Under the pieces are notes generated by a model. That model was not told the DNA's origin. It saw only the letters and a program-made list of their open reading frames with translations, and ran no database searches. A program made the translations under genes and the position numbers. 64,000 nucleotides of DNA, taken from assembly GCA_003141095.1 (NCBI GenBank), contig PLKM01000031.1:28020-92019 (forward strand). The letters are read 5' to 3'. The DNA comes from Acidimicrobiaceae bacterium. Lineage in GTDB: Bacteria > Actinomycetota > Acidimicrobiia > Acidimicrobiales > RAAP-2. Within the stretch, counting starts at the first letter, position 1, and the number at the start of each line of letters is the position of its first letter. Below are positions 1 to 64,000 of the stretch, in pieces.

Positions 1-747
1 ATTCCGCTCATCTCCTCGTCAATCATGTCCAAGAAGATCGCCGAGGGCACCGCGGCGCTCGTGCTCGACGTGAAGGTGGGCCGCGGCGCCTTCATCAAGA
101 CCATCGACCGGGCCCGTGAACTCGCGGCCACCATGGTGTCGCTCGGTTCCAGCCACGGCGTCGCCACCGTGGCCCAGCTCACGTCAATGGACCAGCCCCT
201 CGGTCGGGCCGTTGGCAACGCCCTCGAGGTCACCGAATCGGTTGAAGTCCTGCACGGTCGTGGTCCGCTCGATGTTCGAGAGGTGACGCTCGGGCTTGCG
301 CGCACCATGCTCGAACTCGTGGGCATCCACGAAGACCCCGCGGCGAAGCTGGATGACGGTTCGGCCTACGAGGTCTATCGCCAGATGATCACGGCCCAGG
401 GTGGTGATCCAGACGCGACGCTCGAAGTCGCCGAGCTCAAGGACGTCGTGCTGTCCCCCCAGGACGGAATCGTCCAGTCCGTCGACGCCCTCAACGTTGG
501 GGTGACCGCGTGGCGTCTGGGCGCCGGACGGGCCCGCAAGGAAGACCCCGTGAGCGCCGGGGCGGGCGTGATGTGCCTCGTTCGAGAGGGCGACTACGTC
601 GAGGCCGGTCAGCCTCTTTTTGAACTCTTCGCGGACGATGACGATCACCTCACGAGTGGTCGCGAGAGTATCTCGCACGCCGTCACGCTCGGAGAAGAAC
701 CGGCGAGGGGCGGTCGGATTCTGCTGGAGAAGATCTCTGCGAAGTGA
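1..747 (+). CDS. deoA: Thymidine/pyrimidine-nucleoside phosphorylase, C-terminal part (truncated by window start)
   Basis: Frame is open to base 1 (IPLISSSIMSKKIAEGTAALVLDVKVGRGAFIKT...), matching the SIMSKK..LVLDVKVG signature of the family. Confidence 0.92.
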   Translation: MPLISSSIMSKKIAEGTAALVLDVKVGRGAFIKTIDRARELAATMVSLGSSHGVATVAQLTSMDQPLGRAVGNALEVTESVEVLHGRGPLDVREVTLGLARTMLELVGIHEDPAAKLDDGSAYEVYRQMITAQGGDPDATLEVAELKDVVLSPQDGIVQSVDALNVGVTAWRLGAGRARKEDPVSAGAGVMCLVREGDYVEAGQPLFELFADDDDHLTSGRESISHAVTLGEEPARGGRILLEKISAK

Positions 748-761
748 CGGGCAAGGTTGAC

Positions 762-767
762 TAGCCT
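762..767 (+). promoter_or_regulatory. Putative -10 (TAGCCT) 6 nt before add ATG
   Basis: TAGCCT-TGGCCC-ATG; no Shine-Dalgarno. Confidence 0.5.
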
Positions 768-773
768 TGGCCC

Positions 774-1865
774 ATGCCTGGCGTCCCACTCACCCGAGAG
801 CTGATTCAAAAGGCCCCCAAGGTGGTGCTGCACGAGCACCTTGACGGCGGCCTTCGACCGTCAACGGTGCTCGAACTGGCCCACGAGATCGGCTACAGGG
901 GTCTGCCCACCAACGATCCCGACGAACTTCGCGACTGGTTCGTCGCTGACACGCCCGGCAGCGACCTCGTGCGCTATCTCGAGGGCTTTTCCCACACCAC
1001 GGCGGTCATGCAGACCAAGGATCAGATCGAACGCGTGGCCAGTGAGGGCGCAATCGATCTCGCCCGTGATGGGGTGGTCTACGCCGAGATTCGCTTCGCT
1101 CCCGAACTGCACACCGGACGGGGCCTGACCCTCGAGCAGATCGTCGAGGCCGTGCTCACCGGCTTCAACCACGGGGTCCAGCAAGCGGCGCTCGAGGGAC
1201 ACACCATCATCGTGCGAACCATCCTCTCGGCCATGCGTCAAAACAATCGCAGCGAAGAGATCGCCCGACTGGCCGTGACGTTTCGCGATGCGGGCGTCTG
1301 CGGCTTTGACATCGCGGGGCCCGAGGACGGGTTCCCGCCGACGGAGCACCTGAGCGCCTTTCACCTCATTCAGCGCGAGAACTTTCACATGACCGTTCAC
1401 GCGGGCGAGGCGTTCGGGCTTCCGTCCATCTGGGAGGCCGTCCAGTTCTGTGACGCCGAGCGCTTGGGCCACGGCGTTCGAATCGTCGACGACATCACTC
1501 GCGTCGGTGAGCACTACGAACTGGGCCGCCTGGCGAGTTACATCCGGGACCGTCGAATCCCGCTCGAAGTGTGCCCGACGTCGAACGTGCACACCGGTGC
1601 CGCGTCCTCAATCGCGACCCACCCCATTGAGCTGCTTCGCCAGCTCAGGTTCCGTGTCACGCTCAATACCGATAACCGACTGATGAGCGGCATCACAATG
1701 AGCAGCGAGTTTGCGGCGTGCGCGGCCGCGTTCAACTGGACCTTGGACGACATGGAGTGGCTGACGCTCAACGCCGCGAAGAGTTCGTTCTTCCAATTCG
1801 ACCAGCGCTTGGCGATGATCAACACGGTCATCAAGCCGGGCTACGCGGCCCTTCGCCGGGCCTAG
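774..1865 (+). CDS. add: Adenosine deaminase
   Basis: PKVVLHEHLDGGLRPSTV, MTVHAGE, RLGHGVRI, LEVCPTSNVHTGA, LNTDNRLMSG motifs. Confidence 0.95.
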   Translation: MPGVPLTRELIQKAPKVVLHEHLDGGLRPSTVLELAHEIGYRGLPTNDPDELRDWFVADTPGSDLVRYLEGFSHTTAVMQTKDQIERVASEGAIDLARDGVVYAEIRFAPELHTGRGLTLEQIVEAVLTGFNHGVQQAALEGHTIIVRTILSAMRQNNRSEEIARLAVTFRDAGVCGFDIAGPEDGFPPTEHLSAFHLIQRENFHMTVHAGEAFGLPSIWEAVQFCDAERLGHGVRIVDDITRVGEHYELGRLASYIRDRRIPLEVCPTSNVHTGAASSIATHPIELLRQLRFRVTLNTDNRLMSGITMSSEFAACAAAFNWTLDDMEWLTLNAAKSSFFQFDQRLAMINTVIKPGYAALRRA

Positions 1866-3520
1866 GGCTGCAGGAGCATCGCCAGATCATCGCGCACCGC
1901 GCCCAGTTGTGCCGCCGCGACGGCTCGATGCTGGCTGAGCGGCACCGCCTCATCTGGACGTGCTTTTATCTCCATGTAGGCCTTCAACTTCGGTTCGGTG
2001 CCCGACGGACGCACCACGACCCTGCCGAGAGAACCCAGTTGAAACAACACCCCGTCAGTCGGCGAGAGTCCGTTCCAACCCTTCGCGAGGTCGACGAATT
2101 CGCTTACCGCTAGTCCCCCCAACTTCGAAGGAGGGTCCGCGCGCAGTCGCTCGACAACGCCACGAATCGCGACGGCGCCGGTTGGCCCCTCGGCACGAAG
2201 TGATAGCTGACCTCCGGCGTGAACGCCGAAGCGACGCTCGATCTCGTCCAAGCGATCAAGGAGCGACTTGCCCTGTCGTGAGAGTTCGTGGGCCAAGTGG
2301 CAGATCGCGAGGGCGGCGGACATCCCGTCCTTGTCCCCCACCAGTGGATCGACGGCGAATCCCAGGGCCTCTTCGTAGCCGAAGCGGAGGACCCCGTCAC
2401 CGGCCGCTCGTGAGATCCATTTGAAACCGGTCAACGTCGCGACGAAGCGAACGTTCGCGCTCTTCGCCATCTCTTCGAGCATCGTCGACGAAACAATCGT
2501 CGTCGCCACGACATCGCGTTCGTCGGTCATCCCTTCGAGCAGCGCTGAGGCCAGCAGCCACCCGATCTCGTCACCGCGCAACGTGCGCCATCCACCGTCG
2601 TCACGCACCGCCACCCCCAATCGGTCCGCGTCAGGGTCATTGGCGATCACCAGCGATGACGAGGTCTCGCTGGCTCGAGACATCGCGAGGTCCAAAGCGC
2701 CCGGCTCTTCGGGATTAGGAAATGGCAGCGTGGGAAACCGTCCGTCGGGTGCGAACTGCCTTTCGACGACCGCCACTGATCGAAAGCCTGCCCCCTCGAA
2801 AAGTGCGGTCATGATTTCGCCCCCCACACCGTGCAGCGGCGTGTACGTAATCCTCAGGCCGCTGCCCCCCGCAACGCGGAATCTTCCGACAAAATGCTCC
2901 CGGTAGGCGTCCAGGACCTTCTCGGCCACCACGTGATGCAGCTTGCTCGATCGGTCCCCCAATACCGGAGTACCGGCGTCGCGCGCGTAACGCTCGACGA
3001 TTGCGTCGTTCGGGGCGATGATCTGGCGTCCGTCGGGTCCGAACAACTTGTAACCGTTGTCCCGGGGCGGATTGTGGCTCGCGGTGATCATGATCCCCGC
3101 GCCGGCGCGCAGGGCCTTCACGCCGTAGGCCACCAAGGGCGTCGGAAGCGGGCGGGGCATCTCGTGGACCGTGACGCCGGCACCCAGCAACACCGCGACA
3201 ACCTCGTCATTGAACTTCTCGGACCCGTGTCGGGCATCGCGCCCGACGACCACGCCGCGAGAAGGCTCGACGCCGATCTCCTGCAGCCACGCGACGACTC
3301 CCTGGGTGGCGCGACGAACCGTGTAACGATTCATCCCCGCGGGGCCCGCCATCACCGGACCGCGAAGTCCCGCGGTCCCGAAACTCAAGTGCGAGGCGAA
3401 GCGACGATTCAACTCGTCCTCGTTGCCCTCGTCCAGCAGTTGACGAAGGGTCGATCGATCCCCTTCATCAGGATCGTTGGTAATCCACTCCTCGACGTGG
3501 CGAATCAGCTCTGGGTTCAC
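1862..3520 (-). CDS. Phosphomannomutase/phosphoglucomutase (phospho-sugar mutase)
   Basis: TASHNPPRDNGYK catalytic Ser loop, DPDADRLGVAV metal loop, RPSGTEPKLKAYME; GTG start overlaps punA stop. Confidence 0.93.
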   Translation of the reverse strand: MNPELIRHVEEWITNDPDEGDRSTLRQLLDEGNEDELNRRFASHLSFGTAGLRGPVMAGPAGMNRYTVRRATQGVVAWLQEIGVEPSRGVVVGRDARHGSEKFNDEVVAVLLGAGVTVHEMPRPLPTPLVAYGVKALRAGAGIMITASHNPPRDNGYKLFGPDGRQIIAPNDAIVERYARDAGTPVLGDRSSKLHHVVAEKVLDAYREHFVGRFRVAGGSGLRITYTPLHGVGGEIMTALFEGAGFRSVAVVERQFAPDGRFPTLPFPNPEEPGALDLAMSRASETSSSLVIANDPDADRLGVAVRDDGGWRTLRGDEIGWLLASALLEGMTDERDVVATTIVSSTMLEEMAKSANVRFVATLTGFKWISRAAGDGVLRFGYEEALGFAVDPLVGDKDGMSAALAICHLAHELSRQGKSLLDRLDEIERRFGVHAGGQLSLRAEGPTGAVAIRGVVERLRADPPSKLGGLAVSEFVDLAKGWNGLSPTDGVLFQLGSLGRVVVRPSGTEPKLKAYMEIKARPDEAVPLSQHRAVAAAQLGAVRDDLAMLLQP

Positions 3521-4335
3521 AGGACCCGCACGAGTTGACTCAGCAGTGCCCCGAGCGGGCCAGAGGCGTTCTGGCCCGCCTCGAGCACCTCCGAATGATT
3601 GAGCGGCGCCGACGAGACCCCCGCCGCCAAGTTCGAGATCAGGCTGAGGCCCAGGACCTCCGCGCCGAGATGACGCGCCGCGATCGCTTCGAGCACCGTG
3701 GACATCCCCACCAGCGTCGCGCCCATCGACTTGGCCATGGTGATCTCGGCGGGGGTTTCGTAGTGAGGTCCACGAAAGCCCGCGTAGACGCCTTCACCAA
3801 GAGCCGGTGCCGCGTGCTTCACCACGCCGCGCAGGCGAGCGCTGTAGAGGTCGGTCAGGTCGACGAAGCGTGCACCGTATCCCTCGGGCGGCGCCGCGCC
3901 CTCCATGGGCGAGGTCGACGTGAGATTAATGTGGTCGCGAATGACCACGACGGTGCCGGCGCCCTGGGCGGGGTCGATGCCACCGCAGGCGTTGGTGAGG
4001 ACAATCGTCTTGGCCCCCGCGGCGACGACGGTGCGCACCGGATGAACCACTTGGTGGGCGGTATTGCCCTCGTAGAGATGTACGCGCCCCGCCACCAGGG
4101 CGACCCTTCGTCCGTTCACGTCGAGCGAGACGATCTGACCACTGTGGCCGGCGACGGTGGGCGCGACGAAACCAGAGAGCGTTGACGTGGGAACTTCGCT
4201 CGTGGGCGTGCCGAGCGCCGCGGCACCCTCCTTCCAACCCGATCCCAGGACAATGGCGATGTCGTAGGCGTCGAACCCGCTCTTCTCGCGGAGCTCATTC
4301 GCCGCGAGCTGGGCCAATTCGTAGGGATTCGTCAT
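3517..4335 (-). CDS. punA: Purine-nucleoside phosphorylase
   Basis: IVLGSGW, GRVHLYEG, LTNACGGIDP, GMSTVLEAIAARHLG, SLISNLAAG motifs. Confidence 0.93.
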   Translation of the reverse strand: MTNPYELAQLAANELREKSGFDAYDIAIVLGSGWKEGAAALGTPTSEVPTSTLSGFVAPTVAGHSGQIVSLDVNGRRVALVAGRVHLYEGNTAHQVVHPVRTVVAAGAKTIVLTNACGGIDPAQGAGTVVVIRDHINLTSTSPMEGAAPPEGYGARFVDLTDLYSARLRGVVKHAAPALGEGVYAGFRGPHYETPAEITMAKSMGATLVGMSTVLEAIAARHLGAEVLGLSLISNLAAGVSSAPLNHSEVLEAGQNASGPLGALLSQLVRVL

Positions 4336-5192
4336 CACTGTCCAATCGTGTGCCATACGGTCGATGTCTCGATGAAGGCGCGTAGTCGGCGAGTCGAGTC
4401 GGCGCCATCGCCGTCGCGGGGACGAAACACTCGCTTGATCGAAGAAGCGGCGGCGGCGTTGAGATCGTTCGCCGCGTCACCGGTGACGCCAGAGAGATCG
4501 ATACCGTCAACGTCTTCGTGCGACGCCAGCGTGGGGGCGAGCTCACTGGTGATTCCGGTCACGACGTTCAGCACGCCCGCCGGGAAGTCCGAGGTGGCGC
4601 TCATTTCACCCAGCAGCACGCCCGGGATCGGGCGTCGTTCGCTCGCCACCACGATCACGGCGTTGCCGGCGGCGATGGGGGCGAGCGCCGCGTCGACGAA
4701 ACCCTCCAGCGACGACTCCTGTGACGCGATGATGCCGACGACGCCGCTCGGGATCGGGAGCGAGAAATTGAAGAACGGACCCGCCACCGGATTTGCTCCG
4801 CCGTATACCTGGGCAATCTTGTCGGTCCAGCCCGCGTACCAGACCACTCGGTCAATCGCGCGCGCGACGCTCCTCTCCGCTTTCTTGATGCTGAGTCCCT
4901 CGGCGAGGGCGACGTGTTCTGCGAGCTCCGCCCGACGTGCTTCAGCCATTTCAGCGAGACGGTAGATGACCTGGCCGCGGTTGTACGCGCTCGAACCCCA
5001 CCACTTGACCTGCGCAACTCGAGCGGCCGCCACCGCGTCTCGAAGGTCCTTGCGTGAACCCTGGGCCATGTTCGCTACGAACTCGCCACCCGCGGAGGCG
5101 ACTTCGTAACTGCGGCCCGACTCCGAGCGCGGAAAAGCCCCGTTGATGAGCAGCTTGTAGGTCTTTCGAACGTCGAGACGACTGTCAGACAT
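4335..5192 (-). CDS. Truncated aldehyde dehydrogenase-like protein lacking the catalytic domain
   Basis: Aligns to the ALDH N-terminal/NAD-binding region (LLINGAFPRSESGRSYEV..., AGNAVIVVASERRPIPGVLLGEM, PAGVLNVVTG) but ends before the ELGGK and catalytic Cys regions; ATG at 5192 overlaps the upstream ALDH stop by 8 nt. Confidence 0.85.
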   Translation of the reverse strand: MSDSRLDVRKTYKLLINGAFPRSESGRSYEVASAGGEFVANMAQGSRKDLRDAVAAARVAQVKWWGSSAYNRGQVIYRLAEMAEARRAELAEHVALAEGLSIKKAERSVARAIDRVVWYAGWTDKIAQVYGGANPVAGPFFNFSLPIPSGVVGIIASQESSLEGFVDAALAPIAAGNAVIVVASERRPIPGVLLGEMSATSDFPAGVLNVVTGITSELAPTLASHEDVDGIDLSGVTGDAANDLNAAAASSIKRVFRPRDGDGADSTRRLRAFIETSTVWHTIGQ

Positions 5193-6672
5193 CGAGGTAC
5201 GCCTCCAGACCGTGACGCCCGCCTTCGCGGCCAAATCCTGATTCGCGAACGCCACCGAAGGGACTCGTCGGATCGAAACGGTTGTAGGTGTTCGCCCAGA
5301 TCACGCCGGCGCGCAGTCGCTGGGCGACCCAGAGGGTTCGACTCCCCTTCTCGCTCCAGACGCCGCACGCGAGCCCGTAACTGGAGTTGTTGGCTTTGGC
5401 GACCGCTTCTTCGGGAGTGCGGAACGTCAGCACCGAAAGGACCGGTCCGAAGATCTCCTCGCGAGCGATGCGGTGGGACTGGGACACGTCGGCGAACACC
5501 GTGGGCGCGAACCAGTAGCCCTTGTCGGGGAGCTCGCACGAACTCGTGTAGCGCGTCGCGCCCTCGCCCTCGCCGAACGCGGTGAGCTCTTGGATGCGGG
5601 CCAGTTGGGCGGCCGAATTGATCGCTCCCACGTCGGTGTTCTTGTCCATCGGGTCACCGACACGCAGCTGCTCCACGCGACGGACCAGTCGGCGAAGGAC
5701 TTCGTCGGCGACCGACTCTTGCACGAGGAGCCGCGAACCGGCGCAACAAACGTGACCCTGGTTGAAGAAGATCCCGTCAATGACGCCTTCGATCATCTCG
5801 TCAATCGGAGCGTCTTCGAAGACAATGTTTGCGCCCTTGCCGCCGAGTTCGAGGGTGAGTCGCTTCTGACTTGACGCGACGCGCTGTTGAATCAGTCGGC
5901 CCACGGCGGTCGAACCGGTGAAGGCTATCTTGTCCACTCCGGCGTGCTCAACCAGCGCGGCGCCCGTCGAACCGTCACCGGTGACGATATTGACGACCCC
6001 CGGTGGCAGCTCGGCCTGCTGGAGGATCTCGGCGAGCAACAAGGCGCTGAGCGGGGTCGTCTCGGCGGGCTTCAAAACGCACGTGTTACCCGCTGCGAGC
6101 GCCGGTGCGAGCTTCCACGCGGCCATCAAGAGCGGGAAGTTCCATGGGATGATCTGACCCGCGACGCCAATGGGCCGGGGGTTCGCCCCGAATCCCGCGT
6201 GGCCGAGCTTGTCCGCCCAGCCGGCGTAGTAGAAGAAATGGGCCGCGGCCAGGGGAATGTCGATGTCGCGCGATTCGCGAATGGGCTTTCCGTTGTCGAG
6301 GGTCTCCACGACCGCCAACTCACGGGCCCTCTCCTGGATCAACCGAGCAATGCGAAAGAGGTACTTCGAACGCTCGGCCCCGGTGGTCTTGGACCACACC
6401 GTCTCGTAGGCGCGGCGGGCCGCTTGGACTGCGTGGTCCACGTCGGCGTTGCTCGCCTGGGCGACCGTCGCCAAAACCTCCTCGTTCGCCGGATTGAGTG
6501 TGACGAACTGCTCGTGCTGCGAAGGGTCGCTGAACGAACCATCGATGAACAGCCCGTAACTCGACTTGAGCCGGGCAATCGACGCCGACTCGGGAGCCGG
6601 GTCGTACTCGAGTGAACCCAATCGCGAGTTCGCCGGAATCTTCTCCGTCATGTCAGTCCCCGCTGAATTCAT
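5185..6672 (-). CDS. NAD-dependent aldehyde dehydrogenase
   Basis: IIPWNFPLLMAAWKLAPALAAGNTCVLKPAE, FTGSTAVG, LELGGKGANIV, FFNQGHVCCAGSR, EEIFGPVLSVL. Confidence 0.95.
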   Translation of the reverse strand: MNSAGTDMTEKIPANSRLGSLEYDPAPESASIARLKSSYGLFIDGSFSDPSQHEQFVTLNPANEEVLATVAQASNADVDHAVQAARRAYETVWSKTTGAERSKYLFRIARLIQERARELAVVETLDNGKPIRESRDIDIPLAAAHFFYYAGWADKLGHAGFGANPRPIGVAGQIIPWNFPLLMAAWKLAPALAAGNTCVLKPAETTPLSALLLAEILQQAELPPGVVNIVTGDGSTGAALVEHAGVDKIAFTGSTAVGRLIQQRVASSQKRLTLELGGKGANIVFEDAPIDEMIEGVIDGIFFNQGHVCCAGSRLLVQESVADEVLRRLVRRVEQLRVGDPMDKNTDVGAINSAAQLARIQELTAFGEGEGATRYTSSCELPDKGYWFAPTVFADVSQSHRIAREEIFGPVLSVLTFRTPEEAVAKANNSSYGLACGVWSEKGSRTLWVAQRLRAGVIWANTYNRFDPTSPFGGVRESGFGREGGRHGLEAYLDV

Positions 6673-7645
6673 CGGGTCGAACGTACGCCCCGCGTCGCTG
6701 CTTGAGCCGTTGCATCAAGAGATCGTTGAGAAGCGACGACGCGCCGAAGCGAAACAGGTGAGGGGTAAGCCACGTCGAGCCCGTCGTCTCGTTGACGAGA
6801 ACCAGGTACTTCATCGCGTCCTTCGTGGTGCGAATCCCGCCCGCAACCTTGACGCCCACGATCCGGCCCGTGGTTTCGGCGTAGTCGCGAACCGCCTCGA
6901 GCATGACCAGGGCCACGGGTGTTGTCGCGTTCACCGAGACCTTGCCCGTGGAGGTCTTGATGAAGTCCGCACCGCCCAGCATCGCGAGCCAGCTCGCCCG
7001 GCGCACGTTGTCGTAGGTCACCAGCTCGCCGGTCTCCAGGATGACCTTCAGGTGCGCGTCGCCGCACGCCCCCTTCACCGCGACGATTTCTTCAAAGGCC
7101 TGTCCCAGGCGCCCAGAGAGGAACGCCCCGCGGTCGATCACCATGTCGATCTCGTCAGCGCCCGCGGCGAGCGCCTCGCGGACATCGAGCAGCTTCACGG
7201 CGAGTGACGCACGTCCCGACGGGAAGGCGGTCGCGACCGACGCGACCGCCACCGGGGCGCTGCCCAACACCGATCGAGCGTGGGCGACGAGATCCGGGTA
7301 CACGCACACCGCGGCGACCGACGGCACGGTGAGGTCGCGAGGGTCGGGTCGAAGAGCTTTGGCGCAGAGGGAACTCACGCGACCGGGGGTGTCGGCACCT
7401 TCGAGAGTGGTCAGATCCACCATCGAAATCGCCAAATCAATCGCGGCCATCTTGGTGGACTTCTTTATTGAACGAGTAGCGAGTTTGGCGGCGCGCGCCT
7501 CGAGCCCCACCGCGTCGACGCCAGAAAGTGCCGTCAGGAGCGCGCGTAGTTGCGTCTCGGATTCAATAGCCGGGGCGGCGCTCGATGCGGGAATCTTGAC
7601 ACCGTAGTCATCGTTGCCGACGAGGCGAAGAGGCGCGGTACTCAC
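6653..7645 (-). CDS. deoC: Deoxyribose-phosphate aldolase (GTG start chosen at 7645)
   Basis: DLTTLEGADTPGRV, VAAVCVYPDLV, DEIDMVIDRG, LKVILETGEL, DFIKTSTGK, VGVKVAGGIRT. Confidence 0.95.
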   Translation of the reverse strand: MSTAPLRLVGNDDYGVKIPASSAAPAIESETQLRALLTALSGVDAVGLEARAAKLATRSIKKSTKMAAIDLAISMVDLTTLEGADTPGRVSSLCAKALRPDPRDLTVPSVAAVCVYPDLVAHARSVLGSAPVAVASVATAFPSGRASLAVKLLDVREALAAGADEIDMVIDRGAFLSGRLGQAFEEIVAVKGACGDAHLKVILETGELVTYDNVRRASWLAMLGGADFIKTSTGKVSVNATTPVALVMLEAVRDYAETTGRIVGVKVAGGIRTTKDAMKYLVLVNETTGSTWLTPHLFRFGASSLLNDLLMQRLKQRRGAYVRPDEFSGD

Positions 7646-7652
7646 CTCGATA

Positions 7653-7658
7653 ACGCTA
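7653..7658 (-). promoter_or_regulatory. Putative -10 (TAGCGT) 7 nt before deoC GTG
   Basis: Minus strand TAGCGT-TATCGAG-GTG. Confidence 0.45.
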
Positions 7659-7692
7659 GCAACGAACCGCCGCGAAAGCGCAAACGCCGGAC

Positions 7693-8256
7693 TTAGTGGA
7701 AGGTGGGCAGCTGGTTCGCCGCCAAGCGGGCGGCGAACGTCGGAGCGGCGGCGTCCTTCGGGCTCACGATGGGTTCGCCGCTGACGGACCACGGGACACT
7801 GATCTCGGTGTCGAAGGGGTAGATCTCCAATTCGACCTGCGCGTTGAATGGCGACGACAACAGGTACGAGAGCGCCGCATTCTCGCTGGTGACGCAAAAG
7901 CCGTGCGCCACCCCCGCCGGGAGCAGCACCGAACGACCCTCGCCCGCACCGAGGTGAACTACCTCCACTCGACCGAAGGACGGCGAACCAACGCGAATAT
8001 CGACGATGACGTCATCCAGCTCCCCGTAGACGCACGTCACAACCTTGGCCTGACCCTCGGGTGCCAGCGAGTAGTGGAGACCGCGTACGACGTCGCGGCT
8101 CGACATCGAAAGATTGGCCTGTTGCGCCTGGAACGAAACGCCCGCGGCTTCAAAGTCGTTGAGTTTGAACCACTCGCGAAAGAATCCGCGGTCGTCGCCG
8201 TGGACCGGCGACTCGAGCACGAAGAGTCCAGGAATCGTAAGTTCGGTCAACTTCAT
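7693..8256 (-). CDS. rmlC: dTDP-4-dehydrorhamnose 3,5-epimerase
   Basis: HGDDRGFFREWFK, QANLSMSSRDVVRGLHY, LLPAGVAHGFCV motifs. Confidence 0.93.
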   Translation of the reverse strand: MKLTELTIPGLFVLESPVHGDDRGFFREWFKLNDFEAAGVSFQAQQANLSMSSRDVVRGLHYSLAPEGQAKVVTCVYGELDDVIVDIRVGSPSFGRVEVVHLGAGEGRSVLLPAGVAHGFCVTSENAALSYLLSSPFNAQVELEIYPFDTEISVPWSVSGEPIVSPKDAAAPTFAARLAANQLPTFH

Positions 8257-9230
8257 GGGTTTTCCTCCTTCAGCGGCCGCCACCACTCTTCGTTGTCGTG
8301 ATACCACTTGACGGTTGCCGCGAGCCCCTCTTCGAAGCTCACGCGAGGTTCGTAGCCGAGTTCCTCCCTGATCTTGGAGCAGTCCACCGAGTAGCGCCGA
8401 TCATGACCGAGCCGGTCGGCCACGGGCTCGATCTTTGACTCGTCGCTCCCGCAGAGTTTGAGCAGTCGATGCGTCAGCTCCTCGTTGGTCAGCTCGGTGC
8501 CGCCGCCGATGTTGTAGATCTCACCGGCGCGACCGTTCTCCAGGACGAGCAGGATCCCCTGGCAGTGGTCGTCAACGTGCAACCAGTCGCGCACGTTCAA
8601 CCCGTCACCGTACAGCGGGACGTTTCGCCCATCGCTCAAGTTCGTCACGAAGAGGGGTATAAGTTTCTCGGGATACTGGCGCGGTCCGTAGTTGTTCGAA
8701 CATCTGGTCACCATGACCGGCAGAGCGAAGGTCCGGTGATACGCGAGCGCCGCCAAATCCGAACCGGCCTTGCTCGACGAGTACGGCGAGTTCGGCTCGA
8801 GGAGGTGGTCCTCGCGCCACGATCCCTCCGCAATGGTTCCGTAGACCTCGTCGGTGGAGATGTGCACGAAACGCTCCACGTGACCGCGGCGCGCGCTTTC
8901 AAGAAGCTGTTGGGTGCCCAGCACATTCGTTTCGTAAAATGGCCGCGCACCGGTGATGGAACGGTCGACGTGGCTCTCCGCGGCGAAGTGGACGACCGCG
9001 TGGGCACCACGAAGCAGATCGTCGGTGATGTCACCGTCCAGAATCGATCCCTGCACGAAGCGGACCCGCGAGTCGAGGAGAGCCTGGGTCATGTTCTCGC
9101 GACGTCCCGAGTACGTCAGCGCGTCGAGCACGACTATTTCGTCGTAGTCGAGACGTTCGGCCTGTTCGAGAAATAGTTCGGTGAATCGAGAGCCGATGAA
9201 CCCCGCCGCTCCGGTTATCACAACGCGCAT
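8253..9230 (-). CDS. rmlB: dTDP-glucose 4,6-dehydratase
   Basis: MRVVITGAAGFIGSRFTELFL, HFAAESHVDRSI, STDEVYG, YSSSKAGSDLAALAYHRT, SNNYGPRQYPEKLIP; 4-nt overlap with rmlC. Confidence 0.95.
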   Translation of the reverse strand: MRVVITGAAGFIGSRFTELFLEQAERLDYDEIVVLDALTYSGRRENMTQALLDSRVRFVQGSILDGDITDDLLRGAHAVVHFAAESHVDRSITGARPFYETNVLGTQQLLESARRGHVERFVHISTDEVYGTIAEGSWREDHLLEPNSPYSSSKAGSDLAALAYHRTFALPVMVTRCSNNYGPRQYPEKLIPLFVTNLSDGRNVPLYGDGLNVRDWLHVDDHCQGILLVLENGRAGEIYNIGGGTELTNEELTHRLLKLCGSDESKIEPVADRLGHDRRYSVDCSKIREELGYEPRVSFEEGLAATVKWYHDNEEWWRPLKEENP

Positions 9231-9269
9231 AGAGGTACCTCGGCCTTTAGAAAGGGGTCTTGACACTCC

Positions 9270-9275
9270 TATACT
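9270..9275 (+). promoter_or_regulatory. Putative -10 (TATACT) 6 nt before rmlA GTG
   Basis: TATACT-AATGGA-GTG in the 51-bp divergent rmlB/rmlA region. Confidence 0.55.
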
Positions 9276-9281
9276 AATGGA

Positions 9282-10064
9282 GTGAAGGGAATCATTCTGG
9301 CCGGAGGCAGCGGGACGCGGCTGTACCCCATCACGCGCGCGGTATCGAAGCAACTGCTGCCGATCTACGACAAGCCAATGATTTACTACCCGCTCAGCAC
9401 CTTGATGCTCAGCGGACTTCGTGAAATCCTCCTCATAACGACCCCGCACGATCAGGACGCCTTCCAGCGACTCCTCGGTGACGGATCCCAGTTCGGCATT
9501 CGGATCACCTACATCATCCAAGACGAGCCGAACGGGCTCGCCCAAGCGTTGATACTCGGTGAAGAGTTCCTGGACGGCGACAAGTGCGCCCTCATTCTCG
9601 GCGACAATCTCTTCTACGGTCCCGGACTGGGCACGCACCTTCGCCAGAACCTGGATGTGCAGGGCGCCCTCATCTTCGCCTACGAGGTGAGCGACCCCTC
9701 GGCCTACGGCGTCGTGGAATTCGACGACGAGGGCAGAGTCATCTCGATCGAGGAGAAGCCCGCCGCGCCCAAGAGCAACTACGCGGTGCCGGGCATCTAC
9801 TTCTACGACGAACGCGCCTCGAAGCTGGCGCACGGACTTACGCCGAGCGCGCGTGGTGAACTCGAAATCACCGCGCTCAATAATGCGTACCTCGAGATGG
9901 GCGAACTGAGGGTTGAAGTCCTCTCGCGCGCCACCACGTGGCTCGACACCGGTACCCACGAATCGCTCTATGAAGCCGGTGGGCTCATTCGCACGCTTCA
10001 GCACCGCAACGGCTTTCGCATAGGCGACGTAGAGCAAATCAGTCGCGATCAAGGATGGACCTAG
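9282..10064 (+). CDS. rmlA: Glucose-1-phosphate thymidylyltransferase (short form)
   Basis: [52 protein letters not shown]. Confidence 0.95.
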
Positions 10065-10498
10065 TAGGCGACCATCTTTCATTCTCGCCTCGTTGAGGTG
10101 TCGGTGAACGACGGAGCAGCGCTCGCTGCCCGTTCAGGATATTCGCGTCACCGGTCCTCAGTTGACTCGTCGAGTCGCAGCGCGGACGACTGAGTCGCTT
10201 CACCGTGGACGACCAAAGGAACCGGGGTACCCCCGCGGTTCGCGGCGCGAGCGCCAGCAGCCGAAGGATTAGGAGCCGGTGCATGACCCTCTCCAAATTT
10301 CCGTTCTTGCTAGTGCCTTTGGAGCCGTTGGAGCTTCGACGCGCAACACGCTGAATCCCGATGCGAATGGGATGCCATGGAGTTCGTGACTCGCCAGCTT
10401 CTGCGCTTCAGACCGGCGTTCGCATTCCGTTATCATTCGTGCGAAAGAGGAGTGCCGTGCGGTATTTCAGGCTCAATGGAATCTAGGGTTGGCACTCA

Positions 10499-11647
10499 AT
10501 GAGGTCGCCTTGGCGCGGTCGATCGAACGGGTGTCGGCGACACCGCATCGTCTTCAGTGCCTCTCTTCTCTTACTCGTCGCGACATTTGCCTTTCCAGGT
10601 GTTCTGATCACCACGCAAAGTGCCGGAGCGGATCAAGCGCGGCCGCTCGTCCAAACTCCTCTTTTCGCAGTCGGACTCGCGCGATGCACTTTCGTCGATC
10701 ACACGCGCCCCGTGATCAACTACTCCACGACGCCCTTTTCAGTCTTGTCAACAAGTCGCACTCTCGCCACCGAAATACGGTATCCAACCCAGTTGGTCGC
10801 GGGCGGGCCAAACCAAATAGTTGGAGCGCCTCCGGTTGAACGCAGCGGCGGCTATCCAATGATCGTCTTCGCCCATGGTTACGACGTGACTCCTGACACG
10901 TACGCAGCCCTGTTGGATTCGTGGGCGCGAGCGGGCTTCGTCGTTGTAGCGCCCTTCTTTCCCGACGAGAAATCATCGGAGGTCGCTGCGCAGCACGGTG
11001 CAAACACCGAGGGTGACCTGGCGAACGAACCTGGCGATCTCGCCTTTGTGACCAAGGCGGTTCTCCAAGCATCGACGAGCGAGTCAGCAGCTTGCCCCAT
11101 CGTCGACGGTCTCGTGCAGGCCTCCGAGATCGCGCTCGCAGGGCACTCCGACGGTGCAACAGCAGTTGGAATGCTCGCATACGACCACGGTGATGACCCT
11201 CAAGGCATCAACTACGCCAACTTGCGCACTGGAGTCGACTACCGTGCCGTCATCATTCTGTCGGGTGCAGAGAATACCGCCCAATCGTATGCAACCGAGG
11301 CCAGTCGACCCGATCTTCTCGTGATCCACAGTCTCACCGATCAGTGCAATCCGATTCGTAACGACGTGAAACTCTACGACGACATTCATCAACCGAACAA
11401 GTGGTTCCTCGAGCTACGCACCGCCCATCATCTTCCCCCGTTCGATGGCGCCGACGTGCCCGCCTTCAGGGTGGTGGCTGCAACGTCAATTCGGTTCCTA
11501 CAGCTGTCGCTTCAAGGCGCGCCGCCTTCGACCAGTCTCCTTGCCTACGGGAATGAGCAACCTTCGATTGCACGGATGTACAGCAATGGACTCGGACCGA
11601 CACTAAACAACCCGCCGAGATTGGTGCAGAGCTGCGGTCCGAATTGA
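10499..11647 (+). CDS. Secreted alpha/beta hydrolase (chlorophyllase/dienelactone hydrolase-like)
   Basis: N-terminal signal-type hydrophobic stretch; MIVFAHGYDVTPDTYAALLDSWARAGFVVVAPFFP and ALAGHSDGATAVGM nucleophile elbow. Confidence 0.8.
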   Translation: MRSPWRGRSNGCRRHRIVFSASLLLLVATFAFPGVLITTQSAGADQARPLVQTPLFAVGLARCTFVDHTRPVINYSTTPFSVLSTSRTLATEIRYPTQLVAGGPNQIVGAPPVERSGGYPMIVFAHGYDVTPDTYAALLDSWARAGFVVVAPFFPDEKSSEVAAQHGANTEGDLANEPGDLAFVTKAVLQASTSESAACPIVDGLVQASEIALAGHSDGATAVGMLAYDHGDDPQGINYANLRTGVDYRAVIILSGAENTAQSYATEASRPDLLVIHSLTDQCNPIRNDVKLYDDIHQPNKWFLELRTAHHLPPFDGADVPAFRVVAATSIRFLQLSLQGAPPSTSLLAYGNEQPSIARMYSNGLGPTLNNPPRLVQSCGPN

Positions 11648-11783
11648 CATTGCTGCCACTACTGGTTGGAGAAGATCTGGCGAAGCGGTTCGTCCATGAG
11701 GACCCTGCACCGCCTCGAGATTTCCTCGGACCTTCCGGCTCCGGTAGAGCCACCGACCAACTGGTCGCTGGCAACGAGCTGAG

Positions 11784-12551
11784 TCACTCCGAGCGAACCT
11801 CGCCGAGCGACCCTTCGAACTCCTCCAATAAATCGAAGAATCGATCAGGATCCACAAGGTGCGGGTAGTGGCCGAGGCCTTCCCACTGCTCGACGCGCGA
11901 GTCATCGATGAGATCGCACAACCATTGCTCGTAACCCTCACCCGGGTCGGTGCCGTGCAGCGAGAGATAGGGCACCGTGATCGCGCTCGCCAACGAGTCG
12001 ACCATGGCCTCGAGGTCTTCGGCTTCCGCGTCGAGTACCGCGGCCCAGATGGCGAGCACCACTTCTTGATCGGCGCGGCGCAGCGACGCTAACCGCTCCC
12101 ACTCCTCATCGTCGAGCTGCCCACGCATCTCCTCGAACACCATCGTCATCACCTGTTGGAACGCGTCGTCGTCGCCGCGTAACATCGATTCGATCGATTG
12201 CAGGGTCGCTTGGAAGTCGTCGAGCCGCATGGGCTGATCGATGTTGACGACACCGCAGCACGGGTACATCGCGGCGTACGCGCTCACGACCGTACCGCCA
12301 AGGGAGTGGCCTACGAGCAGCGGATTCTCGATTCCCAGCGCTTCGACCACTTCGTGCACGTCAGACGCGAGGGTGATCACGTCGTAGGGTTCCGACGCCT
12401 CGGACTCTCCGTGACCGCGCAGATCCACCGCGAGCACGTCGTGGGAGCTGGCGAGTCGCTCCAGAAGGGGGTCCCAGGACCGACGCGATTCCGTGATTCC
12501 GTGCACGAGCACGATTGGAGTTCCTTCGCCACCGCGTTCAAATTCAAGCAT
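11784..12551 (-). CDS. Alpha/beta hydrolase
   Basis: IVLVHGITESRRSWDPLLERL, VDLRGHGESE, LVGHSLGGTVVSAYA, GLGHYPHLVDPD. Confidence 0.9.
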   Translation of the reverse strand: MLEFERGGEGTPIVLVHGITESRRSWDPLLERLASSHDVLAVDLRGHGESEASEPYDVITLASDVHEVVEALGIENPLLVGHSLGGTVVSAYAAMYPCCGVVNIDQPMRLDDFQATLQSIESMLRGDDDAFQQVMTMVFEEMRGQLDDEEWERLASLRRADQEVVLAIWAAVLDAEAEDLEAMVDSLASAITVPYLSLHGTDPGEGYEQWLCDLIDDSRVEQWEGLGHYPHLVDPDRFFDLLEEFEGSLGEVRSE

Positions 12552-12606
12552 CTGGACTTTCTAGCACCCGCTGCATGCAGAATCCGGTCGGGCCCCGGCG
12601 ACCGAG

Positions 12607-13068
12607 CTACTCGACCTCGCAGATCATCTCGATCTCCACCGCGATATCGAAGGGGAGTTCAGCCACTCCAACGGCCGAGCGGGCGTGGCTGCCGATCTGC
12701 TTGCCGAAGATCTCGACGAGCACGTCGGAGCAGCCGTCGATGACTTGGGGGGTCTGATTGAAACCCGGAGCGCAGTTCACCATCCCGAGCACCTTGACTA
12801 TTCGCGTGACGCGGTCGAGCGAGCCGAGCTCACGTCGAATCGTGTGCACCAGGTTAAGCGCCACCAGTCGCGCCGCATCGCGCGCCTCGGCGACGGTCAC
12901 GTCGGCTCCGACCTTGCCGATCCTCACCGTCCCGTCGAGGTCGTAAGGACCGTGCCCGGCGAGAAAGAGCAGATTCCCCGACCGTACCGACATCAGATAG
13001 TTCGCCACGGGTGTCGAGGCGGCCGGCAGCGTGATCCCTAATTCAATGATTCGTCCTTCGGCACCCAT
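12607..13068 (-). CDS. RidA family protein
   Basis: SGNLLFLAGHGPYDLDGTVRIGKVGADVTVAEARDAARLVALNLV...KVLGMVNCAPGFNQTPQVIDGCSDVLVEIFGKQIGSHARSAVGVAELPFDIAVEIEMIC. Confidence 0.9.
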   Translation of the reverse strand: MGAEGRIIELGITLPAASTPVANYLMSVRSGNLLFLAGHGPYDLDGTVRIGKVGADVTVAEARDAARLVALNLVHTIRRELGSLDRVTRIVKVLGMVNCAPGFNQTPQVIDGCSDVLVEIFGKQIGSHARSAVGVAELPFDIAVEIEMICEVE

Positions 13069-13240
13069 TCGATCGACTCCCGTCGTTGATTCCTCAACAA
13101 AGTAGCGGGTGGAATGATCGCCACGACGCACACGACCTGAATTGGACCACTTCCCATTGGCGAGCGCGCAATGTGGGTAGCATCGAAATGAAGTTCGGGT
13201 GGAGGTACTCACTCAACGCACGAAAGCGAGAACCGGTTCG

Positions 13241-13432
13241 ATGAGCGAATTCGAGGAGTGGGCCAGCGCCACCTATCGCCAGTCACACATCGACGTCGAT
13301 CCCGAGGACTACGCCCTCATCGCGTCGATCTACACCGGCATTATCTCCCAACTCAATGCGCTCGACCACATTGATCTCGAGAAGTTCCCCGCGGTCGGGA
13401 TGGACTTGCGTCACGCGCCCAAGTCATCATGA
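13241..13432 (+). CDS. AtzG-like small protein (DUF4089-type) coupled to amidase
   Basis: 63-aa helical protein MSEFEEWASATYRQSHIDVDPEDYALIASIYTGIISQLNALDHIDLEKFPAVGMDLRHAPKSS; ATGA overlap with the downstream amidase. Confidence 0.6.
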   Translation: MSEFEEWASATYRQSHIDVDPEDYALIASIYTGIISQLNALDHIDLEKFPAVGMDLRHAPKSS

Positions 13433-14748
13433 GTCATCCGCAGGACTGGACCCTCCGCCAACAGGCCGAGGCCCTCCGTCGCGGTGAGCTCAACGCGCGT
13501 GAACTCTTGGACGTGACGATTGCGCGAATCATCGAGCGCGACGCGCTCATCAACTCGACGCCGGTCATTTTCGAAGAGAGCAGTCGCGAAGCGCTGCGCC
13601 AGGCACCGGCGGGTCCGCTGCACGGGGTGCCGATCACGGTGAAGGACATGTTCTCCCTGCCGTGGCGAGCCGCGCGCAACGGCACCACCATCGACCTCAT
13701 TCCCGCCGGCGCCTCCGGTCCCTATCGCAACCTTCGCGATTCGGGCGTCGTGGTAGTCGGCATTGCCAATCAGCACGAGCTGGGCCTGGGATCGACGGGA
13801 ACGCAGTCCGCGTACGGACCAATGAAGAACCCCTGGAGTCCGCAGAATTGCGCCGGGGGATCGTCCGGCGGGAGTGCCGCGGCGGTATCGGCCCGACTCG
13901 TTGCGGGAAGCCTCGCCAGCGATAGCGCCGGATCGACCAGGCTGCCCGCCTCCTACTGCGGCGTCGTTGGCCTCAAACTGACCTACGGCGCAGTGCCGTA
14001 CGACGGCTACTTCGGAGCCGCGACCACCTTCAGCGCGCCCGGCGTGATAACGAGGGACGGCGGGGACGCGAGACTGCTCGCCTCCGCACTTCTGCAACGT
14101 CCACTTCCCCAGCAGAGCGGCAGTGGACTGCGCGTGGGCGTTATCCGAGATCCCTTCTGGAGCGACGCCGACGCGCAGGTCGCGGCGGCCGGCGAGCAGG
14201 CGCTCCGCTCCGCTGGCTGGCACGTCATCGAGGTGCACCTCGAACATCTGGAACTCGCCGGCGCGGCGTTCCTCAGTCGCCTCATGGCCGAAGCCGGCGT
14301 ACCGTCGAACGAACTACTGGCCACCTTGAGCCCACCGACGAGGTCGATCGTTCTCGCTGGAATGCTCGCTCCCGCTCGCTTCATCCCGCGAGCCGATCGG
14401 GTGCGCGGCGCGATTCGCAACTCACTCGCGAAGGCTCTGCACACGGTGGACTTCCTCTGCTGGCCAACGACGCCGGCCCCCGCGCCAGCGTTAGACGAGT
14501 CGTCGGTGAATCTTCCGTCCGGACGCGTACTCACGGACATGGCAAACGTGCGCCACACCCTTCTCTCGAATTTGACCGGCGTACCGGGCATATCCATCCC
14601 CATTGGCCTGCACTCATCGAAGTTGCCCATGGGCCTCCAGTTGCTCGCACCATGGGGCGGCGAGGCACGGTTGCTCGATGCGGCGGAGCATCTCGAACGA
14701 GCCACCGACCGCGAGTTTGTCGATCTCGTACCGCCGCTCGCTCGCTAG
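13429..14748 (+). CDS. Amidase signature family protein
   Basis: GVPITVKDMF (Lys), CAGGSSGGSAAAVSARLVAGSLASDSAGSTRLPASYCGVVGLK (Ser-cisSer). Confidence 0.92.
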   Translation: MSHPQDWTLRQQAEALRRGELNARELLDVTIARIIERDALINSTPVIFEESSREALRQAPAGPLHGVPITVKDMFSLPWRAARNGTTIDLIPAGASGPYRNLRDSGVVVVGIANQHELGLGSTGTQSAYGPMKNPWSPQNCAGGSSGGSAAAVSARLVAGSLASDSAGSTRLPASYCGVVGLKLTYGAVPYDGYFGAATTFSAPGVITRDGGDARLLASALLQRPLPQQSGSGLRVGVIRDPFWSDADAQVAAAGEQALRSAGWHVIEVHLEHLELAGAAFLSRLMAEAGVPSNELLATLSPPTRSIVLAGMLAPARFIPRADRVRGAIRNSLAKALHTVDFLCWPTTPAPAPALDESSVNLPSGRVLTDMANVRHTLLSNLTGVPGISIPIGLHSSKLPMGLQLLAPWGGEARLLDAAEHLERATDREFVDLVPPLAR

Positions 14749-14758
14749 TCGACCGATC

Positions 14759-14794
14759 ATCCATCTGGAAGCACCTCGTTGCACGAAGATGGAT
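14759..14794. terminator. Inverted repeat ATCCATCT...AGATGGAT after amidase (possible terminator or 5' structure)
   Basis: 8-bp arms with 20-nt loop. Confidence 0.35.
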
Positions 14795-14920
14795 CAACGC
14801 CACCGCGGTGCCAGGGGCGAAGAAGTGTCAGCCTGCTCGTTCCAGGTAACTGCTCGGTAAGCCGGGCCGTCTCGTCGCCTCGCCTAAAGTGACGATACCT
14901 TTCACTACTAGGAGACGTGC

Positions 14921-15511
14921 ATGTCAACCGTTGCTGTTTCGACTCGACCAAGTCCCGTGCTGGCGGACCTGGTTCCCTCCACCCTCATCGCCGACGTCGC
15001 ACTCGTCACCGGGGCTGCGGTACTCGTTGGCTTGCTCGCCCAGATCTCGATCCACATTCCCCAGACCCCGGTGCCCATCACCGGCCAGACACTCGGCGTC
15101 CTGCTCGCCGGTTCGGCGCTCGGGTGGCGTCGAGCCAGTTTGGCGATGAGCCTGTACCTGGTGGCCGGACTCGCGGGCGTTCCGTGGTTTGCCGGCCACG
15201 CCAGCGGCTACCCCGCGGCGTCGTTCGGCTACTTGCTCGGATTCGTCGCCACCGGCGCCCTGATGGGCTGGCTCGCGTCGAAGGGGGCGGACCGCAAGGT
15301 TCTTCGAACGGTGCTCGCAATGGTGGCCGGCGAAGTGCTCATCTACGCGATTGCCGTTCCGTGGCTCGCGGTAGACCTCCACGTCTCGCTGCTGAAAGCC
15401 CTGACCCTCGGCATGACGCCATTCATCGCAGGCGACATCATCAAGGCGGCGCTGTGCGGTGTGGCCCTGCCTTCGGCGTGGCGCCTCGTCGATCACACTT
15501 CGAAACGGTAA
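14921..15511 (+). CDS. bioY: Biotin transporter BioY
   Basis: IHIPQTPVPITGQTLGVLLAGSALGWRRASLAMSLYLVAGLAGVPWFAGHASGYPAASFGYLLGF; upstream SD AGGAG. Confidence 0.95.
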   Translation: MSTVAVSTRPSPVLADLVPSTLIADVALVTGAAVLVGLLAQISIHIPQTPVPITGQTLGVLLAGSALGWRRASLAMSLYLVAGLAGVPWFAGHASGYPAASFGYLLGFVATGALMGWLASKGADRKVLRTVLAMVAGEVLIYAIAVPWLAVDLHVSLLKALTLGMTPFIAGDIIKAALCGVALPSAWRLVDHTSKR

Positions 15512-15522
15512 CCGCCTCGAAG

Positions 15523-15558
15523 TGTGCAAACGCCAGCCTCGAGGCTGGCGTTTGCACA
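15523..15558. terminator. 36-bp perfect palindrome, likely bidirectional terminator
   Basis: TGTGCAAACGCCAGCCTC/GAGGCTGGCGTTTGCACA between convergent bioY and crotonase genes. Confidence 0.75.
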
Positions 15559-16221
15559 TCAGGCCGGATAGCCCAGACGATTCGCCTCCGCTCCGTGGAT
15601 GAGGCGTTTGTGGATGCCGAGCACTTTGCGGTTCAGCGTCGCGTACTTGTCGGCGACACCAACGGCATGGCCGAGCACTTCGTCCTCGCTCGCCACCGCT
15701 TCGACGATGCCGTGGGCGCGGGCGTCCTGTCCCGAGAAGCGGTGCGCGGTGGTAGCTGCGATGATTGCCGTCGACCGAGGAAGCCGATTCTCGAGGATCG
15801 ACCACAGCCGCTCGTTCAGAGGAAGCCCGATCTCGACCTCGTTCATGCACCAGTAGCCTCGATCGGCGCGCATGACCCGGTAGTCAAAGGCGCACGAGAT
15901 GAGGGCGCCTCCGGCGAAAGTGTGGCCGTTCAAGGCCGCCACCGTGTAGGCCGGAAAGACGAGCAGGCGACCAATTAGCCGGTTGAGCTCGTCGATGGTC
16001 GAGCCGTGTTCGGAGGGATTGGCGGCGAATCGCTCGAGATCGAGACCATTGCAGAAGAACTTTCCGTGACCGGTGAGCACGATCGCCAGGGGACCGTCCA
16101 ACGTCTCGAGCTCGTCGACTATCTCGTGAAGACGCTGGAGCGAGTCGAGGTTGATTCGATTCTCCCCCTCGTTCCACGTAATGACCGCTACCGGACCCTC
16201 TTGCGTGACAGATATATCCAT
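15559..16221 (-). CDS. Enoyl-CoA hydratase/isomerase family protein
   Basis: Crotonase fold: LTGHGKFFCNGLDLERFA, AALNGHTFAGGALISCAFDYRVM, EVEIGLPL. Confidence 0.88.
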   Translation of the reverse strand: MDISVTQEGPVAVITWNEGENRINLDSLQRLHEIVDELETLDGPLAIVLTGHGKFFCNGLDLERFAANPSEHGSTIDELNRLIGRLLVFPAYTVAALNGHTFAGGALISCAFDYRVMRADRGYWCMNEVEIGLPLNERLWSILENRLPRSTAIIAATTAHRFSGQDARAHGIVEAVASEDEVLGHAVGVADKYATLNRKVLGIHKRLIHGAEANRLGYPA

Positions 16222-16256
16222 ACAAGGAGCATACGACGGGCCCGAAACCGCCCGAG

Positions 16257-16262
16257 TAAGTT
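16257..16262 (+). promoter_or_regulatory. Putative -10 (TAAGTT) 7 nt before pepP-like GTG
   Basis: TAAGTT-AGCCACT-GTG. Confidence 0.4.
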
Positions 16263-16269
16263 AGCCACT

Positions 16270-17763
16270 GTGAGCGATAGCAGCCAGCCAACACCCGAAC
16301 CCGACGTCTCGGCGGAGAACCCGGTTTCCGAACATTGGGTCTGGGTCGGACCCCATCGTCCGCCGTGCCCGCGCGTGCTGTTCGAGCACATGACCGCCAA
16401 CTGGGATGTGGCGGCGGCGAGCTCGGACGTGCATCCCGCCAACTCCTTCAGCGCCGCACGGCGAAAGAAGCTCGGCGAACACTTCACCGGAAAGACGCTG
16501 GTGATCCCGACGGGAACGCCCAAGGTGCGCGCGAACGACACCGACTACCGATTCCGCGCCGGGACTGACTTCTTCTACCTCACCGGCTGCTCCGAGCCCG
16601 ACGCCGTGCTGGTGATCGCCCCGAGCGCCGCCGGACCGCGCTCAACGCTCTACGTGCCGCATCGCCGCGACCACCACACCCACGAATTCTTCACCGACGC
16701 CCGCTACGGTGAGCTCTGGGTCGGACCGCGCCGTGGCGTAGGCGAGGCCGCCTCGTTCTACGAGATTGAATCCGCGCCGCTCGAGTACCTGGAAAAGGAT
16801 CTGGCGTCGCTCGGCGCCACCCAGGTGTTGACGCTGCGCGGCTTTGACGCGACCATCGATTCGCTGGTCGAGGCGAATGTCGCCGACGAGCAGATAGCCA
16901 TTACCCTCAGCGAGCACCGCCTGGTGAAGGACGACTTCGAGATCGCCCAACTGCAGATGGCCATCGAGTACACGGTGAGGGGCTTCGAGGACGTGGTTCG
17001 CGCGCTGCCCGTCGCCGAGGGGCGTGGCGAGCGGGTGATCGAGGGCGTCTTCAACCTTCGCGCACGCGTCGAGGGCAACGACGTGGGCTACGACACCATC
17101 GCCGCCAGCGGATCACACGCCACCATCCTGCACTGGACCAGAAACGACGGAGCGGTTCGACGCGGTGACATGCTGCTGCTCGACGCCGGCGTCGAATGCC
17201 AGAATCTCTACACCGCCGACGTCACGCGCACGATGCCCGTGAGCGGCACGTTCTCGCCCGCCCAGCGGCGCATCTACGAGCTGGTGTTGCGCGCCCAAGA
17301 AGCCGGCATCGGCGCGGTGAAGCCGGGCGTGCCATTCATGGCGGCGAACGACGCGGCGATGAGAGTCCTGGCGGAGGGGCTGCACGAACTGGGGATCTTG
17401 AAAGAGGACCCCGAGACGGCCCTTCGCCGCGACCGCCAACTGCACCGCCGCTACACCCTGCACGGCGTGAGCCACATGCTCGGCATCGACGTGCACGACT
17501 GCGCGAACGCCCGCAACGAGCAGTATCTGGGCGACCTCTTCGAGGGCTACGTCCTCACCGTCGAGCCCGGCCTCTACTTCCAGGCGAACGACCTCACCGT
17601 CCCCGAGGAGTACCGGGGGATCGGCGTGCGTATCGAGGACGACGTCCTCGTCACGAAAACGGGGGCGAAGAACCTCTCCGCGGCCCTTCCGCGCAGTCCC
17701 GATGGCGTCGAGGCGTGGATGGCCGAGCTCTGGTCGCGCGGACCGGTCGACCTCGGCCTCTAA
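16270..17763 (+). CDS. pepP: Xaa-Pro aminopeptidase (M24 family)
   Basis: LLLDAGVECQNLYTADVTRTMPVSG, HGVSHMLGIDVHDC, GYVLTVEPGLYF, GIGVRIEDDVLVT. Confidence 0.93.
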   Translation: MSDSSQPTPEPDVSAENPVSEHWVWVGPHRPPCPRVLFEHMTANWDVAAASSDVHPANSFSAARRKKLGEHFTGKTLVIPTGTPKVRANDTDYRFRAGTDFFYLTGCSEPDAVLVIAPSAAGPRSTLYVPHRRDHHTHEFFTDARYGELWVGPRRGVGEAASFYEIESAPLEYLEKDLASLGATQVLTLRGFDATIDSLVEANVADEQIAITLSEHRLVKDDFEIAQLQMAIEYTVRGFEDVVRALPVAEGRGERVIEGVFNLRARVEGNDVGYDTIAASGSHATILHWTRNDGAVRRGDMLLLDAGVECQNLYTADVTRTMPVSGTFSPAQRRIYELVLRAQEAGIGAVKPGVPFMAANDAAMRVLAEGLHELGILKEDPETALRRDRQLHRRYTLHGVSHMLGIDVHDCANARNEQYLGDLFEGYVLTVEPGLYFQANDLTVPEEYRGIGVRIEDDVLVTKTGAKNLSAALPRSPDGVEAWMAELWSRGPVDLGL

Positions 17764-17767
17764 AGAG

Positions 17768-18973
17768 CTAGCACACCCTCATCGGAATGCGGCGGGGCCC
17801 GCGGACCTGGCCCTGCGCCCACGTGACGTCATTCGACTCGTCGATCTCAAACGTCGGATAGCGCTTGATGAACTCCTCGAGCGCCACTCGAAGTTCGAGT
17901 CGAGCCAGGTTCGAGCCCGCACAGCGGTGAATGCCGAGGCCGAAGGCGGCGTGCCGATTGACCGCGCGGTCGATGATGAACTTGTCGGCGTCCTTGAAGG
18001 CCGCCGGATCGCGGTTGGCCGCGGGAAAGCCGAGGAGTATCCAATCGTCCTTCTTCATGGGACAGCCGGCGTAGTCCATGTCCTCCTTGACCAGGCGAGC
18101 CATCGTGACCGGCGCGTAGAAGCGCAGGAACTCCTCGACCGCGAGCGCCATGAGGTCGGGCTCGTTCACCAGACGCGCGAGGTCATCGGGATGGGTCGCC
18201 AGGTGCCACAGCGACGATCCAATGGCGGACCACGTGGTGTCGATGCCCGCGATAAGGATCAGGACCATCGAGCCGCGCACGTGCTCGGGCGCCAGTTTCT
18301 GGCCGTTCACGTCAACGTTCAATAAGTAACTCGTGAGGTCGTCACGCGGGTTCGCGATATGGTCCTCGATCTGCTCGGTGAAGTACTCGGCCATTGGCAG
18401 CAGCATCGGCCCGCGCACCTCGGGGTCGAGGTCAATGAGGTCGAGCACGATGTGCACGAAATCGCGGAATCGATCACCGTCCTCGGGAGGAAAGCCCAGC
18501 ATGTGCGAGATGACACCGGGCGGGATGAACTGGGCGTACTCGACGCCCGCGTCGATCAGTTCGCGACCCTCGAGGTTGTCCAAGTGCTCGCGGCAGAGGG
18601 CTCGAATCTGAGGTTCGAGGGCGTGCACGGGGCCCGGCGCGAACGCCGGTAGAAGGAGCCGGCGGGCCACCTGGTGGAACGGCGGATCCGACGTGATGGG
18701 CGGTGCCGCGCCCATCGGTGCGGGTGGGGCGTTCTCGGGAAACTTGTTCTTTGAGACGACAACCTGGCGGCTGGTGAAGTGCTCGGTGTCGTTCGCGATC
18801 GCCGACACGACCTCGTGGGTCGTGGGAAACCACCCGCCGCCGTAGCGCTCGGTGTGGGCGACGGGGCAGCGTGCGCGAAGGTCCTCCCAGATCGGATACG
18901 GATTGCTGACCCACTGCGGATCGGTGTGATCCCAGTCGGTCGCGAAATCGACCACCGGCTCCTTGTCAGTCAT
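17768..18973 (-). CDS. Cytochrome P450
   Basis: I-helix AGIDTTWS, EEFLRFYAPV, heme loop FGLGIHRCAGSNLARLEL. Confidence 0.95.
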   Translation of the reverse strand: MTDKEPVVDFATDWDHTDPQWVSNPYPIWEDLRARCPVAHTERYGGGWFPTTHEVVSAIANDTEHFTSRQVVVSKNKFPENAPPAPMGAAPPITSDPPFHQVARRLLLPAFAPGPVHALEPQIRALCREHLDNLEGRELIDAGVEYAQFIPPGVISHMLGFPPEDGDRFRDFVHIVLDLIDLDPEVRGPMLLPMAEYFTEQIEDHIANPRDDLTSYLLNVDVNGQKLAPEHVRGSMVLILIAGIDTTWSAIGSSLWHLATHPDDLARLVNEPDLMALAVEEFLRFYAPVTMARLVKEDMDYAGCPMKKDDWILLGFPAANRDPAAFKDADKFIIDRAVNRHAAFGLGIHRCAGSNLARLELRVALEEFIKRYPTFEIDESNDVTWAQGQVRGPRRIPMRVC

Positions 18974-19016
18974 CTGCTCCCCCTGGCTTATGACCGCTGA
19001 ACATCAGCGTGACGGC

Positions 19017-20225
19017 TTACTTGAGAATACGAAACGGCAGGTTACGCGCTCCGCGAACCTGGCCCTGCGCCCACGTCACCGCGTCAGCGTCAACCAGCTC
19101 GAAGCGCGGATAGCGCTTGATGAACTCCTCGAGCGCCACTCGAAGCTCAAGGCGGGCGAGGTTCGAGCCCGCACAGCGGTGGATGCCGAGGCCGAAGGCG
19201 ACGTGGCGATTCTCCGCGCGGTCGATGATGAACTTGTCGGCGTCGACGAAGACATCCGGGTCGCGGTTGGCCGCGGGAAATCCGAGCAGTATCCAGTCGT
19301 CCTGTTTCATGGGACACCCGAGGTAGTCCATGTCGTGCTTGACGAGGCGAGCCATCGTGACCGGGGCGTAGAAGCGCAGGAACTCCTCGATCGCCACGGG
19401 CATCAACTCGGGCTCGTTCACCAGCCGCGCGAGGTCGTCGGGATGCGTCGAGAGGTGCCACAGCGACGACGCAATCGCGGACCACGACGTGTCGATTCCC
19501 GCCACCAGCGTCAAGATCATGGTGCCAAAGACGTGTTCGAGGGCCAACTTCTGGCCCCCGATCTCGGCGTCCAGCAGATAACTCGTCAGATCGTTGGCCG
19601 GGTTGGCCTGGTGATCCTCGATCTGCCTGATGAAGTACTCCTCGATCGGGGCGAACGCCTCGATCCGCTCCTCTTCGGGCAGGTCAACCGCCTCAAGCAC
19701 CACGTGGACGAACTCACGGAACAGGTCCTCGTCGGCCTCGGGAAAGCCGAGCATCTGTCGGATCACCGCCACCGGGATGAACTGCGTGAACTCCGAGCCG
19801 GCATTGATCTCCTCGCGGTTCCCGAGCGCATCGAGAAGTCGCACGCAAAGCGCACGAACCTGGGGTTCGAGTGCGTGTACCGGACCAGGCGCCAACGCCG
19901 GCAGGACGAGGCGCCGGGCAATCTGGTGGAACGGCGGGTCCGACGTGATGGGCGGCGCGAGACCAATAGGGGCCGGCGGATCCTCCTCGGTGGGACGACC
20001 GTTGCCGATGACCACGGATCGACTGGTGAAGTTCTCGGTGTCCTTGGCAATGGCGGAGACGCCCGCGTGCGTGACGGGGAACCACCCACCGCCGTAGCGA
20101 TCCGTGTGCGCCACCGGACAGCGCTCGCGCAGGTCCTCCCAAATGGGGTACGGATCGGCCACCCACTGGGGATCGGTGTGATCCCAGTCGGTAGCGAAGT
20201 CTTCTACTGGGGGCTTGATGGTCAT
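19017..20225 (-). CDS. Cytochrome P450 (tandem paralogue)
   Basis: I-helix AGIDTSWS, heme loop FGLGIHRCAGSNLARLEL; highly similar to the adjacent P450. Confidence 0.95.
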   Translation of the reverse strand: MTIKPPVEDFATDWDHTDPQWVADPYPIWEDLRERCPVAHTDRYGGGWFPVTHAGVSAIAKDTENFTSRSVVIGNGRPTEEDPPAPIGLAPPITSDPPFHQIARRLVLPALAPGPVHALEPQVRALCVRLLDALGNREEINAGSEFTQFIPVAVIRQMLGFPEADEDLFREFVHVVLEAVDLPEEERIEAFAPIEEYFIRQIEDHQANPANDLTSYLLDAEIGGQKLALEHVFGTMILTLVAGIDTSWSAIASSLWHLSTHPDDLARLVNEPELMPVAIEEFLRFYAPVTMARLVKHDMDYLGCPMKQDDWILLGFPAANRDPDVFVDADKFIIDRAENRHVAFGLGIHRCAGSNLARLELRVALEEFIKRYPRFELVDADAVTWAQGQVRGARNLPFRILK

Positions 20226-20227
20226 GC

Positions 20228-20422
20228 CTATTCCTCGATGAAGATGGCGTGTTCGGGGCAGTTCAATTGAGCGAGACGCGCGCTTTCCATGGTCTCGCTG
20301 TTGAGCACTCCGTCGCCGATGACGACGCCGTTGCCTAGATCATCAAAGTCAAAGATATTTGGCGCTATCGAAAAACACCGCCCCTGACCCTGACAGATAT
20401 CTGCGTCAATAGTAACTTTCAC
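20228..20422 (-). CDS. 3Fe-4S-type ferredoxin (P450-associated), GTG start
   Basis: MKVTIDADICQGQGRCFSIAPNIF...LNCPEHAIFIEE; SD GGAGGAGG. Confidence 0.92.
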   Translation of the reverse strand: MKVTIDADICQGQGRCFSIAPNIFDFDDLGNGVVIGDGVLNSETMESARLAQLNCPEHAIFIEE

Positions 20423-20462
20423 GACCCCTCCTCCGTGTTGTTATGGAGACCCTACTACCGAG

Positions 20463-20472
20463 TAACTAGTTA
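20463..20472. promoter_or_regulatory. Palindrome TAACTAGTTA upstream of ferredoxin
   Basis: Perfect 10-bp palindrome overlapping the upstream hydrolase stop. Confidence 0.25.
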
Positions 20473-21357
20473 GGACATGAGGGTATGGGGTTGCCAACCG
20501 GTGCTAGTGGCGAAGTGGGTTCCCACCAGCCGGGCGGTCTCGTCCGCCATGGCAAGCTGACCAACCGAGAGGGCGAAGTCGTGCCAGAAATCGGGGAACT
20601 CGCGCACTCGTATCTGTTCGAGTCCCAGGGCGCCGAGGCGCCGGGCGTCGGGAGCCAGTATGTCATCGCTGCCCCCGATCACCAACGTGGGTGGCATGTG
20701 CTCCCACGGGCCCAGCAGCGGCGACACCTCGCGGTTCGCCAGATCGTCGCCGGCGTAGGCCTCGGCACACGCCGCTAACCACTCGGGTGAAAGCAGCGGG
20801 TCTCGCGCCACCAGATCTGCGTCGTGGCTGCGATCGACGCTGAGATCCAGCCACGGCGACAGCAGGACGAGCGCCCGCACCCCGTGGTCGTTGCGCTGCA
20901 GTGCACTCGCGAGGGCGCCCGCGCCGGCGGAGTCGCCGAAGGCAACAACGGTGCGACCCGCCAAGCTTCGAAGCACCGCTCCCACGTCATCCACGGCCGC
21001 CGGCGCGCGATGCTCGGGGGCCAGCCGGTAGTTGACGCCCAGCACCGGCGCCTCGAGCGACGCGGCGAGATACGAGCACAGCGCGTAGCCCATCGACGCC
21101 GATCCCACGCAATAGCCGCCGCCGTGCACGTAGACAATGGCGCGGCTCTTCTGGTAGTTCGTCGGCGTCATCCGCTCGCACGCGACGCCGCCAATCGTCA
21201 CGTTCTCGACGTCGACGTTGAACAGTGGCCGGGTGGCGATGGTCGCGGCGCGAAGACGCCTGCGCTGCTTCGTCCATGGAACGTCGGGGCGAAAGACGAG
21301 TCGACGAACCGCTCGAAGTCCCAAGCGCTGCACGTGAGGAGGAGTTCGAACGCTCAT
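20470..21357 (-). CDS. HSL-family alpha/beta hydrolase (esterase/lipase)
   Basis: IVYVHGGGYCVGSASMGYA, GDSAGAGALASAL, FWHDFAL. Confidence 0.9.
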   Translation of the reverse strand: MSVRTPPHVQRLGLRAVRRLVFRPDVPWTKQRRRLRAATIATRPLFNVDVENVTIGGVACERMTPTNYQKSRAIVYVHGGGYCVGSASMGYALCSYLAASLEAPVLGVNYRLAPEHRAPAAVDDVGAVLRSLAGRTVVAFGDSAGAGALASALQRNDHGVRALVLLSPWLDLSVDRSHDADLVARDPLLSPEWLAACAEAYAGDDLANREVSPLLGPWEHMPPTLVIGGSDDILAPDARRLGALGLEQIRVREFPDFWHDFALSVGQLAMADETARLVGTHFATSTGWQPHTLMS

Positions 21358-21362
21358 CCGCG

Positions 21363-22544
21363 CTACAGCGTCTCGATCTCTTCGCGACTGATGCCCAGGA
21401 AATACAGCACCGCGTCCAGGTACGGCACCGACAGGGCGGCGTCGGCGTGCTCTCGCACGACGGGCTTCGCGTTGAAGGCGATCCCGAGCCCGGCGACCGA
21501 AATCATGTCGATGTCGTTGGCCCCGTCACCCACCGCCACGGTCTGCTCGAGAGGAACGCCGACTTCACTCGCGAAGCGCTCGAGCGCCCGGGCCTTTGCC
21601 GCGCGGTCGACAATCGGCGCGGCCAGCCGACCGGTTAACTTGCCGTCCTTGATCTCGAGCCGGTTCGCTTCGAGGTAGTCAACGTGAAGCTCGGCGAGCA
21701 GGGGCGCGAGCACCTCGACGAATCCACCCGACACCACCGCTGGCACGTAACCCAGGCGGTGCAGCGTGTGCAGCAGCGTACGAGCGCCGGGCGTGAGCTT
21801 CAGTTTGGCCCGGACGTCATCGATCACGGACTCGGGAAGTCCCGCCAACAACGCGACGCGACGGCGAAGCGACTCGGCGAAGTCGATCTCGCCGGCCATG
21901 GCGGCTTCGGTGATCTTGGAGACCTCCCGCGCGCACCCGCCAGCGTCGGCGAGCAGATCAATCACCTCGTGCTGGAGCAGGGTGGAGTCCGCATCCATGA
22001 CGACCAAGTGTTTTGCCCGACGGTGAAGACCGGCGCGCTGCACCGCCAGGTCCAGACCCGCGTCCTTCGCAACGGACGCCAACGCCTCACGCAGACCGGT
22101 CTTCTCCGGGCCACGAACGACCAGTTCGTAGCAGTCAACGGGGTAGCTCGCCAGGTGAACAATCCGCTCGCAGGTTGAATCGCTGCGCGCGATAGCGCCA
22201 AAGATCTGCTCGAGTTGGTCGGCGCTGATCGACGGGGCGAGCAGGGTCACGAGCAGCCTTCCACCGTGGACAACGTCACTCGGCGTCACTAACTCCACGG
22301 TCGCGCTGATTCCTTCGCCGACGATGTTGCGCTCGTGAAGCGCCTCTTCAATCTCTCGCACCCGCACCGAGCTGTCGACGACGATCTCGGCGCAGAGCAC
22401 CAACGTCCCGCGAATGGTGATCTGGGCCACGTCAATCACGTGGGCGTTGCTGACGCTGAGCGACGAAAGGGCGGCGAATAGTTCAGCGCCGACGCCGACC
22501 CGGTCCGGTCCGCTGACGGTGACGAGATAGGTCGACTTGGTCAT
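21363..22544 (-). CDS. serB: Phosphoserine phosphatase with N-terminal ACT domains
   Basis: ACT region VTVSGPDRVGVGAELFAALSSL; HAD motifs VMDADSTLLQHEVIDLLA, VVSGGF, AVGDGANDIDM. Confidence 0.93.
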   Translation of the reverse strand: MTKSTYLVTVSGPDRVGVGAELFAALSSLSVSNAHVIDVAQITIRGTLVLCAEIVVDSSVRVREIEEALHERNIVGEGISATVELVTPSDVVHGGRLLVTLLAPSISADQLEQIFGAIARSDSTCERIVHLASYPVDCYELVVRGPEKTGLREALASVAKDAGLDLAVQRAGLHRRAKHLVVMDADSTLLQHEVIDLLADAGGCAREVSKITEAAMAGEIDFAESLRRRVALLAGLPESVIDDVRAKLKLTPGARTLLHTLHRLGYVPAVVSGGFVEVLAPLLAELHVDYLEANRLEIKDGKLTGRLAAPIVDRAAKARALERFASEVGVPLEQTVAVGDGANDIDMISVAGLGIAFNAKPVVREHADAALSVPYLDAVLYFLGISREEIETL

Positions 22545-22550
22545 GCAAAG

Positions 22551-22556
22551 AGCGTA
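22551..22556 (-). promoter_or_regulatory. Putative -10 (TACGCT) 6 nt before serB ATG
   Basis: Minus strand TACGCT-CTTTGC-ATG. Confidence 0.5.
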
Positions 22557-22580
22557 GAGGGTGCGACGACCCCTCCTACC

Positions 22581-23876
22581 TCAATCGTCTTCGTTCGAAC
22601 GAAGCTCGCGAACTTCGATGACGTGCACATCCGTACGCGCGTCAAAGGTCCAGAGCGTGGGCAGGGCGGCGGCGACAACCCCCACCGAACCCGTGCAAGC
22701 GAGACCACCGAAGGTGAGCGAAAATCGCAGCGTGGTCCACGCCGCCATCACACCGGCGCGGAACTGGCCCGCCGTGGGTCCCAAGGAGTAGGAGATCATC
22801 TCGATGCCCGCCATGCGTCCACGCATCTCGGGCGGTATTGACTCGTTCCACATGGTCGTACGAAATATTCCGCTGATCGCATCGGCGCCGCCGCCAATCG
22901 CGAGACCGAGCAGCACCAGCCACATCGACGCGGAGTACCCGAAGAGAGCAATGCCGAGGCCCCACAGCGCCGCGGCGAAGATCACCGCCCGCCCGTATCT
23001 ATGGACTTTTCGAGTCCACGCGGACGTCAAGGTCGCGAGCAGCGCGCCGGCGGGCAGACCGCACAGCAGGAGTGCGAGCGCGTACGTCTCGTGGAACCGC
23101 TCGGCGACGAAGGGCAGCATCACGACCGGGAAGGCCAGAATCATTGCCAAGAGGTCAATCACGTACGTGCCAACGATGTCGGGGCGCGAAAGCGCGTAAC
23201 GGAGCCCCGAGGTCATCGCCGCTATGTCGCCCCCGTCGAACGACGGACTCGCCACCGTGGCACGTAGCGAGAACAGCAGGAGCAGCGAGCACGCGAAGGT
23301 GACCAGATTTGCCGCGTACACCGACGCCGGACCAACCGCCACCGCGACCAATCCCCCCAATGCCGGACCAATGATCGAGGCGGTGGTGTAGCGAATGTTG
23401 GCGAGCGTCGACGCGGCCCGCTGTAGTTCGTGGGGCACGAACATCTGATTGAGCGCCTCGATGCTCGGGCGCTGCAGGCTCGACGCTCCCGCGGCCACCA
23501 CGGCGTCGGCGTAGAGGACCCAGACCTGGGGGTGCTTCAGCAGCGCGTTGATGAGCAGAACCGCGGTCGACGCCATCAGCAACTGCTCCATCGAGATAAT
23601 GAGCCGACGTCGATTCAAACGGTCGGCGAGCACACCGCCGTAGAGTCCGAACACCACCAGCGGGACGAGTTCGACGAGACCGAGCGCACCAACCTCCAAA
23701 GGCGAGTGCGTCAGATTCTTCAGTTGAAACGGGACAGTGATATAGGTCGCTTGGCTGCCGAGCGCGGTGACGAATCCCGCGATGTAGAGGCGACGGTACT
23801 GCTTGGAGACGCGAAGTGGCGTGAGATCAACGCCGAGTCGTGGTGCACTCACGCCTGAGCCGCTCCGGGTTGCCAT
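22581..23876 (-). CDS. MFS transporter (start uncertain, 23876 or 23852)
   Basis: About 12 hydrophobic segments; FGLYGGVLADRLNRRRLIISMEQLL. Confidence 0.88.
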   Translation of the reverse strand: MATRSGSGVSAPRLGVDLTPLRVSKQYRRLYIAGFVTALGSQATYITVPFQLKNLTHSPLEVGALGLVELVPLVVFGLYGGVLADRLNRRRLIISMEQLLMASTAVLLINALLKHPQVWVLYADAVVAAGASSLQRPSIEALNQMFVPHELQRAASTLANIRYTTASIIGPALGGLVAVAVGPASVYAANLVTFACSLLLLFSLRATVASPSFDGGDIAAMTSGLRYALSRPDIVGTYVIDLLAMILAFPVVMLPFVAERFHETYALALLLCGLPAGALLATLTSAWTRKVHRYGRAVIFAAALWGLGIALFGYSASMWLVLLGLAIGGGADAISGIFRTTMWNESIPPEMRGRMAGIEMISYSLGPTAGQFRAGVMAAWTTLRFSLTFGGLACTGSVGVVAAALPTLWTFDARTDVHVIEVRELRSNEDD

Positions 23877-24493
23877 CCGTTCGCGGGGTCGTAGTGTCGA
23901 AGGATCTTCGCCGGTACTCCACCGAGCACCACGTGATCGGGAAACGTACCCCTGACGACTGCTCCCGCGGCGACGACAGTGTTTCGACCCAGCACCGTGC
24001 CGGGCAGTATCACCACGTTGGCGCCGAGCCAACTACCCGATCCGATCCGCACCGCCGCTTCTTGAGGGTCCTGCCAGCCCACCGGTGCGTCGGGGTCTTC
24101 GTAGGAGTGGTTCTGGTCGGTGATGTACACGTAGGGACCCGTTTGAATCTCGTCGCCGAGCTCGATTGACCAGTGACCGATGATGTGGGACCCCCGGCCA
24201 ATGATGCACTTGCGACCAATCGTCACGGTCGGGCACGCCAGCATCTCCTGATCGCCGCTCATCCCCGCGGCGAGACAGACGTTGGGTCCGACGAGTGTCT
24301 CGTCGCCAATGGAGAGATAGCGCTCGTTGTAGACAACACCCTGGGGCGCCATAAGGGCCGCGCGGTCCCCAAAGTAGTGGAACCTCTTCGCGTAGGGATC
24401 GTTCGGGCCGACCGTGGCAACTTCGTTTATGTAGCGGCGCGTTCGTCGAATCCAGGCACCCAACAACTGACGGCAACGAATGCGCAGACTCAC
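23849..24493 (-). CDS. Hexapeptide-repeat acyltransferase (start GTG 24493 proposed)
   Basis: Left-handed beta-helix repeats: LVGPNVCLAAGMSG, IGRKCIIGRGSHIIGH, IGSGSWLGANVVILPGTVLGRNTVVAAGAVV. Confidence 0.85.
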   Translation of the reverse strand: MSLRIRCRQLLGAWIRRTRRYINEVATVGPNDPYAKRFHYFGDRAALMAPQGVVYNERYLSIGDETLVGPNVCLAAGMSGDQEMLACPTVTIGRKCIIGRGSHIIGHWSIELGDEIQTGPYVYITDQNHSYEDPDAPVGWQDPQEAAVRIGSGSWLGANVVILPGTVLGRNTVVAAGAVVRGTFPDHVVLGGVPAKILRHYDPANGWQPGAAQA

Positions 24494-24500
24494 TCGAGTC

Positions 24501-24506
24501 ACGCTA
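24501..24506 (-). promoter_or_regulatory. Putative -10 (TAGCGT) 7 nt before acyltransferase GTG
   Basis: Minus strand TAGCGT-GACTCGA-GTG. Confidence 0.4.
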
Positions 24507-24711
24507 CCTTCAACTGATCGCAAGACATCAACCGCGATACGTCGGCGTCGGTAACTCCACGCCCTCGGGACCAGCGAACGACATCCGAGACACCGCGCAT
24601 CACTTCTCTCGTAGAGCGCCGCGCCGCTTCAACTTCAAGGGCCGCCAACTACCCGTCTCTGCAAACTCCGTCCGTCGCCTCACGGCGCCCGGCCAGCTCG
24701 CCAGAGCTCCC

Positions 24712-25773
24712 CTAGTCGAGCGAGATTGGTGTGTCGATGTCAATATTGGTTTCGTCGAGCGCGCCGACCACATCGGGCGCGAGCGCGTTCGCCAAGTGTT
24801 CGCGGACGCGACCGTCAATCTCGGCCATGGTCTGAGGGTTCTCGCGCAAGAAGTTCTTCACGTTCTCGCGACCCTGGCCCATCTGCTCGCCCTCGTAGGT
24901 GAACCACGCGCCGGCCTTCTTCACGAAGCCCAACTCGACGGCGACGTCAAGCACCGAACCTTCGCGACTGATGCCCTGGCCGTACATGATGTCGAACTCC
25001 GCCTGCTTGAACGGAGCGGCGCACTTGTTCTTGACGACCTTCACACGGGTGCGGTTCCCGACGACCTCGGTGCCGTCCTTGATCGACTCGATGCGTCGGA
25101 TGTCGAGGCGGATCGACGCGTAGAACTTCAGGGCTCGCCCACCGGGCGTCACCTCGGGCGACCCGTACATGACGCCGATCTTCTCGCGCAGCTGGTTGAT
25201 GAATATCGCGACGGTGTTGGACTTCGAAAGTCCGCCCGTCAACTTGCGAAGGGCCTGGCTCATCAGACGCGCCTGGAGACCAACGTGACTGTCGCCCATG
25301 TCGCCCTCGATCTCCGCGCGTGGCGTGAGAGCGGCCACCGAGTCGATGACAATGACGTCCAGCGCGCCGGAGCGGATCAACATGTCGCAGATTTCGAGCG
25401 CCTGCTCACCGGTATCGGGTTGGCTGATAAGCAGGTCGTCCACGTTGACGCCGATGGCGCGGGCGTACACCGGGTCCATGGCGTGCTCGGCATCGATATA
25501 GGCACAGACACCACCGTTACGCTGCGCTTCAGCGACCACGTGCATGGCGAGCGTCGACTTGCCCGATGACTCGGGACCGTACAGCTCGACGATGCGGCCT
25601 CGTGGAAGACCACCGATTCCTAGAGCCATGTCGAGGGCGAGCGCACCGGTGGGAATTGATTCGATATTCATGTGCATGTTCTCACCCATACGCATGATCG
25701 ATCCCTTACCGAACTGCTTCTCGATCTGCCCGAGGGCAGCTTCGAGGGCCTTTGCGCGATCGTCGGTTGCCAT
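24712..25773 (-). CDS. recA: Recombinase RecA
   Basis: [63 protein letters not shown]. Confidence 0.98.
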
Positions 25774-25857
25774 TGCATTCTCCTTGTTCTTTGTCATCGA
25801 GGGCACGTTATGTGTCTCCTGTGACATCGGTCGGTCTCCACCTGGCACTTAGGTTAT

Positions 25858-25873
25858 ACGAACAACTGTTCGT
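25858..25873. promoter_or_regulatory. LexA/SOS box upstream of recA
   Basis: ACGAACAACTGTTCGT, palindromic except the central 2 nt; fits actinobacterial GAACnnnnGTTC consensus. Confidence 0.85.
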
Positions 25874-25951
25874 AATGTGGAGTTTCTGGCCTTCTTCCAA
25901 TAATTAGTCCCAAATAGGTAAAATTGTGGGACTGTCGCGGAGAACTTGGCG

Positions 25952-27181
25952 TCAGTCCACCAGAGCCTGGTACACCAGCCGTTGTAGTTCCCGGCGAATC
26001 GGATAGGTACTGCTCGGAAGCAACTGCGTGAAGAAGCCAACGGTCAGGTCCTCGACGGGGTCGACCCAGAAGGCCGTCGACGCCGCGCCACCCCACGCGA
26101 AACTCCCTTCAGAGGTGAGACTCTTGTTCGCTACGCGGTTCGTCACGACCGAGAAGCCGAGCCCGAAGCCAATTCCGGCGAAGTCCGTCTCGGCGAACAA
26201 GCCAGTCGCGAACGCCTCGAGGTCAAGATTTCCCGGCAGGTGATTCTGCGTCATCAGTTCGAGCGTGCGGCTCGACACCAAACGAACACCATCCAGCTCT
26301 CCTGCGCCGAGCAACATCTTCATGAATCGGTTGTAGTCGTGCGCGGTGGAGAGGAGACCTCCTCCGCCGCTGAGCAGTTGCGGTGGGTGCATCGCACTCT
26401 CCGCCCAGGCTTCGTTCGCAACGGCACTGCCTTTATGTGGCATGTACAGCATGGAGAGACGATCACGATCCCCTTCGCCACACTGCCAGTCGGTCTCGTT
26501 CATTCCCAACGGGGCGAGGATCCGTTCGCGAAAGAACACGTCGAGGGACTGTCCGCTCCAAATCTCGACGAGTCGACCGAGTACATCGGTGGCCACCGAG
26601 TAGTTCCAGGCGCTTCCGGGCTGAAAGACCAATGGGCTCGTGCACGCGTCGTGGACCAGCTGCTCCAGGTCAGCGCCCTTCGCGTATCCCCATTCGTAAC
26701 CCTTGGCTCGATAGATCGCGTCCACCGGGTGCGTGTTCTGAAAGCCGTAGGTCAGTCCGCTCGTGTGCGACAACAGGTGGTGGATTCGAACCGGTTCGGC
26801 GGCGGGCACCGTCGTTGGGGCCGCCGGAGGACCCGAAAGGTACACGCGCGGGTTTTGCAGTTCTTCAATCCACTTTCCGGCGTCATCAGTCAGATCGAAG
26901 AGTCCCTCCTCGTAGAGCATCATCACGGCGATCGACGTAATCGGCTTGGTCATTGAATACATGCGCCAGATGGTGTCGTCGGTTACTTCGAGCCCCTTCT
27001 CGCGGTTGCGATGTCCCGCCTTGCCGGTCCAGACCAGTTCTCCGCCTCGCGATACCGTCGCGAGCCACCCCGCCAAACGCCGATCCGCGATGTAAGCGTC
27101 GAAGTGGGTCTGGATTCTCTCCAGGCGCGTGGGATCAAGGCCCATCTCCCACGCATCAACTCGAATTTCTAGCGACGACAT
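25952..27181 (-). CDS. Serine hydrolase, class C beta-lactamase-like family
   Basis: IWRMYSMTKPITSIAVMML (SxxK), WNYSVATDVLG (YxN-like), HLLSHTSGLTYGF. Confidence 0.92.
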   Translation of the reverse strand: MSSLEIRVDAWEMGLDPTRLERIQTHFDAYIADRRLAGWLATVSRGGELVWTGKAGHRNREKGLEVTDDTIWRMYSMTKPITSIAVMMLYEEGLFDLTDDAGKWIEELQNPRVYLSGPPAAPTTVPAAEPVRIHHLLSHTSGLTYGFQNTHPVDAIYRAKGYEWGYAKGADLEQLVHDACTSPLVFQPGSAWNYSVATDVLGRLVEIWSGQSLDVFFRERILAPLGMNETDWQCGEGDRDRLSMLYMPHKGSAVANEAWAESAMHPPQLLSGGGGLLSTAHDYNRFMKMLLGAGELDGVRLVSSRTLELMTQNHLPGNLDLEAFATGLFAETDFAGIGFGLGFSVVTNRVANKSLTSEGSFAWGGAASTAFWVDPVEDLTVGFFTQLLPSSTYPIRRELQRLVYQALVD

Positions 27182-27229
27182 ATCCACCTCCGGTTGCCCT
27201 GAGTCGAGACTACGTGAGAAGCGAGCGGG

Positions 27230-28489
27230 CTAACTCAGTCTGTCGAGGGCCCGACGAAGAGCGTCGAGGGCGCTGATGGCGCTATAGCTTCTAATCCTCG
27301 GGCGGTCTCCCGGCAGGCGCAGGGCCACCTCTTCAACGTCATCACCAATGGCGATCCCCACGAAGACCGTGCCGGCGGGCTGGCCATCTTGTTCTTCGGG
27401 CCCCGCGACGCCGGTCACACTGAGTCCGATGTCCGAACCCAGCACCCGACGAACGCCCACGGCCATGGCTCTGGCGGCGTCGCCACTCACCACCGGCCCG
27501 CGCGGTACGCCCAGGAGATCGAACTTCACCTCGGAGGCGTAGCTGACGACGCCGCCGCGGAACCACCTCGAGGCGCCCGCGATGTTGACGAGGCGACTGG
27601 CGATCAGCCCGCCGGTCACTGACTCCGCCACCCCTAAGGTCAGGCCCCGCTGGAGAAGTCGCGTGGCAATGGCGTCCTCCATCGACTCGTCATCGACGCC
27701 GAAGATGATGTCGCCGAGTCGGTCGTTGACGAGGAGGCGCACCTGACGCTCCTCGTTCTCGAGCAACGTCCGGGCGTGCTGGGCGTCGTCGCCGCGCGCG
27801 GTCACTCGAACCTTGATCCCCTCGATCCCCGAGGCGAGAAAGGCGATCGTGACGCGGCCGTCGTCGCTCAGCGCTTCAAAACGCTCACCTATCGCCTCGG
27901 CGAGGGCTGATTCGCTCGCTCCCCACGTGCGCAGCACCCGACTCGTGATCACCGAGGTCCGCCCGCCAGCGCGCTCGCGAGCCAAGAGGTCGGGCAAGAT
28001 AGCGCGCTCGAACATGTCAGCCATCTCATAAGGCACGCCCGGCACCGCGTAGACCACTTTTTGGCCCACCGGGCAGATCAGTCCCGGCGCGGTGCCTCTG
28101 GTCTGGGCGATGATCGACGCCCCTCGAGGAACGTCGGCTTGGAGCAAGTTGTTGTCGGGCATCGTACGGCCACGACTGCCGAACATTTTGCGGATCGCGT
28201 CCACGATCTCTTCGCGGCGTTCGAGCGGAACGTTCATCACCTCGGCGAGCGCCGCGCGCGTGATGTCGTCCTGGGTGGGGCCCAACCCTCCGCACACAAT
28301 GACGGCGTCGCTGCGGGCGAGGGCCGTTCGAAAAGCCAGCACAATTCGCTCGTGATTGTCACCCACGTGCTGGTGAAAGTGCGAGGCGATTCCATTCGCG
28401 GCCAACTGCTCGCCCAGCCACTGCGAGTTGGTGTCGGGGATCTGCCCGAGCAACAACTCTGTACCGACCGCAACTATTTCAACTCGCAC
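27230..28489 (-). CDS. cinA: CinA family nicotinamide-nucleotide amidohydrolase (competence/damage-inducible protein)
   Basis: VEIVAVGTELLLGQIPDTNSQWLGEQLAANGI, CGGLGPTQDDITR, GVAESVTGGLIASRLV, SVTGVAGPEEQDG. Confidence 0.95.
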   Translation of the reverse strand: MRVEIVAVGTELLLGQIPDTNSQWLGEQLAANGIASHFHQHVGDNHERIVLAFRTALARSDAVIVCGGLGPTQDDITRAALAEVMNVPLERREEIVDAIRKMFGSRGRTMPDNNLLQADVPRGASIIAQTRGTAPGLICPVGQKVVYAVPGVPYEMADMFERAILPDLLARERAGGRTSVITSRVLRTWGASESALAEAIGERFEALSDDGRVTIAFLASGIEGIKVRVTARGDDAQHARTLLENEERQVRLLVNDRLGDIIFGVDDESMEDAIATRLLQRGLTLGVAESVTGGLIASRLVNIAGASRWFRGGVVSYASEVKFDLLGVPRGPVVSGDAARAMAVGVRRVLGSDIGLSVTGVAGPEEQDGQPAGTVFVGIAIGDDVEEVALRLPGDRPRIRSYSAISALDALRRALDRLS

Positions 28490-29054
28490 TCGCCAAGACC
28501 TTCTTGCCGTCAACGTAGTAGCGCCATCCGGTGTAGATCGTCATGACCGCCGCCACCCAGATTGTGGTGACGCCGATCCACTGGTGATGCGCGGTGAGCG
28601 GCAGCACGCAGAAGGCGATGGCCCAGTCCTGGACGAAGGTCTTCCACTTGGCGATCCGGCTCGCGGGAATTGATACACCCTTCTTGGCCGCCTTCGAGCG
28701 GTACACGCTCATCCAGATCTCGCGCAGCGTGATGATGACCGCCGGAACGATGAAACTCTTCAGGCCGTGGGGCTGCGAGATAATGAGCGCGTAAAGTCCC
28801 CCGAGCACGATGACCTTGTCGGCGAGAGGATCGAGAAACGCTCCCGACGTGGTGGTGCCGTGACGACGGGCCACGATGCCGTCGAAGTAGTCCGACGCCG
28901 CCGCGACAAAACCAACCAGTGAGGTCCACCACGAAATGCGGTCGACCACGATCATGTAGATGAAGAGCGGTGAGACGAGCAGGCGGAACGCCGTCATCAG
29001 ATTCGCCGGCGTGAGCAGCGCGGACTCGCCGTAGGTGCGCTCATCGGTTCTCAT
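28479..29054 (-). CDS. pgsA: CDP-diacylglycerol--glycerol-3-phosphate 3-phosphatidyltransferase
   Basis: CDP-alcohol phosphatidyltransferase signature DYFDGIVARRHGTTTSGAFLDPLADK. Confidence 0.94.
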   Translation of the reverse strand: MRTDERTYGESALLTPANLMTAFRLLVSPLFIYMIVVDRISWWTSLVGFVAAASDYFDGIVARRHGTTTSGAFLDPLADKVIVLGGLYALIISQPHGLKSFIVPAVIITLREIWMSVYRSKAAKKGVSIPASRIAKWKTFVQDWAIAFCVLPLTAHHQWIGVTTIWVAAVMTIYTGWRYYVDGKKVLASAS

Positions 29055-30367
29055 ACCCGCACCCCCTCCAAGTCCGTTCCGTGGCTCGCCACGATGTCAC
29101 ATTCAACCATCGAGCCCACGCTAAGTGACGAATCAACCATGACGATGCCATCAATTTCTGGGCACTCTCGGACACTACGTCCAACTCCGGGCGAGTCGAT
29201 CAGTAGCCGCTGGCGGGTGCCCACGAGCGCGTCACGGCGCCGGGCGGTGATGGAGTCCTGCAGCTCACTGACCTCACGAAGGCGCTCGAGCGCCAGTTCG
29301 TGCGGCACCTGACCCTCGAGGTCGTTGGCGTAGGTTCCTTCCTCGCGAGAAAAGGTGAAGAATCCAGCCCAGTCTAGTTGCGCCTCTTCGACGAACTCCA
29401 GGAGTTCGCGCTGGTCGTCCTCGCTCTCGCCCGGGTACCCCAGGATGAACGATGAGCGGAACGTTGCGTCGGGATCGGCCGCGCGGATTGCTTCGATTCG
29501 CTCGAGGAACCTGCTCGAGTCACCCCAGCGACGCATGGCGCGAAGCATCGAGCGCGAGGCGTGCTGCAACGAGAGGTCGAAATAGGGGACGCCGGTCTCG
29601 AGGATCGTCTCGATGAGACCACTCGTGAGACCCGAGGGGTAGAGGTACAAGAGACGGACTCGCTCGATCTCGCGGCTCAGTGTCCTCGTAAGGTCGATCA
29701 GCGGTTGCGTCCCTCCCTCGTCGAGCACCTCGACGGCTTCGCCCCTGCCCGCGCGTCGGCGGTCGTGACCCCAACTCGCGAGGTCTTGGGCGATGAGCAC
29801 CAACTCCTTGACGCCGCCTTCAACGAGCGCACGAGCTTCGCTCAGAATCTCATCGGTCGAGCGCGATCGTTGGTCGCCGCGAAAGGACGGGATCGCGCAG
29901 AACCCGCAGCGACGATCGCAGCCCTCGGCAATCTTGACGTACGCCCACGGCGTGCTGGTCTTCGGCCGCGGCAAGTTCAAGAGGTCGAACGAAGGAGTCG
30001 GTCGCTTGCGCAACGTCACCGGCGTCGAGGGCGTCGAGAGGGAGTCGGTCAGACTCTCACCAAAGCCTGCGACGAGGTCGACCTCGGGTAGCGCCGCGGA
30101 GAGCTCGTCGCCGTAACGCTCGGCCATGCATCCGGTGACGACGAGTCGCGCGCCGCGGTGCTTGCGATCAGCGAGTTCCAGCACCGTTTCAATTGATTCT
30201 TCGCGCGCCGCTTCAATGAACGCGCACGTATTGGCAACGACTAAATCTGCCTCTTCGGCGCAGGTCGCGAGGTCGTAGCCCTGGGACTCCAAGAGTCCCG
30301 CCAATTTGTCAGAGTCCACGTGGTTCTTGGGGCATCCCAGTGTCTCGATCCAGTACCGCAAGAACAT
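29051..30367 (-). CDS. rimO: Ribosomal protein S12 methylthiotransferase
   Basis: ETLGCPKNHVDSDKLAGLL, radical SAM CDRRCGFCAIPSFRG, SSFILGYPGES. Confidence 0.94.
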   Translation of the reverse strand: MFLRYWIETLGCPKNHVDSDKLAGLLESQGYDLATCAEEADLVVANTCAFIEAAREESIETVLELADRKHRGARLVVTGCMAERYGDELSAALPEVDLVAGFGESLTDSLSTPSTPVTLRKRPTPSFDLLNLPRPKTSTPWAYVKIAEGCDRRCGFCAIPSFRGDQRSRSTDEILSEARALVEGGVKELVLIAQDLASWGHDRRRAGRGEAVEVLDEGGTQPLIDLTRTLSREIERVRLLYLYPSGLTSGLIETILETGVPYFDLSLQHASRSMLRAMRRWGDSSRFLERIEAIRAADPDATFRSSFILGYPGESEDDQRELLEFVEEAQLDWAGFFTFSREEGTYANDLEGQVPHELALERLREVSELQDSITARRRDALVGTRQRLLIDSPGVGRSVRECPEIDGIVMVDSSLSVGSMVECDIVASHGTDLEGVRV

Positions 30368-30381
30368 CTCCTCTTTACATG

Positions 30382-30506
<125 letters not shown>

Positions 30507-30873
30507 CGGCAGATTTATCTTAGTAAATAGGAGTTGGTGGGGGTAATTCTTTTATTTTCCCGAAAAGGACACCCTTGCGCGACGCTCACGCGATGTCTGT
30601 GGCGCCGCTCGGGGAAGTACTGCGGATTGCGTGGTGCGACGAGTCCGGACCACCCGCGACCCATCGATCCACGAAGAGAGCAGACGTTCTCGACGTTTCG
30701 ACGATTTCGCTCACTTTCGGGTGACGACGTTGAAAGACGCTCGCGTCGCGTTTGCTCATAACGCGTCTCATCAGATCGAGTCTCACGAAAATGGAGCACT
30801 GATCGAAACTGGCACACCCGCACAGCTGAGTGCCAACCCAGCGAGAGACGGGGAAGTTGGCTGAGCGAGTGCG

Positions 30874-31338
30874 CTAGGAGGCCTGCGCGTGCAGATCGGG
30901 CAACTGCAGCACGAGGTCGAAGAGTTCCTGGTCGCGGTCCCACGTCAAGAGCTCGCGCACTTGCTCTAGCGGCAACCACACCAATTCGTCGACCTCTTCG
31001 TTGGGAGCGAACTCGCCCTCGTTCACCGACATGAGATAGTACGCAACGATCTTGGGCTTACCCTTGCGGTGCGTGTAGTTCGTCGTGCCGACGAACCTGA
31101 CGACTCGACAGAACATGCCGGTCTCTTCGACGACCTCGCGCAGCGCCGCTTGTTCGAACGTCTCACCCGCGTCGAGTTTGCCCTTGGGGAACGTCCAATC
31201 ACCGCGGGCCTCGCGGTAGATGCACGCGATTTCCACCCGACCGCCCAGAACAAAACGATGCACGATCCCGCCCGCCGCTCGAATGAGATCATTCGGTGCG
31301 TCCTTGGGAATAATCAGTTCACCGCTCAAGAGGTACAC
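30874..31338 (-). CDS. NUDIX hydrolase
   Basis: Nudix box GKLDAGETFEQAALREVVEETG. Confidence 0.92.
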   Translation of the reverse strand: MYLLSGELIIPKDAPNDLIRAAGGIVHRFVLGGRVEIACIYREARGDWTFPKGKLDAGETFEQAALREVVEETGMFCRVVRFVGTTNYTHRKGKPKIVAYYLMSVNEGEFAPNEEVDELVWLPLEQVRELLTWDRDQELFDLVLQLPDLHAQAS

Positions 31339-31411
31339 GTCGCTAACCGTAGGGGGAAAGTCATGGCTCTAAATGTCATATCACGAAGAGTTTGCCAAGA
31401 ATTCACCTACG

Positions 31412-31417
31412 TAGAGT
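31412..31417 (+). promoter_or_regulatory. Putative -10 (TAGAGT) 7 nt before TauE ATG
   Basis: TAGAGT-AGTAAGG-ATG. Confidence 0.4.
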
Positions 31418-31424
31418 AGTAAGG

Positions 31425-32192
31425 ATGTTTGCCACCGCTCTTCCACTTTTCTGGCGACTTGCCATCTTTCTTTTGGCGGGTGTCGGAGCGGGCATCGCCA
31501 ACGGCATCGCCGGGGGCGGCACGTTCATAACGTTTCCCACCCTGCTCGCCACTGGCATTCAGGCTCTCCAGGCGAACGTCTCGACCTCGGTCGGCGTGCT
31601 GCCGAGCTATCTGGGCGGCATCAGGGGATTTCGCCATCAGATAGGCGGCCACGCCAAGCTCGTGCGTTCGCTGATTCCGTCGTGCCTCTTGGGCGCGTCG
31701 CTCGGCTGCGTTCTCTTGCTCACGGCATCGCCCGGAACTTTCCGGGCCGTCGTTCCCTGGCTGATCGGCGCCGGGACCCTGCTCTTTGCCCTCGCACCTC
31801 GGATCACGAAACGACTCGCCCATATCGATCACGCCCATCCCGGGCGGCGATGGACTCTCTACATCGGCGTCTTCATCGTCTCGATTTACGGGGGGTATTT
31901 TGGGGCGGGACTCGGAATTTTGCTGCTCGCGATCATGGCCATCACCCTGCCCTTCGAGATGCCAGAGCTTCAGGGGCTGCGCAACCTGCTGTCGCTCATT
32001 ATCAACACTTGTGCCGCGATCATCTTCATATTCCGCGGTCATCTAGCCCTGGACGCGGTGTACATGTTGTTGATTGGCACGTTGATCGGCGGCTGGCTCG
32101 GGACGCTGCTCATCCAGCGTCTTTCACCAAAAGTGGTGCGAATACTCATCATTCTGATCGGAGCCGCCACCACCGTTCGCCTGGCCTGGTGA
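31425..32192 (+). CDS. TauE/SafE family sulfite exporter-like permease
   Basis: GAGIANGIAGGGTFITFPTLLATGIQALQANVSTSVGVLPSYLGG and multiple TM segments. Confidence 0.9.
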   Translation: MFATALPLFWRLAIFLLAGVGAGIANGIAGGGTFITFPTLLATGIQALQANVSTSVGVLPSYLGGIRGFRHQIGGHAKLVRSLIPSCLLGASLGCVLLLTASPGTFRAVVPWLIGAGTLLFALAPRITKRLAHIDHAHPGRRWTLYIGVFIVSIYGGYFGAGLGILLLAIMAITLPFEMPELQGLRNLLSLIINTCAAIIFIFRGHLALDAVYMLLIGTLIGGWLGTLLIQRLSPKVVRILIILIGAATTVRLAW

Positions 32193-32219
32193 CCAGTGGC
32201 AGAATCTCGATAATTTCAC

Positions 32220-32225
32220 TAAGAT
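32220..32225 (+). promoter_or_regulatory. Putative -10 (TAAGAT) 7 nt before DUF4395 ATG
   Basis: TAAGAT-TTATCGA-ATG. Confidence 0.4.
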
Positions 32226-32232
32226 TTATCGA

Positions 32233-32736
32233 ATGAAGAAATTATTCTCATTCCCCAACCCCGTGAACGATGCGTCGGCCCGCACGGTCGCTCTCGGCGT
32301 GGTCACGATGTCGGTGGTCGCCTTTTTCACCAATCAGGCGTGGATTCTCGTCCCCCTGACGTACGGTTTTCTCGCCCGCGTGGCGACGGGTCCCACTCTT
32401 TCCCCACTCGGCCAGTTCGCGGTTCGCGTCTCGGGTCCTCGTATTACGGCGTGGCAGCGCTTCGTGCCGGGCCCGCCCAAGCGTTTCGCCCAAGGCATCG
32501 GTGCGGTGCTCACCGTGGCGGCGACCAGCGTGTGGCTGCTCGACAGCTGGTCGGTGGCTCGCTGGATCTTGCTACCGCTGATAGCTGCGGCGTCGCTCGA
32601 AGGGTTCCTCGGATACTGCCTGGGTTGCACCATCTTTGGCTGGCTCATACGCGCCGGACTCGTGCCCGAGTCAATCTGCGTCGAATGCGGGGATCTCTCC
32701 GCTCGCTACGCCGCGGCGGGCTACCCCCAAAGTTAA
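32233..32736 (+). CDS. DUF4395 family membrane protein
   Basis: FPNPVNDASARTVALGVVTMSVV...TYGFLARVATGPTLSPLGQFAVRV...PGPPKRFAQGIGAV. Confidence 0.8.
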   Translation: MKKLFSFPNPVNDASARTVALGVVTMSVVAFFTNQAWILVPLTYGFLARVATGPTLSPLGQFAVRVSGPRITAWQRFVPGPPKRFAQGIGAVLTVAATSVWLLDSWSVARWILLPLIAAASLEGFLGYCLGCTIFGWLIRAGLVPESICVECGDLSARYAAAGYPQS

Positions 32737-32797
32737 GAGTTATCTAACAGTTGTGTGAAGATTTTTCTTCACCTCGCCGCGAGGACCCACTCTTTCC

Positions 32798-32803
32798 TAG
32801 GCT
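32798..32803 (+). promoter_or_regulatory. Putative -10 (TAGGCT) 6 nt before S53 peptidase ATG
   Basis: TAGGCT-GGAAGA-ATG. Confidence 0.5.
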
Positions 32804-32809
32804 GGAAGA

Positions 32810-35197
32810 ATGCGACGCCCCTCACGCCTCTCAACGCTCACCCTGGTAGGACTCAGCATGACCATGGCCGCGTTCACCCTCGCGGTGACGCCAGCGCTCG
32901 CCAGCGAGCCCCGCGTCGTCGTCGCCGGGGTTTCGCCGGTCCCTTCCGCGGACAAGGTCGTCAACCGCGCGATCACCGCCTCCTTTGACGTCGTCTTACG
33001 CCAGCCCCACGAGGCCGCGCTCACGTCGTACATCGCGAGCCTCTCCGATACCGCCTCGCCCGACTACCACCACTACCTGACACCCGCCCAGTTCGCAAAG
33101 GATTTTGGCGCGACGGCCTCGTCGGTCTCCTCGGTGCGTTCCTATCTTTCCGGGTACGGCTTGAGGGTGGGGGGGCTGAGCAAGGGCCACGTCTTGTTGC
33201 ACGTCAAGGGTCTGACCACTGACATCGCTCGCGCCTTTGACGCTTCGGTCGAAACCGTTCGCACCAGTGACGGGGTCTTGGCGGCGCAGTTCACGGCGAA
33301 GGCGACGATTCCCTCTTCACTCGCGCGCGACGTCACGAGCGTCGACGGTCTCTCGACGGTGACGTCGCCGTCCACTCCGGCAATCGTTTCGCACGCCGCC
33401 TCGCGCTCGACGACCGCCCAGGCTTGCCCCTCGGCGGGCAGCGGCACCGGCACCACACCGAACTCGCTCGGTGGTTACACCGTCCAGCAGCAGGCGCAGC
33501 TCTACGGGCTCAGCACCGCCTACGCGAGCGGGGACACCGGCGTCGGCCAAACGATCGCCGTCTACGAGCTCGGCCAGTACGACCAGAGCGACTTGGGTGT
33601 CTTCTTCACGTGTTACGCACTGACCCCGTCGATCACGCCCATCACCGTCGACAGCGGCATTTCAGCGGGCTACAACGTAGGGTCCAGCGCTGAAGAAGCG
33701 ACGCTCGACGTCGAGGAGTCGGCGGCGCTGGCTCCGGGCGCGACCATCGACGTGTACGAGGGTCCAAACTCCGCGAACGGCCCGACCGACATCTACCAGC
33801 AGATCGCCGACAACAACACCGCGACGATCGTCACCACGTCGTGGGGCACGTGCGAAGGCGATCCGAGCGGCGACGCCACCGCCGAGCAGGCGATCTTTGA
33901 ACAGATGGCCGCCCAGGGCCAGACCGTGGTCGCGGCGGCGGGCGACAGCGGATCCTCGGACTGCGCCGCCAATTCCGACGGGTTCGCGCCCAAGAATTTG
34001 GCCGTTGACGACCCGGCCTCACAGCCCTTCGTGACGGGCGTCGGTGGTCTGAGCATCTCCAGCATCAGCCCCTTCGCCGAGACGGTCTGGAACGCGGGCA
34101 CGGGCAGCGGCGGTGCCGGCGGCGGCGGTGCATCGACGCTGTGGTCACGCCCCTCGTGGCAGAGCGCACCCGGGATCACCGCGGCTGACACCATGCGCAT
34201 GGTGCCGGACCTCTCGGTGATGGCCGATCCGAACACTGGCTTCATCGAGTACTTCACCGGCTCGGACGGTGGACTTTGTCACCGAACTTGCGGAGCTGGT
34301 TGGAGCAGCATTGGCGGAACGTCCATTGGCTCGCCGCTCGTCAGCTCGCTCGTCGCGGTCGCCGCGCAGTCGTGCGCGGTGAGCCGTCTCGGTTTCATCA
34401 ATCCGACGCTCTACTCCATGGCCACCGCCGGCGTCGGATTCAATGACGTCACGACCGGCAACAACGACCTCTACAACGCCGGCGGCTACGGCGCCGGCGT
34501 CGGCTACGACATGGCGTCGGGGCTCGGCAGCCCCGACGGCCCTGCCTTCATCGACGGTCTGTGCCCGGCGAAGCTGGATGCGGCCAAGAGCGCGTTCACG
34601 ACGTCGAGCCAGAGTCCACCGATCAATTCCCCCGCAACCATCACCGCCGTCTTGAGGAACTCGAGCTCCACGCCAGTTGCCAACGCGATGGTCGACCTGA
34701 GCGCAACGGCAGCCTCCGGCACGATCGTGATTGACGGCGACGCAAGCAGCACCACCAGCGCGGGCGCGGCGACGTACCAGGCCAACTCGAATTCGTCGGG
34801 CACGGCGAGTTTTACCGTGACCTCGAACACCGCGGGCCCCGTCGTCGTGACCATCACCTACGCGAGCGCAACCCTGTACACCACGACGTTGAACTTCACT
34901 GCAGCGGCATCGACAACGCGCGCACCGGGCAAACCCACCATCCGGAGCCTCCGGCCGTTGGCCGGCGGATTCAAGCTCGTGGTGGCCCCGCCAGCTTCGA
35001 ACGGCGGAAGCGCCATCACCCTGTATCAATACTCAATCAACTCGGGAAAGACGTGGTCCAACATCTCGAGAGCGGCCCGCAGCGTCACCGTGGGCCATCT
35101 GAGCAAGGTCCGCACGTACGTCGTCGTGGTGCGCGCACGAAACGTGGTGGGTACCGGAGCCACATCCGCGGCGTCGCGGGTGACGACACTTGCGTAG
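32810..35197 (+). CDS. Secreted S53 (sedolisin/kumamolisin-type) peptidase with C-terminal FN3-like domain
   Basis: Signal peptide, pro-kumamolisin region (YHHYLTPAQFAKDFG), EEATLDVEESAALAPGATIDVYEG, AAAGDSGSSD, SSIGGTSIGSPLVSSL, C-terminal APGKPTIRSLRPLAGGFKLVVAPPASNGGSAITLYQYSINSG. Confidence 0.93.
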   Translation: MRRPSRLSTLTLVGLSMTMAAFTLAVTPALASEPRVVVAGVSPVPSADKVVNRAITASFDVVLRQPHEAALTSYIASLSDTASPDYHHYLTPAQFAKDFGATASSVSSVRSYLSGYGLRVGGLSKGHVLLHVKGLTTDIARAFDASVETVRTSDGVLAAQFTAKATIPSSLARDVTSVDGLSTVTSPSTPAIVSHAASRSTTAQACPSAGSGTGTTPNSLGGYTVQQQAQLYGLSTAYASGDTGVGQTIAVYELGQYDQSDLGVFFTCYALTPSITPITVDSGISAGYNVGSSAEEATLDVEESAALAPGATIDVYEGPNSANGPTDIYQQIADNNTATIVTTSWGTCEGDPSGDATAEQAIFEQMAAQGQTVVAAAGDSGSSDCAANSDGFAPKNLAVDDPASQPFVTGVGGLSISSISPFAETVWNAGTGSGGAGGGGASTLWSRPSWQSAPGITAADTMRMVPDLSVMADPNTGFIEYFTGSDGGLCHRTCGAGWSSIGGTSIGSPLVSSLVAVAAQSCAVSRLGFINPTLYSMATAGVGFNDVTTGNNDLYNAGGYGAGVGYDMASGLGSPDGPAFIDGLCPAKLDAAKSAFTTSSQSPPINSPATITAVLRNSSSTPVANAMVDLSATAASGTIVIDGDASSTTSAGAATYQANSNSSGTASFTVTSNTAGPVVVTITYASATLYTTTLNFTAAASTTRAPGKPTIRSLRPLAGGFKLVVAPPASNGGSAITLYQYSINSGKTWSNISRAARSVTVGHLSKVRTYVVVVRARNVVGTGATSAASRVTTLA

Positions 35198-35314
35198 TTT
35201 CTTCGGTACTTCACAGGAGTTTCCAACGAGGGCACTCTCTTCGAACAATGACCACCTCTAGACTTTGATGAGGAGCACGCTCAAGAATTACCGGCGATCC
35301 AACCTCTACAAAGG

Positions 35315-37378
35315 ATGCGCGTGAAGTTTCGACGAGCCGCATTGGTGGCGAACATAGTGTTGGTCGGATCGACTCTGCCGGTCGTCCTGCTTCCGGTCGC
35401 GACGCCGAACTCCGGCGCGGCGCTTCCCCTGTACCAGTTCGTGAACTCCGGCACCGGCCCGCTGCCGTGGAACGCGGTCTCCTTCGAGAGCGCAATCGAT
35501 AACACGAAGATGCTGGGCAGTCCCCACGCGGTGAGCCAGGTTGGTGAAGCCGCGCTGACCTATCGAATGGCCAACTCCCAAATTGGTCTCTACGTGGCGA
35601 ACGCCACCGGGGCTTCGACGTGGACCAACGTCTCGACGCTCGTCGATACACCCACCCCGGCGTCGGACCCCATTCCCTTTTTTGACCCGATGGGACTGCT
35701 GGACATCCTCTACGTGAGTACGTCGAATCACCTCATCTTGTTGTCGACCAACAGCGCCCGCGCTCCGAGGACCGACAAGATCGGCGAACCGGCGCCGTGG
35801 CATCCTTGGATTAGCACCGACCTGACGCTGGAGACCGGGGTCGGCGTGGCGACCGGCCTGCCCAGTGTGCACGTGAGCGGTTTCAACGGATTCATTGCTT
35901 TTCGATCGCTGACCGACGCCGCCGAAGTGATCCCTCTCAACTGGATACTCGGCCAACGTGTTCCTTCGCTGAGTAGCGGAGCCGTCAATGTCTCGAGCGT
36001 CACATCGGTGGGCCCGATATCCAACGATCCCGTAGCCCTGCCCGAAACCGAAGGCGCCTTCGCCGCGACGACCGCCGCGGGGAGTCTCGAGGTCTTCGCG
36101 AATACCGGCACGACCACCAGTACGTGGAGCGCACAGAATCTCACCTCGTTGACGTCAGCGTCCGCGAGCGTCGGTGCTCTGGCCGTCGCGAGCACCGCCG
36201 TCACCACCTACGTCGCCGCACTCAACGCCAGCGGTGGCGTCGAACTCTACGCCACGCCTGACTCGACCTTCACTCCCCTGATCGCCGCGGCGCACGCCGC
36301 GGCGCCCGCACCTTCGACGTGGACGGCCGTCGGCGTCACGGCGAGCGCCACCGGTGCCCCGCCCCTCGACGGCACGATTTACATGAACGCGTCGCCAACC
36401 CAGCTATCGATTGCGGGCCAGGCGACGAACTGGGGCGACCTCTTCGTCTTAACGAGCACGATCGGCACCACCACGTGGAGCGCCACTGACGTTTCGGCGA
36501 CCGGCGGCACCTCGGCTCGAACCGTAGGACCCGGCGTCACCGGGATGACGATTGGCTCAACCCTCGACCTCTTCGCCGCGGGCGTGAGCTCACCTCCGCC
36601 TCAAGGGGTGGGTCTCTACGCAATACCCTCGAAGGACTGGGGTACCGCCATCACCAACGGCTGGCCCATCATCAGCGGCACCGGTGGACTGGGCACGCGA
36701 AGCGCGCCCTGGGTCGGGTTCACCTCGACGACGAATGTCGTCACGTCACCGGACTTTCTCATGGGCCAGAGCATCTACAACGCCCACAAACGAGTGACCT
36801 GGCTCTCTTTCTGGACCGTGAGCGGGCCGCTCGCGAACGAGCAGCAAACCCCGGCCACGTACTACAGCCACGGTTTCGCCGCCGGCGCGTGGGTCGCCAC
36901 CCAGATCGATCAGTATCGCAGCCTCGGCGTCGGGCTGAAGCCGGACTGGGTGATCTTTGACCCCGAGGGCTATCCGGACAACCACTCGGGCCTCGACGCC
37001 CCGGGGGGCTCGTCCCAAGCCACCATGGCCCTCTACGCCACCCACTGGACGTCGATGCTGAGCGGCTGGTCCAGCGGCATATCCTCGGTCGATCCGTCAT
37101 TGAAGGCCGGCGTCTACGCCTCACAGTCCGAGTACCGAAACTACGGACTCGTCAATCAGGCCATGCCGGTGTTCATGGCCGTGGCGTTCGCCCAGGGAGG
37201 ACCGGTACCGGTCGCCGGAGCGAGCGGGAGCAACGTGCGCGGCTTCATCGCCTTTGACGCCAGTTGCACCCCAACGTCCACCCTGAAGTCCCAAGAGTCG
37301 ACGTTGAAAAGCCCGCCCTGGTCGGGTCAGTTCAATACGCTCCAGTTCAATGCCGGCGTCTACTGCCCGCCGGCGTAG
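35315..37378 (+). CDS. Large secreted repeat protein (propeller-like) with C-terminal glycoside-hydrolase-like (TIM-barrel type) region
   Basis: Signal peptide; recurrent T/S-W-S/T repeats (ASTWTNVST, TSTWSAQNLT, PSTWTAVGVT, TTTWSATDVS); C-terminal LKPDWVIFDPEGYP...AGVYASQSEYR. Confidence 0.7.
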   Translation: MRVKFRRAALVANIVLVGSTLPVVLLPVATPNSGAALPLYQFVNSGTGPLPWNAVSFESAIDNTKMLGSPHAVSQVGEAALTYRMANSQIGLYVANATGASTWTNVSTLVDTPTPASDPIPFFDPMGLLDILYVSTSNHLILLSTNSARAPRTDKIGEPAPWHPWISTDLTLETGVGVATGLPSVHVSGFNGFIAFRSLTDAAEVIPLNWILGQRVPSLSSGAVNVSSVTSVGPISNDPVALPETEGAFAATTAAGSLEVFANTGTTTSTWSAQNLTSLTSASASVGALAVASTAVTTYVAALNASGGVELYATPDSTFTPLIAAAHAAAPAPSTWTAVGVTASATGAPPLDGTIYMNASPTQLSIAGQATNWGDLFVLTSTIGTTTWSATDVSATGGTSARTVGPGVTGMTIGSTLDLFAAGVSSPPPQGVGLYAIPSKDWGTAITNGWPIISGTGGLGTRSAPWVGFTSTTNVVTSPDFLMGQSIYNAHKRVTWLSFWTVSGPLANEQQTPATYYSHGFAAGAWVATQIDQYRSLGVGLKPDWVIFDPEGYPDNHSGLDAPGGSSQATMALYATHWTSMLSGWSSGISSVDPSLKAGVYASQSEYRNYGLVNQAMPVFMAVAFAQGGPVPVAGASGSNVRGFIAFDASCTPTSTLKSQESTLKSPPWSGQFNTLQFNAGVYCPPA

Positions 37379-37381
37379 ACG

Positions 37382-37387
37382 TAGTCT
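37382..37387 (+). promoter_or_regulatory. Putative -10 (TAGTCT) 6 nt before the coiled-coil gene GTG
   Basis: TAGTCT-GGGAAC-GTG. Confidence 0.5.
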
Positions 37388-37393
37388 GGGAAC

Positions 37394-37627
37394 GTGAGTA
37401 ACTCCAACGAAACCTCCGGCGACAAGTCCCAAGACCTGCGATCACGCCTGAAGCAGTTCGCCCAGCCTCTCGTTGACTCGATCGATACCCGCCTGCGCGA
37501 CCAGGTTGATCATCGCGTGGACGAGCGGGTCGACGCTTCGCTCTCGGCTCGACTCTCGGTCATTGAACGCGCGATCGCCGACTTGGACCGAGAACTGCGC
37601 GAACTGAAGGACCGGCTCGACTCTTAG
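37394..37627 (+). CDS. Small charged coiled-coil protein
   Basis: 77 aa, heptad-like RLSVIERAIADLDRELRELKDRLDS; matching leaderless promoter. Confidence 0.65.
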   Translation: MSNSNETSGDKSQDLRSRLKQFAQPLVDSIDTRLRDQVDHRVDERVDASLSARLSVIERAIADLDRELRELKDRLDS

Positions 37628-37743
37628 GTCTTACCGTTTGCGCCTTGTCGCTGTTGGCGGTCACGTCGAATCACGAAACGAACCGTCAGCACGGTCAGCA
37701 CCACCATGGCAACGATAAAAATTGAGAAGACCGCGACGAACAC
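37624..37743 (-). CDS. Small single-pass membrane protein, 39 aa (not in supplied ORF track)
   Basis: VFVAVFSIFIVAMVVLTVLTVRFVIRRDRQQRQGANGKT; TM then basic tail; TAGCGT-GGCACT-GTG upstream. Confidence 0.5.
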   Translation of the reverse strand: MFVAVFSIFIVAMVVLTVLTVRFVIRRDRQQRQGANGKT

Positions 37744-37749
37744 AGTGCC

Positions 37750-37755
37750 ACGCTA
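37750..37755 (-). promoter_or_regulatory. Putative -10 (TAGCGT) 6 nt before smORF GTG
   Basis: Minus strand TAGCGT-GGCACT-GTG. Confidence 0.4.
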
Positions 37756-37788
37756 GGCCGTGTTACAGGTCTGCGCAAGAGTTGTTCC

Positions 37789-38586
37789 ATGACCACCTTG
37801 ACAGATTCAACTCCGCGCTTTGTGGTCGACGCACTACGAGGCGAACGCCACCGCCGTCCGCTCGTGGACACCACGAGCGCCTCGGGTCTGCGCTCGATAC
37901 TCGAGGACGGCATCTTCGACGTCCTCGGCGGTGAACGGCTCGGCGCGCCGCTCGTCATTCGCGCATCATCGCTTCGCCAGCTCGGCCAAAGCACCGATAT
38001 CTCACTCTCCCCGTTCGCAAGAATTCGCGGAATCCTCGTGAATCAAATCCTTCGTCTGCTGAGCGTAGGTACCTCGGTGAAGTGTCCTTTCGACGACGCC
38101 CTTCGAGCGTGGCGTCTCGAAATCGGGTCCGGCGATCTGCTCGAGTACGTGGACCAGTTGGGCGGTGACGAACGGGCGCGACTCGAGACCGACGTGACCG
38201 CCCACTCGATCACCCTGGTGCGTTCACTCGGTCCGGTTCCCAGCCGCTGGCTTCCCCGCAGCGCCGTTCGCGCGACCCAGCAGCTGGGTGGGGGTGCGGT
38301 GATACTTCGCGACGTGATCGACCTCATGGTGGGCACCACCACCGGCGACGTCGCGAGCGTGGCCCTCTTTGACGTCACGACGTCGCCACTGGGTGAAGGC
38401 GCGGAACGCGCCATGCGCTATCACGCCCTCGTCCAGACTCTTCGAACGTCGCTCGTACCTCTTCGCACGTCAGCGTTCTCCACGGCCACCGGGGAGATGT
38501 GGTCGCTCGACGTCGACACCGAACTACTGGTGCGCAGTGCCCGCGAGGTTCTGGCGGCGCTCGAACTTCAACGAAGCGCATCATGA
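37789..38586 (+). CDS. Conserved-looking protein of unknown function
   Basis: 265 aa, codon-biased ORF, no signal peptide; ATGA overlap with the next gene; possible degenerate PD-(D/E)XK-like C-terminus. Confidence 0.75.
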   Translation: MTTLTDSTPRFVVDALRGERHRRPLVDTTSASGLRSILEDGIFDVLGGERLGAPLVIRASSLRQLGQSTDISLSPFARIRGILVNQILRLLSVGTSVKCPFDDALRAWRLEIGSGDLLEYVDQLGGDERARLETDVTAHSITLVRSLGPVPSRWLPRSAVRATQQLGGGAVILRDVIDLMVGTTTGDVASVALFDVTTSPLGEGAERAMRYHALVQTLRTSLVPLRTSAFSTATGEMWSLDVDTELLVRSAREVLAALELQRSAS

Positions 38587-39389
38587 GCGCCCTTCTTCAT
38601 CGCCGCTTCACGCGAAGCGATCTCAACGCGCTGATCGAAGATGCGCCCGCGACTCCGGTGACCCTCACCGACGATCATCGCCGCTCTCTCAGCGCGCGCT
38701 TTCGCGCGGTGCCGGGCAGCGAGCACCGTCGCCTCGACGCCTGGGCTGTCGAGCAGGCCGGGAGGGCCAGCCGCGCCTTTCGTTGGTCCCCGTCGACCGC
38801 CCGGCGAGTTCTCGGCGGCGGCGCCCTTCGCCGGATCGCTGTTCGTCCCACGCTCTCCATTGGCGAAGCCGTCAGCGACGAGATCACCGATCAACTCCTT
38901 CGAGCCGCCTCGGGCTACACCCGCGGGGGTTCTCTCAGCTCCTGGCTCGCGAGTACAACCGTGCCCGAGCTCGGACTCATCACCGCCGAAGCCCTCAACT
39001 GGGCCACCCTGGTGGCGGAGACCGCCGAGGGGATCGAGTGTGACTGGCGCGTTGCGCCCAGTGACGCGTTCTATGACGTGGCGAGCGCGAGGACAACGCT
39101 GCGGGGGCGCCGTGACCTCATGGTTGCCCGTGATGACCTTCGGGTGATAGTCCGCGTTCGAGCGGGCACTCCGGGTAAAAGCGCTGGTCCGGGGCTACGC
39201 AGTGACCTCACCATCGAGACGTTGGTCCATCCGCAGGGCCTAGCCCCGGCTCGATTCGTTGGGATATGGCCCGACGCCGGCCTGATGCTCAGCGTTGACG
39301 GTACTATGGGCGACCTTCGATGCGGAGCACGCGATCTGGTGCGCACCGCTGTCGCCCAGCACCGTTTTCGTGCTTTAATAGCGGCTTAG
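38583..39389 (+). CDS. Protein of unknown function, partner of preceding gene
   Basis: ORF trimmed to ATG 38583 (MSALLHRRFTRSDLNAL...); LRGRRDLMVARDDLRVIVRVRAG region. Confidence 0.75.
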   Translation: MSALLHRRFTRSDLNALIEDAPATPVTLTDDHRRSLSARFRAVPGSEHRRLDAWAVEQAGRASRAFRWSPSTARRVLGGGALRRIAVRPTLSIGEAVSDEITDQLLRAASGYTRGGSLSSWLASTTVPELGLITAEALNWATLVAETAEGIECDWRVAPSDAFYDVASARTTLRGRRDLMVARDDLRVIVRVRAGTPGKSAGPGLRSDLTIETLVHPQGLAPARFVGIWPDAGLMLSVDGTMGDLRCGARDLVRTAVAQHRFRALIAA

Positions 39390-39403
39390 GATTTATCCAC
39401 CGG

Positions 39404-39421
39404 CCACGCCTACTAGCGTGG
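39404..39421. promoter_or_regulatory. Inverted repeat CCACGC-N6-GCGTGG at the typA promoter
   Basis: 6-bp arms overlapping TAGCGT hexamer, 8 nt before ATG. Confidence 0.35.
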
Positions 39422-39428
39422 TTCAGTC

Positions 39429-41246
39429 ATGACACTACGTACTTCCCTTCGAAATATCGCTATCATCGCGCACGTTGACCACGGAAAAACCACCCTGGTC
39501 GACAAAATGCTGCGCCAAACCGGCTCCTTCACCGCCCACGAGGAAATGACCGACCGCGTTATGGACTCCGGTGACCTCGAGCGCGAAAAGGGCATCACGA
39601 TCCTCGCGAAGAACACCGCCGTGAAGTGGAACGACCTCACGATCAACATCATCGACACGCCTGGTCACGCCGACTTTGGTGGCGAGGTTGAGCGCGGTTT
39701 GTCCATGGTGGACGCCGTCATCCTGCTCGTCGACGCCGCCGAGGGCCCCTTGCCCCAAACCCGTTTCGTCCTTCGCAAGACCCTCGAAAAGCGCCTTCCC
39801 GTCGTGCTGGTCATCAACAAGGTCGACCGCCCCGACGCACGAATCGCTGAAGTCGTCGAGGAGGTGGAGAACCTGTTCCTCGACCTCGACGCCGACGAGC
39901 ACCAGATCTCGTTCCCGATCCTCTACGCGAGCGCCCGCCAGGGCTGGGCCTCGAAGAACCCCGAGGACACCGGCGGCGACCTCACCCCGCTCTTCGAGAC
40001 AATCGCCAACTACGTGCCGGCCCCCGAGTACGAGGAGGGCCACGGCCTGCAGGCGCTCGTCTGCAACCTCGACGCCTCGCCGTACCTCGGCCGGCTCGCC
40101 CTGTGCCGCGTCATCAACGGCACGCTCGAGCGCGGCCAGCGCGTCGCGTGGTGCCGCATCGACGGCACCATCGAGCACGCCAAGATCACTGAACTCTTCA
40201 TCACCGAGGCGCTCGAGCGCATCCCCGCCCAGAGCGCCGGACCCGGCGACATCGTGGCGGTCGCGGGCTTCGAGGACATCTTCATCGGCGAGACCCTCGC
40301 GGACCCGGAGAACCCCATCGCCCTCGAACCGCTGCACGTCGACGAGCCCAGCCTCTCGATGACCATCGGCATCAACACCTCGCCCCTCGCCGGCACCGAA
40401 GGCAAGTTGCTCACCGCACGCATGGTGAAGGACCGCCTCGACAAGGAACTCGTCGGCAACGTGTCACTGCGCGTGCTGCCCACCGAACGCCCCGACGCCT
40501 GGGAGGTTCAGGGACGAGGCGAGCTCCAACTCGCGATCCTCATCGAGACCATGCGCCGCGAGGGATTCGAACTCACCGTGGGCAAGCCCCAAGTCGTCAC
40601 CAGGATGGTCGATGGCAAGCTGCACGAGCCGCTCGAGCACGTCACGATCGACGTCCACGAGGAGTTCGTCGGCGCGGTCACGACGCTGCTCGCCACTCGC
40701 AAGGGCACGATGATCGACATGGTCAACCACGGCACCGGCTGGGTCCGCCTCGAATGGCGCATCCCCGCGAGAGGACTGGTCGGCATCCGCACCGAGTTCA
40801 TGACCGAGACCCGTGGCGGCGGCATGATGCACACCAACTTCGACGGCTACGCCCCCTGGTTCGGTGACATCCGCCTGCGCCAAAACGGCGTGCTCGTCGC
40901 GGACCGACGCGGCTACACCACGGCGAACGCCTTGATCGATCTGGAGAGCCGCGGCACGATGTTCGTCGGACCGGGCACCGAGGTTTTCGAGGGAATGATC
41001 GTTGGTGAGAACTCGCGTTCCGAAGAGATGAACGTGAACCCCACCAAAGAGAAGAAGCTCACCAACATGCGAGCGTCCGGCAGCGACCACACCGAGCGCA
41101 TCACGCCCGCGACGATCCTGTCGCTCGAGCAGGCGCTCGAGTTCATCGCCGACGACGAGGCCGTCGAGGTCACGCCGAAGTCAGTTCGACTGCGCAAGAT
41201 GATCCTCGACCAGCCGTCGCGCGCGCGCTCCCGCAAAAAGGGCTGA
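39429..41246 (+). CDS. typA: Translational GTPase TypA/BipA
   Basis: NIAIIAHVDHGKTTLVDKMLRQTG, DTPGHADFGGEVERGLSMVD, NKVDRPDAR, TRGGGMMHTNFDGYAPWFGDI. Confidence 0.97.
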   Translation: MTLRTSLRNIAIIAHVDHGKTTLVDKMLRQTGSFTAHEEMTDRVMDSGDLEREKGITILAKNTAVKWNDLTINIIDTPGHADFGGEVERGLSMVDAVILLVDAAEGPLPQTRFVLRKTLEKRLPVVLVINKVDRPDARIAEVVEEVENLFLDLDADEHQISFPILYASARQGWASKNPEDTGGDLTPLFETIANYVPAPEYEEGHGLQALVCNLDASPYLGRLALCRVINGTLERGQRVAWCRIDGTIEHAKITELFITEALERIPAQSAGPGDIVAVAGFEDIFIGETLADPENPIALEPLHVDEPSLSMTIGINTSPLAGTEGKLLTARMVKDRLDKELVGNVSLRVLPTERPDAWEVQGRGELQLAILIETMRREGFELTVGKPQVVTRMVDGKLHEPLEHVTIDVHEEFVGAVTTLLATRKGTMIDMVNHGTGWVRLEWRIPARGLVGIRTEFMTETRGGGMMHTNFDGYAPWFGDIRLRQNGVLVADRRGYTTANALIDLESRGTMFVGPGTEVFEGMIVGENSRSEEMNVNPTKEKKLTNMRASGSDHTERITPATILSLEQALEFIADDEAVEVTPKSVRLRKMILDQPSRARSRKKG

Positions 41247-41272
41247 GCCGCCTTTCCACTAGAATCGTCCAC

Positions 41273-41357
41273 GGAGGGATGACAGAGCGGACGAATGTAC
41301 CGGTCTTGAAAACCGGCGTGGGCTTGCCCACCGTGGGTTCAAATCCCACTCCCTCCG
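41273..41357 (+). tRNA. tRNA-Ser(TGA), CCA not encoded
   Basis: GGAGGGATGACAGAGCGG...CCGGTCTTGAAAACCGG...GGGTTCAAATCCCACTCCCTCCG. Confidence 0.94.
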
Positions 41358-41361
41358 CCCT

Positions 41362-41399
41362 GAAAATGGCCACTGACCCTTCGGTTGGTGGTCATTTTC
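41362..41399 (+). terminator. Hairpin after tRNA-Ser(TGA)
   Basis: GAAAATGgCCACtgACC-cttc-GGTtgGTGGtCATTTTC. Confidence 0.6.
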
Positions 41400-41437
41400 G
41401 TTACCCGATGAATACGATCATTAGGAGAATGTCAGCT

Positions 41438-42463
41438 ATGAAACTGCGTCGACGAGCTCACACGATGGTCGCCATCGCCCTGGGACTGTCACTCGCCGCA
41501 GTCGCGAGTTCGACGTCATCGGGGGCCGCGGGCACTGCGACCAGTTCGACCCTGGCGACGGTCCCTCGGCTGGAACGCCCCGCGGGAATGGTCATCGCGC
41601 CGAACGGGGTTCTCTTCATCGCGGACGAGCAGTTGAACCAGGTCATCGCTCGTCTCGCCGACGGCAAGCTGCTGGTCGTTGCCGGAACGGGCACCGCCGG
41701 CGACGGGGGCGACGGCGGACTCGCGACAGACGCGCAGCTGAGCGCGCCCGATGGGCTCGCGCGCGCGAGCGACGGAGCGCTCTACGTCACCGATGAGGAC
41801 AGCAACCGCGTGCGAGAGATACTTCTGAACGACAAGATCGCCACCTTCGCCGGCGACGGTTCCAAGAAAACTGGCGCAGCGCTGGCGGTGGGGACGCCCG
41901 CCGCACGGGTCGCACTCTCCCCGAGCGCAGTGGCGGTCGGATCCGGAGGAACCGTCTACGTCGCGAGTGAGAACGAGATCGTGATGGTCTCTCCAGTCGG
42001 ACTCATCAGCGGCGTCGTCAACCTGGCCACCACGCCGGGCGTGAAGCTGCGCTACGGGAACTGCGACCCTCAGGCCCTCGCCACGGCGAGCGGGAACCTT
42101 TTCATCGGCTGCGCTAACAGCGAACAGCTCATCGAGCGGCTCGCGAGCGGGCGCTACGTGATGATCCAAAGGCTCTATCGTCCCCACGACTATCCGGGCA
42201 TCGCCCTCGAGGCAGGCGGAGCGGTGCTCATCGCCAATCATGAGTCGCTGCTCGGCCTTATCGACGGTAAGTCGATCGACCTCATCAAGCTCGACACCTT
42301 CGGCAAGAAGACCCTCGTCGTGCCGAGCGGTGTCGCGGTGTCGGCGAACGGGACCATCTTTATCGATTCACAGTACGGCGACGGCTTCACCTCGGGATCC
42401 GCACTCGCCAAGGTGACGCCCGCGGGCGCGCCCGTGCTCCTCAACTACTGGAAGATGAGTTAG
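41438..42463 (+). CDS. Secreted NHL-repeat (beta-propeller) protein
   Basis: Signal peptide; LERPAGMVIAPNGVLFIADEQLNQVIAR, LSAPDGLARASDGALYVTDEDSNRVREI; SD AGGAG. Confidence 0.82.
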   Translation: MKLRRRAHTMVAIALGLSLAAVASSTSSGAAGTATSSTLATVPRLERPAGMVIAPNGVLFIADEQLNQVIARLADGKLLVVAGTGTAGDGGDGGLATDAQLSAPDGLARASDGALYVTDEDSNRVREILLNDKIATFAGDGSKKTGAALAVGTPAARVALSPSAVAVGSGGTVYVASENEIVMVSPVGLISGVVNLATTPGVKLRYGNCDPQALATASGNLFIGCANSEQLIERLASGRYVMIQRLYRPHDYPGIALEAGGAVLIANHESLLGLIDGKSIDLIKLDTFGKKTLVVPSGVAVSANGTIFIDSQYGDGFTSGSALAKVTPAGAPVLLNYWKMS

Positions 42464-42642
42464 GCGTCACGTCGCGCGCGATGATCATGAGCTCGTCTCC
42501 GGCGCTCGATGACGGTCATCTCGTCTACTCGCCGACGCAGGTTCATCGTTGACCTTCTCCTGATCGCGCCCGTAGGGAATCACCCGTGCTGCAGACCAAC
42601 GAAAGGGACTAATGACCCTGTTCAATCCCAGGGATCGGGATT

Positions 42643-42648
42643 GATACT
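42643..42648 (+). promoter_or_regulatory. Putative -10 (GATACT) 6 nt before ATG 42655
   Basis: GATACT-GAGCCC-ATG. Confidence 0.4.
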
Positions 42649-42654
42649 GAGCCC

Positions 42655-43305
42655 ATGAGAGCCCTTCTGCGTGGACGTGTGTCGAAGTCCTTGATGGTGA
42701 TGCTGTTGGCGATGCTCATGGTCGTTCCTTCGACCATCTCGAGTATCGGCGGCGCGAATGCGTCGGCTGCCACCAATCATTCGAAGTCCAAAGTCACCGT
42801 GGCCACGGGCAGCATCGTCTGCCAGAAAGTGACGGGGACGATCACCCTTTCCCCGCCGGACCGTAAGGGCGGTACGAAGCCCGAGACGATGGTGTGGACC
42901 ATCCACGCGAGCGCGTGCACGACGTCGACGTCGAACGCTTCGCACGTGAAGAGTGGCGGCCTGACCGCCGTCGTCCACGAGGCCACGAATGCGTGTGGCG
43001 CCTTGGTCGGCTCTCAGGCAGTGCACGCGACTTTTACGTGGAGCCCGAAGTCGGTCCATTCGACCGCCGGGACATTCTCAGGCTTCACTTTCCTGCAAAA
43101 CAAGGCCGGTGAGGAGGGATTCACCCTGCCGAACACCCGCGGCACGGCCTCGGTGACGGGATCGTTCGCCGGGAAGAACCACGGCTCCCTCTCGAGGGTC
43201 ACGGTGTACACGAACCTGACGATTGCCAGGTTCAGGACCGTCTGTGAGTCGAAGGCGGGCTTGACTGGCTACAAGATCATCAGCGGCACGGCGAAGTTTT
43301 CCTAA
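42655..43305 (+). CDS. Secreted protein of unknown function, 216 aa
   Basis: N-terminal signal peptide; beta-rich body with 4 Cys after the predicted signal. Confidence 0.7.
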   Translation: MRALLRGRVSKSLMVMLLAMLMVVPSTISSIGGANASAATNHSKSKVTVATGSIVCQKVTGTITLSPPDRKGGTKPETMVWTIHASACTTSTSNASHVKSGGLTAVVHEATNACGALVGSQAVHATFTWSPKSVHSTAGTFSGFTFLQNKAGEEGFTLPNTRGTASVTGSFAGKNHGSLSRVTVYTNLTIARFRTVCESKAGLTGYKIISGTAKFS

Positions 43306-43498
43306 GTCGTCACTGACGTCGCCTGGGTCGCCATTTATGGCCGCGACGACGATGCCGGTGCGGTCCAATCACAGCGCCCGCAACTGAAGCGTATGGTCGC
43401 GGGTCGCGTCACGACCGAACAGTCGGCGCGCGTTTCGCTGAGTCGAGGGGTCGAAGATTGCTCCGTCGAGCCTACCTGAAGCCCCACCTATCTCGATG

Positions 43499-44320
43499 TC
43501 AGAAGTCGAAGTCCTTATTGGGCCGGATGACGATCTCGGGGATGTGAACCCGACCCGGCCTGGTCAGCACGAAGAACACCGCGTCCGCGACATCGTCGGG
43601 CTTGATTATGAAATCACTCAGTGCCTCCTGGGCGGCTTCGAGCACGTCATCGGGCAGGCGTTCACCCGGTGCCACGACCGCGTCAATACCCGACATGGCA
43701 ACCACGCCTTCGAGAATCGCCGGATCAACGTTGCGGCCGATGTTGGTGGCCGCGAGACCGGGCATGATGCTCGTGACTTGAATCGGGTCCTCGAGCAGTT
43801 CGAGGCGAAGAGTGTTGGTGATGACGTTGACCGCGTGTTTGGTGGCGCCGTAGACACCCGAGTCGGGGTTGAGCGCCGCGACCGACGAGATATTCACGAT
43901 GTGACCGTGATTGCCCTTCGCCCTCATCGAGCGCACCGCCGCCTGGCAACCGATCAGCAGCGACAGCACATTGGTGTCCAGCATCGATCGCCAACTCTCG
44001 GGGTCACCGTCGGCGATCGTGCCCAGGAATGAGACCCCGGCGTTGTTGACGAAGATGTCCAGCTGACCGGTCTTGTTCACCGCGATATCCACCAGGTTCT
44101 GCACGGAACCGGCGTCTCGGATGTCCGCGACCACGACGACCGATGTGCCGCCGGCGGCGTTGATCTTCGACGCGCTCTCCTCGAGGGCCAGTTTCTCGCG
44201 ACCGGCGAGGACCACGAAGACGCCCTCCAGGCCGAGCCGCTCCGCGATGGCCCTGCCGATGCCACTGGACGCGCCGGTGACGACGGCGCTCTTTCCGGCG
44301 AGCATTGCTTCGTTCGACAT
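43499..44320 (-). CDS. SDR family oxidoreductase
   Basis: SAVVTGASSGIGRAIAERL, NNAGVS, NISSVAALNPDSGVYGATKHAV. Confidence 0.93.
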   Translation of the reverse strand: MSNEAMLAGKSAVVTGASSGIGRAIAERLGLEGVFVVLAGREKLALEESASKINAAGGTSVVVVADIRDAGSVQNLVDIAVNKTGQLDIFVNNAGVSFLGTIADGDPESWRSMLDTNVLSLLIGCQAAVRSMRAKGNHGHIVNISSVAALNPDSGVYGATKHAVNVITNTLRLELLEDPIQVTSIMPGLAATNIGRNVDPAILEGVVAMSGIDAVVAPGERLPDDVLEAAQEALSDFIIKPDDVADAVFFVLTRPGRVHIPEIVIRPNKDFDF

Positions 44321-44438
44321 GGTGGTCTCCAAACACATCTGCGGGCTTCGACATCCCGACGTTGAAGCAGATTACACACGCAACGAAAGTTCCCACGGGC
44401 CCGCCGCGGACTTGGTGCCGAGGAAGAGCCGGGTCGCT

Positions 44439-45410
44439 TCAGCGAAGCGAGGACAGGAACTCCACCAGAGCCTCGTTCGTCTCTTGCGGCCGCTCCTGCT
44501 GGATCCAGTGCCCCGCTCCTTCGATGCTCGTGATGCCGCGAAAGTCCGGAAGTGTCGTCGCCATCGCTTCGGCGGCGCCCGGCATCATGAGCCGCACGGG
44601 ATCGAGGGAGCCCGTGAGGAATCCGGTGGGCATGGCGATCGTCGACGTCGAGATGTCCCTGCCCCGCTCCCAGTTGGCGTCCAGGTTCCGGTAGTAGCTC
44701 AAGGGGCCGAAGAAACCGCTCGCTTCGAAGGCCCGCGCGTAGACGTCGACGTCGGCCTCGGTGATCCACGGCGGCAGGTGTTCGGGGGCGGGATGCAGCG
44801 TGTCGAGCATCCGGGTCCCTTCGCGCGCGGCGGGGGGCAACGGTCCTACGGACATGCCCTCGCCCGATACCGCATAGAGCATGGTGCGGACGTACTTGCG
44901 CGGATCGGACTCCAACTCCTTCTCGGCGAGACCGACCTGCTGGAAGTAGATGATGTAAAAGAATCGATCCGCGAAGATCGACTCGTAGGTGCCAATCGGC
45001 GGAGCCGGTGCCTGCATCAACGGCACGCTCATGTTGTAGATCGCCGATACTCGATCGGGGTGCAGCTTGCCCATCTCCCAGATGACGATGGCGCCCCAGT
45101 CATGGCCCACGAAGGCCGCTTGGTCGTAGCCATAGTGATCGAGCAGACCGCACAGGTCCAGGGTGAGTTGGTCCGAACTGTACTGGGCGACGTCGCCCTG
45201 GGGACGGCTGCTCGCGCCGTAGCCGCGAAGATCGGGCGCCAATGCACGGTAACCGGCATCGCCCAGAGCGACAAGTTGGTGGCGCCACGAGTACCAGAGT
45301 TCGGGGAAGCCGTGACAGAGAACCACCGGCGGGCCGTCGAGCGGGCCGCAACTCGCGACGTGGAGCGTGATTGCGTTGCTGGCGATCTGTTCGTGCGTGA
45401 TCTCACGCAT
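44439..45410 (-). CDS. Alpha/beta hydrolase (epoxide hydrolase-like)
   Basis: VVLCHGFPELWYSWRHQLVAL, APDLRGYGAS, VGHDWGAIVIW. Confidence 0.92.
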   Translation of the reverse strand: MREITHEQIASNAITLHVASCGPLDGPPVVLCHGFPELWYSWRHQLVALGDAGYRALAPDLRGYGASSRPQGDVAQYSSDQLTLDLCGLLDHYGYDQAAFVGHDWGAIVIWEMGKLHPDRVSAIYNMSVPLMQAPAPPIGTYESIFADRFFYIIYFQQVGLAEKELESDPRKYVRTMLYAVSGEGMSVGPLPPAAREGTRMLDTLHPAPEHLPPWITEADVDVYARAFEASGFFGPLSYYRNLDANWERGRDISTSTIAMPTGFLTGSLDPVRLMMPGAAEAMATTLPDFRGITSIEGAGHWIQQERPQETNEALVEFLSSLR

Positions 45411-45513
45411 GTGGCGACCCTCGCTTTCGGCTCATCGGGTGCGGCTCAGTTGCTCGAGCGTCCATGCCCCGGGGGTGACGTCGCTGACGCTACCATCGCC
45501 GCATTGAACGTGC

Positions 45514-46428
45514 TCAGGTGCGCACGCGCGCGCGGATCGCCGCGATCCACTCGCTCGCGGACTTGCGCGCCTCACTCGCCTCCTCGCGCCGGTCGAGCGC
45601 GTCATCGCCGGTCACCGGGTACGAGCCAAGGAACTTCACGCGGGTCAGGTGCGCCTGGAGGTCGGTCAGGCAGTCGGCGATGAGGTCGTCGGCGACGTGG
45701 CCGTCGAACTCGATGACAAAGCAGTAGTCCCCGAGCCCCAACTTGGTCGGGCGGCTCTCCAATTTCGTCAGGTTGATGTCACGAGCGGCGAAGCGTCCGA
45801 GGATCCCGTAGAGCGAACCCGGACGGTCGGCGTCCTGGAAGCAGACGATCGTGGTGCGGTCGTGTCCCGTCGGAGCCGTGACCGCCTCGCGGCCAACGAC
45901 GACGAAGCGCGTGGCGTTGCCCGGGTGGTCCTCAATGTCACTCGCGACCTGATCGAGTCCGAAGATCGCTCCCGCGATCGACGAGCCCACGGCGGCCCAC
46001 GCCTGGTCGGACTGGGCGACCTCACGGGCGGCCTGGGACGTCGACGTCGTCTGCTCGGTCACCGCCCCGCCCAGCTTCTCAAGGAATCCCCGGCACTGGG
46101 CGAGGGCGTGGACGTAACTCGAGACCTTGGTGATCTCCTCGATCTCCACGCCGGGGCGCGCAAGCAGGTGCAGATGGATGGGCAGGACGATCTCTTCCTC
46201 GATCAGGAGATCGTGATCGAACACGAGGCCGTCAATGGTTGCTGACACCGTTCCCTCGATCGCGTTCTCAAGAGGTACGAGGCCCTGGTCGAGCGTCCCA
46301 TTCGCCACCTGCGCCAGCACTTCAGGAATCGATGCGCACGCCACCGTTTCCACGTTCTTCAGCGTGGCGGCGGCCTCGTGGGAGAAAGTGCCCTCTGGTC
46401 CGAGGTAGCCAACTCGCGTAGGGGTCAT
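45514..46428 (-). CDS. pheA: Prephenate dehydratase
   Basis: GYLGPEGTFSHEAA, VPLENAIEGTVSATIDGL, ACT ESRP motif. Confidence 0.95.
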   Translation of the reverse strand: MTPTRVGYLGPEGTFSHEAAATLKNVETVACASIPEVLAQVANGTLDQGLVPLENAIEGTVSATIDGLVFDHDLLIEEEIVLPIHLHLLARPGVEIEEITKVSSYVHALAQCRGFLEKLGGAVTEQTTSTSQAAREVAQSDQAWAAVGSSIAGAIFGLDQVASDIEDHPGNATRFVVVGREAVTAPTGHDRTTIVCFQDADRPGSLYGILGRFAARDINLTKLESRPTKLGLGDYCFVIEFDGHVADDLIADCLTDLQAHLTRVKFLGSYPVTGDDALDRREEASEARKSASEWIAAIRARVRT

Positions 46429-46434
46429 TACGGG

Positions 46435-46440
46435 ATGTTA
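46435..46440 (-). promoter_or_regulatory. Putative -10 (TAACAT) 6 nt before pheA ATG
   Basis: Minus strand TAACAT-CCCGTA-ATG. Confidence 0.5.
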
Positions 46441-46534
46441 CTTCGCCCATAATTGGCCTTCGATTGCGCTCGAAAATACCCCGACGCCGTTTCGCCCCTA
46501 CGATGGCAAGGGACCAAAATGAAGGGTTGGCGCA

Positions 46535-47902
46535 ATGGGGCACCAAATGTTTGAGTACAACGCAACGCTCGCTGAAGAGGTGTACGCCTACTGCCGGGAC
46601 CGGCTGACCCACCCGGTGCCGCTGGACTTCGGCAGTCTCTCGCCTGAACCCCTTCCCAACCTCGAGGGTCTCATCCGGCCGCAGGGCAACGACCCGGAAA
46701 AGATTCTCGAGTTCTTCGAACAGCGTTTGGCCCCCCACGTCGTCTCTATCGACTCACCCGGCTTTCTCGCCTTCATCCCCAACGCCCCGACGAAGAACTC
46801 ACTGTTCTTTGACATGGTGGTGGCGTGTTCGGGTCTGAACGGCACCAGTTGGCTCGAATCTGCTGGCGTGGTCGTAGCGGAGAATCAGGCGCTCGAATTC
46901 ATCGCCGAAGTGGCGGGCATGCCCGATGGATCGGGAGGAGCTTTCGTCTCGGGGGGATCGATGGGAAATCTCTCGAGTCTCACGGTCGGACGCGACGTCG
47001 GGCGGACCAAGCACCCCGAACTTCTACCGCACGAGGTGCGATTCGCCATCTCCGCCGACGCGCATTCCAGCATCGGCAAGGCTCTGCACGTGCTCGGCAT
47101 CGAGGCGTTGCTGGTACCCGACGACGACCACCGTTTCACCAGAGCCGGCCTCGAAGCGGTCCTCGCCAACGACCCCAGTCCCGAGAGCGTCATTGGTATC
47201 GTCGCCACGTCGGGAACGACCAATGCGGGCATCGTCGACGATCTCGAGGGACTCGGAAGTTACGCGCGCGAACACGATCTCTGGTTCCACGTTGACGGAG
47301 CGTACGGCGGCGCAGCGCTGTTCTCGCCGACCCATCGCCACCTGCTCGCCGGCATTCGTCACGCCGACAGCTTCATCGTCGACCCCCACAAGTGGCTGTT
47401 CGCCCCGCTCGACTCCTGCGCCCTCGTCTACCGCAACCCCACGGTCGCTCGCAAGGTCCTCGCCCAGCAGGCGAGCTACCTCGACGTGCTGCACGGCAGT
47501 GACGACGAGAACTACGAGTGGAACCCCTCGGACTTCGCGATCCACCTCTCGCGCAGGGCCCGCGGACTGCCCTTCTGGTTCTCGCTGGTCACCAACGGCG
47601 TGAGCGCGTACGAGAGCGCGGTCCAGGCGGGCATCGACCTCGCCGGGCGTACGGTCACCATGATCGAGGAGATGGATCACGTCGAGCTCGTGCGCGAGAG
47701 CAGTCTCTCAATCGTCCTGTACCGACGTCTTGGCTGGAGTCCCGATCGCTACAACGCTTGGAGCCAGCAGTTGCTGCGCGACCAGATCGCCTTCGTGACG
47801 CCCACCAAATGGGAGGGCGAGACGGTGGCCCGTCTCGCGTTCCTGCACCCCGACACGTCGGATGATCTCGTTCGACAGATTCTCGAATCGATGCGCGACT
47901 AG
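46535..47902 (+). CDS. PLP-dependent group II decarboxylase (aromatic-L-amino-acid decarboxylase-like)
   Basis: FVSGGSMGNLSSLTVGRD, WFHVDGAYGGAALF, FIVDPHKWLFAPLDSCALVYRN. Confidence 0.92.
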   Translation: MGHQMFEYNATLAEEVYAYCRDRLTHPVPLDFGSLSPEPLPNLEGLIRPQGNDPEKILEFFEQRLAPHVVSIDSPGFLAFIPNAPTKNSLFFDMVVACSGLNGTSWLESAGVVVAENQALEFIAEVAGMPDGSGGAFVSGGSMGNLSSLTVGRDVGRTKHPELLPHEVRFAISADAHSSIGKALHVLGIEALLVPDDDHRFTRAGLEAVLANDPSPESVIGIVATSGTTNAGIVDDLEGLGSYAREHDLWFHVDGAYGGAALFSPTHRHLLAGIRHADSFIVDPHKWLFAPLDSCALVYRNPTVARKVLAQQASYLDVLHGSDDENYEWNPSDFAIHLSRRARGLPFWFSLVTNGVSAYESAVQAGIDLAGRTVTMIEEMDHVELVRESSLSIVLYRRLGWSPDRYNAWSQQLLRDQIAFVTPTKWEGETVARLAFLHPDTSDDLVRQILESMRD

Positions 47903-48909
47903 CGACCTTTCAGCAGGGGATCGGCGGGGTCGCGCGTCGGTTCGCCCCGCAAGCCCTTACGACGCCAGGCAATGCCGCCGAGTGCTTCGAGGACCACACG
48001 GTTCGCGAGGTACGCGGTGATCTCGGCGTGGTCGTAGGGCGGCGAGACCTCCACCACGTCCATCCCGCCCAGGGGCGTCTGCATGGCGATTCGCCGCACG
48101 GCGTCGAGCAGTTGACGACTGGTGAGCCCACCGGGCTCTGGGGTCCCGGTGCCCGGAGCCGATCCGGGGTCGACGACATCAACATCCACCGACAAGAAGA
48201 CCGCGTCGCAATCCGTCATCGCGATGGCGATCGCCTCGTCGAGCACCGCGTCAAGACCGCGGTTCACGATCTCACTCATCTCGAACGACCGCATGCCCTG
48301 GTCGGCCATCCACTGAAGCGTCGCGGGCTCGGGCCAGTAGCCGCGAAGCCCGATCTGCAAGAAGCGGTCCCCGCGACAGGCGCCCGACTCGATGAGCCGG
48401 CGCATCGGCGTCCCGTGGCCGTAGAGCGAACCGAACTGGCTCTCGCCGGTATCGGCGTGGGCGTCAAAGTGAATCACCGACACTCGTCCCCATCCCACGT
48501 GGCGGGCGATCCCCGTGACGTCGGGAAGGGCGATGGTGTGATCGCCGCCCAGGATGACCGGAATCACCCCCGCCGTCGCGACGGTCGCCACGCGTGCTTC
48601 CAGCGCCTTCAACGACCTTTCGGTGTCGCCCGACGGCATCTCGACGTCGCCGAGGTCCACCACGCCCAACTCGACCAGCGGGTCCACACCGAGGGCGAGA
48701 CTCGGACGCATCCCGTCATGGGGCAGGTAGTCGGTGGTGCGAATAGCTTGGGGCCCGAATCGACATCCAGATCGGTGCGACGTGCCTCCGTCAAAAGGGG
48801 CACCGATGATGAGCGCCCCCGCATCGCGCCACTCGGACGCCACGTCGGGGTCAGCGCCGGGCACGCCCAAGAACGTGGCGTCGGGTCCGTACATGTTGCC
48901 AATTCGCAT
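47899..48909 (-). CDS. Agmatinase/arginase (ureohydrolase) family protein
   Basis: VILGGDHTIALP, IHFDAHADTG, LSVDVDVVDPGSAPGTGTPEPGGL. Confidence 0.93.
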   Translation of the reverse strand: MRIGNMYGPDATFLGVPGADPDVASEWRDAGALIIGAPFDGGTSHRSGCRFGPQAIRTTDYLPHDGMRPSLALGVDPLVELGVVDLGDVEMPSGDTERSLKALEARVATVATAGVIPVILGGDHTIALPDVTGIARHVGWGRVSVIHFDAHADTGESQFGSLYGHGTPMRRLIESGACRGDRFLQIGLRGYWPEPATLQWMADQGMRSFEMSEIVNRGLDAVLDEAIAIAMTDCDAVFLSVDVDVVDPGSAPGTGTPEPGGLTSRQLLDAVRRIAMQTPLGGMDVVEVSPPYDHAEITAYLANRVVLEALGGIAWRRKGLRGEPTRDPADPLLKGR

Positions 48910-48984
48910 CGAAGTCCTTCTGGTGGCTTTACCTCATTATCACCCAGATCCGCCGTCCGGCGCTCGCCCCACGGCGCCGCGACG

Positions 48985-50211
48985 TCAACTTCTGATCGAG
49001 ATGCTCAACGACTCCAGACCGCGCAGCACAATGTTAGGACGGTAGCGAACCCGCTCATCGTGAAGCGAGATCGACGTGGTGGCGTCCAGCAGTTCGCGAA
49101 TCGCGACGCTCGACTCCAAACGGGCGAGCGGCGCGCCGAGGCAGTGGTGCAGACCGAATCCGAAACCCAGGTGGGGGTTGAGCTCGCGTCGAATGTTCAG
49201 CTCGGTGGGTCGCTCGAAGACGTCGGGGTCGCGGTTGGCCGCGCCCAGCAGAACGAAGACGAACGAACCCTTCTCGATGACGTTCCCGTCAAGCTCGACG
49301 TCGTTCACCATCGACCGGCCGGTGAGCTGCACCGGCGACACCATACGCAGCATCTCCTCGGTCGCCGTCCGGTCGAGCGACGGGTCGTGTCGTAGCTCGC
49401 TCTGGGCGCGTTCGTTGCGAGCGAGCAGCAGCAGCGACCCCGAGATCAGATTCATCGTTGTCTCGTGGCCCGCGACCAGGATCAGAATGGCGGTGGAGAG
49501 CAACTCGCCTTCGCTCAGCTGATCACCACTGTCGCGCGCCGAGATGAGGGCGCTCAACAGGTCGTCGCCGGGATGGCGCCGGCGCTCGGCGAAGAGCTCG
49601 TGGAAGTAGACGCCGAAGTAGAGAATCGCCGCGTCGCGCGCCGCGTGGTCGTCGTCGCTCAGCAGAAAGTCCGGATCGAGGCCGCGGGCCAACATCGCCG
49701 ACTCGGCGTGGAACTTCTGGTGGTCTTCCTTGGGAATGGCGAGCATCTCGCAGATCACCGATACCGGCAGCGACCACGCCAACTCCTCGACCGCGTCGAA
49801 CGGTCCGTCGTCCAGGTGGCGCTCGATCGCCTCTCGAGCCTTCACCCGCACGAAGGGCGTGAGTTCGTGGACGCGCCTCGGTGTAAACGCGCGCTGCACC
49901 AACCCGCGCAGGCGCGTGTGGTCGGGCGGATCTCGAAACAGGAACGGCCGCGTGTCGTTGCCCGTGGCCCGTATCATCGCGAGCTGCTCGTCGCGACGGG
50001 TGCCGCGAAGTCTCGGCCGCTTTGCCTCGTCGAGATTGAGCGAGTCCGCCGAGGCGTCACGGCTGCGCAGCAACGCCAGGCAGTCCGCGTGGCGCGCCAC
50101 CACCCAGTAGCCGCCGGGGGTGAAGTGTACGGGCGCCGACTCGCGGATCTCGTCGAAGAGCGGTCCCGGATCTGTTGACCATCGAGGGTCTGCGGGGTCG
50201 TAATAGTTCAT
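48985..50211 (-). CDS. Cytochrome P450
   Basis: I-helix AGHETTMNL, heme loop FGFGLHHCLGAPLARLES. Confidence 0.95.
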   Translation of the reverse strand: MNYYDPADPRWSTDPGPLFDEIRESAPVHFTPGGYWVVARHADCLALLRSRDASADSLNLDEAKRPRLRGTRRDEQLAMIRATGNDTRPFLFRDPPDHTRLRGLVQRAFTPRRVHELTPFVRVKAREAIERHLDDGPFDAVEELAWSLPVSVICEMLAIPKEDHQKFHAESAMLARGLDPDFLLSDDDHAARDAAILYFGVYFHELFAERRRHPGDDLLSALISARDSGDQLSEGELLSTAILILVAGHETTMNLISGSLLLLARNERAQSELRHDPSLDRTATEEMLRMVSPVQLTGRSMVNDVELDGNVIEKGSFVFVLLGAANRDPDVFERPTELNIRRELNPHLGFGFGLHHCLGAPLARLESSVAIRELLDATTSISLHDERVRYRPNIVLRGLESLSISIRS

Positions 50212-50217
50212 CTCGGT

Positions 50218-50223
50218 ATGGTA
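50218..50223 (-). promoter_or_regulatory. Putative -10 (TACCAT) 6 nt before P450 ATG
   Basis: Minus strand TACCAT-ACCGAG-ATG. Confidence 0.45.
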
Positions 50224-50249
50224 CCGACCGCAACGCCCCGTCTCGCCTC

Positions 50250-51134
50250 TCAGTCGAACGCGCGACGAAACGATGCGACCAGTTCTTCCAAGTGATTCGT
50301 CACCAGCGAGATGTGACCGTCCGCTGGCTTGCGGGTGACCGTGGCGGACGCTACGTGACGCGCGAGCCACGCACCGTGGGTTGGCGGCACCATCAGGTCT
50401 TCGTCGCCGTACCAGACCGCGACCGGCACCTCGATGTCGTCGACGTCAAAACCCCACGGAGTGAAGAACACCCGGTCGTCGTCGTAGAACCCGTAGTACC
50501 CCGTGGCGAACGCGTGGCGACAGGCGTTCGCCAGGTCCCTCCTCGACGTCTCGCTTCGCAGCGCCGCCTTGTCAACGTCCGACAGCAGCCCGCCGAACAG
50601 TTCGATGATGTTGTCGGCGTTGGCCGTCAAGAACTCATCGCCGGCCTTCGCCATGTGGGCCTCGTAGGCCGGCCCCCCGGTTCTGGAGAGAGCGAACTCT
50701 TCGAGGTTCTCGGGGCCCATGCCGTTGGTCCAGTCGAAGTCAACGTCGATCGGTACGACGCCGGCGAGCGACCAGACGGCGATGCAGCGCGGGGCGTCGA
50801 GCGCCCCGCACGCGAGCGCGTGAGGCCCACCGCCCGACCAGCCGACCGATACGTAGTCATCTCGACCGAGCGCGTCGAGCGCCGAGCGCGCGTCACCGAC
50901 TACCGAAGCCACTGTTCTTCCCTCGAGCCTCGATGAAAGACCGTAACCGGCTCGCGAAATCGTGACGAAGAAGCAGCCCGACATTTCAGCGACCTCGGCG
51001 AACATCGAAACCGAGGAGGTGCTGCCGGGCGTGCCGTGGTGGAAGAAGACGGTATGCCCCGAAGGATCGCCCAGGGTGGCGACCTCAAGCAGGCGGCCAT
51101 CAGGGGCTATGACTTGGGATTCGTGGTAACGCAC
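50250..51134 (-). CDS. Alpha/beta hydrolase (start uncertain)
   Basis: TVFFHHGTPGSTSSVSMF, YVSVGWSGGGPHALACGAL nucleophile elbow. Confidence 0.88.
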   Translation of the reverse strand: MRYHESQVIAPDGRLLEVATLGDPSGHTVFFHHGTPGSTSSVSMFAEVAEMSGCFFVTISRAGYGLSSRLEGRTVASVVGDARSALDALGRDDYVSVGWSGGGPHALACGALDAPRCIAVWSLAGVVPIDVDFDWTNGMGPENLEEFALSRTGGPAYEAHMAKAGDEFLTANADNIIELFGGLLSDVDKAALRSETSRRDLANACRHAFATGYYGFYDDDRVFFTPWGFDVDDIEVPVAVWYGDEDLMVPPTHGAWLARHVASATVTRKPADGHISLVTNHLEELVASFRRAFD

Positions 51135-51166
51135 GGCCGCTCCAATCGTCCGATCTCCTGTCACCC

Positions 51167-51172
51167 TACGCT
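51167..51172 (+). promoter_or_regulatory. Putative -10 (TACGCT) 7 nt before SRPBCC ATG
   Basis: TACGCT-GAGGCAG-ATG. Confidence 0.4.
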
Positions 51173-51179
51173 GAGGCAG

Positions 51180-51611
51180 ATGAACGCAAAACGAACCGTC
51201 AGCGCAACGCGATTCATCGCGGTGCCACCCCCGGCCATCTTTGACCTCCTCGCCGACCCGCGCCAGCACAGCCGGTTCGACGGATCGGGCAGCGTCGTCA
51301 AGGTCCGCAAGGGCCCTGACCGACTTTTCCTGGGCGCGAAGTTCTCAATGGATATGAAGATCGGGTTTGGCTATTTTGTGACCAACCTGGTCGTGGCCTT
51401 CGAGGAGAATACGTGCATCGCGTGGCACCACTTCTCCCAGTTCATCTGGCGCTACGACCTCGAGGAGGTCCCCGGCGGCACCCGCGTCACCGAGTCCTTC
51501 AACTACGACAAGCCGTGGGCCTTCACCGTTCAACTGACCCACAAGAATGAATCCAATCGCCGCGCCATGGAGGCGACGCTCGAAAGAATCGAGAAGATCG
51601 TTACGGAGTGA
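51180..51611 (+). CDS. SRPBCC family protein (polyketide cyclase/dehydrase-like)
   Basis: ATRFIAVPPPAIFDLLADPRQHSRFDGSGSV...WRYDLEEVPGGTRVTESFNYD. Confidence 0.87.
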   Translation: MNAKRTVSATRFIAVPPPAIFDLLADPRQHSRFDGSGSVVKVRKGPDRLFLGAKFSMDMKIGFGYFVTNLVVAFEENTCIAWHHFSQFIWRYDLEEVPGGTRVTESFNYDKPWAFTVQLTHKNESNRRAMEATLERIEKIVTE

Positions 51612-52608
51612 GCGTCAGCGGAACTCCGACGTTCAAGAGTTCCACCCAGGTCTGGCCCGGCGTCAACTTGATGACCGTGCCGCTCTTGGTTTGATACGTG
51701 ACGACGTCAGCCTTTGACGCGCCGCGAGACCACGTGCCCTGCACTTCTTTACCGTCAGAGAAGACCGTGGCCGTGCCCGATCCCTGCAGGTTCGCGTAGG
51801 AGGCTTCAGTTCCGATGCCGTTGACGTAGTTGACCCACATAACCACGACGTTCTTCGGTGATTCGCGCACCCCGGTTCCCGTGACGTCGGGCTGGCCGAA
51901 CAACGTGCGATCCCATGAAGCCGTGGCCGTGTCCCACGTCCAGGTCACCGGGTACATGCTCGGAAACGGCACCACGAATCTGGCCACCGCGGTGCCGACG
52001 ACCTTTTGGGTGGCGCTGCGATAGGAAAAGAGTGATCGCGGCGGGGTCGGGGTGCCTCCGAACTTGAACAAGAGTGGCGCGACGGCGAACAGATTGTGCG
52101 GGGCCTGGAGCGAATTATCGCGGAACATCGCGGTTCCGGCGCTCGATTCGTCGATCAGTTTCACCGGCGCGGTCGAAATGCTCGCCACGGCGTACGCGGC
52201 GCCGCCCGAGTACGCGAAGATTCCCCCGATCGGCCACACCACCTGGGTGTCGGTAGGTCGAACCGAGCGAACAGGCCCGACTTTGTTGGGCGCATGCGAG
52301 TTGAAGATCGCCGCCAGTCGAGTGATGCCGCCGTTGACGATCTCTTCGTAAACGACGTCGGCTTGGTCAATACCCCATTGTGGAAGCGCCTGTGGGGTGT
52401 TCTCGATCTTGACCGTCAGCGCCGATCGGGTGAGCGCCGCACCGCCGGGGTCGGGAAGTCCCGTGAGCGGAGCGACAGGAACTGCGATCGTCGTTGTGGT
52501 GCTGGTTGACGTCGTCGTTGTGGTGCTGGTGCCTCGAACCCGCGACCATGCCACGATTGCGGCCCCGGCGAGAACAACGACTGCAACAAGGACAAGTAAT
52601 TTTCGCAT
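51601..52608 (-). CDS. DUF3048 family exported protein
   Basis: N-terminal TM, Thr-rich linker, PLTGLPDPGGAALTRSALTVKIENTPQALPQWGIDQADVVYEEIVNGGITRLAAIFNSHAPNKVGPVRSVR. Confidence 0.87.
   Translation of the reverse strand: MRKLLVLVAVVVLAGAAIVAWSRVRGTSTTTTTSTSTTTTIAVPVAPLTGLPDPGGAALTRSALTVKIENTPQALPQWGIDQADVVYEEIVNGGITRLAAIFNSHAPNKVGPVRSVRPTDTQVVWPIGGIFAYSGGAAYAVASISTAPVKLIDESSAGTAMFRDNSLQAPHNLFAVAPLLFKFGGTPTPPRSLFSYRSATQKVVGTAVARFVVPFPSMYPVTWTWDTATASWDRTLFGQPDVTGTGVRESPKNVVVMWVNYVNGIGTEASYANLQGSGTATVFSDGKEVQGTWSRGASKADVVTYQTKSGTVIKLTPGQTWVELLNVGVPLTLTP
52490..52530. repeat. Direct repeat in the Thr-linker coding region
   Basis: GTCGTTGTGGTGCTGGT at 52490-52506 and 52514-52530 (24-bp period). 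Confidence 0.8.
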
Positions 52609-52614
52609 CCCTAC

Positions 52615-52620
52615 AAACTA
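52615..52620 (-). promoter_or_regulatory. Putative -10 (TAGTTT) 6 nt before DUF3048 ATG
   Basis: Minus strand TAGTTT-GTAGGG-ATG. Confidence 0.45.
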
Positions 52621-52658
52621 GTAAGAACGGACCGGACCCTCTGATCGCGATCGCGCCG

Positions 52659-53120
52659 CTACAAGATTCTAAAAATCACGGTATGGGGCAGTTGGGTGAC
52701 GGCACTCACGTGCTGCGAGCCTTCGACCGCAAGCCATCCCGTGGCCTGGTAGAAGCCGAGGGCGCTGTCGCGCCCGTTGGCCCACACTTGCTGCACCCCG
52801 AGGCCGCGCAGCTCGGCTTCGGCGAAATCGAGGACTGCGGCTCCGTAGCCGAAGCCCTGCTGGTCGAAATCGGTCGCCATATAGCGAAGCTGGTACGAAC
52901 GCAGCTCCGGATTCACTGGTGAGGGCGAAGGGTAGAACGATGCACTGACCACCAGGCGCTCGCCCAGGAAGCCCCCGTAATGGCGGGACGTTTCCTCCTC
53001 GTCTCGGGGGTCCGCAACTGAAATCGCGGGATTGTCCGATCGCAGTACTCGACGACGAAGCGCGTGCAGAACCCGGGGCTCGACACGCTCGACTCGAAGG
53101 GATACAAGGGGGTCAGTCAA
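52659..53120 (-). CDS. GNAT family N-acetyltransferase (TTG start proposed)
   Basis: LRSYQLRYMATDFDQQGFGYGAAVLDFAEAELRGLGVQQVWANGRDSALGFYQATGW. Confidence 0.82.
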   Translation of the reverse strand: MTDPLVSLRVERVEPRVLHALRRRVLRSDNPAISVADPRDEEETSRHYGGFLGERLVVSASFYPSPSPVNPELRSYQLRYMATDFDQQGFGYGAAVLDFAEAELRGLGVQQVWANGRDSALGFYQATGWLAVEGSQHVSAVTQLPHTVIFRIL

Positions 53121-53607
53121 GGGCTCGCACCATGGTGACCAAGGTGAGCGAGGGGTCACGGCCCATCTTGATGGACTCACCGTTCAATCGGAATCCCATC
53201 TTCTCGTAAAAAGCCCGCGCACGAGCCACGCTGTCGGTGACGTGCAGGTACAGACTCCTCGCGCCGTCACCTCGCGCCCACTCGCTGATCGCGTCGACGA
53301 GTTGGGCGGCGACGCCGGTCCCTCGTGCACTCGGCGTGACGTACATCCCAAAGAGCCAGTGCGTTCCGGGGTGCGAGTCGTTGTAACCTCCAGAGGCCAT
53401 GCCGACGACCGCGCCATCGCACTCGGCCAAGTAGTAGTTCCACTTCGCGGCGACGGTTCTCCACCGCGCGCGTGACCACGTCACGGACTCTTCGTAGGTT
53501 GTTCCGTACGCGTCTGGCGTGTCGGCGAGCGATTCGAGACGAATCGCTCGTAGCAGCCGGCCGTCTCCAGCGCCAGCGTGTCGGACACTGATGCGGGGAT
53601 CACTCAC
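53113..53607 (-). CDS. GNAT family N-acetyltransferase
   Basis: LFGMYVTPSARGTGVAAQLVDAISEWARGDGARSLYLHVTDSVARARAFYEKMGF. Confidence 0.92.
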   Translation of the reverse strand: MSDPRISVRHAGAGDGRLLRAIRLESLADTPDAYGTTYEESVTWSRARWRTVAAKWNYYLAECDGAVVGMASGGYNDSHPGTHWLFGMYVTPSARGTGVAAQLVDAISEWARGDGARSLYLHVTDSVARARAFYEKMGFRLNGESIKMGRDPSLTLVTMVRALD

Positions 53608-54217
53608 CGTTGGTCATGCGCCGAGCGACGATCTGCTCGCCGAGTGTTCCTTGGGCCAAATGGTCGCGCACGCTGTCGTGGTCGACCTGCGGACGATTCT
53701 GGGACAGTTTGGCCTTCCCCTCGACCGACAGGACCTCGATCTCAATGCCCACGATTGCCTTCAGCTGCTGGTCAATGTACGCCGGCGGCGAGTCGTCGAC
53801 GCGCCACTGGGGAACACGTCCGGCTTCGAAGGTCTCAGTGACCGCTCGCACCTGGCGCGCTGTCCACTCGGGATCGTCGCGCAACGTCAGTCGTCCGCGC
53901 ACCTCGGCCGCGACGTAGTTCCAGGTCGGCACCACGCCGGGATTCTCCACCCGACTGGGGTAGTACGAAGGCGTCACGTACGCGCTCGCCGCCAAGAAGA
54001 GCGCGAGGACTTCGGTGCCGTCTCGGGCTGCTTTCCACCACGGGTTGGCCCTCGCGAGGTGCGACAGCAGTTGTCGTCGGCCTTCGCTCACGACCACGGG
54101 GACAAAGACGCTCGCGAGTCCACTGGCCGTGTTGATAACGAGCATGCCCGCGCCCGCGTCTTTCACCACCTGCCAGGCGTCGTCATCATCGATGGAAAAC
54201 TTGGGTGGGACGTACAT
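53600..54217 (-). CDS. FMN-binding negative transcriptional regulator (PaiB family)
   Basis: MYVPPKFSIDDDDAWQVVKDAGAGMLV...SHLARANPWWKA...PSYYPSRVENPGVVPTWNYVAAEVRG. Confidence 0.9.
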   Translation of the reverse strand: MYVPPKFSIDDDDAWQVVKDAGAGMLVINTASGLASVFVPVVVSEGRRQLLSHLARANPWWKAARDGTEVLALFLAASAYVTPSYYPSRVENPGVVPTWNYVAAEVRGRLTLRDDPEWTARQVRAVTETFEAGRVPQWRVDDSPPAYIDQQLKAIVGIEIEVLSVEGKAKLSQNRPQVDHDSVRDHLAQGTLGEQIVARRMTNGE

Positions 54218-54256
54218 TCGTCCATTGTTCCACGGATCGGTGGGAACCCGTCGCAG

Positions 54257-54730
54257 TCAGTTTGAGCCCAACAAGGCGTCCAGTTTCTCAAAACTCTCGC
54301 CCCAGCCAATCTCGCCGCCCATGGAAATCATGGCGTCGCGGTCTTCGAGCACCGGATACGTGGCGAGTACCTCCACTACCGTTGCACCGTCGGCTTCGAG
54401 GAACGAGATCTCGTAGAACCACTCCATGACGACACGTTCCAGGTGGCTGCCCTTCGGCCGGAACAGTGCGAGCCATTCGTCAGGGTGCTCGGACAATTCG
54501 ACCCGCAGTGCGAAGTGACGGGGGCGATCGACGTCCTGCAGGGTTCCGAACATTGGATAGCGCTGGAAATCAGGCATCTGCATCGTTATTCGATAGGCAC
54601 CACCGTCTCGGGCGTCCATCTCGCACTCCACGACCTCTACGACGTGCGGGCCCCACCACTGTCTGAGGATCTCGGCGTTCGTCCACGCGTCGAAGACTTG
54701 ATCCACCGGAGCCGCGAACGCGCGGCTCAA
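54257..54730 (-). CDS. SRPBCC/AHSA1 family protein
   Basis: SRAFAAPVDQVFDAWTNAEILRQWWGPHVVEV...GGEIGWGESFEKLDALL. Confidence 0.88.
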   Translation of the reverse strand: MSRAFAAPVDQVFDAWTNAEILRQWWGPHVVEVVECEMDARDGGAYRITMQMPDFQRYPMFGTLQDVDRPRHFALRVELSEHPDEWLALFRPKGSHLERVVMEWFYEISFLEADGATVVEVLATYPVLEDRDAMISMGGEIGWGESFEKLDALLGSN

Positions 54731-54822
54731 CAGAGTCTGGGGGCGCCCTTGATCATTCGAAACTTGACCCGCTGGTCCACTGCCACCCCCAATCGTGTGA
54801 GAACGAGGCTAGTACTTGCTCA

Positions 54823-56202
54823 CTAGACCGGGTTGTCACCGGGGAGTCGCGCCGAGTAGATGGAGTAGCCGTCGATATGGCGAACGAGGAAAGTGGCGAT
54901 CAGTGTCGCGCACATCATGGGGATCATGATGGCGAAGCCGCCATGGGTCAACTCGGCCACGAGCACCAGCCCGGCGAGCGGAGCTTGCATCGAAGCTCCA
55001 ATCATTGCGGCGGCGCCGATCAGCGCAAACGCCCCAACCGGTGTTCCCGGCCACATATGAATCCAGAGGGATCCGAGGAACGCCCCGAGAACCGCTCCGG
55101 TACTGAGAAATGGCGTGAAGACCCCTCCCGCCGCGCCGCTTCCGAGCGTGAGCGCGGTGACGAATGGCTTCAAGGCGAAGAGTGCAAAAAGCAGACCGAT
55201 GCCGCCGACACCCAGGAAGGCCTCGTGGGCCATGTCCTTGCCGTTGCCGAAGAGTTGCGGATACCAAATGCCGATGACCCCGACGACAAGAAATGCGAGC
55301 GGCATCGCCCAGAAGATTGACGCACCCTTCGCACGAACGTGCGACGCCCAGCCAATGAGGCGCACGTAGAACACGGCCAAGAGCCCGATCACGATGCCCG
55401 CCAGCACCGACCACACCATCAGCGACGCGCTGAAGCGGTACGCCGGGATGTCCGCGTACGTCGCACCGCTGGGCAGATACAGCCACGCGACCATCGTCGC
55501 AATGAGCGAGCACGCCAAGGCCGGCAACACCGTGGGAAGGGCGAAGCTTCCGAGCAGCACTTCAGCGGTGAAAATGGCCCCGCCGAGCGGCACGTTATAA
55601 ACCGCCGCCAGTCCCGCGCCGCCACCGCAGGCCACAAGGAGCCGCTTCTGGGCGGGCGACAAATGCAGCCAGTGCGAGAGCACACTTCCCGACGCGCCTC
55701 CCATGAGCTTCGGAGCGGCCTCGCGCCCCACCGATGCGCCGAGTCCGATCACTATCTCAGAAACTATGGACGTCAAGAAGCTCCGACGTAAGCCCAACTC
55801 ACCGTCACCATTCCACAGTGCGTCGTCGATCTCGGACTTTTCCTTCTTCAGATACCGGCGAATGAGGTACCACGAGACTGCGCCGATCACCCCGGCGATG
55901 ACGAGCGATGCCACACGGTGCAGATCGGAGGTCGCGGCGACGGCGTTTTGGTAGCTGCCCGAGCGGTAGTTGAACGCGGCTCGTTCGGCGAGCTTGAGCA
56001 GCCACATCAGGAGATCACCGAAGAGTCCCGTCGCAATGCCGGTGAGAACAATGGCCACCCAGAAAACGGGCGTGAGGGCGGCCTCACCGTCATGCGTGAC
56101 GTTGGGCTGTTCCATTGCGCCGCGGCCCGAGGCAATGCGCTTCTTTATGAGCGGAGGAGGAACTCGCAGCCGCTCGTTCTCTCCGCCTTGCTTGCGCTCC
56201 AT
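54823..56202 (-). CDS. ClC-family chloride channel/transporter
   Basis: GASVGREAAPKLMGG, GGGAGLAAVYNVPLGGAIFTAEVLLG, GSGAAGGVFTPFLSTGAVLGAFLG. Confidence 0.92.
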   Translation of the reverse strand: MERKQGGENERLRVPPPLIKKRIASGRGAMEQPNVTHDGEAALTPVFWVAIVLTGIATGLFGDLLMWLLKLAERAAFNYRSGSYQNAVAATSDLHRVASLVIAGVIGAVSWYLIRRYLKKEKSEIDDALWNGDGELGLRRSFLTSIVSEIVIGLGASVGREAAPKLMGGASGSVLSHWLHLSPAQKRLLVACGGGAGLAAVYNVPLGGAIFTAEVLLGSFALPTVLPALACSLIATMVAWLYLPSGATYADIPAYRFSASLMVWSVLAGIVIGLLAVFYVRLIGWASHVRAKGASIFWAMPLAFLVVGVIGIWYPQLFGNGKDMAHEAFLGVGGIGLLFALFALKPFVTALTLGSGAAGGVFTPFLSTGAVLGAFLGSLWIHMWPGTPVGAFALIGAAAMIGASMQAPLAGLVLVAELTHGGFAIMIPMMCATLIATFLVRHIDGYSIYSARLPGDNPV

Positions 56203-56280
56203 GGGCCTCTCGTCACTAAAAGTAAGACAATCGTAACTCTCGGTATCCGCGACTTCGCGCGCGCGAAGCGAACGGCGCCG

Positions 56281-56811
56281 CTACAAGAGGAATGGAACGA
56301 GCGGCTCGACGTTCTTACGATATTCCACGTATTGCGATGGAAATTGTTGAGAGATCAACTTCTCTTCGACGCGAATCTTGCAGATGGACACTGCAGTGGT
56401 CAAGACCAGAAGCCCGCTACCAAAGGCCTCCCCGTACAAGAGTTCGGAACCCAAACCCATGAGGAGTATCCCCGAATAGATGCGATGGCGCACGAAGCGG
56501 TGAGGACCGCTCTGGACAAGCTCGTGATTCTCCCTCAGCGTCACGACGCCGCTCCAATTCGTTGCGAGGTTCACGCGAGCCCATAGCGCGACGACTGTTC
56601 CCACACCGACAATCAGCACGGTACCGACGCCCCACCCCAACGACCGTGCCCACAACAGTCGATGAATCCACGTCGCACGCCAGAAACCATTGGTGAGGAC
56701 GGTGGCGAGTTCGCTCAATGGCACGCGGAGTGGTTTCACGGCGCGTGCTCGATGACGCGGGTGAAGACCTGACGCGACTGGACGATTGCCAAGTTGCGCG
56801 AGTGCGCCCAA
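56281..56811 (-). CDS. Isoprenylcysteine carboxyl methyltransferase family membrane protein (start uncertain)
   Basis: ENHELVQSGPHRFVRHRIYSGILLMGLGSEL...VEEKLISQQFPSQYVEYRKNVEPLVPFLL. Confidence 0.82.
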   Translation of the reverse strand: MGALAQLGNRPVASGLHPRHRARAVKPLRVPLSELATVLTNGFWRATWIHRLLWARSLGWGVGTVLIVGVGTVVALWARVNLATNWSGVVTLRENHELVQSGPHRFVRHRIYSGILLMGLGSELLYGEAFGSGLLVLTTAVSICKIRVEEKLISQQFPSQYVEYRKNVEPLVPFLL

Positions 56812-56880
56812 GCGCCGGGCGGGCCATCACCAACTGATCGAGACTAGTGAGGACCCCACTATTCGAGGAGGTAGATCCTC

Positions 56881-57630
56881 CTAGGGCCCTTCACACTGGT
56901 CGGATCGGTGCTCGCCGCCGCGTACGACTCCGCAGGTCGGACAGAGCAGATGAACCCAGCACACGGGATCGCCTCCTTCAAAAGCCTCTTCCAACTCGAG
57001 GAGCTCCCGTGGGTCTTCGATGAGAATCTCAGCGCCGCTCGCCGCCAACTCATCGCGAGATCCGTATCCCCACAAGACACCAATCGGTACAAGACCGTGA
57101 AAACTTGACGCACGCACGTCGTACTCTCGATCCCCCACCATCCAAACCTTGCGCGGTTCCGCTGGTTGCAGGTGGGCAAGAGCTTCCCCGACGATGTCAA
57201 TTTTCGACGTCAGCTTGCCGTCAAGACTGGCACCCGAGACAGTTTCAAAGAAGTGCGCTACCCCTAAGAAACCCAGCACTTGATTGGCAAAATCAACTCG
57301 CTTCGAAGTGGCAACGCCCATTCGGACCCCCCTTCTCTCAAGTCCAGCAAGCATTGCCGGGACCCCGTCGTAAAGCCGACAGAGCAGCACACCGCTCGCC
57401 GCGTAGAAGTCGCGATAACGCTCGACGACTCCATCGAGATCCCTCCCCGCAATACCCAGTTGGGCAAAGGACTCCTCGAGCGGAGGTCCAATCAAACTCT
57501 TTAATCGCTCGTCGGTCGGATTAAGCCCAAGTTCATCCAGAGTCGAACGAAACGAGCGGAGGATCCCTTCTTGTGAGTCAACCAAGGTTCCGTCGAGATC
57601 AAAGATGGCAAAAGCGGGTAACGAAGTCAT
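56881..57630 (-). CDS. HAD family hydrolase (phosphoglycolate phosphatase-like) with C-terminal Cys-rich tail
   Basis: FAIFDLDGTLVDSQEGILRSF, GVATSKR, VWMVGDREYDVRAS. Confidence 0.92.
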   Translation of the reverse strand: MTSLPAFAIFDLDGTLVDSQEGILRSFRSTLDELGLNPTDERLKSLIGPPLEESFAQLGIAGRDLDGVVERYRDFYAASGVLLCRLYDGVPAMLAGLERRGVRMGVATSKRVDFANQVLGFLGVAHFFETVSGASLDGKLTSKIDIVGEALAHLQPAEPRKVWMVGDREYDVRASSFHGLVPIGVLWGYGSRDELAASGAEILIEDPRELLELEEAFEGGDPVCWVHLLCPTCGVVRGGEHRSDQCEGP

Positions 57631-57802
57631 GCATCCATCATTGCGTGAGTCGACCGCCTTCGCTGGGGAAAACGTCGTTATTGCGCCCTCTGATGCTCGT
57701 TCTCTCGCGACTCCTCGCACGTCGCGCCAACACTTCGTGCTCGTCGGCCACGATGTCGAGAGATGACGAGAAGGTGAGCCTTGACATCGACAATCGCCGA
57801 AA

Positions 57803-58492
57803 TCAAAGTTCCAACAGCCGAACTAGCTCATCAAGAACCTTCTCAAACATGATGTTCGCGTTGCGAACCGATCCGACGTAGTGACCGTAAAGTTCAAAAC
57901 TCAGAAATCCGAAGATCATGTTCCACGACATCAGTGCACGTACGTACATCTCCTTGGGAACATCGACGAGAACTTCCTCAATAGCCCCGACCTCGAGAAA
58001 CTCCTCGACCTCTTCGGCGGCACTAGCACGCCTCGGAAGGCGTCGGACTTTCTGAGCGTCGGACAGTATTTTGGAGAGCACCCGCGGTACTCGCGTCGCC
58101 GCCTCAATCGTTGTCGTCGGCGCTACGTAGTTAGGCACCGGCGTTCCATAGATCAAGCTGTACTCGTTGGGATGACGTTTGGCCCATTTACGAACTGTCC
58201 TTGCGGCGATACGAAACCGGTCAGCCGCGCTCTCCAGTTCGGCCTTGGCGTCGCTGCGTTCAACGCTGGCGCCCAAGTCGTTGTAGGCGTCGAAGATTAG
58301 AGCCGTCAGGAGATCGTCGCGAGTCGCGAAATAGCGATACAGGGCTGACGAGACGACGCCCATTTCCCGGGCAACTTCACGCAACGAGAGACCGCTCACC
58401 CCGTTGCTCGCAATGAGCACCCGCGAGACTTTCTTGATGGTCGCAATCTGAGCGGTACGGGCCTCAGCGCGCGACAGATTCTTGCTCGTCAC
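57803..58492 (-). CDS. TetR family transcriptional regulator
   Basis: HTH VSGLSLREVAREMGVVSSALYRYFATRDDLLTALI; GTG start at 58492. Confidence 0.92.
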   Translation of the reverse strand: MTSKNLSRAEARTAQIATIKKVSRVLIASNGVSGLSLREVAREMGVVSSALYRYFATRDDLLTALIFDAYNDLGASVERSDAKAELESAADRFRIAARTVRKWAKRHPNEYSLIYGTPVPNYVAPTTTIEAATRVPRVLSKILSDAQKVRRLPRRASAAEEVEEFLEVGAIEEVLVDVPKEMYVRALMSWNMIFGFLSFELYGHYVGSVRNANIMFEKVLDELVRLLEL

Positions 58493-58498
58493 CCGGCC

Positions 58499-58504
58499 AG
58501 TATC
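58499..58504 (-). promoter_or_regulatory. Putative -10 (GATACT) 6 nt before tetR GTG
   Basis: Minus strand GATACT-GGCCGG-GTG. Confidence 0.4.
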
Positions 58505-58531
58505 ACACCCCTTTCCACTTTTCACAATTCC

Positions 58532-58546
58532 GAGAGCAGTGCTCTT
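58532..58546. promoter_or_regulatory. TetR-type operator palindrome 1
   Basis: GAGAGCA-G-TGCTCTt. Confidence 0.8.
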
Positions 58547-58583
58547 GTATTTAGAGAGTTCGTATGCCATACTTGTTCAATAC

Positions 58584-58598
58584 GAGAGCAGTGCTCTC
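58584..58598. promoter_or_regulatory. TetR-type operator palindrome 2
   Basis: GAGAGCA-G-TGCTCTC, 52 bp from operator 1. Confidence 0.82.
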
Positions 58599-58617
58599 TT
58601 AACTGAGATGGGGTTAT

Positions 58618-59535
58618 ATGTCAAAGTATTTAGTCGTGGGAGCCGGATCCATCGGCGGCGCCGTCGCCACGCGGCTGGCAAGCGAAGGCCACGCAGTCAC
58701 CGTGGTGTCTCGAAGCGGAACGGGTCCCGAGCATGAACTCGTGACCCGCGTCAGTGCCGACGCCAGCGACCCGCGGCGTCTCGGCGAACTTGGCGCTGGT
58801 TGCGACGCGATCTTCAACTGCGTGAACCCCCAATACCACCGCTGGCCCACCGACTGGCCACCCATCGCCAATGCTCTGCTCGCGAGCGCGGAAACATCAC
58901 AGGCCGTCCTGGTCACGCTGAGCAACCTCTACCCGTACGGCGCGCCAGCCGGTCCGATGTCTCCCGAGTCGCCGATGCTCGCCACGTACGAGAAGGCACT
59001 CGTTCGCGCCAAAATGTGGCAGGACGCACTCGACGCCCACCGCGAGGGACGAATCCGCGCTTGTGAAGTGAGGGCATCGGACTTTCTTGGCGCGGGTAGT
59101 CAGAGCATGCTCGGTGATCGGGTCATCCCGCGGGTTCTGCGGGGAAAGACGTGTCGAGTGATCGGCAACCCCGACATGCTCCACAGCTGGACCTTCACCG
59201 ATGACGTCGCGAAGACACTGGTTGCCTGCGCGAAGACCCCCAGCGCGTGGGGACGGGCCTGGCACGCGCCGACGAATCCGCCAAGAACGCAGCGGGAGGC
59301 AATCAACGACGTTGCCGACGTTGCCGGATGTCAACACGTCAAGGTAACGAGCATCCCCGCGCCAGCCATACGACTACTGGGAATATTCGATCCGATGATT
59401 CGAGAACTGCCAAAGACGATGTACCAGTTCTCGAAGCCCTTCGTCATCGATGATCAGGCGACGCGTGATGAGTTCGCACTCGAGCCAACTCCGTGGCGAG
59501 ACGTCCTCGAAGCGACGATTCAGCGCTATCGATAG
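58618..59535 (+). CDS. NAD-dependent epimerase/dehydratase family protein
   Basis: KYLVVGAGSIGGAVATRLASEGHAVTVVSR; divergent from tetR. Confidence 0.88.
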   Translation: MSKYLVVGAGSIGGAVATRLASEGHAVTVVSRSGTGPEHELVTRVSADASDPRRLGELGAGCDAIFNCVNPQYHRWPTDWPPIANALLASAETSQAVLVTLSNLYPYGAPAGPMSPESPMLATYEKALVRAKMWQDALDAHREGRIRACEVRASDFLGAGSQSMLGDRVIPRVLRGKTCRVIGNPDMLHSWTFTDDVAKTLVACAKTPSAWGRAWHAPTNPPRTQREAINDVADVAGCQHVKVTSIPAPAIRLLGIFDPMIRELPKTMYQFSKPFVIDDQATRDEFALEPTPWRDVLEATIQRYR

Positions 59536-59587
59536 ACACGCGTGACGTCGCGTCCAACGAGCGCCGCGAGGTGACGGCGGCGACTCC

Positions 59588-60397
59588 TCAACGCTGGGCG
59601 AGAACTTCCCCATTCACCACGATGAAGAGGCCGTCGCCGTCATTCGCCCACTCCAGGAACGCATTCGAAATCTCATGAAGCTCGTCGGTGGTGACGAGGG
59701 CGAAAGCAAGGGCCTGCTCCGCGAAGTCACTGTGGAGAACACGCTCGGCCCAAAGTTGACCCCACCATTGGCGCTCTGGCTCCGTAAAGTACGTCCAATT
59801 AGATGACGAGACCTCGAGTGAACGAAATCCGGCCTCGCGAACCCAACGAGGAAGGCGGCGCCCCGCATCGGCTTCGGCGTTGTTGGCTCTCGTCACCTGA
59901 TGGTAGATCTCCATCCATCGAGTCAGTCGATCATCACTAGGCGACCAGGCGAAGGCCCCGTAGTCTGCGTCTCGAACGGCGAGGAGCCCGTCCGCACGAA
60001 GAACTCGGCGCATCTCTCGAAGCGCGGCCACCGGATCGCTCAGATGCTGGAGTACCTGATGGGCGTACACAACGTCAAAGCTGGAGTCATCAAACGAAAG
60101 TTCGTAGACATTATCCACGCTGAAACTCAAGTTTTCCAGATCTTGCTCTCGATGAATGGATTGAGCGACCTCGATGACCTCGCGCGAGATATCCACTGCC
60201 TCCACCCGTCCCGGTGCCACCAGTCTCGAGAGGTCGACGCTTATGGTTCCTGGCCCACAGCCGACATCAAGCAACTGCAGACCGGGCTTGAGGTGGCCCA
60301 AGAGAAATCCCGCCGAGTTCTCCGCCGTTCTCCATCGGTGGCTTCGCAGTACCGATTCGTGATGTCCGTGGGTGTACTGATCCCTCCGCACGCTCAT
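59588..60397 (-). CDS. Class I SAM-dependent methyltransferase
   Basis: LQLLDVGCGPGTISVDLSRLVAPGRVEAVDIS...YAHQVLQHLSDPVAALREMRRVLRADG. Confidence 0.93.
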   Translation of the reverse strand: MSVRRDQYTHGHHESVLRSHRWRTAENSAGFLLGHLKPGLQLLDVGCGPGTISVDLSRLVAPGRVEAVDISREVIEVAQSIHREQDLENLSFSVDNVYELSFDDSSFDVVYAHQVLQHLSDPVAALREMRRVLRADGLLAVRDADYGAFAWSPSDDRLTRWMEIYHQVTRANNAEADAGRRLPRWVREAGFRSLEVSSSNWTYFTEPERQWWGQLWAERVLHSDFAEQALAFALVTTDELHEISNAFLEWANDGDGLFIVVNGEVLAQR

Positions 60398-60619
60398 GAA
60401 CCCTCCTTTGGCCAGCGTCCCATCATGACATCGTAGGTCTTGGCTATTTCTGAGCGAGTCAGAGGAACGAGAGGGCTCCGTGTGAGACTGGCGGCGACAG
60501 AATCGTGACGGGCTCCGTGCGACCCCTGATGGTTCGGTCCTTGGCTTCATCGGGCAACCCACACTCCGAACCCGGTGATGGGACACAGCGAAAGCGACCA
60601 TCGCGGTCGCAGGGCGTGG

Positions 60620-60766
60620 TTAGTGCAAGATGGCGGCGACCAGCACCACAATCACAGCAGGAATCAGCACCAACAGCCAACCCTGCCAAGTCTGGGGACG
60701 AACACCGTAACCGATTCTCTTGGGCCCGAACCAGCCGCGCTTCTTGTCATCATTCGCAACAATCAT
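60620..60766 (-). CDS. Small membrane protein, 48 aa (not in supplied ORF track)
   Basis: MIVANDDKKRGWFGPKRIGYGVRPQTWQGWLLVLIPAVIVVLVAAILH; basic/aromatic N-terminus plus one TM helix. Confidence 0.75.
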   Translation of the reverse strand: MIVANDDKKRGWFGPKRIGYGVRPQTWQGWLLVLIPAVIVVLVAAILH

Positions 60767-60985
60767 GAGTTCGCATCCTTGTCGGCGCTATCTCCATTCA
60801 TGATGCCACGAATATCACCTGAGATTTGTCGGCGCTTCGAAAACGAGTTCGTCATCGCCTTGCGCGTTGCCACTCGAAAGCAGCCAGCTTGCGATAGTTC
60901 TCTTGGCGCCAGTCGCCCGGTCGCAATAGGGTCGTAATCCAACGGCTCGTCATCAATGGTCGAACCGACAACCGGGGGGGAATTC

Positions 60986-61774
60986 ATGCGCGTATTGATC
61001 ACCGGCGCGGGTCGCGCCATTGGCGCCGCGACAGCAACTGAGCTGGCCCGAGCGGGGCACGAAGTCATCGCCACCGCCCGCGACGTTGCAATGCTGGACT
61101 CTCTTGAAGTCGCCATGCGACTCACGCTCGACGTCACGAGTGAAGCTTCAATCATTGAAGCGCTGGCAAACGCCGGCGAGATCGACGCCGTCGTCAACAA
61201 CGCCGCGAGCCACGGCCAAGGACCTCTCGAGGACTATCCACCCGATCGCCTGCGAGAGGTTTTCGAAACCAACACCTTCGGACCGCTTCGATTACTGCAA
61301 CACGTACTTCCGTCGTGGCGAATCCGAGGTCACGGCGTCATAGTGAATATCAGTTCGGTACAAGGTCGGGTCTCGTCGCCGCTCGAAGGGGTGTACTCGG
61401 GCTCGAAGTACGCACTCGAGGCCTTTTCGGAGGCGCTGCACTACGAGGTGCGCCACTTCGGGATTCGAACGGTGATCATCGAGCCTGGTTACATCTCCCC
61501 GGGGATGAAGCCGGTCCCCCAGCTTGAGCGCAGCCCCGCGTACGAGGGGCTCTGGAACGACTGGGATGGCACCGACGCCAAGTTGACCGGTCCCACGGGG
61601 CGGCCGGGTCCAGAGATCGTTGGCCGAGCGGTGCTCCGCGCGATCGAGGACGAATCCACGCCGCTTCGCGTTCCCGTCGGGGCGGACGCTGAGTTAATCC
61701 TGGCCACTCGGCGTGAACTGGACGACGAGGAATTCGAGGCCACCATGCGCCAAACGCTGGGCCTCACCTGGTGA
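60986..61774 (+). CDS. SDR family oxidoreductase
   Basis: MRVLITGAGRAIGAATATELARAGHEVIATAR, NISSVQGRVSSPLEGVYSGSKYALEAFSEAL. Confidence 0.92.
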   Translation: MRVLITGAGRAIGAATATELARAGHEVIATARDVAMLDSLEVAMRLTLDVTSEASIIEALANAGEIDAVVNNAASHGQGPLEDYPPDRLREVFETNTFGPLRLLQHVLPSWRIRGHGVIVNISSVQGRVSSPLEGVYSGSKYALEAFSEALHYEVRHFGIRTVIIEPGYISPGMKPVPQLERSPAYEGLWNDWDGTDAKLTGPTGRPGPEIVGRAVLRAIEDESTPLRVPVGADAELILATRRELDDEEFEATMRQTLGLTW

Positions 61775-61829
61775 GAGGATGTCTCGGCTTCGGATTGTGC
61801 GAGCGGCGCGTTGACTGCGCGCCTGCGAT

Positions 61830-62744
61830 TCAGTAACCGAGGTTGACGTCAACGACGCCAACCAGTTCCTTTCCATCTAAGTAGTTGCGCAGGTTCTTGC
61901 AGAAGACTTCGATCGCGCCCGCCAGCAAGGGCACTCCGGTCCAAGAGGCGTGCGGCGTGAGGAACACCTTCTCGTGAGTGTAGAGCCAGTGACCCGCGGG
62001 AAGGGGCTCTGGCACGCACACGTCCAGTGAGGCTCGGGCTAGTCGATCATCATCAAGAGCCACGCGCAATGCCTCTTGGTCAATGAGCGCACCCCGGGCA
62101 ATATTGACGAGATGAAGTCCCGGCTTCACGAGAGCCAGCGTTGCTTCGTTCAAGAGATTCACCGTGGCGCTCGTCGCCGGGACACAGAGCACGAGATGAT
62201 CGACGTCGGGGAGCATCTCTTCGAGAGTTCCGACGAGCTGCACGCCGGGTACTTCACTCGGCGTCGTGGTGCGGCGCATTGCCACCACGCGCATGTCGAA
62301 GGCCTGCGCCAACCGGGCGATCCTTTGCCCGATCCCGCCAAAGCCGACTAGTCCGAGTTTCTGACCGGACAGACACTGCGTACTTTGAAAGTTCCAGATC
62401 TCGGGCGCTTCCTTCAGCCAGAGTTCGGGGAAACGACGGCTGAAGGCCAGCATCGTCGCCATCGCGTACTCGGCGATCGGTATCGCCCCGGCCCCCTTGG
62501 CGCACGTCACGATTGGGGCTTGCAGCAGGGCCGGATTGACGTGATCAATCCCGGTACCGGCCAGTTGAATCCAAGCGACCCCAGCGTTCGCGGCGTCAAC
62601 CGACTTCTGGTCAAAGCCCGAGAAAAGAATGGCGTCGGGCGGTACCGGCCCGTCAAAAGTTGCCAGGTCCACGACGTCCAAGTCGGGGAACTCACCACGG
62701 ATTCGCTCGACACATTGGCTTACGCCGCAGAGCACGGTTGTCAT
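61830..62744 (-). CDS. D-2-hydroxyacid dehydrogenase (phosphoglycerate dehydrogenase-like)
   Basis: LGLVGFGGIGQRIARLAQAFDMRVVAMRR, HLVNIARGALIDQEALRVAL, LTPHASW. Confidence 0.92.
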   Translation of the reverse strand: MTTVLCGVSQCVERIRGEFPDLDVVDLATFDGPVPPDAILFSGFDQKSVDAANAGVAWIQLAGTGIDHVNPALLQAPIVTCAKGAGAIPIAEYAMATMLAFSRRFPELWLKEAPEIWNFQSTQCLSGQKLGLVGFGGIGQRIARLAQAFDMRVVAMRRTTTPSEVPGVQLVGTLEEMLPDVDHLVLCVPATSATVNLLNEATLALVKPGLHLVNIARGALIDQEALRVALDDDRLARASLDVCVPEPLPAGHWLYTHEKVFLTPHASWTGVPLLAGAIEVFCKNLRNYLDGKELVGVVDVNLGY

Positions 62745-62870
62745 CGGATTCTCCAGTCGCGGGTCAGAAAACTGTGGGGCCAGGCGCCACTGAACGACCT
62801 TAACGTGACGTCTGCCACACTCCCTGCACCGACATGGCGTGAGGTGGCTCGGTCGCCGTGGGATCCGGCG

Positions 62871-63251
62871 TTAGACCCCGTCGGATACGAAGAACAGGTT
62901 GCCGTCGGGGTCACGGAAACGCGCGCCGTAGCCCCCCCATGGCATCAGTTCTGGTTCTTGATCAAAGACGACGCCGAGGGCACTCAGACGCTCGAAATCG
63001 ACCCTGAGGTCATCGCTGGAAAGGTAGATGTCAGTGTTGACCGGTGCCTCAGGAGTTGGTGCTGGTCGCCCGTGGATGTGCGGCGGCCCAAGAACAATTC
63101 CCGACGAGTGCCCCGGGGGCACCACGGCCAGGAAACGATAGTCGGGGCTCATCTGATTATCTTGACGAACCTCCCAGCCGAGTGTGTCGCGGTAGAAGTT
63201 GAGCGCGGCGTCCTGATCGCTCACAATGACTACCGTTGCGTAGACGTGCAT
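62871..63251 (-). CDS. VOC (glyoxalase/bleomycin resistance-like) family protein
   Basis: VVIVSDQDAALNFYRDTLGWEVRQD...GYGARFRDPDGNLFFV. Confidence 0.92.
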   Translation of the reverse strand: MHVYATVVIVSDQDAALNFYRDTLGWEVRQDNQMSPDYRFLAVVPPGHSSGIVLGPPHIHGRPAPTPEAPVNTDIYLSSDDLRVDFERLSALGVVFDQEPELMPWGGYGARFRDPDGNLFFVSDGV

Positions 63252-63320
63252 AGCCCTCCAATCATCAACATGAACCCCAAATACCTCGCACCGCGCCCGA
63301 TGAGGTGCACCGCACTTCTC

Positions 63321-63689
63321 CTAGTCAGGAATCTGCGTCGTCACGCAGAACGGGTGGCCCGCCGGATCGAGGAGGACAATGAAGCGGTCTGGAGATGGCT
63401 GATACTGCGCTCTCGTCGCCCCGAGTCGAATCGCTTCGGCCTCGGCCTCTTCGAGACTCTCCACCGCGAGGTCAAGATGCATCTGCTTTCCCACATCACC
63501 CCCGGGCCACGTCGGCGCGTGATAGTCCTCAACCTTGACGGCGGTGAACCACATTCTCTCCAATCTCACTGCAGCAAACTCCTCGCTGGAAAAGGCAATT
63601 TCACCTCCGAGCAGGCTCGCCCAGAACGTCGCGAGGGCCGTCGTGCTGGCGCAGTCGAGTGAAACCGAGCCAAGTCGAATCTTCGTCAT
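63321..63689 (-). CDS. VOC family protein (glyoxalase-like)
   Basis: VSLDCASTTALATFWASLLGGEIAFSSEE...HLDLAVESLEEAEAEAIRLGA...VLLDPAGHPFCV. Confidence 0.9.
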   Translation of the reverse strand: MTKIRLGSVSLDCASTTALATFWASLLGGEIAFSSEEFAAVRLERMWFTAVKVEDYHAPTWPGGDVGKQMHLDLAVESLEEAEAEAIRLGATRAQYQPSPDRFIVLLDPAGHPFCVTTQIPD

Positions 63690-63695
63690 TGCACG

Positions 63696-63701
63696 AACAT
63701 A
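63696..63701 (-). promoter_or_regulatory. Putative -10 (TATGTT) 6 nt before VOC ATG
   Basis: Minus strand TATGTT-CGTGCA-ATG. Confidence 0.5.
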
Positions 63702-64000
63702 GCCGTCGCCCGTCGATGATGCAGAATCTTTTGTCGACCGAGATTCGCACCGGATCCGGGCGTTGACGCGGTCCCCGATGCGCTAGCTATCAGTGAAGTT
63801 TCGTCCGGAGTTGGTCGCGAACCGCTGGCCATTCTGCATCGACCACTGCCCATTCGGCAAACAGGTTGGTCGTGGAGTACGGCAAACTACCCACCACACC
63901 GAATTCTGAACCGAACTATCTCCTACGCGCCGACATCTGGTGGCGTTTCGGTTGACGCTTCGCCGGGGTGTGCCGTTGCAACAAGTTTCTGCTGCGCGGG

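Follow-up and report, generated by a model that had tools for sequence, protein, structure and literature searches.

RecC has a nuclease-like domain that makes a hoop for single-stranded DNA (Rigden 2005, PMC1185551). This domain occupies the C terminus of RecC, stands beside a related subunit and belongs to a protein that guides single-stranded DNA (PMC1185551). The TTV1 nucleocapsid protein TP1 is a Cas4 nuclease that has lost some of its catalytic residues and been re-used (Krupovic 2015, PMC4625639). In a survey of Cas4 proteins, the conserved motifs were taken to suggest that every one of them is an active nuclease (PMC5704561). The AddAB and AdnAB helicase-nucleases are each built from two homologous subunits that carry nuclease domains of the RecB type.

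The locus described here lies in a 64,000-nucleotide stretch of an Acidimicrobiaceae genome (hereafter the window, meaning the whole stretch analysed) and encodes two proteins, P1 and P2, comparable with each of these systems. As in RecC, a nuclease-like domain without catalytic residues is encoded beside a homologous subunit, and by analogy the pair might work in a similar way. However, RecC works inside a large helicase complex, with RecB as its active partner, whereas P1 and P2 are small stand-alone proteins, both without the catalytic Lys. They share with AddAB and AdnAB the arrangement of two homologous subunits, but neither has a helicase match, and the UvrD-type helicase domain of RecBCD, AddAB and AdnAB is absent from both. 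Unlike TTV1 TP1, a viral structural protein with a split gene, P1-P2 is a cellular pair that arose by duplication and is under selection throughout an entire bacterial family. The best fold match for both proteins is to the Cas4, solo-Cas4 and AddB-type iron-sulphur nucleases, including the Argonaute-associated ACE1 (PDB 9iac, 9iab). The Cas4-like pattern of D, (D/E)xK, Y and 1+3 cysteines is a feature of single-gene homologues of the pair; the window proteins differ from Cas4 in lacking K, H, Y and the four cysteines and in their tandem arrangement.

P1 and P2 are an overlapping gene pair maintained by selection

The start codon of P2 lies inside the end of P1 (Table 1), giving the ATGA overlap of two coupled frames reported in a preliminary description of this DNA, and the C-terminal blocks quoted there occur verbatim in both proteins. 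The Arg-rich N-terminus it noted is present but unremarkable, with 6 Arg in residues 1-40 of P1 and of P2.

Table 1. Positions of the P1-P2 genes, their active-site remnants and the downstream context gene in the window
Feature	Position	Strand	Remarks
P1, pseudo-nuclease subunit 1, 265 aa	37789..38586	+	ATG 37789, stop 38586
P1 degenerate PD-(D/E)XK / PDDEXK_1-like domain	residues about 75-260 of P1
P1 Asp178, first catalytic Asp of the superfamily	38320..38322	+	35/35 proteins of the window's genus
P1 D195-V196-T197, degenerate (D/E)xK; Thr for the Lys of active homologues	38371..38379	+
P2, pseudo-nuclease subunit 2, 268 aa, pI 10.7, more strongly degenerate copy	38583..39389	+	ATG 38583
P2 Asp178, counterpart of the first catalytic Asp	39114..39116	+
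P2 R191-V192-R193 in place of (D/E)xK	39153..39161	+	in the genus, Arg 34/34 and 33/34
typA/bipA, context gene	39429..41246	+	39 bp downstream of P2, same strand

Across the 150 genomes of the window's family, P1 was present in 139 (20 of 21 genera) by family search and P2 in 128 (21 of 21 genera) by single-sequence search; because the searched genomes are partly incomplete, absence from any one of them may be a gap. Between relatives, dN/dS (Nei-Gojobori) was 0.14-0.31 for P1 and 0.08-0.28 for P2, with synonymous distances often near saturation and close pairs agreeing in the picture. Both proteins are under purifying selection, and these values, together with their presence across the family, indicate that P1 and P2 are genes rather than chance open reading frames. 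Conserved positions include R89, W154, R157 and G182 in P1 and F66, W68, R75 and W229 in P2. Public relatives found by name were mostly Acidimicrobiaceae metagenome-assembled genomes, several with sample names of the kind bog, fen and palsa. One genome of the window's genus, possibly a mixed assembly, carries two copies of the pair on different contigs (G122:C65 and G122:C32).

That the two proteins are built alike, as previously proposed, is borne out by a full-length profile-profile alignment of P1 and P2 (253 columns, probability 98.3, E 2e-14) and by single-gene outgroup homologues that both profiles match. In a quick tree of 123 sequences, with SH-aLRT support and without bootstrap, P1 formed one clade (99) and P2 another (97), with the single-gene homologues apart. 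The two genes are also inherited together: in a profile search of 40 sampled family loci, P2 adjoined P1 in 38, and the remaining 2 had both in a single fused protein. These fusions (L062:3189-5369, 726 aa; L064:2596-5142, 848 aa; lengths counted from the first start codons of the open frames) come from two assemblies of a single genus, g21. The pair postulated at the outset thus co-occurs across the family. Fusion, gene overlap, co-occurrence and the opposite charges of the two proteins (pI 6.0 for P1, against a basic P2) point to a P1-P2 complex, and we consider a heterodimer quite likely.

The pair descends from PD-(D/E)XK nucleases

Scanned by themselves, window P1 and P2 gave no Pfam match, even at E 10. 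Among P1 orthologues, 6 of 50 matched PDDEXK_1 at E up to 1, and 4 of 10 scanned singly (L046, L048, L067, L074) exceeded its curated cut-off; one sequence found in these distant orthologues is VDLLIGAPSRGRASVEVIDVKSG, which corresponds to IDLMVGTTTGDVASVALFDVTTS in the window. The single-gene outgroup homologues likewise scored above the cut-off, at E 1e-8 to 7e-13. NCBIfam gave weak, scattered matches to the P1 family (best E 0.004, Cas4 among them). Sequence searches of the PDB returned chance matches such as UNC-45 and Rop for the P1 profile and no match for the P2 profile.

AlphaFold models built from 12-row alignments of close sequences reached pLDDT 81.9 and pTM 0.80 for P1, and pLDDT 75.0 and pTM 0.76 for P2. 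The best Foldseek match of the P1 model was the Cas4-family ACE1 (E 4.5e-6, prob 1.00), with further matches to SSO0001, Dna2 and AdnAB. ACE1 was again best for the P2 model, more weakly (E 4.8e-3, prob 0.99) and mixed with low-probability HincII matches. Since TM-scores to solved structures were below 0.5 (0.46 and 0.39), the main basis of the fold assignment is sequence homology in the case of P1 and, in that of P2, its homology to P1. The possible PD-(D/E)XK core of the preliminary description is therefore upheld by distant P1 orthologues and outgroups above the PDDEXK_1 cut-off and by model matches to Cas4, Dna2, AddAB and AdnAB nucleases, and the ancestry of both proteins is almost certainly of this kind. 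Its further suggestion of an undescribed protein system holds in that P1 and P2 match no Pfam model and P1 no NCBIfam model, and it goes no further than that; no paper on the pair was found in open-access full text.

Searching beyond the family with the P1 profile gave homologues in 89 of 148 order genomes and 50 of 247 from a phylum sample. Most are single genes for a Cas4/RecB-like protein of about 320 aa carrying GTVAHKAIEL, GKVDLtlG, vviDLKTG, LRFYALLETL and four cysteines in a 1+3 pattern. Their neighbours vary (Ppx/GppA, DUF501, GNAT, enoyl-CoA hydratase, FtsH-like and others) and indicate no pathway. Tandem P1-P2 pairs occur in families f9, f43 and f45 and, more weakly, f20. In these pairs P1 has D...(D/E)xK, and the second motif position of P2 lacks an acid. 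This full-motif P1 beside an inactive-looking P2 suggests that the ancestral state was probably an active/inactive heterodimer.

The catalytic motif was lost stepwise

At the site of the homologues' catalytic (D/E)xK, the alignment shows DVT in P1 and RVR in P2, the very place at which a degenerate catalytic E-x-K had been suspected. Single-gene homologues preserve the motif throughout, with D, D/E and K each in 54 of 54, H in 53 of 54 and the CxxC tail in 54 of 54. All 8 P1 proteins of related families have D...(D/E)xK (K 8/8). In the window's family the Lys is kept in 10 of the 37 P1 proteins outside the window's genus and in 0 of 35 within it, where Thr stands instead in 34 and both D178 and D195 are present in all 35. 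None of 79 P2 proteins has an acid at position 195. Open reading frames in the loci were called mechanically, which leaves some N-termini and tails of distant members uncertain and influences the CxxC tail counts for P1 in other genera. Parsimony gave seven state changes of the P1 Lys, at least three of them forced by well-supported branches, on a tree built without that alignment column; this reconstruction indicates three or more losses of the P1 lysine within the window's family.

In the window, the catalytic D...(D/E)xK of an active PD-(D/E)XK nuclease is thus reduced to D...DVT in P1 and D...RVR in P2. The four cysteines of Cas4 and AddB iron-sulphur nucleases, invariant or nearly so in the single genes (one N-terminal, three C-terminal), are missing from both proteins; H and Y have likewise been lost in the window lineage. 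Migration of the catalytic lysine to another site is disfavoured, since P1 and P2 contain just one Lys each and that of P1 (K98) is not conserved among close relatives. The window pair is very probably without catalysis; because both acidic residues are kept, P1 may retain residual metal binding and some activity.

It is unlikely, by comparison, that the pair remains a metal-dependent nuclease in which P1 provides an unusual D...DxT site and P2 the substrate-binding subunit. The invariance of D178 and D195 in P1 of the genus, with T197 in 34 of 35, would fit such an enzyme, as would the complete D...(D/E)xK of P1 beside an inactive-looking P2 in related families. However, the Lys is universal among the 54 single-gene homologues, its loss in the window lineage is accompanied by that of H, Y and four Cys, and the only lysine of P1 is the variable K98. 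Moreover, other genera of the family swap the acid and Lys for varied residues, which indicates that loss of catalysis is tolerated.

Genomic context of the pair

In relatives, a gene for the DNA-repair helicase Lhr often lies head-to-head with and upstream of P1-P2(-typA), as in L046, L047, L077 and L081; by hand count, about 41 of the 55 family genomes with an Lhr gene show this arrangement. The inference of a repair context derives from this conserved arrangement. No Lhr gene was detected in the window's genome (assembly 93% complete), which keeps the pair; an Lhr-dependent role is therefore not general, and the link serves as a lead only.

The constant downstream neighbour, typA, encodes a translation GTPase, not a repair protein, and counts against a role in repair. 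It follows the pair directly in most family loci, including lineages without the former Lhr neighbour, and it is co-directional with P2 at a short distance. The pair might accordingly work with TypA and have RNA or the ribosome as its target, a reading that the persistence of this gene order favours but that we regard as improbable: several genera, g8, g13 and g15 among them, have the pair without an adjoining typA, the nearest structural relatives are proteins that act on DNA, and adjacency to a housekeeping gene may reflect mere frozen gene order. Returning to the nucleic-acid-binding reading, we hold the choice of a DNA-repair context over an RNA or translation context to be evenly balanced.

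Other genes surround the pair. Upstream, positions 35315-37378 of the window encode a 687-aa predicted secreted protein with no Pfam match, conserved at this place both across the window's genus and in others, g7 and g14 among them; its gene adjoins one for a pro-kumamolisin-type peptidase (32810-35197). Just upstream of P1, positions 37394-37627 encode a 77-aa highly charged, probably helical predicted protein, conserved among relatives at 37-74% identity. No CRISPR or Argonaute genes were recognised among the annotated neighbours of the pair. Elsewhere in the same genome, L149:1471-2439 encodes an intact stand-alone RecB-like nuclease (GILDRLD, IVDYKTG and a CRFC tail with clustered cysteines) and L150 contains a 1119-aa frame with a PDDEXK_1 end; the pair is thus not the genome's only protein of the PD-(D/E)XK kind.

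Discussion

Two further alternatives can be set aside. That P1 and P2 are decaying nuclease remnants without present function would agree with the stepwise loss of catalytic residues and cysteines, but purifying selection, intact frames across the family and conserved positions in both proteins speak against it; already disfavoured on these grounds, it is very improbable and is rejected on the dN/dS of 0.08-0.31. Least credible of all is an unrelated fold with a chance resemblance to PD-(D/E)XK, which the missing Pfam matches of the window proteins and the chance matches of the PDB sequence search might suggest but which is refuted for P1 by homologues above the PDDEXK_1 cut-off and by fold matches to Cas4, Dna2, AddAB and AdnAB.

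Under the explanation that we propose, the ancestor would have been a stand-alone iron-sulphur nuclease of the Cas4/RecB type whose gene was duplicated in tandem. P2 would have lost its active site at once after the duplication and P1 later, leaving both copies in the window lineage without catalytic lysine and the four cysteines, and with arginines in P2 in place of the metal-binding acid and lysine. The old substrate cleft of the pair would most likely bind single-stranded or branched nucleic acid without cleavage, in a RecC-like manner, and the pair could support DNA repair or the maintenance of replication forks, either by binding or as a scaffold. Because both copies lack the cutting machinery yet are kept by selection, they probably hold nucleic acid jointly and do not cut it; nucleic acid binding as such appears likely. 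We favour, with moderate confidence, the core of this explanation, namely inactive, paired, nucleic-acid-binding pseudo-nucleases, and regard the repair context as the least certain part of the whole. Computation shows the fold, the kinship of the two proteins with each other and with intact nucleases, the successive motif losses, the joint inheritance and the purifying selection; the heterodimer, the absence of catalysis, the binding of nucleic acid and the repair setting are interpretation that goes beyond this.

This work provides annotation for two gene families without a match among current Pfam models. With similar, moderate assurance, we read the pair as a dead heterodimeric relative of Cas4/RecB that, after tandem duplication and repeated independent loss of the active site, now appears to act as a family-wide nucleic-acid-binding factor. 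Inactivated nucleases with a new job have been known as single cases, RecC and TTV1 TP1. Here, living genomes show the steps, from an intact single enzyme with iron-sulphur cysteines, through an active/inactive pair and a pair without the cysteines, to a pair without the catalytic lysine and a fused pair. Since every step is present in living genomes, the question of how an enzyme becomes a binding subunit is directly testable by expressing the intermediates.
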